64,000 nucleotides of DNA. Origin: Beta vulgaris subsp. vulgaris (Eukaryota; Streptophyta; Magnoliopsida; Caryophyllales; Amaranthaceae). The stretch is from NCBI RefSeq assembly GCF_026745355.1, contig NC_079208.1:48269169-48333168 (forward strand), read 5' to 3'. A model generated the notes under the pieces. The model was not told the DNA's origin, searched no databases, and saw nothing but the letters and a program-made list of their open reading frames with translations. Made by a program: the position numbers and the translations under genes. The first letter of the stretch is position 1. The number at the start of each line of letters is the position of its first letter. Positions 1 to 64,000 of the stretch are shown here, in pieces.

Positions 1-54
1 ATGGGTTTGATACATTTTAATTTTCTTTTGCTGTAATTTTTGTGGGCTTTTCAG

Positions 55-219
55 AATTTTGAAGATAGAGTGAGTTTAGCAAAGAATGTGCAGAAGCAAG
101 AGGAAATTGGTAAAGGCAACATGAGGTTGCTGCTTTACAATATGTGCTATGAAACGGGTGGGTTTCTTCTCACGGTATTCCAATTTTCTTTGTCATTTCC
201 ATTGCATGGGTTTAACTGA
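55..219 (+). CDS. Possible terminal exon of a gene entering from the left
   Basis: A pyrimidine-rich stretch ending in TTTTCAG at 48-54 looks like a splice acceptor. An open frame follows from 55 to a TGA at 217-219 (54 residues). It begins NFEDRVSLAKNVQKQEEIGK, a charged, codon-like composition unlike the AT-rich DNA around it, and turns hydrophobic near its end. No family was recognised. The rest of the gene would lie left of the window, or this is a decayed fragment next to the transposon debris that starts at about 300. RNA evidence would be needed to confirm it. Confidence 0.25.
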   Translation, partial: NFEDRVSLAKNVQKQEEIGKGNMRLLLYNMCYETGGFLLTVFQFSLSFPLHGFN

Positions 220-299
220 ATCTCATTTATTAATCATGAACGATGTTGTTTGAACAAGCAAGGCAGAAGTAATTGAAGAATATCGTTGAAATATGAGTT

Positions 300-545
300 T
301 TTTCACCAGGTACCCCTGAGGTTTCACGAAATGCACCAGATATCCTCGTTGTTTTGGAAATGCACCAGATGCCCCTTGTGATTTGAATAAAATGCACCAA
401 ATAACCTTAATGACTAACGATGTCAAGTTTTTGTTAGTCATTAGGGTTAATTAACCTCTCTAACCCCTATAACTCTAATTAATCCTAATTAATGCCTAAT
501 TAACTACTAAACCCTAACTTCTAACCTTACCCTAAAATATTTTAA
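300..545. mobile_element. Transposon end remnant with ATGCACCAGAT-type repeats
   Basis: Three spaced repeats of the type 'atgcaccagat' occur at 331-400, preceded by TTTTTTCACCAGGTACCCC, and followed by a TAACCCTA/TTAATTAA-rich tract to about 545. The layout resembles the terminal region of the Mutator-like element at 60800-61810 (TTTTTCACCAAATACCCC), but only one end is visible here. A short minus-strand open frame at 441-223 falls inside these repeats and is not a gene. Confidence 0.35.
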
Positions 546-1289
546 AATTTAAAGAGTATTTGGTGCTGGAAATTTATAGAGTATTGATTTGTGGTTATAT
601 TGGTTATTTTAGGCAGAGAATTCTCTTTAGGTGACTTTGAAGTTTGTGAAATTGATCTCTCGATTGTCTACACAAGTTATGTACATACCTATTTGTTGAT
701 TGGATTAGTATTATGGCGTAAGGATGAGAATTATGTAGTATCATGTATAGGAAACTATTTTTAGTTCATATGTGATTTATATTCAATTGTATTTGCATGT
801 TTTATGCTGTTGTGTGAAACATGTATGATGACTATGATAATGATATTATGTAATTTGTATGGAAGATTGATGCAAGCATATGAGTTTTGGGAACTTTATT
901 TTATTAATTCACATGAGGAATTTTTATTTATATTGGTTTTTGATCATGATTGAATCATATTGTTCTATTTGGATTATTTAATTATTTTATGAGGACCGAG
1001 GGTCTTATTTGGTAAGTTGATTATTACACCTATGAAAGGTTGGTTGGTTGTTGACTTGGTTCAACAAATAAATAAAGGTTATGAATTTAATATTGGAAAT
1101 AATCTTGGGTTGTTAAGTTGATGATCATCTTATCTAATATTAAGATAAAAATGAAATTATATGATTCTTTGATGATTATATTATTTGTCCTACTTGTGAG
1201 TCATAACAAGTGAATAAATTATTAACAATGTAAAGTGAAACGTGAATAGCAATAGCTTTAAACATGTGCATGTCTAAAGTGTTGGACAA

Positions 1290-2043
1290 ATATGAGTTGC
1301 AGTACATGGTGGTAGCCCATGGCTTTTCTTGGAACCGACCAGATTGATCATTGTGTCCTATTTTTCTTTTAAAGGTTCATGATATCGTAGGTCAGTGGAG
1401 TACGGAGTCGAGCCCGTACTTCGTTTTATAGATTGAATACTGGTTTTGGTTTAGAGAACTCGTTTCATTGACTATTCTATCTAAATTAATTAACTGATTA
1501 GTTGTGTAGTTTAGTTCAGTAAAAGTAGTCTGTGATGTTATTATATTATTATTTATCTTTACTTAATATTTATTAGTATCATGTTAGATTTTTTTATTTA
1601 TTTACTATGTAGTACTCAGCTTTGCTGATTACGTGTTTTGTGTGTATGTGTTGATCATGGTTATGCTTATTGATCCTGTGATCGATGACCCAATTGGTGA
1701 GCAGTCTCTCGCGATGAATAGAAGTATAGAACATCGCCGTTTACAGGTTTGAAGATGATGCATCATGGGTTCGGGAATTGAAGAGTTTGTGTTGACTTTA
1801 TACTTTTCATAGTTGACTTTGGCTATTGTGGTTGACTTTTACTTTTGAAGGTTGACTTTTGACTTTATTGTTCGTTTGAATTTTGGAGTTGACTTTTTGA
1901 TTGACTAAGTTTTATTTTCAAAGTTTATTTATTACTATTTTCGCTGCAAAAAAAGCTGATACGTTATCACACCGGCGATAATATTTTGATAATTTTCTAA
2001 GTTTTATGTTTTGGAAAAAATAGAGAATTGTCGGGGTGTTACA
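1290..2043 (-). mobile_element. Ty3/gypsy LTR remnant, minus orientation
   Basis: Read on the minus strand the segment starts TGTAACACCCCGACAATTC at 2043, the typical start of chromovirus-type (Tekay/Del) plant LTRs. Repeated 'gttgactttt' motifs lie at 1793-1900. The other boundary is not visible, no gag-pol frame is seen, and no TSD could be matched, so the extent is approximate and this may be a solo or broken LTR. The AT-rich stretch 546-1290 contains nothing recognisable and may belong to the same element. Confidence 0.4.
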
Positions 2044-2794
2044 AGGGGGTTGGCCTAGATTTTTCTTTCCTTTGTAAGAAAAAACCCAATTAAAAAACGA
2101 GAAAGACAATTACTAAGCAGTCAAGTACCCACAAGTCCACAATAGTCATCACCTTCTGAAATTGCAATTGTTCAATCAGTAATAGCGTGTTTATTATACT
2201 ACAATGTTCATTTGAATAAACTTGATCTTTTTTTGCTTTAAAACATTTTGAAATTCAATTAATTTCATTAATTTTCATTCCAAAATTGCAATTGTTCAAT
2301 CAACAACATTGTGTGTTCATTATACTACAATGTTTATTGAAATAAACTTGAATTCTATCATTTGCTATACACATAAGAGAAATTGAATTGGATCGCTCAA
2401 AATATAACAAAATGACACCGTTTTATACCATGTCACTGTGCACCATGATGATGAATTCGGTCTACCATCTAATTTCACAACACTCACAGCATAGCCGTGT
2501 TGGACCCAAGTAGTTTTTTTGATGCAAATGAAGGAATAAATCCTAAAAGAGGAGAAAAGAAACAAAACAACTATAACTAGAAACAAAACAACCGACTTCA
2601 ACTTAGGAGGAATCAATCGAGGGAAAGCCACACCTCGAGCATCCCCATCTAACAATCTATTAAGAGCTATATGAATATCCTACAAGTTCGAAATTAATCT
2701 CCAGAGTTTGAGCCACTCCAACGTTGACAAGCCAATCAGCAACACGGTTTCCTTCTCAATAGACATGAATCACCTTAACCTCCCAATAATCTTT

Positions 2795-3235
2795 TGTTGG
2801 AATTTTAATTATTAGTTAATTATTTAATTAATTAATTAAGTTGGCCACCTTTATCTCTACTTGGATTCTGTTAAGCCCAACCCCTTCTCGCCACTATCTC
2901 CATTATCTTCTGAATAACGTTATCACGTTTACAGAAAAGAGGGATCTTGTTGATGGTACAACCCCCTTATATAACGTTATTCATCTCTCAGGAAAAGGTC
3001 ACTGCATCCACTTCATTCTAAAAATCTCTACACCATCTAACTAAAGGAAGAAGGATTCAACAACTATTCTAAATATATAAGATTAATATAATTTGATAAA
3101 GCGTTGGTTTTGGGCAAGCATTTGTGATCTTTTTCATCTCAATATTTCAATTTGTGCAATGGCTGGAGGTATTTCATAATCCCTTAAAGTTTTCGCATTT
3201 ATATATTCATCTTGTATGAATTTAATTATCTAATA
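2795..3235 (+). mobile_element. Candidate solo LTR/short retroelement inside the LINE
   Basis: The segment begins TGTTGGAATTTTAATTATTAG, a common start for Copia-type LTRs. It is flanked on both sides by TCTTT (2790-2794 and 3236-3240), a 5-bp duplication. Removing it rejoins the LINE RNase H reading (CRDFVTK to YWEVKVIHV). A TATATAA at about 2968 could be its promoter. The right end is TA rather than the canonical CA, so identification as a solo LTR is uncertain although the insertion itself is well supported. A 67-codon frame at 2841-3044 lies inside it and is not a gene. Confidence 0.55.
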
Positions 3236-3492
3236 TCTTTTTGTAACAAAATCCCTGCAATAATCAATTATGTGAGTTAGGGGTGTTAATGAGCCAGGGT
3301 GGCTCGCAAACTGTTCGAGCTTGGCTCGGTCAAAATTTGGTCAAAGCTCGGCTCGGGAGGGCTCGAATCGAGTTCGAGATCGGCTCGTGACCTTAGCGAG
3401 CCGAGCCGAGCCTGAGCCTAGTAGAGTTCGGCTCGAAAGTTCGCAAACATGTTCGTAAAATGTTTTAGATAGGCTCTATGTAAAAAAGTATT

Positions 3493-3541
3493 GTCCCACA
3501 TCGATAGCAAAAGTAAACACCAACCTTGTTTTTCCTATATA
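3493..3541 (+). promoter_or_regulatory. snRNA-type USE + TATA module 1
   Basis: GTCCCACATCG at 3493-3503 matches the plant snRNA upstream sequence element consensus (RTCCCACATCG) exactly. TATATA follows at 3536 after 32 nt. In plant snRNA genes a longer USE-TATA gap (about 33-34 nt) goes with RNA polymerase II and a shorter one (about 23-24) with polymerase III, so this looks Pol II type. No recognisable U-snRNA sequence follows. Activity is inferred, not shown. Confidence 0.55.
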
Positions 3542-3744
3542 ATCTTATTACCCTTTAAGTTCATTATAATTCTTGTTTGATTTGTCTTATTTTATAATGT
3601 TGGACAATCATTCAATATGCAAAGCCTAGAAACTTGGATTAGCATAAAATTATTTCTTTTACTATATATAATTCCATCACCTTTCTTCTACCCATATTGG
3701 GAATAATGCACAGTGTATGTGAATTATTTAGTTAAGTTTTATAA

Positions 3745-3794
3745 GTCCCACATCAGTGAGGCAAAAGCAAACCTTCACATCTCCAAATATAAAA
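3745..3794 (+). promoter_or_regulatory. snRNA-type USE + TATA module 2
   Basis: GTCCCACATCA at 3745-3755 matches the USE consensus with one change at the last base, and TATAAAA starts at 3788, again after exactly 32 nt. It repeats module 1 in the same orientation 252 bp further on, inside the same hAT MITE. The transcript start would be expected about 25-30 nt beyond the TATA box. Confidence 0.5.
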
Positions 3795-4459
3795 GGCGCA
3801 TGATAAAAAAAATCTAAAGCACCCATCTCTTCTTTTTCTCACTGCTCGATATAGAGCCTAAGTGAGTTCCTTTGTTGGGGACCTCTTGTATTACATATGG
3901 GGTATAGTCGTATAGATAGGAGTAGAATATAGGGTTGTTGGGCTTGCATTATTTAATGAAAATTAGCCTTATATCTAAAGTCTTGGTTAATGTTAAGCTA
4001 AATTTTCTTTCAATTTTTAAAAATTTAATTTCATGAGCCGAGCTTCGAGCCGAGCCTGGTTTTGTTCGTTTCGAGCTCGAGCCGAGCCTAAATTTTTTAG
4101 GCTAGACGAGCTTCGAGCTCGAACTCATTCATTCTCGAGCCGAGCCTAGGTATGTTTGGTCTCGATTCGGCTCGTTAACACCCCTAAATTGTGAGTACAA
4201 TCACCAGCATTTGTAGTTTTTTGATCCATAGCATTTGTAGTTTGATTGTTAATAGCTTGGACACACACAAGATTGTCCATTTGCACCACAAGTTTGGTAA
4301 TGATCAACTCTCTTGCCAAATTCAGACCCAAGTAGTTTTGTGAATTGTGAACAAGACAACAGAAGAAAACTCATATCCTTAGTCTCTACTCTTTACCAAC
4401 AAAACAACATCATCCTACAAAACCCAAAATCCTCCCAAACTAATTCCCCATCCTTACCA

Positions 4460-6754
4460 ATGGAAGCAATGGGAGCTGTAAGGGGATTGACCCCCTGCAT
4501 TTCATCACCACCACCCAACTCTTCTTCCCCAACTCACCGCAGCAACATCCTCTTCCGCCGCAACAATAACCCACAAAAATTAGCTGCATTTCATTCTCAA
4601 TCCCATCTTTTTTCTTATTCCCCAACATCTCCTCTCACTCACTCTTCTTCTCGAAACAATTCTTTCACACCCCACATCTTTCTTCCTCGTTTAGTCGCAT
4701 CCATGGTTGATTTTTTTTTCCCTCTCTCTTTCTCCCTTAAATTTCGGGTCTTTTTTTTATTATTTTTGAGCAATTTGTTTGAATTTTACTCATATTTATT
4801 GGGAATTTGCAGGAGCAAGTAGAGGAGACTTACATTATGGTTAAACCAGATGGAGTTCAGCGTGGCCTTGTATGTTTGTACATTTTATTTCACTCACCAA
4901 AAAAAAAAATTGTTAAAGCGATATATGGGTTTTATTTGCTAGAATTTTTGGTTAAGTGTGTTGTTGATAGAATTTTAATTTTCTAATTTTTAAGGTTGGA
5001 GAGATAATATCCAGGTTTGAGAAGAAGGGTTTTAAGTTGATTGGATTGAAGATGTACCAGTGCCCTAAAGAATTAGCTGAGGTTTGCTTCTCTCTAATTA
5101 TTCCACTTTTAAGTCTATTCTATATTTGTATTTGCTTTCTTCACTTGATAAAATGTGAATATTATTTGTTACTAAAGTTGATAGTCAATGAATTTGGCTT
5201 ATTCTTGAGAATTGATTACTTATTTGTGGGGTGAAGGAAAATTAGCCTTTATTCCAGCAGAGATGTATCTTATCTGTTGATACAATGTTATTAGGAATTC
5301 ATTTTAATTGCAATTAGTTTGTTCTTAATTTCTTTAGATAATTTGGTTGTGTAAGGTAAAGTTCAACTTAGAAGTTAGAAACTAACATAGAGTAGAGGGA
5401 AAAGTAGTTCCTTGGAAGTGGAACTTATCTTTCATTATTACGAAGAATGATTATGTTTTCTTGATTGGATGGACCCTTAGCATAGCCAAGATACTGACTG
5501 GAGACCAATGCATATTGATATAATTATTCGTTATTGTGGGGATCTTTGGGGTTCGCATGGGTTCTTACCTTATGGTAATTCTGACAGGAACACTACAAGG
5601 ATTTGAAGGCTAAGTCGTTTTATCAGAAGCTGATTGACTACATAACTTCAGGTCCAGTGGTGTGTATGGTAAGATTCGCTGGCCTTTATTTGTGTCCTTG
5701 GGCTTAAGCTTGCACTTTATATAAGTACAAAGTTTGAGGCAGTATTTGATGTGTGCTAGGCTTGGGAGGGTGTTGGAGTGGTTGCATCAGCACGTAAGCT
5801 TATAGGGGCAACAGATCCTCTTCAAGCTGAACCTGGAACTATTAGAGGAGACCTTTCAGTTCAAACGGGAAGGTTGGCTTCTTTTCCTTTGAGCTGCAAC
5901 TTTGATAGCAACTAAAGCTCCGTTATTCTTAACTTTACCTTATATACGCAGGAATGTAATCCATGGAAGTGATAGCCCTGACAATGGCAAGCGTGAAATA
6001 GGTTAGGACTTCTATGCTTCAATAATACTCATCTTCAGACTGTTTCTGTGAATTATTTCATGGCTTTGATGTTTTGTTCCATTTGTATGAAATTTACCAA
6101 TAAGGGGAGATTTTCAATAGCCAAACACATGTTATGCATTTGATCATGGAAGTGCCTTACTGAAGTATGTATTAGTACTTCCAAATTTTGTGGTATACTA
6201 GCAACCCAGAATATGGTTTGAAACATTCTGTAACAGTGAGCCAAAAGCTGCACCTTGTTATCTAGTGAACGAGAACAAGTACTAGGAGGTAGAAGTCTGG
6301 TGAGTGGTTTGTACTGTATCAAAAGTCAAAACAATAGATTCTTAAAAAGGGTTAAGCAAGCTTGCTTTCTGAGATAACGTTGCTGCTAGAGCTAGAGTGC
6401 TAGTCCATTGATTGTTTTAGGGTACTCCGTGTATAGTTTGACCTCCAAAGATTGATGGGATCAAACATGAGGTATGCTTGTTAAATAAAAATTGGAGCCT
6501 TAATGCATCACGGAAATACTCTGTAGGATACAAAAAAAATCACCTCCCCCTCTCTCTTCTGGAACTGTTGCAGAGGTTCTGTTGCACTGATACGATTCGT
6601 GGGAACATACTGTAGGAGTGTGTTTATCAACATTATACCGTGAAACAATTTGATCTCGTCTGACTGTATTATTTTCGCCTTTGCAGCTCTCTGGTTCAAA
6701 GAAGGTGAAGTATGTCAATGGACCTCTGCTCAAGCACCATGGCTAAGGGAGTGA
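4460..6754 (+). CDS. NDPK2: Nucleoside diphosphate kinase, chloroplast type (NDPK2-like)
   Basis: This is a seven-exon gene joined as 4460-4705, 4813-4869, 4995-5081, 5588-5668, 5760-5872, 5952-6001 and 6687-6754. All introns are GT-AG and the total is 233 residues, close to the 231 of Arabidopsis NDPK2. The first ~80 residues are Ser/Pro/Asn-rich and basic, a plastid transit peptide. The mature enzyme begins near [19 protein letters not shown], has the Kpn-loop region ([20 protein letters not shown]) and the active-site NVIHGSDSP with the phospho-accepting histidine (residue 200 by hand count), and ends ALWFKEGE...APWLRE. The enzyme moves the gamma-phosphate of NTPs to NDPs through that histidine. 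The start chosen is the [10 protein letters not shown] methionine; the frame extends further upstream but there it enters the LINE duplication. All key residues are present, so it should be functional. Its upstream region has been displaced by the LINE at 2514-4324. Confidence 0.93.
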
Positions 6755-6918
6755 TTGTATTTGGTCCTTTCTGTGATTCTACTGACTGAGCATTGCACAG
6801 TTTTGAGGCTTTGTTTACACTGGCTCAACATTTATTCTGCCAGTTGCTTGAACTGTAATTTTGTGGAAGAGTTCTGTAAGATGTGTGTCTCACCTTTATA
6901 CACAAACACAAGTTTTTG

Positions 6919-6924
6919 AATAAA
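6919..6924 (+). terminator. Poly(A) signal of the NDPK gene
   Basis: AATAAA occurs 165 bp after the NDPK stop, preceded by TGTAA and TGTGT-rich sequence (6855-6890) that resembles a plant far-upstream element. The 3' UTR would then end shortly after about 6940. Confidence 0.5.
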
Positions 6925-6944
6925 TTCCAATTCACTGATGTAAA

Positions 6945-7620
6945 CAGTAATATAATTGCTTATGACCATCACTGTCCTTATTGGTTTTGCGGTTTTGCCT
7001 CATTTTTGTTAATAAAACTTTATTTGACCAAGTTTTGGCGAGCTAAAGATGAGATTGGAATTTGGAAGGGTGTATAGTTACAAAAATGCCCCACTAGAGT
7101 CATGAAACAAAAATTTATCTAACTAAAATCTAACCATATGGTGGTAATTGGAGGTTAAGCCGAAGAAAGCTTTCCTATATGGGGGTTAGCATAAGTTTAT
7201 TTATTTTAATTTTTTTTAGTAAGAAAAAGAAGGGTTAGGAAACACTCTTTTCAAGGAGAACGCCCAATGCGCCAGTTACAAGAATAGGATGCAAACTTGA
7301 GTTATTACATAAATTTAACTTCAAAACGGAAATTGACTAGATGACCTAGGTTAGCAAACTACTTAATTTGCTTATCTAGACACGTGCTTGATGGACCAGT
7401 TATAAAATTCCTTAAAAGAAGTTTGCAATCCATGATGATGTTGTCGATTTACCAAGGGGCTGGCTAATAGGGGTAGCTTTAGTAAATTCAAGTAGTTCTA
7501 TGCATTTGGGAGAGCAGAACTATGGTAGTTTGTTAATTAATGAGAAATGTTACAATCATCTTGAAACCTCGCAAATAGACCAATGTTAAAATTAATCTGG
7601 AAAGGAGAAAGCAATCTATA
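6945..7620. other. Intergenic, no gene seen
   Basis: AT-rich sequence between the NDPK 3' end and the Helitron. Short open frames only, and no recognisable domain or TE terminus. Confidence 0.5.
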
Positions 7621-10600
7621 TCTATATATCTATATAAAACTGGGTACATAAATCCTATGTGTCATCCTCACAATTAATTCGCCAAATGTCAAATTCTCAT
7701 GCCTTCTCACAATCCATATGCCACGTGTAAATTGGAGGAAATCGATCTATTGATTATGTGTCGTTTGCATATTACTTCAAGGCGTGTGCCATAATATTTA
7801 AAGCTAGGAAAGAATATTAAGTAAATCAATTACAATCCTCTCATTAGGAAAGAGTATTATAATCATCCTTAAATCAAGCAAATAAACATATACAAGATTT
7901 ATGTACAAGAATTAAGGAAATTTGGTTGGAAGATTTATTTGTTACCATCTTTAAATCATTTGCTCCATCAATACAAAAATCATAATACTACACGTGATGA
8001 GTTCATGTCCATCAGTCTCAAATGATCATAAAATATTGTTATACCATTTGCTGAGTTCATTGCTCCATCAATACAAAAATCATAATACATTGATCCATTG
8101 CATCGATTAATATAACGCCACTTAAACAAAAGGGGGAAAATGGTACATTTTAAGTTATAAATGATTTATTATCTACAAAGTTATATAGTAGATGCAGGTA
8201 GAAAGACTTTAATTTTAAAGAAAAAATAAGATTAACAACTTAGTTACATAAAATTAGGGTGTAATTTTTTGGACCATGTTTTTTAAAACATTTCATTAGG
8301 CAAATATATATAGAGAATTTGACCAATCCAAATTTGTATGATGACCTAGAATGAAATTATGATATCTACACTAAATTTAAGGAAAGTTTAGAAAATATTT
8401 TCTCCAAGTATTGAAACAATAAATGAAGTGTCACTATTTCAAGCAAACATTTAAAAGTATGATTAATCTATATATTTATCTAAAAGCAAAATTTTATTTT
8501 AGCCACGTGAAGAGAATAGAGATTTTTAAAAAAAAAAATCAGTAACTTGAGCAAAGGAAAATGAAACTATATCCAAAATTAGGGCATGTTCTCCCCAGCT
8601 TATTTTCAGTTCAGTTCAGTTCGATTCACATCAGTTAAGTTCAGATCAGTTATGTTCAGTTCAGCTCTTGAAATTACTTTTACTCTCACATATCACTATT
8701 CATTTCAGTTCAATTCAATTCAGTTCACATCAGTTCAGTTCAGATCAGTTCAGTTCAGTTCAGATCAGTTCAGTTTAGTTCAATTCAGTTCAGATCAGTT
8801 CAGTTCAGTCCAGCTGTTTTATGCCGAAGAGAACAGGCTCTTATATTACATCTTTAATTATTAGTTATTACCATAATATGTGTTGTACGATATAACACTA
8901 TTATATTACCTTTGCGAGCACTAAAAACTTTTCCATATAACATTGTTAGTAAATGCTCCAGGATCGTTGACATTGTAAAATATAACATGGATATAACATG
9001 AATGTCATAAATCATAGTTCAACACATGGGTTGCAAGCTAATTTTTGAGTATTCTAAATACAAGATCATAAAATTTAAATCACCAGCTAATATTTTTATT
9101 TTTAGCTGTAATTTTTACAATTTTGAAATTTGAAATTCAAAATTGAAATAAGACTTTGAATTTTATTTTATTTTTTGGAAATGATCTCAGTTATCTATCT
9201 ATTTTTTTCAAAAAATTGTTAAAAACGAAAATCATATGTCACCATTTATTTATTTTTCACGTTTTTAATAAAACACTATTAAAAACGCAATCAAATCACT
9301 ACGATTTCTTGCTAAAAATTTATCAATTACATCATATTATGCATAAATCTTTTAATAACTAAAATTATATTATATGTTTATATCGAACAACTTGCAATAC
9401 TAGATAGTATATTTATAAGTTATGAAAATCGCGTAGTTAATATTCATTGTATAATATAATCCATACATCTTTAAACCATGACTGTATAATGTCTGGTCAT
9501 AAGGCAATTTTAATTATTCTCAATACAAGAATATTGATTGAACACAAGCTAAGTAATCATTACAACAACAAACACTTCTCCCTAAAATTGTAACTATTCA
9601 ACGTACCAGGTTTTAATTATTCTTAACACAAGATTATAAAATTTAAATCACAAGTTATTAGTTTTACAATTTAGATAGAATTGTTCTAATGTAGTTCTCA
9701 AAGTCTAAAAGCACGGACAGAGTCAATAAATTGATGGAATATGTAAAAAGTATTTTATATTGCCAGTTTAAAAGTATGAGCAAAATTTTCAGATATCAAG
9801 GCCATTTAAAAAAATCATAACTATATAACATACGGGTCATAGCCACATTTAATACTCTCGATACAAGATCATAAAATTTAAAAACACATTTATTGTTTTA
9901 AAATTTATATGAATTATCTCATGAGTTCTTAAAGTCTAAAAGCATTGATTATAGTCACTGAAATTGATAATAATATGTCAAAAGTATTTCATACCAATTC
10001 AAAAGTATTGAACAAATTTTTTCTCTTTATATAAGTAAATAATCATGAATTCAACCATTGATTTCCTATAGCTGACCACTCATACTTTAGAAAACCTGTA
10101 TATGAATAGCAAATTAAAATTTACTTTTTAAACTTATATGTATGTTTCATTTTTTATATTCTTAATTTTATATTATCATTTTATAGATTAACGGGTTAAA
10201 TACTTCCACCATGATTTTAGGAGAATAATAAAATCTTAAATTTATTAAAACAAAAACTTCCCGTGCAAGTGGCACAAGTCTAAAACGATTTTAAAATGTA
10301 TTCTTAATACACGATATTATTATAAAAACTTTAAATCACGAGCTAATATTCAAACTATAATTTTACGAGACCATCCTAAAATATTAAATTTATAAAACAA
10401 AAAACTTCATGTGCATGTTGATGTATTTTTTGTTTCATAATGTATTTATCACAATTATAAGATTTTCAAACTTTAAAATGTTGTAACAAATATCGTGATA
10501 TATAATTTTACATTTTATAATCTTTCAACTTTAAATACTTGGATTCTAATAATTATGAATTAGATAAATTGGAATAAAAACACTACTTAATAAACAAAAT

Positions 10601-10678
10601 TCAACACATAGATTATGTACGGGAACAAATCATATCTATATAAAACCTCCCGTGCATTTTGCACGGGTTAAAAGCTAG
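7621..10678 (+). mobile_element. Non-autonomous Helitron, copy 1
   Basis: The 5' end is TCTATATATCTATATAAAAC, preceded by A. The 3' end has an 8-bp hairpin, CCCGTGCA-TTT-TGCACGGG (10649-10667), then TTAAAAG and the CTAG terminus (10675-10678) followed by T. This is the classic Helitron layout with insertion between A and T. No Rep/helicase frame is present, so it is non-autonomous. A second copy in opposite orientation lies at 43297-46125 and matches end to end. Copy 1 carries a Tourist MITE at 8582-8840 that copy 2 lacks. Confidence 0.88.
8582..8840 (+). mobile_element. Tourist-like MITE with CAGTT-pentamer array, copy 1
   Basis: 259 bp with termini GGGCATGTTCTCCCC and, reversed, GAGCCTGTTCTCTTCGGC. 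It is flanked by TTA on each side (8579-8581, 8841-8843), the 3-bp duplication of PIF/Harbinger elements. The interior is largely TTCAG/CAGTT/GATCAGTT pentamer-type repeats. The Helitron copy at 43.3-46.1 kb keeps the empty site, where the pre-insertion sequence reads through the single TTA. The 92-codon frame across the repeats is a by-product of the 5-bp periodicity. Confidence 0.85.
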
Positions 10679-10872
10679 TATCAAATATTCATAAGATTAC
10701 ACATAATTAACATTACAAGAAGATTGAAGGGCCCCTATTATTACAACCATTTTACAATCATGCCTAATATATGATTCAGCAAAGCAATATCTCCTGAGTC
10801 CTGACTTCCCAAACCTTATCAAGTCTTACAATTCTCACAGAAATCCTGAGCTGCACAGTGACAGTTGGTTGT

Positions 10873-11523
10873 TCAGAGCTGAAGGCTTGAGCAACCTGTT
10901 GATTCAGAATCACTCGAACTCGAACAAGCCAAGATATTCACTAAAGACCCGCGATTGCAACTGCTAATCGATCCTTGTTCTCGGTGAGAACTCGCATACT
11001 TGGAAAACAGATAGTGTATAGAGATTTCTCTGCCTTTCTTTTGTTCCTGACTCGAACTCGAATTAACACCCATACAAGAATTCTCACTACTACAGGCAGG
11101 CAGTCCAGAAACCTTTTGTGATTCCACAGATGTACCGGAGTTCGATTCAGAATCCATGGAATCTGGGGATGTTGGGGTTAAATTAAGTTGGGAACCTTGC
11201 TTAAGCTTCACAAGAGTAGCTTCTGCAACAACAAAAAGTCCAGCAGCTTAAACATAAAGCAAACATACCCATTGAAGAAATCAAAGCACTTCATGATTCT
11301 AAAATTAGGTAAATGGTTCATTTGACGTTGCTTCAAAGATTTTGAATCGTCACCAACCAAATTAAAATTGATGAATCCAGTAAAAAGAAAAACCCTAGAT
11401 TGGATCCTTGATTAAAATGTTGCCCAGTTTTAATTTTTCAATTTCTTTTTGAATAATGGAGTTCTAAATGTAAGAAATTGAATAATTGATTGAAGAAATG
11501 GGCAGAGAAAGAAGGGAAAATAG

Positions 11524-11559
<36 letters not shown>

Positions 11560-11674
11560 AAGAAATAATGGTACCATAGATGGAGAGAGAATCGTCTTTG
11601 AAAAGCTTGGAAGGTAGGCGCTCTAATTCCAACCATTCCACCGGCGATGGCGACGCTCTTATTCTGCCAAACAT
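10873..11674 (-). CDS. Conserved plant protein of unknown function (MFGRIRAS-type)
   Basis: Two exons on the minus strand, 11674-11575 and 11222-10873, joined at a GT-AG intron (donor G|GTACC, acceptor TTGCAG|AA), give 149 residues. The start is MFGRIRASPSPVEWLELERL, followed by PSKLFKDDSLSIYEATLVKL across the splice. The rest is low-complexity, with serine-rich stretches (SSSSQEQKKGREISIHYLF; ACSSSSDSESTGCSSLQL). No catalytic domain, signal peptide or membrane segment is seen. I recall small plant proteins sharing this N-terminal layout, but no function can be stated. The intron contains a 36-A homopolymer (on the + strand, 11523-11557). A TATA box lies about 180 bp upstream of the ATG. Exon joining is by eye. 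Confidence 0.75.
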
Positions 11675-11850
11675 TTCTCTTTCACTTCTCTCTCTGTAAT
11701 TGTGTGTGAAAAGTAGGAAGAGAGAGAAAGAGCAGTGAAAGAGGGGAAAATTGAACTGGTAAGCGGGAAGCTTGCAGTGGAAATCTCAAAAATAAGGAGC
11801 CAATTCCCTCTTTTCCCCCTTTCTTATTTCTCTCAAATTTTGCATCTCTA

Positions 11851-11858
11851 TTATATAA
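11851..11858 (-). promoter_or_regulatory. TATA box of the minus-strand unknown gene
   Basis: Reading the minus strand, CCTTATATAATAG carries TATATAA at 11857-11851. This puts transcription start near 11820 and leaves a CT/GA-rich 5' UTR of about 150 nt before the ATG at 11674. Confidence 0.5.
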
Positions 11859-12151
11859 GGCAACACATGGGGGACACCAAAAAATAGAAAAAGAAAAAAA
11901 AGAAAAAAAAATAGAGGATAACTAACTATTTCATTTGAATGAAAAAAGCGGGGAAAAGTAAGACATTTAAACTAAACATCAGTTTTTTGAGAAAACAAAA
12001 TGTGAAAACAATTTTTCTACCCAATTAATTTTATTTTCTACTTCATTTGTTATCACACGTTATCGCACGCATTGCGTGCATGTAAGACTAGTACCCCTAA
12101 TGAGGTGTTTCATCATAGTCCATAGATAAGGTCTAATAAGTTTAAATACTA

Positions 12152-12386
12152 CTCCCTCTATTTCAAAATATAAGGCATTCACGCTTTACGAAAATTTACT
12201 TTGACCACAAATATCTCTCAAATACGATAAATACAAATTAGAAAAATTATACCGTTGGATTCGTCTTGAAAATACTAATACATATTTTATAAATTAATTT
12301 TTTTTATCAACATAAATTGAGAGTAATTAACGATCAAAGTTCGACCTTGAACCTCGTGCGTGCCTTATATTGTGAAACAGATGGAG
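12152..12386. mobile_element. Stowaway MITE 1
   Basis: Ends are CTCCCTCTATTTCAAAATAT and the reverse complement of ATATTGTGAAACAGATGGAG, flanked by TA on both sides (12150-12151 and 12387-12388). 235 bp, no coding sequence. This is the standard Stowaway (Tc1/mariner) signature. Confidence 0.8.
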
Positions 12387-12693
12387 TAGTTCAGTAGCAA
12401 CCATCAACCTTTTAGACGACGAGGTAAGTTGTTCTTTCTTTTCTTTTTGAGTTATATCTACCTATATATTGGGTTTTGGCCCTGTTTGGCAAATAGAGTT
12501 TAGTTGTTAGAGTTTAGAGTTTGTTGTTACAGTTTTAACTTTTTTATTCAGTGGATTTGACTGTGGATTTGACTGCTGTTTATATATATGTGTTTGGTAA
12601 TACTTAGCTGTTTGATAAAATTTGATAAGTATTGTATGATGTAAAATAACAATTATAGACATTAGTCATCTACATCATCATCATCATCATCAC

Positions 12694-12739
<46 letters not shown>

Positions 12740-13337
12740 TTATCTTTTATCTTTCATTTTCCTTTTCCTTCTAACCCACCCCACTACACGCCACTAAGAG
12801 CACTCTTAATGATGAAAAAAAAAATGGTTCATGAGGATGAACCATTAATTTTTTTCTTAATGATGAAAAAAAAAAAGGTTCACACATGAACCAATGCTCA
12901 ACCATTCGGAAATCCGAATTGGTTCATGAAAAAAATTTACAAGCCACGCTGGAAAGGAGAAAGGGAAGAAGCGCTTAAAAAAGAATTGCAATCGCCACAT
13001 GTCACGCCCTCACTGGAGGAAAGGAGAAAAAGAACCTAACCAACTGCAGGGCGTCAGAAATTCCTGCCTCCCATTCACTTTACGCCAAGTGGCAGCTTCC
13101 TATTGCCTCTATTAATATTAACGTTACAATTTTTGTAACGTTAATAATTCAAAAAATACAATTTGAAAAAAAAAAAAAAAAATACCAAAATTCATAATTT
13201 TTTTTTCTCTATAAATAGACACCCATTTTGCTATACTTTATTCACAATTTCAGTTTTCTCTTCTTTTCCTATTATCATTTCTTTCATCACATTATTTTGC
13301 TTTAACTTACAATCTTTCAGAAAAAAAATTCATAATT

Positions 13338-14809
13338 ATGGATTCTAATTATCCTAATTATGTACCTAATCCTGGTAGAGGACGCAAAAATCGTCTAACA
13401 AATCCACAACAAAATACAAACCAAAACCCCATCAATTATCAACAAAATCTTAATAATTACCCCCAAAATCCCACTTATTACCCACAAAATTCGCATAATT
13501 ATCAGCAAAATCCTCATAATTATCAACAAAATCCCCCTAATTACCCACAAAATCCGCATAATTATCAGCAAAATCCCCCAAATTACCCACAAAATCCAAC
13601 TCAAAACTATTCTCAAAATGATCCCCAAAATTATCGCCAGCATCATCAAAATTCCCAATATAATTCCACCCCTGAGAGTTCCCATAACCCACAAAATTAC
13701 TTACAAAGTCAAGATTACGATGATGATAGTGATGATGAAGAAGATGATGGTGAATTTGAAGTTCCATGCACGCACAAACCTTCACTCAACTTTTGTCTGA
13801 ACCAAGACAATTTCAACCAACTCCTCAACCAACTACGCAACCAACTACTCAACCAACTCCTCAACCAACTCAAGAACCCATTGAGAAAAAAGTTTGGTGG
13901 AAAGCTGAAAAGGAAGCACTAGTATCAGCATTCATGAATACAAGTGTAGACAGCATTGTTGGAACGCAACAGAAAAAGGGTGCATTTTGGGGGAGAGTGA
14001 TGGAAAAATTTGAGGCAGCTAGAGCAGCCAACCCTCATGAAATTCAATTCCGCACTATGGGCAGTATGAAGGGCCAATGGTTCAGAATGTCTGAAGCGGT
14101 GCAAAAGTGGTGTGGATGCTACGACAAGGCAAAGGCAAGAAAGAGGAGTGGTCAAAATGATGATGATGTGATCTCTGAAACTCATAAGATATTTGAAAGC
14201 ACGGGAGGTAAATTTCACTTCTATGATGAATGGATTTTGATGAGTAAGTTCGATAAGTACCGTTCCATATTGAGTGACCCTTGTTACAAGATAATACGTG
14301 GACGTCCATCGAATACGCCTCAAATGTCTAATTCTGTTGGTTCTGGAAGTAGTGGAAAGAGAACAAGGTCTGAAGATGGAGGCTCTACACCAACCACCCC
14401 GACAAGCGAAGATGTTCGGGATGGTCACTCGCCTCGTCCAGAAGGTAACAAGAAAGCTAAGGCTAGACTCAAGGGCAAGAGCCAAACTAGTGAAGCTATT
14501 GAAGCTTTTTCATCGTTTGGTGACAGACTTCAACTCTATGGTGAGCGGAAGGGATTAGATTTCGATTTCCAACAAGAGAAACTACAGTTTCTTAAGCAAA
14601 AGGAAGCAAGGAAGCAAAGACAACTCGAGCTGGAAGAGATAAGCAGGCAGAGGCAGATGGAAATAGAGGAGAAAAACATAAAAATGCAACAATATCAGGT
14701 GAATTGGCAAATGCTCCAATCATTAATCTCTAAGGAAAATCGCCTACCATGGGAAGATGAAATGATCAAAAATCTGCAAATATACTTTAACAACTTTGGG
14801 GCATTGTAG
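13338..14809 (+). CDS. Harbinger ORF1, Myb/SANT-like DNA-binding protein (frame-broken)
   Basis: Two overlapping frames. The first (13338-13922) starts MDSNYPNYVPNPGRGRKNRL and runs through an (N-Y-x-Q-N-P)n repeat array to an acidic DDDSDDEEDDGEFEV stretch. The second (13766-14809, 347 residues from its own ATG) carries the functional part. It has a trihelix/Myb-like block (VWWKAEKEALVSAFMNTSVD to about IFESTGGKFHFYDEWILMSK), a Ser/Thr-rich linker, a basic KKAKARLKGKSQ segment and a C-terminal Gln/Glu/Lys-rich coiled coil (QLELEEISRQRQMEIEEKNI). In PIF/Harbinger elements this protein binds the transposase and DNA and helps nuclear import. The shift between frames falls in about 13740-13785. 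A small intron there is possible but no convincing GT-AG pair is visible, so a one-base deletion is more likely. Host genes derived from this family also exist, but position inside the TIRs marks this as the transposon protein. Confidence 0.8.
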
Positions 14810-15009
14810 AAATTACGTTCGGTGTAATATGTTTAAGCTATTAAGTGTCTATGTAATATGTTTTAGGTGTGAGTGTTATTAATTATATTATGTTGTATGT
14901 TTGAGTGTTAATGTTTTATGTTTTAGTTTAATTTGAGTGTTTGAGTATTAATGTTTTAAGTTTTTGTTGTAATGTCACTCATGTAATAAAAGTTTAAGTA
15001 TTTATCCAT

Positions 15010-15325
15010 TACTCCTTTTCAGATAACCCATGTGATGCTTTATCTGAAGAGACACCTCTATGATCCCATACTACTTTTCAGAAAACCCATGTGATATTAT
15101 CTCTAACAGACATCATTACCTACTCCTTTCCAGAGAAGCCATGTGATGCTTTATCTGAGGAGACACCTCTATGATCCCATACTACTTTTCAGAAAACCCA
15201 TGTGATACTCTCTTTGAAAAAGTATCTCTATGATCCCATACTACTTTTCAGAAAACCCATGTGATATTGTCTCTAAAAGACATCATTACCTACTCCTTTT
15301 CAGAGAAGCCATGTGATGATCTTCA
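15010..15325 (+). repeat. Tandem repeat between Harbinger ORF1 and transposase
   Basis: About six degenerate units of 50-65 bp, each with TTTTCAGA(G/T)AA followed by CCCATGTGAT(G/A) and a CTCTATGATCCCATACTAC or CATCATTACCTACTCC linker. They lie directly upstream of a TATATAAAA at 15353 and the transposase ATG at 15431, in promoter position for ORF2. Confidence 0.8.
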
Positions 15326-15430
15326 AAATAAATCTTATGCTCCTCCATTAGTATATATAAAAAGGATAAGAGCTCTGCAATTCTCTACAACAATCTCCCC
15401 TACCAAAATCAGATATCTTACAAATCTAAA

Positions 15431-16804
15431 ATGAATTCCTACAAATATAATATCAGTTCAACTTCCTCTTCTTCTTCCGATGATTCAGAAGAGGAAATGA
15501 GGGATATGGAGAACAAAGAAGTAGATGACATGATCGACAATGTCACTCATACTTATCTCCCAATCCTTGTGTCAGCGGTCACTCCTAGAATGAGACCAGG
15601 TGGACGTACTCGACCTCGGGCTGATAGGGGTCGAGAAGAAGGTGATTTAAGATTATACAATGACTATTTTGCAGAAAATCCCGTTTACTCAAGTAGGTTG
15701 TTTCGACGTAGATTTCGTATGCAAAAGCATGTTTTTGAGCGTATCATGAATGAAGTTGTGAGGAACGACGACTGGTTCGAACAAAAGAGGGATTGCACCG
15801 GTCGTTTTGGCTTGTCGCCGTTGCAAAAGTGTACCGCAGCAATACGACAATTAGCTTATGGGTGTGCTTCTGACGCTTGCGATGAGTACATACGTATTAG
15901 TGATAGTACGGCAAGATTGGCACTTCAGCGATTCGTTGACGGCGTCATTAACCAATTTAGTAATGTGTACTTAAGACGACCGAATGAAGCCGATCTGAGG
16001 AGGCTGTTACGAATTGGAGAAGAACGTGGATTTCCTGGCATGATTGGTAGCATCGATTGTATGCATTGGGAGTGGAAGAATTGTCCAACAGCATGGAGAG
16101 GGCAATATCAAGGAAGGGCAGGGGTAGCTACACTTGTGCTTGAAGCTGTAGCTGATAGGGACTTGTGGATTTGGCATTCTTTTTTCGGAATGCCGGGAAG
16201 TTGCAACGATCTGAACGTGCTTCATAGATCTCCTGTGTTTCAAGATGTTTTAGAAGGTCGAGCTCCGGCTGTTAATTTCGTTATAAATGGCCATCAATAT
16301 AACAAAGGATATTACCTTACTGATGGTATCTACCCCAAATGGGCTACTTTTGTGAAGTCCATAACGAGCCCACAATCTCATAAAGATAGACTCTTTGCAA
16401 GACATCAAGAAGCAGCAAGGAAAGATGTGGAACGAGCATTTGGAGTGCTACAAGCTCGATTTGCTATTATTCGGATGCCATCCCTTGCTTGGGATGTGGA
16501 CATGCTTCATAAGATTATGTTGGCGTGCATAATCATGCACAACATGATAGTTGAAGATGAACGAGAAACCTACCAAAATTACATGGATCCAGCAGAGTTT
16601 GACGTAGGCGGGTCTCGACATCGTTCTGCTCAGAGAAACAACGAAGAGCAAGAAGGTCGTTTTGAATATCATAACGATCGAATTGTCGACATCAACACGT
16701 ATTTGCAGCACAAAGCAGAAATCGAAGATCAACAAACTCATTTATCATTGAAAAACGATTTGATCGAACATATATGGGCAAAGTTCGGTACGAACGGAAA
16801 CTAA
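15431..16804 (+). CDS. PIF/Harbinger DDE transposase (HARBI1/ALP1-like, DDE_Tnp_4)
   Basis: An uninterrupted 457-residue frame. The N end is Ser/Asp/Glu-rich (SSTSSSSSDDSEEEMRD). The catalytic core shows 'GMIGSIDCMHWEWKNCP' (first Asp, about residue 209), 'FFGMPGSCNDLNVLHRSP' (second Asp, about 260) and 'DVERAFGVLQARFAIIR' (Glu, about 335), the DDE triad of DDE_Tnp_4. 'YYLTDGIYPKWATFVKSI' lies between the second Asp and the Glu, as usual. Length fits PIF transposases. The ATG at 15431 follows TATATAAAA at 15353 with a short AT-rich leader. The protein cuts and moves Harbinger and Tourist elements with 3-bp TWA targets, so it could in principle mobilise the Tourist-like MITEs here. Domesticated relatives (ALP1, HARBI1) lack terminal repeats; this one has them. 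Confidence 0.93.
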   Translation: MNSYKYNISSTSSSSSDDSEEEMRDMENKEVDDMIDNVTHTYLPILVSAVTPRMRPGGRTRPRADRGREEGDLRLYNDYFAENPVYSSRLFRRRFRMQKHVFERIMNEVVRNDDWFEQKRDCTGRFGLSPLQKCTAAIRQLAYGCASDACDEYIRISDSTARLALQRFVDGVINQFSNVYLRRPNEADLRRLLRIGEERGFPGMIGSIDCMHWEWKNCPTAWRGQYQGRAGVATLVLEAVADRDLWIWHSFFGMPGSCNDLNVLHRSPVFQDVLEGRAPAVNFVINGHQYNKGYYLTDGIYPKWATFVKSITSPQSHKDRLFARHQEAARKDVERAFGVLQARFAIIRMPSLAWDVDMLHKIMLACIIMHNMIVEDERETYQNYMDPAEFDVGGSRHRSAQRNNEEQEGRFEYHNDRIVDINTYLQHKAEIEDQQTHLSLKNDLIEHIWAKFGTNGN

Positions 16805-17930
16805 AAAAAAATGGGATTTTAGTTTTTTGTTTTAATGTTGCATTTAATCTCCATGTCTTCTTTTCATTTGATTTTTATGTAATATGTTTCGAATGGATGC
16901 ATCTTTTTTAGTATTTGTCAACTAATATTAATTAATTTTCAAAAAAATAATTAATTAGATTACGATAATTAATTACTCCTCGATAATTATTATATAAAAA
17001 AAATTAGTTTTTATAAATTAATAATTATAAGAGTTAATTACAATTAATTAGCGTAAAGTTGTTTTACATTAATTAATAAAACTTCATAGAATTATTTAAA
17101 GAGAGAGAAAATGTGGTGGGGTAGGAAAAAAGAATGATAAATAGTGATGAATCATTATTTTTGGGTGCATGGTTAAGAGTAAAATTGTAAATGGTTTGTG
17201 AGAATGATGTGGAGGAGAGAGAAAAGAGGAGAGAGAAGGATGAACCATTTTTTTCTTTTCATTATTAAGGATGCTCTAATGACCAACCTCCATAACCCTT
17301 TCTCTCTCCTCCTTACCTCTCCTCTTTCTCTTTCACTTCCTTCCTACATATTTCATTTTAAAAAAAAATCCTAAAACTAATCTGTGCAAACACATCTCAA
17401 GAATCATCATCAATCGCTCATCAAGAATCTCATTGTCATCAAGAACCATCATCATCATCATCAAAAATAATCAAGAATATCTAGTCCCCGTAAAAAAAAA
17501 AATCATCATCATGAATCGACAATTTTTCATCATCAACATAAGGCAACCTTAATCATCATCACCATCTTCGATTCTTCATTAGTGGTGGTGATTTTTTGAC
17601 TTGTGGTGGTTTTTTCGGTGGATGTTGGTGGTGGTGTTTACGGTGGTGAATTTTCATGGAATTGTTGGTGGTGGAATTGTTGGTGATTTTGCATTGAGTT
17701 AATAATGCTAATTAACAGTGGGCAAAATTGTCTTCAAAATTTTTGTTTTGCAAAACTTTAAACAAAACGTTGCATTTTGCAGTGTTTTTGTTTTGAGAGT
17801 TTTGACCCCAAAACTCTATTGCAAACCTCTTCTTACCCAACACCCATAATAGAGTTTTGACTGGTCAAAATTCTAAAATGGGTTCAAAACCTCTAATAGC
17901 TGATAAAAAAGCTCAGTACCAAACAGGGCC

Positions 17931-19774
17931 TTTATCTCTCTCCATATAAGAGTTTGTGGACTTTAATATTGGTTTTTGTGTGATTCTAAAGGTTGATTTG
18001 TAGATTGGAATTTGTGCAAGGTTGAAACAGATGACAGTATTTCATTTACAATAACTTGAATTAAATCCATTTCTACTTCAAAACTACAAAACATTGATAG
18101 ACCCCATTGTAGAATGGTGTATCAAACATCAGTGTGAAAAACGAGGGTTTTCATAAATTTAAATTTCCTCAACGATCGTGTTTTTGTCATATTTAAATAG
18201 TATTTATTTCAATTTCATATGTATTTATCAGTGTTGACTTCTATTATAGATGTGATATGAGTTTAAACAATGAATGAATTTTATTTCACAAAAAATAGTA
18301 GCACAATGTTAAATATTTTTATTGGAACAATTTATATTTAAGGTGGTTTAGTATTTTTATTTGAGTTCAAAAAAAAAAAAATAGATTTAGTACTCTTTGT
18401 ACCCGCTTTAAACCAATCATATAACTATAGAAGACTAGAGATAATTTATTTAACTATGTGGCCTTTTTCCATAGGGAAAATTATTTTTAATAAGCCAACA
18501 TTTGTGTGATCTTCTCAAAATAAGTGAAGTTATGAATTATTCCTTATTAGATAAGCTTGTAGTGCCATTTTGTTGTATTGTTTTAACCGGTTTTCTTGAA
18601 TTTGTGACATAGTAGGTTACATTGCTAAGTGTTGCAATATGACGCATTTGTTGTTGTTTTTTTTTTCTATTTTTCACCTAAAAATAAAACAAATTCATTT
18701 TCACTTTCTCTCTCCTCCCTCCTCCCTCCTCTCAACTTTCTCTCTCCTTCGATCACCCTCAGACCTCCAAACAGCACCACAACTCACACCCACTCTCTCA
18801 TCTCATCCGAACACCAAACACCACCACCCCTCCTCAACTACGTCTTCTTACCACCCATTTATTTTAATGTATTTAAATAATAAAATAACAATATAAATAT
18901 CTGATATTATAACTCGTTTAAACAAAAATATTTCGCTACTTCTCCGTTAGCAATTATGAAACGAATTTCTCTAAATATATTCTTAATTGCTAAATACCGT
19001 CCTATTTTTTCATACTAACACCCTAAATATACTATAATACATATATATTTCACCCCTTATATATTTATACAACCGAGAAATTTCAGCCTAAAGCTTAAAA
19101 AGTTAAAAGCCAAGCCTTTATAAAAAAAAGCTAAGAAAAGAAGAAAAGGAAAAATAAAAAGGTAAGATCTGTTGATTTGCACCACATTTGTTTACTTTAA
19201 ATTTTAAAATTAATTGGGAAAAAATTTCGACATAGTTAGGTTTAGTTCTTGGTTATCTTGAATTTGCTATAGTGTATTACACTGAATTAGTTGCCATTTT
19301 TTAGTTTGGGTGTGTGAAAAAACTAGGTGGCTTGGATTCATATCTTTGAGGGATCCTTTTTTGAATATTTAGTGAACTACAAGTTTAGTAAATGTATCAT
19401 ATCACAAATTGAGGGATCCTCTTTTAAATATTTAGTGAACTACAAGTTTAGTAAATGTATCATATCACAGATTGATGGATTCATATCCAAAAATCGGTTG
19501 ATTCTTATCACAAATGAGTGAAACATATCACGTTATGAGTGAATCATACCATAGAATAATACAATGAGTAATATGAGTGAATCAATACAAGAGTTAAATA
19601 CCATGTAACAGATTGAGGGGGTTCGTATAAAAACCTTATTTAACCATATCACATGATAGATTCATTCCAAACCGGCAAATAAGTCCATATCTTAAAAAAT
19701 AAGCTACAATCTGTAAAATATTTAAAACAACTCTAATGACCAAAAAGAATATTAATTAAAATACAAAAATAAGC
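17931..19774. other. AT-rich intergenic, no gene seen
   Basis: A CT-rich block at 18690-18850 (CTCCCTCCTCC runs) looks like a plant 5' leader but no supported ORF or splice site follows. The two overlapping 80-codon frames there are low-complexity. A direct repeat at 19340-19470 is listed separately. Confidence 0.4.
19342..19471. repeat. Two-unit direct repeat of about 63 bp
   Basis: TTGAGGGATCC, then a T-rich linker, then ATTTAGTGAACTACAAG and AAATGTATCATATCACA, occur twice back to back with few differences. Function unknown. Confidence 0.8.
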
Positions 19775-20338
19775 AGCTTGGGTTCTCTCTCTAGTTTTCT
19801 AGAGAGAGTTTGTTCCCTCTAGGTTTTTCCTTGGGAGGGATTCTTCCTCGCCTCTGCGGCTAGGGTTTTCACTTTTTTAAAGCTTTCTCCTTCCTTCCTT
19901 CTTCCTCTTCTTCTTCCTTCATCCTTTTCTTAGGGGCTACCACTGGTGTCTTAACCAGTGGTAAGCCCCGAAAAATCCTTTTTATTTGCTTTCAATAAAA
20001 GTTCCCATCTTTTAGATGGTGATTTTTTCTACTCTATGTTGATTGTGTTGGTTTTTGAAGAATTAGGGTTTCACAACTTCTGTAAAATTATGGAAGACTA
20101 TTGGAGTATGTTCATCCCAAAATTTCCGCATCTGCAGATCGTATGCCGAACCAGAGCGAACTCACAGATTGCATTGCTTCAGATGAATTTAGGCAAAATT
20201 AAGTCAAATCTGCGATGTTTACATTTCTAGGGTGATATGTACTTCTCTTAGCATATTATGTTTTTCAGAAATGGCTTGTAAGTGCTGTTTGGCGAAATAT
20301 TAATGAAATCCCTTTTCTTTCCGTAAAAAAAAAAAAAC
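19775..20338 (+). mobile_element. Probable LINE-derived retroposon with poly(A) tail
   Basis: The segment starts with a CT-rich leader (GGGTTCTCTCTCTAGTTTTC), typical of plant L1-type 5' ends. It contains a 90-codon frame at 19958-20230 without recognised domain, and ends TAATGAAATCCC..TTTCCGT followed by 12-13 A residues (20326-20338). No TSD was confirmed. It could instead be a retroposed host transcript. No reverse transcriptase is present. Confidence 0.4.
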
Positions 20339-20436
20339 ATGTATTATCATCTCCAGCCCAAAATAGTTGGTTAACTAGTTGATGCAATGTTCCCTCACGA
20401 AACAATAATATGAAAGTGAAAATGGGTTATCACGGG

Positions 20437-21305
20437 TAGGGGTGCAAGCGGACTACGAAAAATCCAGAGTCCAATCCAGTCCAGTCCAAACTTGTCGGAC
20501 TGGACTGGACTGAAAATTTTTCGGACTGGACTCGGACTCAAATTTTCGAGTCCAAATATTTTTGGACTGGATTTGGACTCATCCCTTTGGAGTCCAATAA
20601 GTCCAGTCCAGTCCAAAAATATTTTTATATATAATATATATTTAATACATATATAATGTATATATTAAAAAAATTGATACTATTTTTAAAATTTTGGAGT
20701 TTTCAACCTTCCCTCTCTAAATATTTCAACTAGCGCCAAACAATTTTACTTGGCACTAGACTATTGCACTTAGCTCCATTTGTTAAATAAGTAAATTTTA
20801 CTAGCAGTACCGCAGTAGTAGGCTAGTAGCCGACTAATTCTATCTCACTTCACTCGTCAGTCCTTACTACTCACTTCCTCTTACTCTTCATTTTCTTTCT
20901 ACCTCGCTGTCTCGACTCTCACATTCTCTATTTCTCCCTCAGATTAATTCTTAGTCTTTCTGCTTCCTCTCAACTTAGATCAAGGTAAGCATCTAATTCA
21001 ACTTTTCATTCATAGTAATTTACTTTAATTTAAGCTTTCAATCTAATGTGTGGATATTGATAATTAAATCAGATGTCAAATGCTCAAACATCTCAAAAAA
21101 CGTTGTGAATCATTGAATCTAAATTGGTAAAAAAGATATAATAATCGGACTGGACTGGACTGGATTCGGACTCAAGAAAAAATTATCGAACTGGATTGAA
21201 CTGGACTCAAAAAATATTTGGATCGGATTTGGACTCAATTTCTCGAGTCCAAAAAACTTTGGACTGGATTTGGATTTGGTAAAGTCCAATCCACTTACAC
21301 CCCTA
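20437..21305. mobile_element. hAT-type MITE, GGACT family
   Basis: Termini TAGGGGTGCAAGCGGAC and, reversed, TAGGGGTGTAAGTGGATTG, flanked by a perfect 8-bp duplication ATCACGGG (20429-20436 and 21306-21313). Subterminal blocks are palindromic arrays of GGACT/AGTCC (20460-20620, 21140-21295) able to fold into hairpins. 869 bp, no transposase. This is the cleanest hAT insertion in the window. Confidence 0.88.
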
Positions 21306-21460
21306 ATCACGGGATTAATAAGATATAAGTCATAATAAAAACATAAAGCACAAAATCAACAAAGATGAGTACATACAAGCTAAGAACATAATTAAGATCC
21401 TAACATTTCACCAAAAAACAATAAACTATATATAAATGGACAAAATAGATAGACAATAAT

Positions 21461-22922
21461 ATTGGATAATATTATATGTAAAGGGATAATATTATATTGT
21501 AAAGGGTAGAATGGTACTTTACTAATCATAGGTCTGTATTGTAAACATTTTAAATATTGAATGTTAGGTTAACCTACAACAGGTTAACACAATTATTCTC
21601 AATACTTGTACATGGTAACATAGCCTAAGTTTTTTTTTTCTCTCTCAGATTTTTTTTTGTTTTACAATCCTAAAAAAAAAAAAAAAAAACCAAATTTTTC
21701 GATTCTGATGGATTTCTCCACCCAAACTTCCGCTCAACCGGCCGCCGTTCAGCAGCCACCACCGGCATCGACCTCCGGACAGCCGTTGCCTCCGCCGGCG
21801 ATCCCTCACGCTGCCACGTCGCCCTTTCCGTCGTTCTTTCCCACGACGCTAACCCACTCATCTGCACCGTCGCTGTTCACGTCGTACTTCACGACGCCTC
21901 CGGCCACCGCCGTCGCATATTCCACCGCGACCGCCAGCAACGCCTCCATGGCGCCCCTCCATGGCCTCTCCTTAACCCTGCAGCAAGTCGTCCCCCCCTC
22001 CTCCGCGTCTCGCATGCCCCATCGGTTTCCGCCAGGTTTCCCCCAACCCCATGCGACACCGACCACCATCGGTTATGGTAACATGTTTTCCCTGCCCTCT
22101 TCTTCTTATATATTTGCTTTGCCACAAATATCTTCCCCTAATCTGAGTAATCTGGTAACTATCACCCTCTCTTCCCCTGAAGATTATTTATTATGGAAAA
22201 CTCAGATTACTTGTTTGCTTCTTTCCCATCAATTACTTGGTATGGTTGAAGACACTATTTCTATTCCTCCTGCTAGTATTATTGATGAACGCGGTAATTC
22301 AATTCCTAATGCTCAATTCTATGAATATTTGCGAGTTGATCAACAAATCAAATCTTGGATTTTTGCCACGTTATCTAGGGATGTTTTTGTGGATATTCAT
22401 GATTTAGCTACTTCTGTGGAAATTTGGACTCGTTTACAGACTAGGTTTATGCATGCTAGTATGGCTAGATCTATGGAATTAAAGGAACGTTTAACTCGTA
22501 TTAAAAAGACTGCTTCCCAGACTATGGATGGTTATTTACGTGAGATTAAGGTGATTGCTGATTCCCTTGCTACCATTCAGTGTCCTGTGTCGAACCAGGA
22601 TTTAGTACAGTATACTCTTTTTGGTCTGGATGGTGATTCTGAGTATGATCACATTGTCACTACTTTGCTGCATTATCCATTCCTATTAGTTTTGATAATC
22701 TACATCCTAAGTTGCTCCTTCATGAACAACGATTGTTAAATTCAAAGGATGGATCAGATTCCTCCTCTCATCATGCTTAATGGTTCTGGATCAAGTTCCT
22801 CCTCCAAGGCTAATTCTGGAGGGAGAAATCGGGGAAGAAATAACAGAACTCGAGGGGATAATAATAATCGTGGGGGTAACAATAATCAGAATGCTCGTGA
22901 CAATAATGGTGGAAATGGGGAA
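21461..22922 (+). mobile_element. Ty1/copia retrotransposon fragment (LTR end, PBS, gag)
   Basis: An LTR-like region begins near TTGGATAATATTATATG (21462) and ends about CTTGTACA (21611). It is followed by TGGTAACATAGCC (21613-21625), a degenerate form of the tRNA-iMet primer-binding site TGGTATCAGAGCC. The gag frame follows. The element stops abruptly where a truncated hAT copy begins (about 22923), so pol and the 3' LTR are missing. The AT-rich 21314-21460 upstream holds nothing recognisable. Confidence 0.65.
21708..22739 (+). pseudogene. Copia gag (UBN2/retrotran_gag type), frameshifted
   Basis: From ATG at 21708 the frame gives 343 residues. The N end is Pro/Ala/Ser-rich. Then comes the Copia gag core: 'LSSPEDYLLWKTQITCLLLS', 'LRVDQQIKSWIFATLSRDV', 'SVEIWTRLQTRFMHASMA', 'MDGYLREIKVIADSLA' and 'DLVQYTLFGLDGDSEYDHIV'. 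After 'TTLLHYP' the frame slips (about 22680), giving a false hydrophobic tail. The true continuation (LLLHEQRLLN type, then Asn/Gly-rich) is visible in another frame to about 22920. No zinc knuckle or pol remains. Confidence 0.85.
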
Positions 22923-23257
22923 TCCAAGTTTTTAGGCCTTGCATATTTAATGATTGTCCAACATTATAAAATAAAACAAATCAAACAAGATTTATAATGA
23001 AATTAAAGAGTAATAAGATTATATAGGAAAAACAAGGTTGGTGTTTACTTTTTCTATCGATGTGGGACAATATTTTTTTACATAAAGCCTATCTAAAATA
23101 TTTTACGAACATGTTTGCGAGCTTTCGAGCCGAACTCTACTAGGCTCAGGCTCGGCTAGGCTCACTAACGTCACGAACCGATCTTGAACTCGAGCCGAGC
23201 TTTGACTGAGCCGAGCTCGAACAGTTTGCGAGCCACCCTGGCTCATTAACACCCCTA
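22923..23257 (-). mobile_element. hAT-type MITE, GAGCC family, truncated copy 2
   Basis: Reverse-strand match to 3278-about 3615 of copy 1. It ends GGCTCATTAACACCCCTA (TIR) at 23257 and includes the TTCGAGCC/GAGCTCG blocks and the first snRNA-like module. The other half of the element is missing and the break abuts the Copia gag remnant at about 22923. Confidence 0.75.
23020..23068 (-). promoter_or_regulatory. snRNA-type USE + TATA module in hAT copy 2
   Basis: On the minus strand GTCCCACATCG (23068-23058) is followed by 32 nt and TATATA (23025-23020), the same arrangement as at 3493-3541. Retention of both motifs and the exact spacing in a diverged copy suggests shared ancestry or constraint. 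Confidence 0.5.
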
Positions 23258-24043
23258 GTTGAGACTGAGCCTGTCAATTTTTCCCATTAGAAGTCCTTAA
23301 TAAAACTGACTTTAAATCATGTTCACTATCTATCAATTAACTTATTACGATAAATGAATCAATACATTTTTTTTAAGGATCATTAAGACAACTGACTTTG
23401 AGATCATTTACAATATATCGATTATTACGATAAATGAATCAATACAACTTTTTTGTTGCAGTGTCATCAATACAAGTATACAACTATAAGAAAATTACGT
23501 TTTTTACTACTAACTTCAATTTTCGAGTGGATAATTACTTTTTTTTTTTTACTAGGTAAGTTTTTTAGGGACTTTTTTTTTTACTACGTACATAATTAGC
23601 GTTACCCCTTAGTGAGTTAGTGGTCCCTTGTTCTTACACTAATCAAAAAACCAAAACACTTTAGGAGCATGCCTAGTTATACGGCAGATGTTGGGAGGTA
23701 AGTTGGTAGAAGCAGACAATAATATGTACTCAAAAAATATTTACAATTAAGGCATGTAGCCGTCTTATTTGGTGGGGATCATCTATCCTTGCAAGATCGT
23801 GATAAAAAGTTAATGCATATTCTCCTATATACTATAATCCAGTTGAGACCCAAAGTATTTTATGCAGGCAACTCCCCTTATTTGGAGGCTAACTTCATCA
23901 AAGATTGCCTGCCCAAAAAAGGGCCGTACTTTTTGCCACAATCCTGATTAAAGTTTTCGGCATTTGAAGAGATGGAGAATCATCCACATTTGACAAGCAG
24001 AATAAACTTTTAACTCTTTACCTTTCTCCTTCATCTCTCATCA
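23258..24043 (+). other. Intergenic region upstream of the histidine-rich gene
   Basis: It contains a direct repeat (ATTACGATAAATGAATCAAT at about 23344 and 23423). The last ~300 bp should hold the promoter of the 24044 gene. A TATATACTATAA-like AT motif occurs at 23826. Assignment of a TATA box is tentative. Confidence 0.35.
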
Positions 24044-25522
24044 ATGGCATCCCTCTTAGTCTCACTACTCATCGCGTTTGTTTTTCTTACCTTTCCATCA
24101 GTAACCATGGCAGCTAGCGACATCTACTATGCACCGTCACTCCCACCACCACCACCACCGCCGCCACTAAAGATGTCACCCCCATCAGAAGGTGTTCCCT
24201 TCGCACCACCACCACCATTAGGAAGCGTGCCCTTGGCACCACCACCACCATCAGAAAGCGTTCCCTTGGAGCAACCACCACCATCAGAAAACCACCTAAT
24301 CCTCTCACCACCACCATCGCACGAACTCTTTCTACTACCACATTTTATGCCACACCGCAAGACCATCCTACCACCATACCATTTACCGCCAAGGATTATT
24401 CTTCCACCGTGTCATCCATGTCATAAGCTGCCACACAAGTTCAGGCCCCACCCACATAAACCTAAATTCAAACCACACAAACATAGACCACCGCACAAGT
24501 TTATTATACCACATCATCATCGTCACCACCATATGAGAAGTCATCATTGGGAGCCAATCCATAGGCATCACTCCCAACATCATCATCATTGGGCGCCATA
24601 CCACAGGCACCACTCTTACCACAGGCACCACTCTCCCGAGCATCATCATCATCATCATCATTGGGAGCCATACCACAGACATCACTCTCCTGAGCATCAT
24701 GAGCATCATCATTCTTCTGAACATCATCATCATGGTCGTTATCATCATCATTGGGATCTATTCCATGGTCACCCCTTCTTCCACCCTTATTATGAACCAA
24801 TACATCACCACCATGGCCATCATCATCATAGACGAAGACATCATGGCCATGGCCATGGCCACAGTCAACCAATAGTTCATCATCACCACCAGAGGCCATT
24901 CTACAGGCACAATGTCACACCACCTCATCACTTAAGAAGAGGACACCACAACCATGAACAACCAACTCATCACCGGGGGACAACATCCCCCCACCATGGC
25001 ACGACATATCATAGACACCCCCTACCAGTGACTCACCATCATGTAGCATCATACCATAGGGCTCGACCTCCAACATATCACCATCATGCAACACCATACC
25101 ACAGGGCTCGCCCTCCAGTCTCTCACCAACACAGAACAATAGTCCACGGACACCACACTGGGACACCTCATCATGAGAACCACAATCATCAAAATCATGG
25201 CCATCCTGTTCATCACTATCATGGAACGCATTACAATAGACATGATCCTCCGTTATCTCATCATCACCAAGAGCAAACACATCATAGCCATACAAGGATG
25301 CCTCAACATCACGCCAAGCCACCTCATAGCCACCATTCTCCAACATTACATCATACAAAACCACACTCTAAGAAACACAATCCATCAACACCACATCATC
25401 ACAGTACAGACCTAAATCATCAGCACCACCAACACTATCATGATCACCACCAACACCATCCACCTTCTCCAGAAATAAGTGACAAGAAGCAAACGGAGGA
25501 AGCAGAACCACCTTCATTATGA
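24044..25522 (+). CDS. Secreted proline-rich, extremely histidine-rich protein
   Basis: A single 492-residue exon. Residues 1-24 are a clear signal peptide (MASLLVSLLIAFVFLTFPSV then TMAA), so the product should enter the secretory pathway. Residues about 30-95 are extensin-like (LPPPPPPPPLK, then repeated PPPPSESVPL blocks). Next comes a basic Pro/His stretch with the only two cysteines (PPCHPCHK, about residues 126-133). From about residue 150 to 475 it is dominated by histidine: about 140 His in total by hand count (near 28%), in HHHHHHH runs and repeats such as WEPYHRHHSPEHH, HHGHGHGHS and YHRARPP. The tail is acidic (SDKKQTEEAEPPSL). No enzyme domain. The composition predicts binding of Zn, Ni, Cu or similar ions and pH-dependent charge in the wall or apoplast; this is inference. 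The start has a good context (TCAATGGC). Long Asp- or Met-rich frames on the opposite strand are shadows of the CAT/CAC repeats. Confidence 0.88.
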   Translation: MASLLVSLLIAFVFLTFPSVTMAASDIYYAPSLPPPPPPPPLKMSPPSEGVPFAPPPPLGSVPLAPPPPSESVPLEQPPPSENHLILSPPPSHELFLLPHFMPHRKTILPPYHLPPRIILPPCHPCHKLPHKFRPHPHKPKFKPHKHRPPHKFIIPHHHRHHHMRSHHWEPIHRHHSQHHHHWAPYHRHHSYHRHHSPEHHHHHHHWEPYHRHHSPEHHEHHHSSEHHHHGRYHHHWDLFHGHPFFHPYYEPIHHHHGHHHHRRRHHGHGHGHSQPIVHHHHQRPFYRHNVTPPHHLRRGHHNHEQPTHHRGTTSPHHGTTYHRHPLPVTHHHVASYHRARPPTYHHHATPYHRARPPVSHQHRTIVHGHHTGTPHHENHNHQNHGHPVHHYHGTHYNRHDPPLSHHHQEQTHHSHTRMPQHHAKPPHSHHSPTLHHTKPHSKKHNPSTPHHHSTDLNHQHHQHYHDHHQHHPPSPEISDKKQTEEAEPPSL

Positions 25523-26762
25523 TGATGGATTGGGCAACCGATGGCAAAATTCTTTAGAGCACATCTTTTAGATTGTTAACCTTTGTGAATGTAGCCTCAA
25601 TTCTTGGTCTCTAGTCTAAGCTCCATGAACACTTGGCAGATACAAGTTAAGCAAGAACAACTTGAAGAAGAATGGATTGAGTAGCTACTAGATTAGTCCA
25701 CTAAATGGCTTTTAACAAAAAAGAAAAGAAAAGAAACATCCAAGTGTTAAATTATTTTAATTTTTATGATATAATGATATGAAGAAAGTTCATTTCTGAT
25801 TTAATTGGTTCTTCATCTGTATGTACTAAACTTTTCACTATGAAGCTTCATGTAGAGGATATTTCCTTAGAATCTACTTTAAACATTCATCAGTCACTTA
25901 ACTTATTCAAAAATTAAAATCATGAAATCCATAAGAGCTTTATCGGTCTTGTGCATCTGCTCCAACTTTGCAGGTGATACCTATAGTCTCAAATCCCTTG
26001 TGGAAAGTTATATTCTGATTCGCTATAACCCTCAAAAATTGCCTGCTATATTATCCTCTATGCAGTACTGAGTGCATTCACCAGTCAATGACTCAAAATC
26101 ACCTCTTTTATGTATCTCTAATTCTCTATAAATCACCTTGGAAGTTAGAATTTAATAATTAGCAAAATTTTGCACTGAGATATAGCAGAATAGCAGATAT
26201 TCGAGATTGCAAAGAGATAAAGAATAGAATCGCTATAGTTATAAGAGCAAGACTCATTATTTCAACCACCTATGTTTCCAAAGTGCTGTTATATGAAAAA
26301 AGGAGCATATAAAGAACTTGCTCATCTTCTGCACTATGAATTTCAGACCTATCACCAAATATCAGAAAGGTGGCAAGGATAGGGAGCCATCTCGGTCCTA
26401 GAAGTTTCAAAGTCTAGAATTACGAACTTGCCTGAGCATAATTCCCTACTTATCTAGTAAGCATTATATACTCAAGCAAGAAACATCCAACATTATGCAA
26501 GGACAAGTTACTACTAACTCTTACACACAATGATCAAGCTACAAAAACCCAACGACCAAAATTTATAGTTGTGGAGACAAACTCATCTCAAGTAAGAGGC
26601 CAATAAAATCCAATGTAAAACATGTTGGCTGAAGCTACTACAGGATAATAAGAGCCAGTTTCAATCGTCCACAAGACAATCAACAATACCCTTCCTCTTT
26701 AACCCTCAAACTTTCTAAAAGAACCCAACTTTTTTTTAAGTATAAGAAGGCAATAATTCATA
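25523..26762. other. Intergenic, no gene seen
   Basis: Downstream of the histidine-rich gene. Only short interrupted frames on both strands and no TE termini recognised until the Stowaway MITE at 26763. Confidence 0.4.
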
Positions 26763-27019
26763 CTTCCTCCGTTTCTTTTTACTTGTAACGGTTTGACTTT
26801 TACACTATTCACCAACTCTACTTAGTTTATGTTTGGTGATTTATAGTTAAGGAAAAACATATTCATGTGGGATCTTGTTAGATTCGTCTGAATGTATATT
26901 TTTCGAATATATACTTTTTATAATTTTTATTTATCGGTAATTAAACTTATTGATGGTTGAAATTATGCATTGGCAAGCGTGAAAGTCAAACTGTTGCAAG
27001 TAAAAAGAAACAGAGGAAG
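26763..27019. mobile_element. Stowaway MITE 2
   Basis: CTTCCTCCGTTTCTTTTTAC at the left and its near-inverse (AAAAAGAAACAGAGGAAG) at the right, flanked by TA (26761-26762, 27020-27021). 257 bp. Confidence 0.85.
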
Positions 27020-27273
27020 TATTAAAAAACACAAAATTAGCTGACATCAACAAATTCTTTCTCATCCAAGTAATGCAGATAACACCAACATATCAAATAA
27101 TTAACCCAAAAAAGTAACTCTTTTTACTTATATCAACAAATTGACAGAAAAGAGAAACTCATTCATTTCATCAAATGAATCTATACAAAATCAAAACCTC
27201 CAACAAAATTGCAAAAACAAAAACAACCCAATAACTCAAAAATGTCCTAAAACTAACATAAATATCAAAATAA

Positions 27274-27569
27274 AACAAAGAGGTACCTTTGCCCTTCTTA
27301 TCACCACCAATCAATCTCAAAAGTGTTTCCAACGCTTAATTGCGTGTTGGGAAACGTGTTTGCACGCCTGACATTGTAGCCTCAAAACAATTTTCTTGGT
27401 AGTTTTAGCTTTTTTGTGATAAATTGGTTTAGTTTGACCTCCATCACCAGATTGTTTGCGATCGTAAACTGTCTTTACCCTTTTTGTACTAGGTGACTTT
27501 GTGGGTTGTGTGTTCCTTACCCTCTTTGTTTTTGCAGTAAGTTTTCTTCACTTTTGGGATGTTCACCAT
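27274..27569 (-). pseudogene. RPL36A: Processed pseudogene of cytosolic ribosomal protein eL42 (L44/L36a)
   Basis: From ATG at 27569 the minus strand reads [20 protein letters not shown], then TTHKVT, an in-frame TAG where the family has Gln, then YKKGKDSL. A short internal deletion removes the AQGKRRYD region. The reading resumes as 'RKQSG'-like sequence, '[20 protein letters not shown]', '[20 protein letters not shown]', and after another one-base shift 'GGDKKGKGTSLF'. The family is a zinc-binding 60S subunit protein of about 105 residues. The functional plant genes I recall carry introns, whereas this copy is continuous, so it looks like a reverse-transcribed mRNA. It has at least three disabling lesions. 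The plus-strand 76-codon frame over it is a shadow. Confidence 0.88.
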
Positions 27570-27824
27570 TTTTGCTGAGAATTTTTACAACTTTCAAGTA
27601 TGATGAACCCTGTAAAAATTGTTTGTTTGAGGGGTGATTTCGGGTTTGGGGTTGGTGTGGGCTTTGAGGGAAATTTTGGGTGTTTGTATAGATTGTAAAT
27701 AGTGTTGAGCCCGTCGAAATTTATATGGACTTTATGCAATTGGTATTATTATGGACTCGGGTCCATGTCTCATATTGCATGGACCCGACCCCAAACTGAC
27801 ACGCCCGCCCTTCCTTCATAGTGA

Positions 27825-27858
27825 CACGTGTAATAACCATCCTCACATGGATATAAAA
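27825..27858 (+). promoter_or_regulatory. Orphan G-box + TATA promoter-like module
   Basis: A perfect CACGTG G-box (27825-27830, within GACACGTGTAA) lies 21 bp before TATAAAA (27852-27858). A CT-rich stretch resembling a 5' leader follows (27905-27945), then an ATG at 28025. It may be a captured or decayed promoter. Confidence 0.35.
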
Positions 27859-28024
27859 ACCAAAAAAAAAATTGTCATAAGGTGATAAGACTAAAATCAA
27901 AACTTTCTCTCTTCATAATTACTCTCAACCTCCTCTCTCGACAAATTCAAAACCATCAAAAAATTCGCGAAAAACTCTTTAGATTTGCAAGAAGAACTTT
28001 AATAATTAATCAACTAAACAAACA

Positions 28025-28102
28025 ATGAATGTGCAAGAAGAATACGAACTAGTAAATAAGAAGAATAAAAAGGTTATTGATGAATATTTTGAACAAAAAT
28101 AG
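28025..28102 (+). CDS. Small 25-residue ORF behind the promoter-like module
   Basis: MNVQEEYELVNKKNKKVIDE followed by YFEQK and a TAG. Highly charged, no recognised family. It sits about 165 bp after the TATA-like box. Its last 24 bp (GATGAATATTTTGAACAAAA type) begin a unit that is repeated at about 28150, so the end of the frame lies in repeat DNA. It may be a first exon or chance. Confidence 0.2.
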   Translation: MNVQEEYELVNKKNKKVIDEYFEQK

Positions 28103-28210
28103 TTTATATTTGCAATTAAGTAACAAAATTGCTTGAAACTTACAAATTCATGAATATTTTGAACAAAAATAGTCTACATTTGCAATTTACTAACAAAATT
28201 GCTTGAATTT
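28075..28210. repeat. Two-unit direct repeat of about 66 bp
   Basis: ATGAATATTTTGAACAAAA, then ATAGT(T/C)TA(T/C)ATTTGCAATT and AACAAAATTGCTTGAA, occurs at about 28080 and again at about 28150. It leads into the larger minisatellite downstream. Confidence 0.75.
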
Positions 28211-28429
28211 TGTAGTTCCAAAAAAAATCTCCCTGACAAACGTTGAAACTTTACTTGAAAATAGTGGGAAAGGAAAAAGAAGACAAAAACGCAAAATCAA
28301 TTATATGGAAAGTGTTAAACAGATTAAATTAGACAAAAGAACATTCAACAAAGTAAGTTACTACATTTTTAACGGATTTTATAAACATTTTATTAAAATT
28401 TCTAGACATTTTAATACTTGCAATTGGAA

Positions 28430-29095
28430 ATGAATATGTAGAAAGTTGAATATTTAGGGTAGAAAGTTGTATATCTGGTTTTGCAATTGAATGTTATACT
28501 TCACAAACAGAATTACTACTGTTTCTATTTATGCATATTTATGCTCCAAAAAATGGATATTTACTTAGAAAATTGAATATCTGGTATTGCAATTGATTTT
28601 GATATTGTTTTGATTTAAACATTTTTATGCTGCAAAAATGAATATTTAGGTTAGAAAGTTGTATATCTCGTTTTGCAATTGAATGGTATTGCAACAAAAT
28701 TATCCTGTTTTGATGTATGCATATTCATGCTGCAAAAATGAATATTTAAGTTAGAAAGTTGTGTATATGGTTCTGCAATTGAATTTTATGCTTCACAAAT
28801 AGAATTATACTATTTTGATTTATGCATATTCATGCTGTAAAAAAAAGAATATTTACCTTAATAAGTTGAATATTTGGTTTTGCAATTGAAAGTTATGCTT
28901 CACAAATAGATTTATACTATGTTTTTTTTATGTAGGCATATTCATGCTGCAAAAAATGAATATTTACCTTTAAAGTTGAATATTTGATTTTGCAGTTAAA
29001 AGTTATGCTTCACGAATATAATTACATTGTTTTGATATTGAATTTTTATGCTCCACCAAATGGATATTTAGCTGAGAAAATTGAATTTAATTGTT
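28430..29095 (+). repeat. AT-rich minisatellite, about 7 units of 83-120 bp
   Basis: Degenerate units share ATGCTGCAAAAATGAATATT, then AGTTGAATATCTGGTTTTGC, AATTGAA and TATGCTTCACAAATAGAATT. Unit starts are near 28430, 28551, 28634, 28734, 28839, 28950 and 29055. Each unit keeps the order of these blocks. No open frame survives. Confidence 0.8.
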
Positions 29096-29384
29096 TGAAT
29101 AATAAAGTTTAACTGCTTGAAATAAGAGGAAAAGACAAACAGTTCGTCTTGCAAGAGACCGCCTAATTATAAGTTATAATTAGGCCCGCCCAGGCCCAAT
29201 ACCATTTACCCATAGCGCCCATTAGCTCACAATCCATAAACCCAACCAAAAACAAAAATAAATGAAACTGTAAACGCCATTGATGCGTTTCAAAACCTCA
29301 AACTGCAAGCTCTCTCTTCTCTCTCTTCACTCTCTTCATTTCAGATTGGTTTTTGCCCAAAAATCGCTCATAAACACTCGAAAA

Positions 29385-29550
29385 CTCACCAAATTTCATT
29401 CTCTTTGTTGTTTGTTGAAGAACACCCAAATTTCAGCTGGGTTTTTGCCCAAAAATCGCCAAAAAAAAGGCTCAAAAACACTCCAAATTTCAAAGAAATT
29501 TCAATCTCTTTGTTGTTTGTTGAAGAACACCGAAAATTCAGTTGGATAAT
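29385..29550 (+). repeat. Two to three unit direct repeat of about 112 bp
   Basis: TCTTTGTTGTTTGTTGAAGA followed by ACACC(C/G)AAA(T/A)TTCAG occurs at 29402 and 29507, with the GGTTTTTGCCCAAAAATCGC block at 29347 and 29439. A related short repeat (CAGTTTGTATCTTAGATTC) lies at 29738 and 29779. Confidence 0.75.
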
Positions 29551-30420
29551 TGTTTCGAAAAGTTTAGTAAGCAATTTTGAGTTGATTTTTGATCTAAATT
29601 CAGTTTGTAGCTTAGATTCTTCAATAATTTGCATATGTGTGTTAAATTTGAGCAAACTTAGGGTTTTGTTTGGTGGAAAATCACTTACAGAGTAAAATTT
29701 GAACTTAAATTCAGCTTAATTTGGTGGAAAATCAACTTATATTCAGTTTGTATCTTAGATTCTTCAATCTCTCAAATTCAGTTTGTATCTTAGATTCTTC
29801 AATCTCTCAAATTATCTTTCTTGTTTGTTTATTTCCATCAATGTGTAACTTAATTGTTGTGGAAATACAGTAGATGATGTAGTTGGGGAGTGAAAAATTG
29901 CAAATGTTCATATGAATTGCTTACTGGAGCATTTGACATATAATTGTTGAGTAACAAATGTACTATTGCAAAACATCAAAATTATTGTACTTCATGCTGC
30001 ATCTTAATGGCAAGAACAACATCCTCAAACTTCATGTTGCCCACTGTTGACTAGCTTGTGCACTACTTGACAATTAAAATGCACATGGGAGTTGAATTAA
30101 TTATTCTAGATTGCATATATATTACTATTCAGTTATTAATAACCACTCTAAGTCATTTAGTAACCAGTTTAGGTTGATTTGTGATAAGTTTCATTCCATC
30201 ACTTTGCATATTATTATTCTAGCCAAGTTCCTATTTTGTTTTCTAAGTATCATTGTTTTATGTTCAAACAATTTAAAGTATACTAAAGGAAAGAAATCAA
30301 CTGAATTAGCTAGTATTAGTGTATTTGTAACTACTTTAATTCATTTAGTAACCAGTTTAGGTTGATTTGTGATAAGCTTCATTCAATTATTCCATATTCC
30401 TATTTTTGTGTTTACTGCAG

Positions 30421-30644
30421 ACATGCCCTCGTTTGACTTGGGTATACTTGGGCTCAATGACATACCCCTGCAGCCACAACAACAGACACAAGCAGCTGAC
30501 CCTAATCCAGCGTATTACAGAAAATCAAAAAGACGCCAAGACATTGCATTCGCTGTAGTTCTGGAAAAAAAAAGATCTCCAACGAAGAAGAAACCATCTC
30601 CAACAAACAAAAACAGTCTACAACGAAGCAAAACGCCTCTGTGA
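30421..30644 (+). CDS. Exon-like segment, unknown protein (MPSFDLG)
   Basis: A good acceptor (TTTACTGCAG, ending 30420) precedes a frame reading MPSFDLGILGLNDIPLQPQQ and ending in a Lys/Pro/Ser-rich basic tail, with TGA at 30642-30644. About 74 residues remain. It resembles the C-terminal exon of a nuclear protein or transposon-encoded protein. No upstream exon could be identified. A direct repeat (TTTAGTAACCAGTTTAGGTT, at 30157 and 30344) lies just before it. Confidence 0.3.
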
Positions 30645-31406
30645 TGGAATGACGACTAGTAATAAGATCGTCTCCAAAAAAAGTAGTTTGAACCATTTTG
30701 TGACAATTACTTAGTTTGCATGCTTATGTGATGATTACTTAGTTATTACCAAAAAGGACAATTACATCTGGTTAGTTTATTTGCTGAATGTGTAATCAAG
30801 TGTTTTGTTTTGATACTCAAGTGTCTGTTAATCAGTAAAAGCAGGTTTATAATTCCAAACTTATGTTAATCTGTAAGTTCGTTGTATTCTATTAATGACT
30901 GTTATATGTCAACTAGAGACTATGATATGTCAATTAGTGACTACTAATGTTAATCAGTAAGTTGTACTTTAATCCATTTAATGTCCATTGAAGCTTGTTT
31001 AAATTAGTCACCTATTTTTCACTTGCTGAATACTTTAATTTTACAATTATATTGGACCTAATTATTGGAAAAATAAATAAATGAGTAAAATAAGTACTTT
31101 AAGTCATCAAAAGACTAATTTAACTCCATTTAGGGGTTAATTTAAATTTGACTCCAATAAAATAGGTACTTTAATAAGAGACCATAATATGCCAATTGGT
31201 GACTAGTTTAATCCCTTATGGGACTACGATAAAAAATTACAAAACAAAAGGCTAATATAAATTCATTTGGTACCTAATTTAAACTAATTGGTGACCACTT
31301 TACTATATTTACAAAATATTTAAGAAATGGAAAGAAAAAATATATTTCATTTACCATAATCACTAACAAAAATGTCAATCTGATTACATGTGTGGATTCC
31401 TCAATG

Positions 31407-31790
31407 TCAAAAAATTAATAGCTGACCCACAAAAACCATTCTGTCACCAACATAAATCCTTTTGTGACCACTATAATCTTCCAAGAAACTACAACAATCT
31501 AGCAGGAGAGTGTAAGAACCAAACTCCTTTGGTGCATTAGAAGCAACAACAGCTTTACTGCCTCGACTTTTCTCAAGCCCTAATTTGGGCCTCACACTTC
31601 TTCCCTTAGGTTTGCACTGATGAGGATCAAGTGACAGTAGAAGCGCTTGATGTAGTGGGATCTATGGAATAAGATTGTAAATCAGCAACATCAAGGTTAG
31701 CAAACAAAGCCTCAACAGCACCGAGATCACTCTTATAGCCATTCTCCACAATCTTCCTTATCTCTTCATTTTCATCACATCTCCTGATAA
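31407..31790 (-). pseudogene. Exon-like remnants, possibly FAR1/MULE-type protein
   Basis: On the minus strand one frame reads RCDENEEIRKIVENGYKSDL then GAVEALFANLDVADLQSYSI and ends at a stop (about 31790-31630). A second reads 'CKPKGRSVRPKLGLEKSRGS' and onward to 31407. The second motif is like the linker near the C end of FAR1-related/MULE transposases (KPKGR...EKS). The frames differ and no complete gene can be assembled. Assignment is weak. Confidence 0.25.
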
Positions 31791-32672
31791 GAAATGAATC
31801 ATAATATCAATAATCTTATATGCTGCATCTTTGTTCAATTAGAGAGTTTTATGCAGATAAGAATCTCATAATATCAATAATCTGATTTGGAATTGATTTC
31901 CTTTGAACACCAATAAACCATTACTAAAAAACCTTATGCACACAAATTCACTGGAATTATCAGCAATTAATCACAATTAAATCCTAAACTAATAAAAAAA
32001 TAAAATTGTAACCTTGAATCTCGCTGAGGAACACCATCCTTGAGGGTGAAATAAACAGCATCAGCATAATATCAAAAAAAAAAAAACCTAATTAACAAAG
32101 ATTAAAAGAATGTGAATGGAAAATTACATCAGAAAACAATCGAATCAGATATTCAGCGCGAAAATTTGAAAGAACAAACCTCGACACCGTCGGCTCGCCG
32201 ATTTCAATTCAATTCTTCTTTCACAATTCATTAGAAAAGAATTGGCATCTATAAATCATCGAATTTCTACCCGTACGAATCAATCTACAACAAAACAAAA
32301 CCCTGATTGACAACAACAAATTCACAATTGCAGAAGAATTACTTTGCTTGCTAATTGAAATACCTAATACTCAAGATCTGGAGAAAAACAATTCTCAAAA
32401 TTTGAATTAATTGAGGATAATATTCATGTAATTGTAGTTATACGAGCATCCGAAGAGCGAGAGGAACGAAATTTGGAGGGAGAAGAGAGAGAAAGAGAAA
32501 GGATTTTTTTTTTAGTAACAGAATGTAATTGTCGCTGGGTTGGGGTTGGGGATAACAAAATGTCGCCGGGTTAAATGACGCAAGTTGGGCTTCTCTATTA
32601 AAATTGGGCCTGGACTGGTCTAACTTTAATATTAAAGTTAGGCAGTCTTTGTAGATAATTTGTGAAAGACAA

Positions 32673-33836
32673 AAAAGATGATGATGACGCAAATATATCA
32701 TCAAAAAATCAATGAGAAGGAAACTCTTAACATAAAAGGACCAACAAGATGAAGATGCGCAATAAAAAAAAGCACTAGAGAAGGAAACTTCTAAAAAGGA
32801 ACAATAAACTAAAAATGCAAAATCAAAAGGAAATGAAGGAGGAAATCAAAAACAAGGTGTCCAACTCTATATAGAGTTTGTCTTGTGAGAGATCGTCTAT
32901 TATTAAATTAAAATTAGGCCACGATAAATTCGATATTAAAAAGAAAATTAGCCCAATAATGACTAGGTTAATTTATTTTGATGACTAGTTTAATACATTT
33001 ACTAACTAGGTTTATTTTTATATTAAAATTAGATCGTATTTTTTAATAATTTTTGCTATATATTATATCGATTAATTGATTGATTTAGGAGGTGTACTTC
33101 TATAATGAAATTGTCTAAAGTAAAATAAACTAATACTTTTCTTTTTTAGGGGAAAAATAAACTAATATGCTTCACGTAGTTCAACATAGCAAATTTGAGT
33201 TTAAAAAAATAGATGGTGATGTTTATGGTAACAGCTTATAGCTTGTTGGATTCAGACAAATGCTTAAATCTTAATGACGCTGATCAGCTGATGTAACAAA
33301 CCACCAACAAGGCAACAACTCATTTTGAATAGAAAAACTCATTTGAAAATGACGTCAAAAATTAATCAAAGAAGAAAAAGTATAATATATTCTAGAAATG
33401 ACAGATGCAGTAAAAAAATGAAATATCGGCTCACAGCCAGCATGCTTAATTTATAAAAGTGGTAATAGTATTTTATGGTCTCTAACTAAGTAAATTTCAT
33501 CTAGCCAATCAAGAATAACGCCAAGATAGTTATATATGCATGTCTCATTGTCGCCATCACATATTATTCACATATGAATTATGATGTCGTAATAATACAG
33601 GTGTAGATGCTTTCATTCTTGTTTATTGTGATTTTGAGGGGACGGTTCATTGGGCTAATTGGCCATGCTGTTGATTAGGTAAAAATTTTAAAATGACTTG
33701 AAAATATATTTTTTTTTTTTGATATTTTGACTTGAAAAGATTACATTAATTCCGAGTTGACTCTATGTACAAGAAATCACTTTTCTTAGATTATGCTATC
33801 ATCAATTACTAACAATAATGAGTTTCTAATCAACTG
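32673..33836. other. AT-rich intergenic, no gene seen
   Basis: It contains one TIR-like GTCTTGTGAGAGATCGTC at 32878 and otherwise interrupted frames only. Confidence 0.4.
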
Positions 33837-34250
33837 GTGTTGGCGTGAATGGTTAAGGGCTTCTCGCTTCTTAACCAATGTTACGTGTTTAAATTTTAGG
33901 TATGGAAAAATCCCAGCCGGAAGTGTCAAAGGACCAACTCAACCAAAAGCTTAAGCTGATGGTTGAGGCCCCAGGAATAGATTTATACTCTATCACGCCC
34001 CCTCACGCAAGAGCCCTTTGGGCTTGAAGTGTGGATGCAGCACAGGTCTCCCTCATACCTGGCGCTAAATATTCCACTGAGAAATGAGGGTGGATGAGAT
34101 TCGAACCCGTGACCTTTTTGTCACGCTGGCTCTTGATACCATGTCAAAGGACCAACTCAACCAAAAGCTTAAGCTGATGGTTGAGGCCCCAGGAATAGAT
34201 TTATACTCTATCAGGAAGGAATGTTATCCTTTGAGATACCCATGCAAACT
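33837..34250 (+). mobile_element. tRNA-derived SINE-like head interrupted by the TRIM
   Basis: GGTGTTGGCGTGAATGGTTAA at 33837 resembles a Pol III A box region, and GTGTTTAAATTTT at 33888 a degraded B box. The sequence continues ..CCCAGCCGGAAG, is broken by the TRIM, and resumes GGAAGGAATGTTATCC at 34214. Confidence 0.4.
33924..34213 (-). mobile_element. TRIM retrotransposon, 290 bp, complete
   Basis: Two identical 72-bp direct repeats (33924-33995 and 34142-34213) begin, on the minus strand, TGATAGAGTATAAATC and end TTGGTCCTTTGACA, so they have TG...CA ends. Directly abutting the 5' LTR is TGGTATCAAGAGCC (34141-34128), a near match to the tRNA-iMet primer-binding site. A purine tract, TGAGGGGGCG, precedes the 3' LTR at 34005-33996. 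The flanks are GGAAG on both sides (33919-33923 and 34214-34218), a perfect 5-bp TSD. The internal domain is only 146 bp and encodes nothing; an 81-codon frame across it is spurious. Identical LTRs point to a recent insertion. Confidence 0.93.
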
Positions 34251-34329
34251 CTCGCATGAAATTAAATTAATCATGATTTTCTGTATAGATAAGTTTCATG
34301 ATTCAATGGTAAAATTTTATCAACCGTAA

Positions 34330-35540
34330 TGAAATCAACACTCAAACACAACATATAACGTGATTCAGTCTCACCTCTGAGATCTACGTCCACACGAACT
34401 TAAACTCTTTTATTTCTTTGAATCCTAAAATATCAACCTCTTGATACAATAAGATTTCTCCACTACTAACCCTAATAATGCTCCCCAACACTTAACTCTA
34501 AGTGTTGCGACTCCCTATAATTATGAAATTGCAGAAAGAAAAGATCCTCAAACGTGTGCTTCTTATTCAAGCAAATTAGAGGACAATTACAAACTTTGAA
34601 TAGTTACTCATACTGAGTAGAACAATGTTATACTCTATGCCTTAGGAAATTGTTTTCAGCTCTCCTATTTTTCTCTCTCTTAAAACGTTAGTTGTAAAAC
34701 TAAATATTAAACCCTTATATACCTTATGGACTAACTGAAAATCCTTCTTATGAAGAGATTTATCTTTTACTCCTAAGATTAAGGGATAAAACCTTTTCTT
34801 TTTAGAAAACAAACTTTATCCTTTTCATCTTTATCCTTATTTCTAAAAAGATAAGTTTTCTTTAAATCAATGTTTATAAATAATCTTGATAACCAATTTG
34901 ATTTCCTTTTTATCTCATACTCCTTTATTATTTCAAATTTTTTTGTTCCAAAACTGTTTTCAAAAATCTGATTTTTCCAAAAATCTTTTTTTACTCACTT
35001 TTATCAAACATTCATTTTATTAAAAATCCTTTCACAAATCAATTTTATTAAAACTTTATCAAAATCATTTTCTTTGGTAATCTTGAATTTCAAATTTCTA
35101 TTTCTTTTTAATATAGATATATAAAATTAACATGATTATTTATTTCCTTAACTATAAGAAAATAATAATCATCCTAATTTCACATTTCTATATTTGGCAC
35201 ACAATATATCACATAGTTCTAATATATTGCAGTTGCACATAGTAACTAAACTTGAAACACAATCTTGATTAGCCATTTCTTCAAAGTCTTCAATGTTTCA
35301 TGAACTTTCAATCTTGATAACTTCCTTAGATCACTGTTACATACATACATGTTATAACACAAAGTGTTTATCATCATCAAAATAACATTGACTGAGTCAC
35401 AATAATGTCCTTAGATACTATAATATAGTCATTAATTATCAAAATAGTCAGTATAGAAATCCATAAACGATACATAACAATTTCATTTTATAGCTTTAAA
35501 ATTTTCATGATAAGTTTCTAAACTACAATTCGCTCCGTAT
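34330..35540 (-). other. Possible Copia LTR-like debris; no gene seen
   Basis: ACGTGATTCAGTCTCACCTC then TGAGATCTACGTCCAC (34362-34398) is a phrase I recognise from plant LTR ends, and the following sequence is AT-rich with long T-runs. No LTR boundaries, PBS or coding frame were found, so this is only a hint. Confidence 0.25.
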
Positions 35541-35694
35541 CTCACTTCTTTTTTATATGAAACCAATTCCAATAAATTATGGTCCCAATTGTTAAAATTT
35601 TGACCAAGTAGCTAGTCCTACTTAACCCTACTTGTATAAAATGCTAACTTATCCTAAAATGTCTGCTTTTCGGTGGGTTGCATTTGCATACTTA

Positions 35695-36344
35695 GGGCAT
35701 GTTCTCTTCGGCATAAAACAGCTGAACTGAACTGATTGGAGCTGAACTGAACTGAATTGAACTGAACTGAATTGAATTGAATTGAATTTGAATTGACTTG
35801 ATTGAATTAAATTAAATTGAATTATATTGAATGTAATAAATATATAAATAATATTTAAACAATAATAATATGAACATTAAATAGTAATTATAATGATAAG
35901 TAATAATAATGAATAATAATAGTAATAATATTTTGGATATTTTTAAATGATAGTTATAAATAAATAATATTAATAATCATAAATTAATAATCATAATAAT
36001 TAACGATAATAATAATTAATAATAATAAATTTATATAATTTGTATTAATATATTAATACTTGATGATGATATATAATAACAATAATATCTAAGAAGTAAA
36101 TTAATATTACTACTTTAATAATTAGATTTAATAATATAATAATATTTAGTAATAAAAATAATGATTGGGTTGGACCGCGAAAATTACATCATAAACCGTT
36201 TTGACGCGATTTGATTGGTTTATGGGCTAAAAAAACGTGGGTTTATTTGTGCTTTGACCTACACCATGTTCCTCCTAATAATAATAGGAATAATAATGAG
36301 TAAAGCTATAATAAACAAAATAATATATAGAAACAACAGTAGTA

Positions 36345-36408
<64 letters not shown>

Positions 36409-36556
36409 GAGTAATTAGTAAAATAAATTATACCAAGATAATAATAATATTTAGCAAAATGGTTATAAGAGAATGGAGTTAAACTGAACTGAACTGAACT
36501 GATTGAAACTGAACTGAACTGAACTGAACTAAAAATAAGATGAAAAGAACAAATCC
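35695..36556 (-). mobile_element. Tourist-like MITE, AACTG-pentamer family, copy 2, (AAT)n expanded
   Basis: The left end GGGCATGTTCTCTTCGGCAT matches the inverse of the right end of the 8582 copy, and the right end reads ..GAAAAGAACAAATCC. TTA flanks both sides (35692-35694, 36557-36559). AACTG/AATTG pentamer arrays occupy both arms (35723-35825 and 36478-36530). The middle has grown with AAT-type microsatellite, making it 862 bp against 259 bp in copy 1. Confidence 0.8.
36343..36411. repeat. (AAT)n microsatellite
   Basis: Over 20 nearly perfect AAT units, starting as AGTAGTAGTAAT, inside the pentamer-family MITE. It produces poly-Asn and poly-Tyr open frames on the two strands that are not genes. 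Confidence 0.95.
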
Positions 36557-36751
36557 TTACATAGTTACATGCTTCAATTAGCAACAATACTACAAGTAAG
36601 TATGGACTTACCATCATAATTCATAAAATAAGCACCAAGGTTCTCACTTGTCCTAGTAGTCCAAAACCCACGAGGACGCCAAAACCCCTTTTTCAGTTTT
36701 TTTTTTTCCCAATTCTCAAGAACTTAACGTGCCTCTCATTTAAAAAAAATA

Positions 36752-37984
36752 GGAAAAATGGATCAAAATACCCCCAACTTTGGGCGGTCCGCTTTTAATA
36801 CCCCCAACTTTGGATTATTTTTAAATGCCCCCAACTCTGGGGGTGGTCCACCAAAAATGCACCATTTACCTGTTATGACCGGATGAACTGGTAAACCAAA
36901 ACCCCCACCCCTCTGCTCATCTCTCTCTCTCCTCTCCTCATCCCCCCAAAACCTGTTATGGTGGCAGTGAGCAGTGGTGGGTGGGGGGGAATTCGACAGG
37001 GTGGTGGGGGAGGAGGTAGGCTGTGAGGGTGGGGCTGGGGTGGAGATGGGGTGTGGAAGATTCTGGTGGGTGGCTGGGGTGGAGATGAGGTGTGGGAGTA
37101 CTAATAATTAATTAACACACACAAATTAAAATTCACAGTTACAAAATCACAAATGTTGCATCTCACATCAACCACAAACCCAACAACATAACTTACATAT
37201 AAGCAACCAATACAAATCAATTAGATCATACAAAATTGCATCAAATTAAACCCAAAAAATCTAAAAAAAACAATCCTCACCTTTCAAAACAGAAGCCCAA
37301 TCATCTTTAAACAAAAACCCAGATGATCTCAAAACCCTTCTACACTCTTCCAAAACTCTTTCTCTCTCCTCAACTTTACCCACTAAATCATCCGAAATCA
37401 TAAGCTGAACTTTAGTATCTTTTCACTCAAAATTGGGAATTTTATTCTTAGCAAAACCAATCAATTTAAACAAAACCCGACCCACCAAATCTTGCTTCCC
37501 GGAAAATTCAAAGATTCCGTCATCAACCCAGAAAGAATCGGAAGTTTCGCTGGAAAATGGAGTACCCGAAACTTCGTTTAAAGATCTAAAAACGAGGATT
37601 TGAGAGCGAGAGTGAGAAATGTCGATAACAAGGCCAAAAGAAGAAGATGGAGGAAGATGAAGTGAGCGATAAAGAGAGAGAAAGTAAAGAAGAAAAGGGA
37701 GGAGAGAGAGAAAGATGATTATGAGTAGAAATTTATGGTGGGATTTAGTTGAGGAAGGTTGAGAGAGAAATTTATCGTGGGCTGGTGGCTAGGTGGTGGT
37801 TGTAATGGAGGAAGAAGAGGTAGAGGATGGAATAAAAAAAAATTACCTTGCTAACAGGTTACAAGTCATATGGGTGCGTTTCTGGCGGACCACCCCCAAA
37901 GTTGGGGGTATTTAAAAATAATCCAAAGTTGGGGGTATTAAAAGTGGACCGCCCAAAGTTGGGGGTATTCTAATCCATTTTTCC
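36752..37984. mobile_element. Mutator-like element A (Pack-MULE)
   Basis: Long terminal inverted repeats begin GGAAAAATGGATCAAAATAC, then CCCCAACTTTGGGCGGTCCG, and end with the inverse (37921-37984). The flanks are a perfect 9-bp duplication AAAAAAATA (36743-36751, 37985-37993). There is no transposase. The core contains a foreign exon-intron fragment (37281-37660). Copy B at 40107-41075 shares the termini and GC-rich arms but has a different core. Confidence 0.9.
37281..37660 (-). pseudogene. Captured host-gene fragment (exon plus intron donor) in Pack-MULE A
   Basis: The minus strand carries a protein-like frame: ...SSFGLVIDISHSRSQILVFR, SLNEVSGTPFSSETSDSFWV, DDGIFEFSGKQDLVGRVLFK, LIGFAKNKIPNFE. 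One in-frame TGA follows (about 37435), then KDTKVQLMISDDLVGKVEER, ERVLEECRRVLRSSGFLFKD, DWASVLKG. It ends precisely at a splice donor AAAG|GTGAGG (exon end 37281), followed by AT-rich intron-like DNA to about 37100. So genomic DNA, not mRNA, was captured. I do not recognise the parent protein. The premature stop argues against function. Confidence 0.6.
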
Positions 37985-38304
37985 AAAAAAATATGCTTCT
38001 CAATTATTTTCTATATTTTGGGTTTTTGGCAGCCACTTTCACATACTCCAAAACCAGCAAAAACACCCCCAACTCACTTTCTCTCTCCTCTTTTTTTTTG
38101 CAAAGATACTTTCCCACGACTTAATCTCACCAGCTCCCATCTGCTTACTCACACTACTTAGATCTCCTTTTTACCCTTTTTGCATCTTCTTAATTCTTCT
38201 TCTCAACGTTTTCTGCTCTTAATTCAGCACTATTTTTAGCACCAAAAAAAAAGATTTTTCTTTGAGTTGAAGATCACTAGTAGATGCTGATTTGAGCTAA
38301 ACTT

Positions 38305-38433
38305 ATGACCTCCAAAACCCATAAGAAGGTAAGAAATTCAAATTCTTTTTGTGGGTTGTGTTGATTGAATGATTTTAATGATTAAAGTAACAAAATAATT
38401 TGTGGGTTTTTCTTATAAGTGGATTATTGATTG

Positions 38434-38475
<42 letters not shown>

Positions 38476-39803
38476 ATGGGTTTTTATTGGTTCAGAGAAA
38501 AAGAGCAACAATTGGGAAGAATAACATGGAAGATGGAATTCATCAATTGGCTAAATCAATAAGAAAGAGGTTTGAAAAATTACCTCCACTTTCTTCCAAA
38601 TGTTGCATCTATAGAGTCCCTAGAACACTAAGAAATGTGAATTTAAGTGCTTACAAGCCTTGCCTTATTTCAATTGGACCCTTGAATCATGGCATGAAAA
38701 GATTACAAGGGATGCAAGAACAAAAATTAAGGTATCTTCAAAATTTTCTTAGGAGAAATGAGGATAAAACACTCCAAGATTATCTTAGAATGATCAAAAT
38801 GTGGGAGAAAGATGCAAGGGAATGTTACATTGAGAGTATTAGCTTAAGTAGCAATGAATTTGTAGAGATGATGTTGCTTGATGGGTGTTTTATTATCGAG
38901 TTTTTCTTAAATTGGTATTGGGAAACATTAGATGAGGATGATCGTATTTTTGGAAAACCATCCTTAGAACATGTAATTAGAAGGGATTTATTATTGATTG
39001 AGAATCAACTCCCTTTTTTTGTTCTTGAAGAGTTATATGGTCTTGTATTTGATGATAATGATGAGTGTTTTCAAAGTTCAATCCCTCTCATTCATCTTAC
39101 TTCTGAGGTCGTAATAGGAAAAAGAGAGCTTCCCAACAAGTTCAAGAGACGTGAAATCTTGCATTTGGTTGATTTCTTGAGAACCTATCTCCTCCCTAAA
39201 CATCTTAGGGATCCAAATTATGTTTCAACCTCAAGCCGCGATGGCGCGGCGTGTTGGGAGTTTCCTCCTGGTGTAGGAGATCTTCATGATTCAGGGATCA
39301 AATTTGTACTTCATAAAAGTGATTCTCTACTTGATATAGAGTTTAAAGATGGAGTTTTGTACATTCCGAAATTAGAGGTGGAAGATCATACAGAGTCTAT
39401 TCTCCTCAACTTATCAGCATACGAGCAATGTCATTACCATTCAGATTCTTACATTGTTGATTATGTGTTAATGATGGATGTGTTAATTACTACTCTAAAG
39501 GATGTTGATATTCTTTTAAGTAGTGGGATCATAACAAATGCATTAGGTAACAATGATGAAGTGGCCAATCTTTTCAACACCATTTGTAGAGAAACAAACT
39601 ATGAAGCTCACAACTTTTATTACACTGATATTTGTAGACGATTAGTTGCTCACTCAAAAGCACCTTGGAATAAGTGGAAGGCTACTTTGAAACATGATTA
39701 CTTTAACAATCCATGGACCATTATTTCAGTTGTTGCTGCTATTGTTTTGCTCATTCTTACTGTTGTACAAACTGTTTGTAGCGTTATTGCTTTGAAACGC
39801 TAG
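38305..39803 (+). CDS. DUF247 (UPF0481) membrane-anchored protein, intact
   Basis: Two exons, 38305-38328 and 38496-39803 (GT-AG, phase 0), give 443 residues starting MTSKTHKKRKRATIGKNNME. The in-frame ATG at 38526 aligns with the start of the 58672 paralogue and is a plausible alternative. DUF247 features in order: 'CCIYRVPRTLRNVN', 'YKPCLISIGPLNHG', 'MQEQKLRYLQNFLRR', 'MMLLDGCFIIEFFLNW', 'DLLLIENQLPFFVLEELYGL', 'FPPGVGDLHDSGIKF', 'LEVEDHTESILLNLSAYEQC' and 'DYVLMMDVLITTLKDVDILL'. The C end has the family's hydrophobic anchor (NPWTIISVVAAIVLLILTVV, about residues 408-430). The molecular role is unknown. Members in grasses are self-incompatibility determinants, and a DUF247 gene acts in Asparagus sex determination. 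Mutator-like elements lie 321 bp upstream and 303 bp downstream. Confidence 0.9.
38430..38474 (+). repeat. (GATT)n microsatellite in the DUF247 intron
   Basis: About ten GATT units just before the 3' splice site of the intron (acceptor at 38495). Length variation here could alter splicing. Confidence 0.9.
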
Positions 39804-40106
39804 TAGTAGTATATTATTATGGTCTTAAATCTCAATTAGTTCATACTTGTATTCTATTGCATATGTTAACAAATTTTTTAGTATAATCATATTTGGTTCT
39901 TGTTACTTTTTTGTACAAGTCTACGTCAAATTTCTAGTGAATAGTGATCCCTTCTTGTTCTTATGTCTTTTATAGTTGATTCGATATTGCAACTTGCAAG
40001 AGGACTACTATTTTGGCCGTGGATTGGAATTCAGAATGGGTTTTTGTCTATTTACAAGAATTTTTAAATTACTTTGATGGAGGGAAAGGAACTATTAAAA
40101 TAAATA

Positions 40107-41075
40107 GGAAAAATGGATCAGAATACCCCCAACTTTGGGCGGTCCGCTTTTAATACCCCCAACTTTGGATTATTTTTAAATACCCCCAACTTTGGGGGTG
40201 GTCCGCCGAAAATGCACCATTTACCTGTTATGACCGGATGAACTGGTAAACCAAAAATCTCACCCCCTCTGCTCATCTCTCTCTCCTCTCCTCATCCCCC
40301 CACCCCCAACCCCCCACTGCCATCTTCCCTCACCACCATTTCTCTCTCCTCCCTACCACCTTCGTCACCACCAACAACCACCTCTAATTTCTCCCCTTTG
40401 TCTGTTCTCGACCACCTTCAACAACCACTTCGCTCTGTCGTCTTTCACCTCTTGCTTCGGTGTCGCCTCCTTCTTGAAGGTTGTGGAGGCTCTCTCTGGA
40501 TCTCGTACGGTGGCAGTGAGCAGTGGTGGGTGGGAGGGAATTCGACGGGGTGGTGTCGGTCACTGTGGGGGGGGGGGGGGCTGGGAGGGTGGGGTTGGGG
40601 GGATGCAAGGGTTGGGCTGGGCATGGAGGGGGGGTTCGAAGGTGGTGGTTGGGCTGGGCGGGGAAGGGAGGGGTTCGAAGGTGATGGTTGGGCTGGGCGT
40701 GGAGGGGAGGGGTTCGAAGGTGGTGGTTGGGCTGGGCGTGGGGAGGGGTTCAAAGGTGGTGGCTTAGTGGCTGGGGTTGGGATGAGGGATTTAAAGGTGG
40801 TCGCTCGGGTGGGGGAGATTCCGGTGGGTGGTTGGGGTGTGGGACTGGTGGGAGGTCGTTGTAGTGGTGGGCTGTGGCTAGGTGGTGGTTGTAATGGAGG
40901 AAGAAGAAGTAGAGGATGGAGTAAAAAAAAAAATTACCTTGTTAACAGGTTACAAGTCATATGGGTGCATTTTCGGCGGACCACCTCCAAAGTTGGGGTT
41001 ATTTAAAAATAATCTTAAGTTGGGGGTATTAAAAGCGGACCGCCCAAAGTTGGGGGTATTCTGATCCATTTTTCC
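40107..41075. mobile_element. Mutator-like element B
   Basis: Same terminal repeats as element A (GGAAAAATGGATCAGAATAC at left, inverse at right) and a perfect 9-bp duplication AAATAAATA (40098-40106, 41076-41084). The core is GC-rich: C-rich on the left (CACCACC, CTCCTC) and G-rich on the right with GGGGTTCGAAGGTGGTGG repeats (40630-40760) and a 12-13 G run near 40567. Open frames of up to 202 codons there are Gly- or Pro-rich, reflect composition and are not convincing genes. Confidence 0.9.
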
Positions 41076-41258
41076 AAATAAATAAACCTCTCTAAAATCT
41101 AGGGTAATGAGTCAAGTGGTGTTTTAGCTTGTACAACTTTAGTTTGATAAGAATTATTGGTGAATTGGTGATGATGGACATCGTTCTGAGTTTGAATGAT
41201 CGTTTGGATTTCCTCAAAAATACCCAACTATATTAAAAACACCTAGTTTATATGCATA

Positions 41259-41371
41259 GGTCACGTTCTTTTGAACTTAGGAAAACTGAACTGAATTGAA
41301 TTGTAGAAAAAAATTGAATTGAATTGAAATGAAATTAACTGAACTGAAAATAAGTCCAAAAGAATAGGGCC
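41259..41371. mobile_element. Pentamer-family MITE, short copy 3
   Basis: Left GGTCACGTTCTTTTGAAC and right, reversed, GGCCCTATTCTTTTGGAC, with AACTGAATTG repeats between. 113 bp. The flanking TA-type duplication is imperfect. Confidence 0.6.
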
Positions 41372-42641
41372 TATTAATAATTCTCTTGTTTAGTTGTCAT
41401 TGGGTTGAATATAGTAAGTCGAATTTTCAAGGAAGTAACTTAAAGCATATAGTAGTATTTTGTAGGAAGTATAAGTTTTTGTGGGATTGATATAATTGGA
41501 AAGTTCCACTTGCTTAGGAAGAATTAAGTAACTAAACAACTCCATATTCTTTCTCTTTTTAGGAACTTCTACTTCACATATTTTAACCAGTGTATTTGGT
41601 GAATCTTAAATCACAAAGAAAAAAAAATCAAAATTGTCTATCATTGTGTGAATCAATCAACTACTAAAGTCTTAATAGATGTAGTATTCTTTTTGTCAAA
41701 AGATTTAACCATCAACACCAACAACCTCTCTATCTCATATCTAAACAACCTTGTAGATAAAAAATTATAAATCTAGAAGTTACATCATTACATTCCTTGA
41801 TGCAAAATTATTCTTCCTCTTCACTTTAGAACGGGTAGATTATGTAGGAAGCTAAGATCATGTATAGACACTAACAAAAATATAAACAACACCATTGTTT
41901 TATGTGAAGATTGATGTCAAGTTATTTGGATTATGTATTGGGAGGGAAGCTTTTGTGGTCGTTTTTAGTTTAAACATATTAGGGACTGGGGTCCATATGG
42001 AACTTTCCCCTCAAGTTCATTGCATGTGCTAAAAGACTAACAAAAGATGATTCTTTGGGTTCGTCTTGTCATATTATTGCATATTCAAATATCATCAAGT
42101 GTGATCTTTTCACTATTCTATATTCCCTTCCATAGTCCATAGACGGTAGACCTTAGTACTTAGTAGGATTCTCAGTTGCAAAACCCCATTTAGGTTTTCT
42201 CTTTTATCATCCCAACTCCTAAGAGCATCCCTACTCATGATTTTTTTGACATAAAATTGAATCATAAACCTTGCTAAAAAAAACTTTGAATTGCGTCTAT
42301 GATTTTTTGATGTTTCTAATTAGTCATATTATGACTCAATTCATGTTTGGGTATCCTATCACCCAAACCATGAAATAGGTCATGTAAAAATAGATGGTGA
42401 GGCCCACGAAAAAGTTGGACAAATTTGGCTCGGGAAAATTTCAAAAAGGCAACACTTTAAATAAAAAAAGCAAGGCAGCCAACTGTTGGGTGCCACTTGT
42501 CATGACTTATCGGAAACTAAAAATTGGCATGTGTCAGCCTTGGCAAGGTCAATAACCAATCATTGCGTGCCACATGGAGCTGTCAGTTATCGTAATGTGA
42601 AAGTTATTCAGATTTTGTAATCTAAATAACTTTAAAAGAAT
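41372..42641. other. Intergenic, no gene seen; possible decayed Harbinger end
   Basis: At 42223 TAA|GAGCATCCCTACTCATGAT resembles the Harbinger left TIR, and the sequence to about 42600 is similar in style to the 5' region of the 12798 element. The matching right end was not found. Confidence 0.3.
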
Positions 42642-43164
42642 AGTTTTTTGTGAGAAACAACCTTCTATAGTCAATTTTTTTTGGCAAAAAAACAACCTTT
42701 TTTTTGGCAAAAAAACAACCTTTTTTTTGGCAAAAAAACAACCTTTTTTTTCCAACTTACAACCTTAAACCAATTTTTTTTTTGAAATGAAACATTTTTC
42801 GATTTTCTGTCATTGTTTGTTAACTTCTTCCCATTAAGACCTTTGTCTGGTTTTCTCTTTCGCCATTGAAGAAAATAAAGAATTAGGGATTGTTTGGTTC
42901 AAATAGAGAAATGAAAAGTGAATGGAATCAAGTAGAGGGGAGGAATGGTAACTATAATTGTTACTTTTATTGGTGTTTAGTTTAACAAGGGAAGGAATCA
43001 CTTGTGAGGGAATGAAAAGGATTTTGTTACTCCTCTAATTTGGACGGTAATATTTGGGGGGTTTGGGTTACCCTCAAGTAAACAATGGTTGATCTTAGGT
43101 AGGGCGAAGGTGGGTCTGGGCCCCCATACAACAATATATAAAAACTGCAGATAAGTAAATGAAT

Positions 43165-43262
43165 AGAGGTGTGGCAATATGGCATAGTGGTAAGCAAAAC
43201 ATCCAAGTGTGCGCATATGACCAAGGTTCGACTCCAACCATAGTCAAGTTTTCCGTCTTCAC
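43165..43262 (+). mobile_element. tRNA-derived SINE head or tRNA pseudogene
   Basis: TGGCATAGTGGTAAGC (A box) at 43179 and GGTTCGACTCC (B box) at 43226 are spaced about as in a tRNA gene. The flanking arms do not pair into an acceptor stem, so this is read as a SINE promoter region, not a functional tRNA. Confidence 0.5.
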
Positions 43263-43296
43263 TTAATTGTTTCTTTCTTCCTTCTTTATTTTCCAA

Positions 43297-46125
43297 CTAG
43301 CTTTTAACCCGTGCAAAATGCACGGGAGGTTTTATATAGATATGATTTGGTCCCGTGCATAATTTATGTGTTGAATTTTGTTTATTAAGTAGTGTTTTTA
43401 TTCCAATTTATCTAATTCATAATTATTAGAATCCAAGTATTTAAAGTTGAAAGATTATAAAATGTAAAATTATATGTCTTGATATTTGTTACAACATTTT
43501 AAAGTTTGAAAATCTTATAATTGTGATAAATACATTATGAAACAAAAAACACATCAACATGCACATGAAGTTTTTTGTTTTATACATTTAATATTTTTAG
43601 GATGGTCTCATAAAATTATAGTTTGAATATTAGCTCGTGATTTAAAGTTTTTATAATAATATCGTGTATTAAGAATACATTTTAAAATCAGTTTTAGACT
43701 TGTGCCACTTGCACGGGAAGTTTTTGTTTTAATAAATTTATGATTTTATATTATCTCTCCTAAAATCATGGTGGAAGTATTTAACACGTTAATCTATAAA
43801 AATAATAATATAAAAATTAAGAATATAAAAAGTGAAACATACATATAAGTTTAAAAAAGTAAATTTTAATTTGCTATTCTCATATACAGGTTTTCTAAAG
43901 TATGAGTGGTCAGCTATAGAAAATCAATGGTTGAATTCATGATTATTTACTTACATAAAAGAAAAAAAATTGTTCAATACTTTTGAATTGGTATGAAATA
44001 CTTTTGACATATTATTATCAATTTCAATGATTATAGTAAATGCTTTTAGACTTTAAGAACTCATGAGATAATTCCATATAAATTTTAAAACCAATAACAT
44101 GTGTTTTAAATTTTATGATCTTGTATCGAGAGTATTAAATGTGGCTATGACCCGTATATTATATAGTTATGATTTTTTTTTTAAATGGCCTTGATATCTG
44201 AAAATTTTGCTCATACTTTTAAACTGGCAATATAAAATACTTTTTACATATTTCCATCAATGTTATTGACTATACCGTCCGTACTTTTAGACTTTGAGAA
44301 CTGATTAGAACAATTCTATCTAAATTGTAAAATTAATAACTTGTGATTTAAATTTTATAATCTTGTGTTAAGAATAATTAAAACCTGGTACGTTGAATAG
44401 CTACAATTTTAGGGAGAAGTGTTTGTTGTTGTAATGATTACTTAGCTTGTGTTCAATCAATATTCTTGTATTGAGAATAATTAAAATTGCCTTATGACCA
44501 GTACATTATACAGTCATGGTTTAAATATGTATGGATTATATTATACAATGAATATTAACTACGCGATTTTCATAACTTATATAAATATACTATCTAGTAT
44601 TGCAAGTTGTTCCGATATAAACATATAATATAATTTTTAGTTATTAAAAGATTTATGCATAATATGATGTAATTGATAAATTTTTAGCAAGAAATCGTAG
44701 TGATTTGATTGCGTTTTTTTACAGTGTTTTATTAAAAAACGTGAAAAATAAATAAATGTTGACATATGATTTTCGTTTTTAACAATTTTTTGAAAAGAAA
44801 GATAGATAACTGAGATCATTTCAAAAAAAAAAAAAAAAATTCAAAGTCTTATTTCAATTTTGAATTTCAAATTTCAAAAATTGTAAAAATTACAGCTAAA
44901 AATAAAAACATTAGCTGGTGATTAAAATTTTATGATCTTGTATTTAGAATACTCGAAAATTAGCTTGCAACCCATGTGTTGAACTATGATTTATGACATT
45001 CAGGTTATATCCATGTTATATTTTACAATGTCAACGATCCTGGAGCATTTACTAACAAAGTTATATGGAAAATTTTTAGTGCTCGCAAAGGTAATATAAT
45101 AGTGTTATATCCTTGTTATATCGTACAACATATATTATGGTAAAAACTAATAATTGAATATGTAATATAATTTTGGACATAGTTTCATTTTTCTTTGCTC
45201 AAGTTACAGATTTTTTTTTTAAATCTCTATTCTCTTCACGTGGCTAAAATAAATTTTGCTTTTAGATAAATATATAGATTACTCATACTTTTAAAATAAT
45301 GTTTGCTTGAAATAGTGACACTTCATTTATTGTTTCAATACTTGGAGAAAATATTTTCTAAACTTTCCTTAAAAATGGTGTAGATATCATAATTTCATTC
45401 TAGGTCATCATACAAATTTGGTTTGGTCAAATTATCTATATATATTTGCCTAATGAAATGTTTTAAAAAACATGGTCCAAAAAATTACACCCTAATTTTA
45501 TGTAACTAAGTTGTTAATCTTATTTTTTCTTTAAAATTAAAGTCTTTCTACCTACATCTACTATATAACTTTGTAGATAATAAATCATTTATAACTTAAA
45601 ATGTACCATTTTTTCCCCTTTTGTTTAAGTGACGTTATATTAATCGATGCAATGGATCAATGTACTATGATTTTTGTATTGATGGAGCAATGAACTCAGC
45701 AAATGGTATAACAATATTTTATGATCATTTGAGACTGATGGACATGAACTCATCACATGTAGTATTATGATTTTTGTATTGATGGAGCAAATGATTTAAA
45801 GATGATAACAAATAAATCTTCCAATCAAATTTCCTTAATTCTTGTACATAAATCTTGTATATGTTTATTTGTTTGATTTAAGGATGATTTTAATACTCTT
45901 TCCTAATGTGAGGATTGTAATTGATTTACTTGATATTCTTTCCTAGCTTTAAATATTATGGCACACGCCTTGAAATAATATGCAAACGACACGTAAGCAA
46001 TAGATTTCCTCCAATTTACACGTGGCATATGGATTGTGAGAAGGCATGAGAATTTGACATTTGACGAATTAATTGTGAGGGTGACACATAGGATTTATGT
46101 ACCCAGCTTTATATAGATATATAGA
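43297..46125 (-). mobile_element. Non-autonomous Helitron, copy 2 (inverted)
   Basis: The minus strand begins TCTATATATCTATATAAAGC at 46125 (preceded by A) and ends with the same CCCGTGCA-hairpin, TTAAAAG and CTAG at 43300-43297 (followed by T). It matches copy 1 along its whole length with scattered changes, lacks the MITE at 8582-8840, and has no Rep/helicase coding capacity. A short frame at 44819-44637 corresponds to one in copy 1 at 9156-9362 but is not thought to be coding. Confidence 0.88.
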
Positions 46126-47290
46126 TATCTCTTGTTCTATGTTATTTTGAGAATTCCTTTTATATTATTTGTTTATATTTCCTTTGCTTAATTTTTCTTA
46201 TATGTATCCAACTCAAATCAGAACTTTCTTTTTATTCAAAATATATTCCTAAATATAAAGTACCATTTTATTTTTAAAAATATTGGTGTAATATGAATGT
46301 TACTTTATATTTCTTTTGTTGGTTGTGAGATAAGAAAGCAATAACAAATTAAAATCTCATATAATTAATATCGTATCAGTTATTACAATAATTTATAAGA
46401 AGACACGAGGTCTTTTTGTATTAAATGGGTCACCTATAATAGAACTGACACTTTTACGTTAAAAAGACCCTTTGTCTAAAAGTGACTTAATTAACTTGAT
46501 TGGTACTGATTCATTTAACTTAGATGGCGACTCCTTTAGAGCAAAAGAAGATATGGTCTTTCAACAACTTAATTATAAAATACTTAGAAAAGACTTACAA
46601 GACAACAATTTTATACTTGATTTTCTTAAAATATGAGTTACTTATAAATTACTCCTTCAATTTCTTAAAAAGCTAAGCATTCATTAATGAACTACTCTTT
46701 CAATCTCTTGAACTACTTTTAGTACTTGTCAAAATAATAAATGGACAACAAAACTTAATTGTTGAGGTTTAGCTATTTAAAACAATTACATTAGCTAAAA
46801 TTTCTTTGTGTCCATATAAATTTTTGTTAAATATCTTATTTCAACTTTTTAAAAAATTAAGTGCTCAACTTTTAATTTATTTACTCGTCCCCCTCTACAA
46901 AATACGTCAAGATCCGCCACTGCAAGTAAAGGTAATGGTTAACCCACTATCCAAACCAAACAAGGAGTAATGAATTCAAATTACTGAATCCGTTTCCAAG
47001 CTTCAAAAAAGCTCAACCAGACAAGGCATTAGTGTTAAGCTCAACCAGACAACCATCAAATTGAAAAGAGTAGTGTTAATGAAAGAAGCAACAATTGAGT
47101 AAATGCTCATCAGAATTCTTGTTGCCCCTTCAATGGAAGCTGCAGTTGAAGAGTGGTGATGGCCTACTTTTGAGTAGGGTGGCAAAGTAGAGTTTTTTTT
47201 TTTACTTTAAGGTAAGAAAGGAGGGAAATGAAATGTAAAGGAGAAGGGATCAAACAAAACTGATAGTCAATGGAAAAAAGTTAACAGTCG
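46126..47290. other. Intergenic/transposon interior, no gene seen
   Basis: AT-rich sequence between Helitron copy 2 and the right end of the TIR element. Only short frames. Confidence 0.4.
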
Positions 47291-47814
47291 ATGACGGAAA
47301 ATCGAAAAAGGTTTTATTTCGCAAAAAAAAAAAAAAAAAAAAAAATTGGTTTGAGGTTGTAAGTTGCAAAAAGAAAGATAAAAAGGTTGTTTTTCGAAAA
47401 AAAATGACTATAAATAGTTGTTTCTGACAAAAAACTCTAAAAAATAAATAATTTCACCAATGGTCATATTTTTTTAGATCTATAAATGTACATCCATTTT
47501 GCTATAATTTGACACACTTTCGAAATTTATTATTTCTCTACATTATATACATTTGAATTTTTATTTGGAAGCTTTAATTTCTTCAAGAAATTATTATTGT
47601 TTTCTAATTCAAATTAATTAATACTAAATAAATTTAAATACACAAAATAATTTCATTTATAATCTTGTATAGTAGTATAGATATCAAAAGGTATAAATAA
47701 TGTATTGATGTAGGAGAGAGAAAATGGGATCAGGCATTTAATCCAAAGTAGGAGAGAGATGGATGATGTTCTTTTATTTTTGGGTCATGATTTATTATTC
47801 TTTTTTTATTAGGA

Positions 47815-48035
47815 AAAATAATTGGCCTGAATACGTACCAACCCCTACTAGGCTACTAGCCTGCAGGGCACACCAACTTAAAGGCCTACTAAGCTACTAG
47901 CATGGAGGGCACACCAGCTGAGAGGCTGGGTACAAGGCTAAACAGCCCAGAAGACAACATGTCTGAAGGCCCACTGCAACCAAAAGAATAATCCCCAACA
48001 TAACATTGGGATGAGGATTCAAACCTATGACATGA
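47815..48035 (-). mobile_element. SINE, CTAGTAGCCT family, copy 1
   Basis: The minus strand has a B-box-like GGTTTGAATCCTC (48024-48012) near its 5' end, then the family body (GCAGTGGGCCTTCAG, GTTTAGCCTTGTACC, GGCTAGTAGCCTAGTAGGGG) and an A-rich tail at about 47815. The same body occurs at 60530-60790 and its 3' part in the SINE at 60220-60426. Confidence 0.6.
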
Positions 48036-48186
48036 CTCATGAGTGCTTATGGGTGCATTTGTCTAAATGGGAAACAAGAAAAAGGGTTAGAGGAGACGAA
48101 AAGAGAGAATTAGGACGTTTTAGATGATGTATGTATGATGAGATTGATTCGATTAGTTCTTGTTTGATTTTGGTATTATAAGTATA

Positions 48187-48215
48187 TACTTCCTCCGTCT
48201 CTAAATATAGTGCCC
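48187..48215 (+). mobile_element. Stowaway end remnant
   Basis: TACTTCCTCCGTCTCTAAAT is a Stowaway-type terminus following TA. No partner end was found. Confidence 0.4.
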
Positions 48216-48349
48216 GTTTTTTCATTTATGTTTGTCCCAAATAGATTTCCCATTTCCTTATTTGCTTTTCAGAAGTTTCAAACTTGGCAACTTGTTTACT
48301 TTTGTCATTCTTAATAGTAATCACAATCCTATTGAGTGATTGCCCTTTA

Positions 48350-50280
48350 CTAACCATAAGAATCTTTTCCTGGCTCGTTAGGGATGGTTCGCTCAGTATG
48401 AGTTAGCCTTTCATGCATCTCTTGCATCGTTGCTTGCTCCCTTCGCATGTGAAAGTCGTTAAACTTATCAGTTATGAGAACGATTCTCATATCCATGTCA
48501 CTTTTAATGAAACGTTTAGCATTCAATTTGTCCTTCGAGAGGACAGAGCGCAAATTACAAGTAGAATTGTTGGTGTTGATGATGTTGTTACTAGACATAA
48601 TTACTACAACAAGTAATAAAACAATATTCAATCAATGTGTATCAAGAAAGCAACAATTAAACACATTTTAATTAACTACTACCTTTTATTCAAAATGAAA
48701 GTCTCCTATTGAATAAAGAAATAACCAAGATCCCCTCCCATTACAATCAAATGGACTTTGGCTCTGCCTTCAATTTATAATAGTTGAGGTAAGTAAACAC
48801 TTTATTCTTGGTAGAAGGTTAACAACTCCTTGTTTACTCCTATCTCTTAGCTTAATAATCATAAAACTTAAATAATTTAAGCTAGAATTTATTTAGAAAA
48901 CTTTATTATTTTCATTCAATTACTTATTTAAATATAACATTAATCAATATTAATAATTGAATTTGCATTATTGGAAAATTTTGATTTATGCTCAAAACTT
49001 AGAGAATCAGATTTTTCAAAGATTTCTCTCTGTTTTTTTTTTTAATAAAGCTGACTTGTTGATTGTTGACCAGCAACAAGGCTGCCAGTAAACAGCCAAG
49101 CAAGCAACCCCCGCTGGAAAATCGAAAACAGCCGCACACCCACATGAGTTCACGACTTCACGGCACCGGCCAATAGTCATTACCGTCGCCCATCAGCGAC
49201 ACACACACGCCACTTAAAAACACTGGCCATCAGCATCTCCACGCAGCTATGCCGGCAACAAGGTTGCTAATGCCTGGTCCGCCAGCAGCATAGTGTTGCG
49301 CACGTCAAACGTGCATCACACCTTGGCTGTCGTGCTGTCGCCCTTGCCCCGCTAAATTCAAGTTCCCCTTCTGCCAGCCACCATGCCACCACCCTCTCCG
49401 GTGGTCCACCCATCCATGGTTGACCCCATATTTAATTTTTGTAACAATTACAATTAAATTACAGTTATCTTTATTTAACAATTAATTAAAGATTTAAGAG
49501 ATTTAATTAGGATTTTAATAATTCGAAAAAATATGGCAAAAATTTCTAAATCAATCAACAAATGTTAAAGAATTTTTTAGGTTTGTTGAGGTTGGATTTG
49601 AATGAATAATCTCCACTAAATATTAAATTTAACAAGAATTCAAAATAAAGGAAAAAATCAAATAATATTCAAAAAATTCAGAAAATTAACAATTAGAATC
49701 CAAAAAATTGAATTTTTTTTTTAGTGAGATCTAATGAATTATTATAACAAATAAAATCAAAATTTTAATTGTTATCCTAAATTTTTTTAATAATCAAATT
49801 AAACATAAAATTGAACCAAAATTCACAAATAATATGATAAAAATCCAAAAATTAGTGGTAAAAATGATCAAATTATTTTCAGCCATCATATTATTCTATA
49901 TCTATGTGGGTTATGAATATATTTAGTTAACAAGTAAAAATAAAATCTTTAAGTTGTTGACAAATTATTTCAATGATTAATCAAATTAAACATTAAATAA
50001 TTTTAAATGTAACAAATATATTTATATAATTTCGAAAATTTTGAAGTGAACTAAACGAGTTATTGCATCCATATTATAAAAATTTCGAACCTTTATAAGA
50101 TTATTTGAACATAAATCACAATTAAATCAATTATTTACAATTTTCAATTAATTAATATCAAATATCAATTATGCAAATTCAAGGCATTAATAAATACTTC
50201 CTTAGTTGAATAAAAATAATAACTTTGCATACAATTACATGATCATATGAATATTATGAATTAGGCAAAACTGATACCAC
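48350..50280 (-). pseudogene. Copia gag start and leader, degraded
   Basis: On the minus strand at about 48590-48510 the frame reads NSTCNLRSVLSKDKLN then DMRIVLITDKF. This matches the N-terminal motif of Copia gag (LRSVL..KLNGTNF..W.RNLRIVL) in degraded form. Upstream on that strand, ending at 50272, CTGATACCAC is the inverse of a tRNA-iMet PBS (TGGTATCAG). The leader between them is long and contains a GC-rich foreign block at 49050-49430. Confidence 0.55.
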
Positions 50281-50960
50281 TGTAGGAATATATAGATGCA
50301 TATAGCGGAATTTCAGGAAACAATTTTCTAACATCTATCATAAGATCACAAATATAATCAAATACATCAATCATTCAATAGGGATTAAATATCAAACCTT
50401 TGTAGCGTGATTTTCTGTTGTATGCAAGTTTTGAAGATCCGAAAACTCCAAGTGTTACTCTTCAAATCAGTCCATGAGCACCAGTTGAACACCAACATTT
50501 GCTAGATAGAAGAGTATAAATTCTCTTACTTTTGATAGTATAGGCGCCGGTTTAGAGGGAACAATTTTAGGCTTTCACTTCTCTCTATTTTGTGAAAAGA
50601 AACTGATTAATGAAAATTCATCGCCTAAACTCTAATATTATATCCTATATATAATAGAAGAATCCTGGGCTAGTTAGGAGAACTAATTCTCCTCCCATTC
50701 CCTTTTGGACCGGCCCAATCCTAATCCTAAATGGATTTGGATTGTTTTGTCCAACTTGTGCTACAGTGTGTGACCTCATAGAATTAATCTATTTTAGTTA
50801 CAGGCCCGATCATTATTGTCCTATTAATCATATTTATACTCTAGCAAGAAAATACGATTACTAAAATAATTAACTTTATATTCTTCATAATATAACTCCT
50901 ATCAATATTTAGTAATCGCCGGGATGTCTAAGGATATTCTTGCTTAAATTAAATAATAAT
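50281..50960 (-). mobile_element. Copia LTR adjoining the PBS
   Basis: The sequence immediately right of the PBS starts TGTAGGAATATATAGATGC, so on the minus strand the LTR ends ..TTCCTACA directly before the GTGGTATCAG primer site. A TATATATAATAG motif (50650) and the TTAGTAATCGCC..GGATATTCTTGC end-like region are in the expected places. The outer boundary near 50950 is uncertain, and no second LTR is in the window. Confidence 0.45.
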
Positions 50961-52100
50961 AATTAATGGCTATATTTTTCCTTAAATCATAAGTTGAGAA
51001 CAAAATTTTTGTTATTTTATGACCAAGTAATGGATAATGAGTTTGTTAGAAGATATATTTTATTATATACGACAAGAGTTGCAATTGATAACAAGTTATG
51101 TTAATTGATTAAAGTAAGAAAACAAAATAATAAACAAATTAGATATTAGAATTACTTCTAATCCAATGATAGGACAAATTAGTGGTATTAAGAATGGAAA
51201 GGAAAAGAAAAAGAGAAAATAAAAGAAAAGAGAAAAGAAAAGAAAAGAAAAAGAAATAGAAAACTCAAGCAAAGCACAGAAGAATACGTTTCATCAACAT
51301 TCAATCCATTTTTCATTTTTTCTTCACAAAATGACCCACCCATGAATTTCCAACTCTAAAATGATTTATTTTGCACAAACAAACTCAACCTCCATTAAAA
51401 ACCACAATTCAATCTAAACCCATCCAAAAATCTGATATTTATCAAACAACCCGCCCATGGATTTCTAAATCCAAAATGGGTTTCTTGCACAAAATCAAAT
51501 TCATCTTCAAATAAAATTCATTTCTCCACCCAAATTACCCAATAACCCATTTTACTCTCATTCAATTCATCAATCCAATTGGGTAAGATTTGGAACTCAA
51601 CTATGGCTATAAATAGCCATGTTTACTCCCCTCAAACCGCACCACCATCACTAACAAATACACTCCATCTTCCTGAGATTATCGCCGGAAAACCGCCTCC
51701 AAAACCACCCCATAAACTCCCCTGTTTTCGCACAACTCCTCCCTCTCTCTCTCTCCTCTGTTTCTCGCAACTCTCCCTCACCCCTCTGTTTTCTGTTCAG
51801 CCACCGTAGCACCACCATCCTCCGCCGACAACCACCTTCGTCCATCACCAACAACCACCGCGGCGCAACCCAGCCTATCCCCTTCTCCGTCGCTCAGCTC
51901 CTCTCTTCTTCGCCCAGTTCTTTCTCTCTCTCTCTCTCCTCTGCTTGGTCTGTGCTACTCGCGCACACCGCCCAGCACCACCGGACCACCGTCGCGCGCC
52001 ACACACAGGAAGCTTTCTGCCTCGCCGCACCATCAGTCGCCGGAGCTTCGACCTCCTTCGTGGCAACCCTCTCTGTCGTGCTTCAGTAGTTGAAGCAGAG
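50961..52100. other. Low-complexity and CT-rich intergenic DNA
   Basis: An AAAAG-rich purine tract at 51190-51262, then (51640-52095) a C-rich region with CTCTCTCTC runs and many short frames on both strands. The frames (76-87 codons) are Pro/Ser- or Arg-rich and disagree with each other, so none is called as a gene. It may be the promoter/leader side of the LTR element that follows. Confidence 0.35.
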
Positions 52101-52104
52101 GTAT

Positions 52105-54207
52105 GTTTTAACATACCTCTCCCCTTTATATGCTTAATTCACATTTTGTTGAATTGGGCTTTAGAGTTTAATAGTTTGATAAATTATTTGGGCTCAATTA
52201 ATTAAATCAGTAAATAAAAATGGACTAAGGGAGATAGTTAGACTCTTTAACTCACTTGGATATTAATATTGATGTTTAGTTAAAATATAATAAAAGACTC
52301 ACTATATAATACTTGTGATTCGATAATTAATAAATGACTAAACGATAATTTATGTGATAATACTTAACAATATATGTCATATAATATATAATCCTTGCAA
52401 TCTGATTATTATGAGACGAGATTGTGACTAATAAATGATTAAACTATAATTTATATTTGTTTTACTAATTGGGTTGATTTTATTAATCAGTAAATAAAAT
52501 TGATCAAGTGAGATGGCTTAATAGTTATTTGGATTAAATGTTGATAGATTCTTTACTTAGTATCTAAAATATAATAAACAACTCACTACATACAATATAA
52601 TACTTACGATTCAATGATTAATAAACGATTAAATAAGGATAATACCTAAATAGTGTATTTCATATAAGTCCAATATATCATCAACTAAAGAGTAATATTA
52701 ATTAAGTATACTTGTTAAATTTATATATTATAAAGTAGCAGACACTTAATTATAGAGTTCAGATTTCAAGAATCAAAGTGTTATATTACGAGGTCTATAA
52801 TTACAAGTTATCAAGCTGCTGGATTCATGAATCATGGGATTAATGGCTATTATTTTAATTAAATAACGAATATGTTGAAAGGGGGTCTTATGACTAATAA
52901 ATAAATATGAGTAATTTATGATTAGTTAGGCAACGATAACTTAAATTATTATAAAACTTGTTGAAACTAAATTATAATTAAATAAGATACCTATAGTATA
53001 AATATATAACAAGTAAATCGTATTAATCAAAGTAACGTAGAAAAAGTTAATCATAAAAGCTTAATAATGAATATATGTAGTGTCGTCAACAACGATCTTC
53101 GATAATAAAAGTAATAATAATAACTAAAGGTCAGTTGTTAAAAGAAATCGAATATTTACATTTTTGTTGCGTCGTTTCATGGTTAGATTAAACGTAAAGG
53201 ATATTACAGCCTTCCCCGGCTTTCAAGGTTATTAAGCAGGAATCCAGGTAACATCTATTGCTAACACCCACGATCCCCTTCGAAATGTGTTTATGAAATG
53301 ATGTTTATAATTATGTTAAGGATTTTGCGATGTGATTCTTATATGGATTGTGGGATTAAATTGTTTCGAATGAGTTTCGTAAATGATGATCTTATGAGTT
53401 ATTGATGCTCAAGTATGATTGAAAGATCTATGGCTTATGCCGATGAATGCTAAACGAACGAAACATGATAAATAAAAGTGAAAGAGGTTCTGGCAGTATA
53501 ATGTTACGCTTATCTACTTTATGGTCGTGCACGTACCTTCGCACCCGCCGTACACCGAAAAGGGAGCTGGGCTCCTTGAGGGTACCGCATGCTATTTTGG
53601 TGCGAGCGGTGTATCCAAAAAGGGAGCGGGGCTCCTTGAGGATCCGCATGGTGGTGTATCCAAAAAGGGAGCTGGGCTCCTTGAGGATCATCACATGGTG
53701 GTGTACCCAAAAAGGGAGCTGGGCTCCTTGAGGGTCATCACATGTCTATACTCGCCAGTTACCAAGCTAAAAGATGAAAAGATAATGGGAACTTATGAAG
53801 TATCAGATGCTATTTATAATGTTTACTTTGCTATTATTTCATTACGAATTTGAAATATGTTTTACTATATTCTCTTCTCCCTGTTTGCAAATAAAATGAA
53901 TTGAAATGAATTTACGTGTTAGGGTAGAATGTTACTGAGCTTCGGCTCATGATGTTTTGTTTTCTGTTTTAGGTATGAGCATAGCCATTGCAAGTGCGCT
54001 GTTAATAAGGAACATGTTCAAGGGAAAGTGTGCGGTATCTGGTGTTAGAGAAATTATTATATAAGTCGAGTATTTATGTATATTTATCAAGGACTATTTA
54101 AGGTTTCATTGTATTAGTGGGCCATATCCCACAGGCTTAAGTTCCATTTCCGCTGCTAAGTATGAGAAATTGTGTTTAATTAAGGTTATGAATTTTCGGG
54201 GCGTTAC
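52105..54207 (-). mobile_element. Ty3/gypsy LTR-like element, minus orientation
   Basis: On the minus strand it starts TGTAACGCCCCGAAAATTC at 54207, the same kind of start as the LTR at 2043. It contains the tandem array at 53555-53745 and AT-rich sequence. The far end is not certain (perhaps near 52100) and no TSD was matched. Confidence 0.45.
53555..53745 (+). repeat. Four-unit GC-rich tandem repeat in the LTR
   Basis: Four units of 40-65 bp share (A)AAAAGGGAGC(T/G)GGGCTC followed by CTTGAGG; spacers differ (ACCGCATGCT.., ATCCGCATGGTG, ATCATCACATGGTG). The core GGGAGCTGGGCTCC is an imperfect palindrome. The frames it opens on both strands (88-110 codons) are repeats, not genes. Confidence 0.9.
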
Positions 54208-55079
54208 AAAATCGAAGAGATTGAAGAGGATGAGAACACGAGAGGACTAGTGTAGAGAAGATCACGGAGGAGAAAATGGATGAGTTAGAACCCGATCGCA
54301 ATATGAGTTATTAAAAGGGAAGATATTTTCATTTTTGAAGTCATATGGTGATTAGATGAAGTCATATGACATAGAACCTGCTATAACATGTTGGTTACTT
54401 GCTAGGCACAATCAAAATCACAACAACCTACACTTAGGCTCGACATAAAATAATCAATAGTTGTAACTTATAAAGGATAATGATGCATAGTTGGGCCCCA
54501 ATAACTTCTTATAATTATTTCATCTAAAAAACTATAGTAATTTTTTCAACAAAAATGTTTACCATTTTTACAATAATATTATAATTTTAAAACTATATCT
54601 TCTCATATTATTCAAAAGTTTCATTTATCTCTCAATAATCCCAAAATTGTGAGTGTCCTCTTTGTATTGTTTTCACGCGATTCTTTACCAATATTTGACA
54701 TGGGAAGTTTTGCTCTTTCATTTTGGATCAAAATTCACTTCATTCTTTATCCCCTTTATCTTATCCACTAGAATTTCAAACAAATGACAGCATGATGCAT
54801 GATTTTTATTAATTATGAAATTGATTAAATTCTACTTGTGATCAATATAAAATGAAACAACATAAGCTGATTTATAGATAAATCAAATTTACAATCAATA
54901 TTGGACGACAAATCATATATGGCGTCGAACATAGGTCCCAACTTTGGGGTGGGGGTCTGAATTTGAGCGGACCTTGTAGGTTGCATAACTTGCTGCAGCA
55001 GGTCACCTGTGATGTACCATACTTTCATAAAGGTCTTTATGTGCATTTTGGTTCATTTTAGTAGTATTTAGGTGCATTA
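54208..55079. other. Intergenic, no gene seen
   Basis: It contains GATCAATATAAAATGAAACA (54840), which recurs in similar form at 57647, an ~85-bp direct repeat flanking the following region. Confidence 0.4.
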
Positions 55080-56022
55080 TATTCGTAAATGCATATAATT
55101 ACTTAAGTTGTGAAATATTACTCGTTTTCGACATTCTTTGATGAATTTTAGGTATTGAGAATATAATTGGAGTATGATTAGACAAACTTGAGTATTAGGA
55201 GCAATTGGAAGGAAGCTACATTGATAAGGATCGTTATGATTTATGAATATCTCCGAGTACAAATTGGAGCCAAATGAAAGAAATATGAAAATTGAGTTAT
55301 GTCTACTCTTTTGTCCATAAATTTTAACACGATAATGATAATTGACTAATTCCAGCATCGTTAGAAAGTTAACTTGAAGAGCTTTCCAATAATAGGTTAC
55401 ATGGCCCAAGGAGAGTTAATTATGGGAGATATGAGCTTTTCAAGATTGCACTATTTTTCTCTGAAGCTAGTAAACTTGCTTTTCTAGTCGTATCAGGTTA
55501 CATAGTCTTATATATATTAGGGATCACTTTTTTTAGAGGCTCTGATCTCTCTGACTCTGTCCTTCTTATATGCTAGATGTGATACAAGGGGGATGCGTTT
55601 GTTTTTTTATGCTTTGGAGGAATTTATTCAAGACTTCATCTTTTCAATCATTAATTCAAATATTTCTCCGGCCTCTTTTATATTTTTAATTATTAGTTAT
55701 GTTTTATTTTATATTTTATATTATTTATTTAATTATCGTGTTTGAGTAGTTTTTCAATCTAGGGTTAAGCAAATCCTAACTATATATGATTAATGTGTGA
55801 TTTGTTTTTTAAGTCCCCAAATTAGTTGTTTACTTGTTATTGCTTGATTGATTGTGCGATTTCCAATGCTAGATTAGGGACAACTAGTATCGCTATCATC
55901 CATTGTCTTAGTCACAATGGGAGTTGAGTTAGGATTTGAGTATTTCAATTAAGGACATGAAATTCTCCACAGAAGTAGGCAGTATGGATTGTTAGGAAAT
56001 TTAACACAAATTAGATCTTACA

Positions 56023-56884
56023 CCGAGGTGTAGGATGAGCATCCTACACCTTGCCCATGTGGCTGGCTTTTAGCTATATTTTTGAAAGTGGACCAGCTTT
56101 TTCTCTCTCATCACTTGAAATAATTTTTTTAATGTACAAATGCATATGGTTTGGTGTACAATAATATATGAGTGTACATTTGCAGATTTTCAGTGATCAA
56201 AGCAATGACCATCAGTGTACATTGTGATTTTATTGAATTTCGGTATGAGACTGTACTTGTACATATTGAATTTCATTAGTGACAAACATCAACACACCCA
56301 GTGTACAAAGATTGCAAATTACTCACTTGACATCAGCTTCAGGAATTGGGTTACTTTCAGCTGGGGGGTTGTCATTGTACATTTTGATTTTATGAATGAA
56401 CAACCACGAAGCCAAGAATGTACAAGGAGGTTGAGTGTGGAAAAGAGAGAAGTGGTGAATTTCGGTATGAGACTGTAATTGTACATATTGAATTTCATTA
56501 GTGAACAAACATCAACACACCAGTGTACAAAGATTGCAAATTACTCACTTGACATCAGCTTCAGGAATTGGGTTACTTTCAGCTAGGGGGCTGTCATTGT
56601 ACATTTTGATTTTGTTAATGAACAACCACGAAGCCAAGAATGTACAAGGAGGTTGAGTGTGGAAAAGAGAGAAGTGGTGAACAGTATATGGGGGGAGGTT
56701 GACATCAAATCAGTTATTAAATGGTGAACAATATCTGTCAAATTAGTTACTTTTTGAATTTTCGACATGTACATTGGATGTAATAGCTGTCAAATCAATT
56801 ACTTTTTTGCATGTTGAATGGTGCGTTTCATTCTTCTTGCCTTGCGTTTTGGAGCTGGTGTAGGATGCTCATCCTACACCTTGG
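56023..56884. mobile_element. TE with palindromic ends and 222-bp internal repeats
   Basis: Each end is a 24-bp palindrome: GGTGTAGGATGAGC.. at 56027-56050 and GGTGTAGGATGCTC.. at 56857-56880. The outer bases CCGA and TTGG extend them into inverted repeats. The interior has two tandem 222-bp units. No transposase and no clear TSD (AGATCTTAC versus AGGATCTAC). The superfamily is unknown. Confidence 0.65.
56235..56678. repeat. Two tandem 222-bp units
   Basis: GAATTTCGGTATGAGACTGTA at 56235 recurs at 56457, and the copies match through GAGTGTGGAAAAGAGAGAAG with few changes (for example 1-base indels near 56271 and 56508). GTACA motifs recur throughout. The short frames are not genes. Confidence 0.9.
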
Positions 56885-57752
56885 TCCAGGATCTACTAAT
56901 TGGGAAATTAGAGTGTTGTGTTTAATGTTTTTAATTTGCCCGATTCCATGAAAGTAGACTTGATTGTATATTAGGGAAGCCATAAATACTCGAGAGAGGT
57001 TTATGATATTTTACAAGGTGTACTTTTCCTTGTGAACATTTAATTGATTACTTTGATATAAAAATTATTATTATATTAATTTATACTTTTGGGGATTCTT
57101 AACTCTAGAGTATTTTATTTATGTATTGATTAGTATAGTTTATTCCATCATTGTTGATTTTAATCTCCTTTAGTCTTACTAGTATTCAAGAGCTAATCAT
57201 AAAGCAATTTTCTTGCTATGGGATCGATCCTGACTTACCTAACTACATCGTTAAGAAGATTAGTTAGGCTATTTATTTTTGTTAAGTACGCGACACGCCT
57301 ATCAATGTGAGCTCATTAAAGGCGCAAGTGATCCCTACTTTCTTTCCTTTTGTTTTGTCATCTTCGTCTTACCATTCAGCAATTAAAATTACTCATGACT
57401 TAATTCACTAAGGGGAAAGCAAATCTCTCAAATTTTGCATCGAAGAATTTGTTTTTGCCTTGATTGATTTTTCCTTATTTTTAGTCATTTTCCCTAAAAT
57501 TCAATTTAAGAAAAACACACACCCTACATCCTAATTTCTTCATGGAAAATTCTCGATCCTATAATCCTCACAAAATTTACCCAAAATCAACACAAGACTT
57601 TAGAACATAAACTCAAAATTTTAGCTATTGAATTGATCAAATTTTAATTGCGATCAATATAAATAGAAACAACAAATCTAAGATGATTCAAAGATAAATC
57701 AAATTTACAGTTAAGACGATTTTTCAAATTTGTTTTTTTTGTTTGTTTTGTA

Positions 57753-58013
57753 CTCCCTCTGTTTCATTTTAATCTACACACTTACACTTTTCACGCATGT
57801 CAATGTAAAACTTTGAAGACATATATCTTTAGTTTTGTATTTGTAAAAATTATAGAAAGTACATATTAATAAAATACATACTAAGACGAATCTAACAAGA
57901 TCCCACATGACTATGTTTTTATTCACGTATAAATCACAAACGAGAGTCAAAGTGTAATTTGTGAATAGTGTAAAATGTCAAAAAGTGTGTAGATTAATAT
58001 GAAACGGAGGGAG
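57753..58013. mobile_element. Stowaway MITE 3
   Basis: CTCCCTCTGTTTCATTTTAA at left and its inverse (TTAATATGAAACGGAGGGAG) at right, flanked by TA (57751-57752, 58014-58015). 261 bp. Confidence 0.9.
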
Positions 58014-58671
58014 TATATAATAAGGAAAAGAAGTGTTAGTATATCGATGCTTGAGAGAAATTCCTAACGCGTTAGTTACAAGAATGGAGATAAATTGGGT
58101 GTTATTATAAGGAATAATTTCAAAAGAAAACTAACAAGAACTTGATATATAAAAAGTTTGGACTTCCAACTTTATGCTCTAGTGTTCACGTATAGATGGG
58201 CCCAAATAATATAATAGCCTCCACTCAGGATAATTAAAGACTACTTATCTTCCTAAAAACCAAGTCCTACTTTATTCCTTTTGACTTTTGCTTCTGCAAA
58301 ATCCGCCATAGACAAACAAGCTCTATCTTCTTTGTCTTCTTTAACTTCCTTAATATGATTGTTTCTATGTTAGGGAAGAGAGCGAAAATTGCAACCCAGC
58401 TTTGATAATGGTACCAAATTTCTTGGGTTAGAGGTAATATTAATTCATCTTGTAAGTTTTCCTTAGTTAGTATTGATAGAATAAGCAGTTTATACATCCA
58501 ATTTCATTCTTTACTTCAATTATATTCCCTACTCTCCAAGAATTTGCATTACTTTTAGTTTATGTATGTATATCAATTTAAGTAGTCTCTTCATTAATTT
58601 TACATGTGTGTTTCTAACAATTCTCATATAGTTGATTTCATGAATATTTAGAATTAGGAGAATTTGTTGTA

Positions 58672-60002
58672 ATGGAAGATGAAACAATAATTTATGAACT
58701 AGCTACTTCCATCAGGAAAAGGATTAAGAATTTACCCCCTTTATCACCCAAATGCTGCATATATAAAATCCCTCAAACCCTTAAAGAGCCAAATAAATTA
58801 GCCTATACACCATGCCTAATTTCAATTGGCCCTTTTCATTATGGCAAGAAAAAGTTAGAATCCATGCAAAAACACAAATTAAGGTACTTGCAAAATTTCC
58901 TTGCAAGAAACACCAAGAAAACTTTGTTGGACTACTTGAAATGTATCAATCAATGGGAGGAAGAATTACGCGAATATTATGTGGAGAACATTGAGTTGAG
59001 TAGCAAGGAATTCAATGAAATGGTTCTGTTAGATGGGTGTTTCTTGATTGAGTTCTTCTTAGTTTGGCTTTTTGATAAATCAGATGAAACTGATGGAATT
59101 TTCAAGAAACCATCTTTGGAAGTAGCAATCATGCGTGATATCTTGTTGTTAGAAAATCAACTCCCATTTTTTGTCTTGGATGGTTTGTACAACATTGCTT
59201 TTGGTGATGACAATTTGGTGTCATCGCAACTATATAATAAACTTATCCCCTGATTGATATGATTAATAAATAAGATGTTGTGAGGCCGATACCAACTTTA
59301 ATTGATTTATGTTGTCTAGTATTGGTGGGGAGAAGGGAGGTTTCGGAGAAATTGAATGATCATCAAGTTTTACATCTTGTTGATTTAATGAGGACATGTT
59401 ACCTCCCTTCATTGCTGAGACATCCAAGTGATGATAGTGATGAACAAGACAATTTGGAGTTTCCTCCTGGTGTAGAGAGGCTTCATGATGCCGGGATCAA
59501 ATTCGAAGTGGCAAAAAATGAGCAAACATTACTCAACATAGAATTCAACAAAGGTGTCTTAAGTATTCCGAGATTAGAGATGGAAGATCACACTGAATCA
59601 TTGCTTCTAAATTTGTCAGCCTTTGAGCAATGCCATTACCATTTCGACTCGTACATAGTTGATTATGTTGTGCTGATGGATGTTCTAATTAGCAGTCTTA
59701 AAGATGTTGATATTCTTATGAGTGGGGGGATAATAGAGAATTCCTTAGGCAACAAAGAAGAGTTAGCAGAAGTTTTCAACACTATATGCAGGGGAACAAC
59801 TTATCAAGCAAATAGATTATATTATTCTCGTCTTTGTAAAGAGTTAAATGCATACTACAATACACCTTGGCATAGATGGAGAGCAACCTTAAAACATGAT
59901 TACTTCAGTAATCCATGGACTATTATTTCAGTCATTGCTGCTGTTATGCTACTCATTCTTACTGTTATACAGACCTATTGTACTATCATTTCCATGAAAT
60001 AG
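58672..60002 (+). pseudogene. DUF247 (UPF0481) paralogue, disrupted
   Basis: The first part (58672-59253) starts MEDETIIYELATSIRKRIKN and keeps 'CCIYKIPQTLKEPN', 'YTPCLISIGPFHYG', 'MQKHKLRYLQNFLAR' and 'DILLLENQLPFFVLDGLYNI', then ends at a TGA after 'SSQLYNKLIP'. The second part (open from 59274 to 60002 in another frame) continues with 'VLVGRREVSEKLNDHQ', 'FPPGVERLHDAGIKF', 'MEDHTESLLLNLSAFEQC' and the C-terminal anchor NPWTIISVIAAVMLLILTVI. Compared with the 38305 gene the two parts are offset by about 62 bp (59227-59288) holding a frameshift and stops. No GT-AG intron fits the phase. Both halves are otherwise well conserved, so the lesion looks recent. A truncated 193-residue product without the membrane anchor is possible. 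Confidence 0.85.
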
Positions 60003-60219
60003 TACCATAATTATTGTTCCTCATTTTTATCATTGCAGCCATCAGCCATGCTATTCAAAATATTATACCTAATTAATTTCTGATAATTTTGGTCTTTGTA
60101 TCATCTTGTTCTCTTAGCTAAATTTTTGGAGAATACACCCGGAATTGTTGTTGCCTACTTTTTCTTTAATAGAAAAAATAGAACAAAAAAATATTCTTCA
60201 CTTTAAACAACGCAAGTAA

Positions 60220-60426
60220 CAAGGATATGAGTTAGCTCAAGTGGGTGGAGCGCTCTCCCTTGGCCCTTGAGATCAGGGGTTCGATTCTTACCCCAATATT
60301 ATGCTGGGGGTATTTTCTTAGCATGTTATGCATGCCTTACCAACCAATGCGTTGGTGTTTCCTACAGGCTAGTAGCCTTGTAGGGGTTAGCACTTGAGCT
60401 GACTTAATTTCCTAATAAATAAATAA
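60220..60426 (+). mobile_element. tRNA-derived SINE with perfect 15-bp TSD
   Basis: The A box TAGCTCAAGTGGGTGGAGC (60233-60251) and B box GGTTCGATTCT (60279-60289) are Pol III promoter motifs. The body ends GGCTAGTAGCCTTGTAGGGG..TTAGCAC and the tail is TAATAAATAAATAA. AAACAACGCAAGTAA flanks it at 60205-60219 and 60427-60441. No coding capacity; it depends on a LINE for mobility. Confidence 0.92.
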
Positions 60427-60529
60427 AAACAACGCAAGTAATAATTAAGGACCAATTGATTAAGAATTGATTTACCTACCATCTCCTTGGTCACTCACAA
60501 TTCCTCCATAAATTCTTATGAATTACAGC

Positions 60530-60790
60530 TTCTTATACATCTTCCTCATTTTGAAGAGGGAGAGGTGGTAGCTCTGTGTAATACCATCTCGAATTCCAGT
60601 GCATTTCTCAAGGTTCCAATCCTTATCCCAACAATATATTGGAAAATTATCTTATGGTGGGCTGGTAGCAGTGGGCCTTCAGCCATTTTTTCTTCTGAGT
60701 TGTTTAGCCTTGTACGCAACCTATAAGCTGGTGTTCTACAAACTAGTTGGGGTTGGTCTTGGAGCCAATTATCTGTCCTACTAATAATAA
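60530..60790 (+). mobile_element. SINE, CTAGTAGCCT family, copy 2
   Basis: A degenerate B-box-like GGTTCCAATCCTTATCCCAA at 60611, then GCAGTGGGCCTTCAGCC, GTTTAGCCTTGTACGC and AGTTGGGGTTGG.., matching the minus-strand SINE at 47815-48035. It ends in TAATAATAATAAAAAA. The 79- and 61-codon frames here are not genes. Confidence 0.55.
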
Positions 60791-60799
60791 TAAAAAAGC

Positions 60800-61810
60800 G
60801 GGTTTTTCACCAAATACCCCTGACAAAAAAATTTTATTCACCAAATTACCCTAACTTTTTTTTAAAATTCACCATATACCTCTAACTTTTAAAAAAATTC
60901 ACCATATACGCCAAATCTTTAAAATAATTACCCAAAATACCCTTTTGACTAACAGATGTTAATACTCCGTTAACTAATTAACCATAAAAACCCTAGATAA
61001 ACCTAAGTCAACCTAACTAAACCCTAAACTATCTTTAACCCAACCCCAACCCCCCAAACCCTAGACCCACCAGCCCCACCACCCAACCCCAGCCCCACCC
61101 CTCCCCGGCAACCCCGCAGACCCCGTTTCCCCGGCAGCCCCTCTCCCCTTGCCTCCCTCACGCCTCCCCTCCCTCCACTTCTCTCGCGCCTCCCCTTCCC
61201 CGTCCTTCGCGCCTCCCCTCCCCATCCCTCACTCTCGCCGGCGAAAATGGAACGCAAGGAATTTAAAGCTTCTATTCGAACTGTCTTTTCGGAATTCGAA
61301 ATTCCTGGAATCTGAGTTGCATTTTTCACCCAGATTCCGACGAAAATGGAACGGGTCTTTTCGAAGCTCTTCTTTTCGCCAGCGAGAGTGAGGGAGGGGG
61401 AGGGGAAGCGCGAGGGAAGGAGAGGGAGGGGGTGCGAGGGAGGTGAGGGGAGAGAGGCTGCCGAGAAACGGGGTCTACAGGGGTTGCCGGGGAGGGAGAG
61501 TGGCTAGGGTTAGGTGGTGGGGCTGGTGGGTCTAGGGTTTGGGGGTAGGGTGTGGGTTGGGCTAGGGAGAGTTTAGGGTTTAATTAGGTTTAATTAGGTT
61601 GACTTAGGGCTAATTAGGTTGACTTAGAGCTAATTAGATTGACTTATGACAAACTTGTAAATACGGGCTAATGGAGCACTAACATCCGTTAATAGTAAGG
61701 GTATCCGGTGAATTTTTTTAAAAATCAGGGGTATATGGTGAATTCTGAAAAAAATTGGGGTATTTGGTGAATAAATTTTTTTGTCAGGGATATTTGGTGA
61801 AAAAAACTGT
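60800..61810. mobile_element. Mutator-like element C with GC-rich core
   Basis: Long imperfect terminal repeats: GGGTTTTTCACCAAATACCC at left and, reversed, ACAGTTTTTTTCACCAAATA at right, with further CACCAAATTACCC blocks inside. A near-perfect 9-bp duplication TAAAAAAGC / AAAAAAAGC flanks it (60791-60799, 61811-61819). The core folds back: CCCCACCACC-rich at 61040-61230 and GGGGTGG-rich at 61385-61560, around a central GCCGGCGAAAATGGAACG-like unit repeated at 61235 and 61335. No transposase. Confidence 0.75.
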
Positions 61811-62616
61811 AAAAAAAGCCCCCTCATTCTTAAGGAATAAGGTAATTCATACTTAACCTCTCTTTGTACATAGAATGGAAGTATATTGATCGACACTTTT
61901 ATTCTTTGATTTATAAACAATGATAAAACTAATAAAAGTAAAAATATCGATATACTTCCTCCATTTTTCATACAAACACTATTGAAATGTGCATTAAAAA
62001 AAAGGAGAGGAGAGGCATAAAAAAACCAATATGTTAACGTGGTCGAGCTATCTCTCCTCGTTGTAGTAGCGGTATTGTCAATGGCCGGAAGTTTCAATCG
62101 GCAAGTAGCAAGTACAACTTTACTCCAGATTTGGGTGGGCCAACCTCATTGATTTGTTTCCTTTGGTTTGTTCTTTGTTTTCAATAATCCTCTATTTTTG
62201 GTGATGTCTAAACTCCGCCATTCGAGGTCAGTCTACTTTTCTTGTAGGAGTTTCGCTCCCTCATGCTTGGCTGGTGGGTTTGTTTGTTTAACATTTTTGT
62301 GTATGTTGTGTATGTATGGAGGGATACAAATTTGGAAGTTTCGCTTGCAAATTTACGGAACTAATGGAGCGTTGGTCTAGGGATCGCGATTTGGAGAACC
62401 AAACATTATTATCACCATAAATACTAACAATGGAGCTCTGATGAAACGATGCAACAATATCTAAAAGAAGATTGAAACTGATCAAAAACAATGCCAATAT
62501 GTATAAGGTTTTTAATACTTTACTGTTTTTCTAGTTCTTCGACAGGATCATTTTAAGTGTCAAAAATCTATTACTAATGAAATCACCCCTTTCCTATTTC
62601 TCTAGAAAAGAAATGA
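61811..62616. other. Intergenic, MITE-like palindrome, no gene seen
   Basis: TGGAAGTATATTGATCGACAC (61875) and the inverse ending TATCGATATACTTCCTCCA (61961) form an imperfect hairpin like a small Stowaway remnant. Nothing else recognised. Confidence 0.35.
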
Positions 62617-62716
62617 GACTCCATTCTTTTGAATTGAGAGAAATCGAACTGAACTGAATTGAAATTAACTGAAATGGGAGAAATTGAATTGAAAATAAGT
62701 CCCAAAAAACAAGGTC
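62617..62716. mobile_element. Pentamer-family MITE, short copy 4
   Basis: Left GACTCCATTCTTTTGAATTG and right, reversed, GACCTTGTTTTTTGGGAC, with CGAACTGAACTGAATTG repeats between and the AAAATAAGTCC motif shared with copies 2 and 3. About 100 bp. TSD not clear. Confidence 0.55.
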
Positions 62717-62815
62717 ACAATGAAGTAACTTTAATTACACAAAGAATGTACTTCCTTTTAAAACATCATATCAAAACTACTTAAAACCACCCCAAGTTCA
62801 TTTTTATAGACCATT

Positions 62816-63290
62816 TTACCCTTCCTTTTTTTCACACCACCCACCACCCCCACCACCACTTGCCACCCCCGGCCCTCCCCTGCCATCACCTACCTCCCCA
62901 ACCACCACCACCTTCACGTCACCACCACCACCACCAGTTAAAGGCCTGTTGAATTTTGGAACGTCCTGGTCTGACGTTCTCCCATGGTAAAAAAATTTCA
63001 ACTGGTGGGGGGAGGGACCCGAAGGTGGTGGTGGTGGCGGTGGGGGGGACCCAAAGGTGGTGGTGGTTGGGGAGGTTGAGTACGCTGTTGTGTGCGACGA
63101 AGGAAATGGATGTGAGGTGGTGGAGTGAGGTGGCTTGGTGGTGGTGGTACGCATATAGTGTTGAAGAAGGACAGTGGAGGGTGGGGGAGGGTGGAGGATG
63201 ATGGTGGGTGGCAGGATGTGAACGGTGGTGATGGCAGGATGTGAATTGTGGTGGAGTGAGGTGGCTGGCTGGCTGTGGTGGTTTAGAGAA
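62816..63290. repeat. CCACCA / GGTGGT low-complexity inverted block
   Basis: C-rich (CACCACC) to 62940, then G-rich (GGTGGTGG) from 63000, like the foldback cores of the Mutator-like elements. Terminal repeats were not identified. Open frames of 81-112 codons reflect the triplet repeats. Confidence 0.5.
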
Positions 63291-63479
63291 AAAGGAGGAG
63301 TGATAAAACGCTAGCAGCTAGCGTTTTATTTTGTCTATAGGAGGACTAAACTGCAAAGGAAATTGTGGGAAGGAGTTTCCTTAAAGTTGGGTTTGAAAAA
63401 AAAAGAAAAAGCATGAAATGACAGAAACTCTGGCATAAAGTGACGGCTGAGGACAAAAAAAAAAACTAACGTGTGTATT

Positions 63480-63606
63480 TGTGTGAAAGAAACAGGAGGA
63501 GAGAGAATTATCAGTACTCTTGACTGAAAGAAAAAACGAAGAGAGAGAAAGCTTTGGAGAAGGAAAAAAAAATCGTCGGAGAAGACAAAGAAGAAACCTG
63601 CGCCGA
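63480..63606 (+). other. Possible 5' leader/first exon of a gene leaving the window
   Basis: GAGAGAGA-rich sequence (63496-63560) is followed by AAGACAAAGAAGAAACC and an excellent splice donor (GATAAT|GTAAGTAAA, about 63609), then AT-rich intron-like sequence to 64000. No ATG-initiated frame of useful length; the coding part would lie beyond the window. Confidence 0.25.
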
Positions 63607-64000
63607 TAATGTAAGTAAAATTTGTGATATATATATAAATTATTTAAAAGTGGTATTATTATATATTTACTGGTGGAAAAATCTGAATTCTATATTTATA
63701 TTGATTGTAAAAAATTCATGTAAAAATAGTGATTTTTTGTAATTTTAAAAAATTAAAATTGTATAATTAAGTGCGCGAATAATTGAATTTAAATTTATAT
63801 TGAGAAAATAGAATTTGTAGTAATGCTGGTTAAAATAAATTTTGAAATGTTGATAAAATTTTTGAGAACTTGTGTTCGAAATTTTGTAATCTTCATTTTA
63901 GAATAAACTTCAATTTGTATGTGTCATTATGATCTATAGGTTAAATATAAATTATTGTGTAATTTCTGCTGGTACTAGATATTATAGAATCTGCTAGTAG

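Follow-up and report, generated by a model that had tools for sequence, protein, structure and literature searches.

Candidate snRNA-type promoter modules in a clan of non-autonomous hAT elements of Beta vulgaris

The stretch of Beta vulgaris subsp. vulgaris DNA analyzed here (64,000 nucleotides, the window) contains a member of a clan of apparently non-coding hAT elements. Each of these elements may carry from one to five mobile promoter modules of the Pol II snRNA type, and we favor this reading on balance, with the promoter function judged from sequence. In each module a USE is followed at a set distance by a TATA box, and the modules within one element point the same way. The anatomy of the elements is that of hAT transposons, the spacing of the modules matches that of the host's own Pol II snRNA genes, and the modules are prevalent in the clan.

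The window element and its two modules

The features of the element and of a second, truncated copy were located as follows.

3278..4186, forward strand: non-autonomous hAT element, window copy (inverted repeat arms of 19 nt, 95% complementary)
3270..3277, no strand: left target-site duplication, imperfect, ATGTGAGT (read directly)
3278..3295, forward strand: left terminal inverted repeat (TIR), TAGGGGTGTTAATGAGCC (inverted-repeat comparison)
3493..3503, forward strand: USE of module 1, GTCCCACATCG (exact motif match)
3536..3543, forward strand: TATA box of module 1, TATATAAT (gap 32)
3745..3755, forward strand: USE of module 2, GTCCCACATCA (its ending is that of the host U1 gene in locus L073)
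3788..3794, forward strand: TATA box of module 2, TATAAAA (gap 32)
3878..3900, forward strand: remnant of the last module, a degenerate TATA region whose USE is deleted in the window copy (alignment with relatives)
4169..4186, reverse strand: right TIR (inverted-repeat comparison)
4188-4196: right counterpart of the target-site duplication, ATTGTGAGT, imperfect (read directly)
22921..23257, reverse strand: second copy, truncated, matching 3278-3640 (alignment)
23058..23068, reverse strand: USE of module 1 in the second copy (motif match and alignment)
23018..23025, reverse strand: TATA box of module 1 in the second copy (gap 32)

The original prediction placed a hAT MITE at 3493..3794. A non-autonomous element of hAT type is indeed present, but those coordinates cover only the interior of an element of about 909 bp, itself a shortened derivative in a family with a usual element length of 1.2-1.34 kb. 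In the genome searched (569 Mb, 20 contigs), the TIR sequence TAGGGGTGWTAATGAGCC had 405 exact matches, while its reversed control had none. A perfect 8-bp target duplication, which is a mark of hAT transposons, was found in 8 of 10 relatives; that of L009 had one mismatch, and L016 had no matching one. Transposase coding was absent from the elements, in which the longest open frame (116 aa) was found in the longest element, L062 (2734 bp); the other elements were about 0.9-1.34 kb. Open frames of up to 163 aa, seen as frames only, were present in the stretches beyond L090 and L100.

Both of the USE-TATA modules that had been predicted were recovered, with the starts of the USEs 252 bp apart and 32 nt from USE to TATA in each. 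The USE of module 1 is an exact RTCCCACATCG, and that of module 2 differs by its CA ending. Module 1 had also been predicted to be kept in the second copy, and the alignment agreed: the USE was identical at 11/11 positions, the spacer at 31/32 and the TATA box at 8/8, with the gap again 32, which amounts to 1 difference in 51 columns. Over 3279-3640 the second copy was identical at 315 of 336 ungapped columns, with 26 gap columns. Exact USEs (ending CG or CA) occurred three times on both strands of the 64 kb, against 0.026 expected, whereas USEs with up to two mismatches showed no enrichment there (17, with 15.3 expected). A chance origin of the modules was rejected on the exact-USE expectation and on the genome-wide reversed controls.

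Comparison with full-length relatives showed that module 2 of the window copy had arisen by recombination between modules 2 and 4. Its upstream flank agreed with module 2 of four such relatives at 37-39 of 39-40 bases, and its downstream flank with module 4 of the same four at 52-54 of 57-59 bases. Recombination between modules 2 and 4 cost the window copy one repeat unit of about 320 bp.

Other features of the window were also recorded. Two long inverted copies, 95-96% identical, lie at 7618-10679 and 43296-46128 and are probably a recent transposable element. An open frame at 15332-16801 has Plant_tran/DDE_Tnp_4 domains and is presumably PIF/Harbinger-like. DUF247 genes are present at 38475-39800, 58636-59250 and 59274-59999, one of them apparently split in two; one DUF247 protein encoded here shares 85% identity with proteins of spinach and quinoa, which places the plant within the Amaranthaceae in the wide sense. 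A stretch of about 1 kb at 60803-61804 forms an imperfect palindrome with 70% self-complementarity.

USE-TATA spacing in host genes and across the genome

The native controls comprised U1, U5 and U6 genes, with U2 and U4 left out. An Rfam scan of 40 loci at gathering scores recovered three RNA genes in all, a single U1 and two U5. The gap was 33 in U1 and 31 in both U5 genes. Four U6 genes were read among 44 matches; three had a TATA box at 26 nt and the fourth had none. According to PMC9845283, the USE stands one helical turn closer to the TATA box in Pol III snRNA genes; the gap of 32 in the window, against 26 in host U6, follows the Pol II-type rule. The host U1 USE ends in CA, as does that of window module 2. 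Native USEs were found to end in AG, TG, CA and CT, so element modules ending in TG are within the native range. For soybean U6, the USE consensus is given as RTCCCACA(T/C)(T/C)G in PMC4448504.

The motif GTCCCACATYR followed by TATA was then counted genome-wide, binned by gap, and compared with a reversed control.

Gap 22-24: 129 sites, reversed control 4
Gap 25-27: 1177 sites, reversed control 3
Gap 28-30: 468 sites, reversed control 4
Gap 31-33: 1142 sites, reversed control 1
Gap 34-36: 307 sites, reversed control 2
Gap 38-40: 47 sites, reversed control 3

The bins adjoining the peaks are inflated because TATATA runs were counted twice. The two peaks have the U6 geometry (25-27) and the U1/U5 geometry (31-33), and the two classes are about equally numerous. 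The gap-31-33 sites listed were largely hAT-borne, as judged by eye from their spacers. At least 36 of the 97 listed gap-25-27 sites formed 18 same-strand pairs, 244-5329 bp apart, with one opposite-strand neighbor pair, and the same-strand pairs look LTR-borne. Two TRIM-type elements with USE-25 to 27-TATA in their LTRs were resolved, on contigs C1 and C2.

L044, 630-1325: TRIM with 189-bp LTRs 95% alike; primer site and perfect 5-bp target duplication by eye
L041, 606-1026: TRIM with 139-bp repeats

Some pairs with the U6-like gap are separated by about 5 kb, as the two LTRs of a full-length retrotransposon would be. Putative LTR elements of this length would require Pol II transcription, and thus the gap alone may not name the polymerase. 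The LTR elements, with their other spacing, also suggest that a USE and TATA box can sit in ordinary Pol II promoters. Locus L074 has a gap of 26 yet a hAT-like flank (by eye), so the split of element types by gap is imperfect. The assignment of the window modules to the Pol II snRNA class by spacing stood in part: the spacing matches host U1/U5 and not U6, but may be insufficient by itself to assign the polymerase.

These LTR-like pairs, together with the two TRIMs and the target duplication seen in one of them, are what could be expected if USE plus TATA were a general Pol II layout of many plant transposable elements, giving rise to ordinary polyadenylated RNAs and making the snRNA label misleading. 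We regard this as unlikely, since the two gap peaks equal the U1/U5 and U6 gaps of the host, and the hAT elements belong to one peak and the LTR elements to the other.

Modules among related elements

The modules had been proposed to spread with a mobile element, and this was supported by their recurrence across several hAT families. Elements of the window's family had up to five modules, with gaps of 32, 32, 35, 32 and 35 in L013. A second family, with TAGGGGTGATAATGAGCC ends, had four modules, every gap being 32, in L113, L114, L116 and L117. The USEs were one-directional within each of 20 elements (18 with a perfect target duplication and 2 with one mismatch), and the last module was directed towards the right end of the element. 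On C1, 100 listed gap-31-33 sites fell into 45 clusters, of which 12 had four modules and none was mixed-strand. Among the sites listed on C1, 21 of the 45 clusters were near an exact TIR, and 21 of 36 exact TIRs had a gap-31-33 site within 1.3 kb. A set of 20 loci and one of 87 unique sites were chosen for an exact USE-TATA pair and so are not blind to the USE; the 87-site and cluster analyses covered C1 and part of C2, among the matches listed.

A sample blind to the USE was provided by the first 10 ATAATGAGCC-type ends listed on C1, and 8 of these had a USE. This sample contained 26 USEs (up to one mismatch) and 23 USE-TATA pairs, and no reversed USE; the gap was exactly 32 in 21 of the 23 pairs and 31 in the other 2. 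The exact TTAATGAGCC ends on C1 and C2 were also investigated. A listed exact module was present at 21 of these 43 ends (by-eye matching). Of the remaining 22, 20 were read and 2 left out, giving 41 ends examined overall; 5 of the 20 had a USE (up to one mismatch), 3 of them with a TATA box. No forward USE (up to one mismatch, 1.4 kb) was found at 15 of the 41 ends examined. Perfect target duplications were present in 6 of these 15 module-less elements, and movement thus needs no module. Three module-less elements (L084, L092 and L095) were without similarity to known families, and L084 and L095, which lack a forward USE, had one reversed near-match each.

Eight of the 15 USE-less elements form a separate family with the same TIR (L082, L086, L088, L090, L091, L098, L099 and L100). 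Its interior resembles the 5' end of a gene, with GGCGGCGAGCAGC repeats and a donor-like site, ATGACAG/GTAATG (by eye). In L056, the left end of this family is joined to a USE-bearing right part. In L101, at about 602-640 of the element, the USE-like ATCCCAC occurs five times in tandem.

Conservation of the modules was analyzed within and between families. The original prediction was that USE and TATA would drift more slowly than neighboring bases across copies, and within families this was not observed. In the USE-blind family, 16 of 406 USE and TATA cells were changed (3.9%) in comparison with 168 of 4044 others (4.2%; Fisher p 0.48), and 47 of 146 slid masks were as low as USE plus TATA. 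In the window's family, for which the set was chosen for having a USE, the value was 3.6% against a slid mean of 4.9%, and 13 of 150 slid masks were as low. The changes in the window's family were 27/603 (4.5%) in the USE, 10/415 (2.4%) in the TATA box, 122/2250 (5.4%) in the spacer and 474/9138 (5.2%) in the other interior. Copies drift freely after insertion, so drift within a family is no test of active lineages, and constraint is visible only between families and between module types.

Between families, module 1 had a gap of 32 in 10 of the 12 representatives compared, and of 26 and 33 in the other two; the number of independent families behind these representatives is below 12. Loci L049, L050, L059 and L061, which were not chosen for module 1, had its USE within two mismatches. 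In diverged families whose modules were not used for picking, four left-hand modules had a USE with up to two mismatches and a TATA box at 32, and four right-hand modules had a USE with up to two mismatches and a full or degenerate TATA box at 32-36. Module 1 was homologous between the window's family and the second family (z 3.6), and two right-hand modules were alike (z 3.3). The spacers of modules 1 and 2 were no more alike than shuffled sequence (z 0.6 for the window's family and -0.8 for the other one), so these modules of one element have only the USE, the TATA box and the spacing in common. Module 2 as a simple duplicate of module 1 was unsupported on the same comparison. In contrast, duplication is clear in both families, for the repeat of about 320 bp holding modules 2 and 3 in that of the window and for the middle modules in the second; because such modules are plain tandem duplicates, module number is no independent evidence.

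Two further explanations were weighed against these data, and we consider both improbable, to about the same degree. The modules might be passive cargo, amplified with the elements and doing nothing; the within-family drift, which is like that of neighboring bases, and the movement of module-less elements are in line with this. For spacers to be unrelated while USE and gap stay the same, however, either constraint or repeated gain is needed, and no mixed orientation occurred in the 20 elements or the 45 clusters; the reversed near-matches of L084 and L095 are in elements without a forward USE. Alternatively, the modules might be remnants of the mRNA promoters that once drove the transposase gene of an autonomous hAT ancestor, retained near the ends in deletion derivatives. 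Module 1, about 200 bp inside the left end, is in a possible place for such a promoter, but several elements have four or five modules, the last one facing the right end, and the USE-less family has the same left end with a gene-like interior there (by eye). Moreover, the 25 hAT dimerisation-domain hits on C1 and C2, from 150 of 789 candidates scored, included none (PF05699) within 8 kb of an exact TIR, as matched by eye, and no autonomous partner was found among them.

Downstream sequences, proposed activity and known systems

No 3' box (CA-N3-10-AGTNNAA) was present on either strand at 3200-4300 or 22800-23400. It followed 3 of 26 modules of relatives (reversed control 0) and 0 of 3 native U1/U5 genes, and this last result makes the 3' box test non-discriminating. 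An snRNA pseudogene or known ncRNA after the modules was rejected, as the window had no Rfam match at gathering score. The hAT loci L009, L016, L050, L056, L061 and L062 likewise gave no Rfam match at that score, and thus no spliceosomal snRNA; with E up to 5, only miRNA models matched in six hAT loci, far below their cut-offs. Hairpins like those of miRNAs gave no consistent signal after the modules, with MFE z-scores of +1.8 to -4.5; the native values were -1.2 for U1 and -3.0 to -5.4 for U5. A hairpin, ATGGNTGTTGGGC ... GCCTGACATCCAT, recurs about 30 nt after the last TATA box in four families, for example on the reverse strand of L013. Only one pair in it showed a clear double (compensatory) change, counted by eye, so the hairpin stays a lead.

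The plant factor that reads the USE is a SNAPc-type complex. In the reading that we favor, that of snRNA-type Pol II promoters, this complex and TBP would bind each module, and Pol II would start about 30 nt after each TATA box and produce short RNAs, as in established plant snRNA biology. The benefit to the element is probably indirect, through open chromatin or with the promoter as cargo, because module-less elements with the same ends have also moved. More tentatively, and with rather low confidence, we suggest that hAT elements took up the Pol II geometry and TRIM/LTR elements the U6-like one, which would leave a standing supply of small-RNA promoters from which new genes for short RNAs might arise, among them USE-driven miRNA genes like the Cuscuta ones. 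The modules, if active, would reveal a source of new USE-driven RNAs and provide a large set of natural promoter variants with which to study polymerase selection by the USE-TATA distance.

In USE, TATA box and range of gaps the modules agree with the U1 and U5 genes of the host, whose promoters are of the plant Pol II snRNA type (USE RTCCCACATCG plus TATA). Unlike snRNA genes, the hAT modules occur several per element and are mobile, and Rfam gave no match reaching its gathering score in the window or in the hAT loci scanned. Beets have hAT MITEs and hATpin elements, with BvhATpin as a sugar-beet example (PMC11603912 and PMC12804786), and they are likewise hAT-type, non-autonomous and without transposase. 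The long inverted subterminal repeats seen here resemble the hairpin-forming type, a comparison made with the description in the title. In sugar beet, hAT-like MITEs of all hAT families taken together are reported to be enriched in the 5' UTRs of differentially expressed genes (PMC12804786); this would fit promoter-bearing elements. Neither 'snRNA' nor 'TATA' occurs in the main text of that paper. In the open-licence literature, we came across no account of hAT elements with snRNA-type promoters or of a DNA transposon clan spreading tandem ones.

A USE upstream of small RNAs other than snRNAs is likewise known from the trans-species MIRNA loci of Cuscuta, where intact loci gave miRNA in a leaf assay and scrambled ones none (commentary PMC10226582 on Hudzik et al. 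2023). Those loci are described as consistent with Pol III, and the commentary states no transposon origin for them (PMC10226582). Elements bearing 5S, tRNA or 7SL promoters are already known, among them the TRIMp3 elements Cassandra, Helenus and Ajax, LTR elements whose Pol III promoters are of 5S or tRNA origin (PMC10886601). The main text of that paper lacks the word 'snRNA', and a word search of the main text of a plant TRIM survey (PMC4717578) gave neither 'snRNA' nor 'promoter'. As small non-autonomous elements with the promoter of a small-RNA gene, TRIMp3 elements as described in PMC10886601 are the nearest concept to the clan; the window element differs from them in being a DNA transposon and in having a promoter of the external snRNA type.
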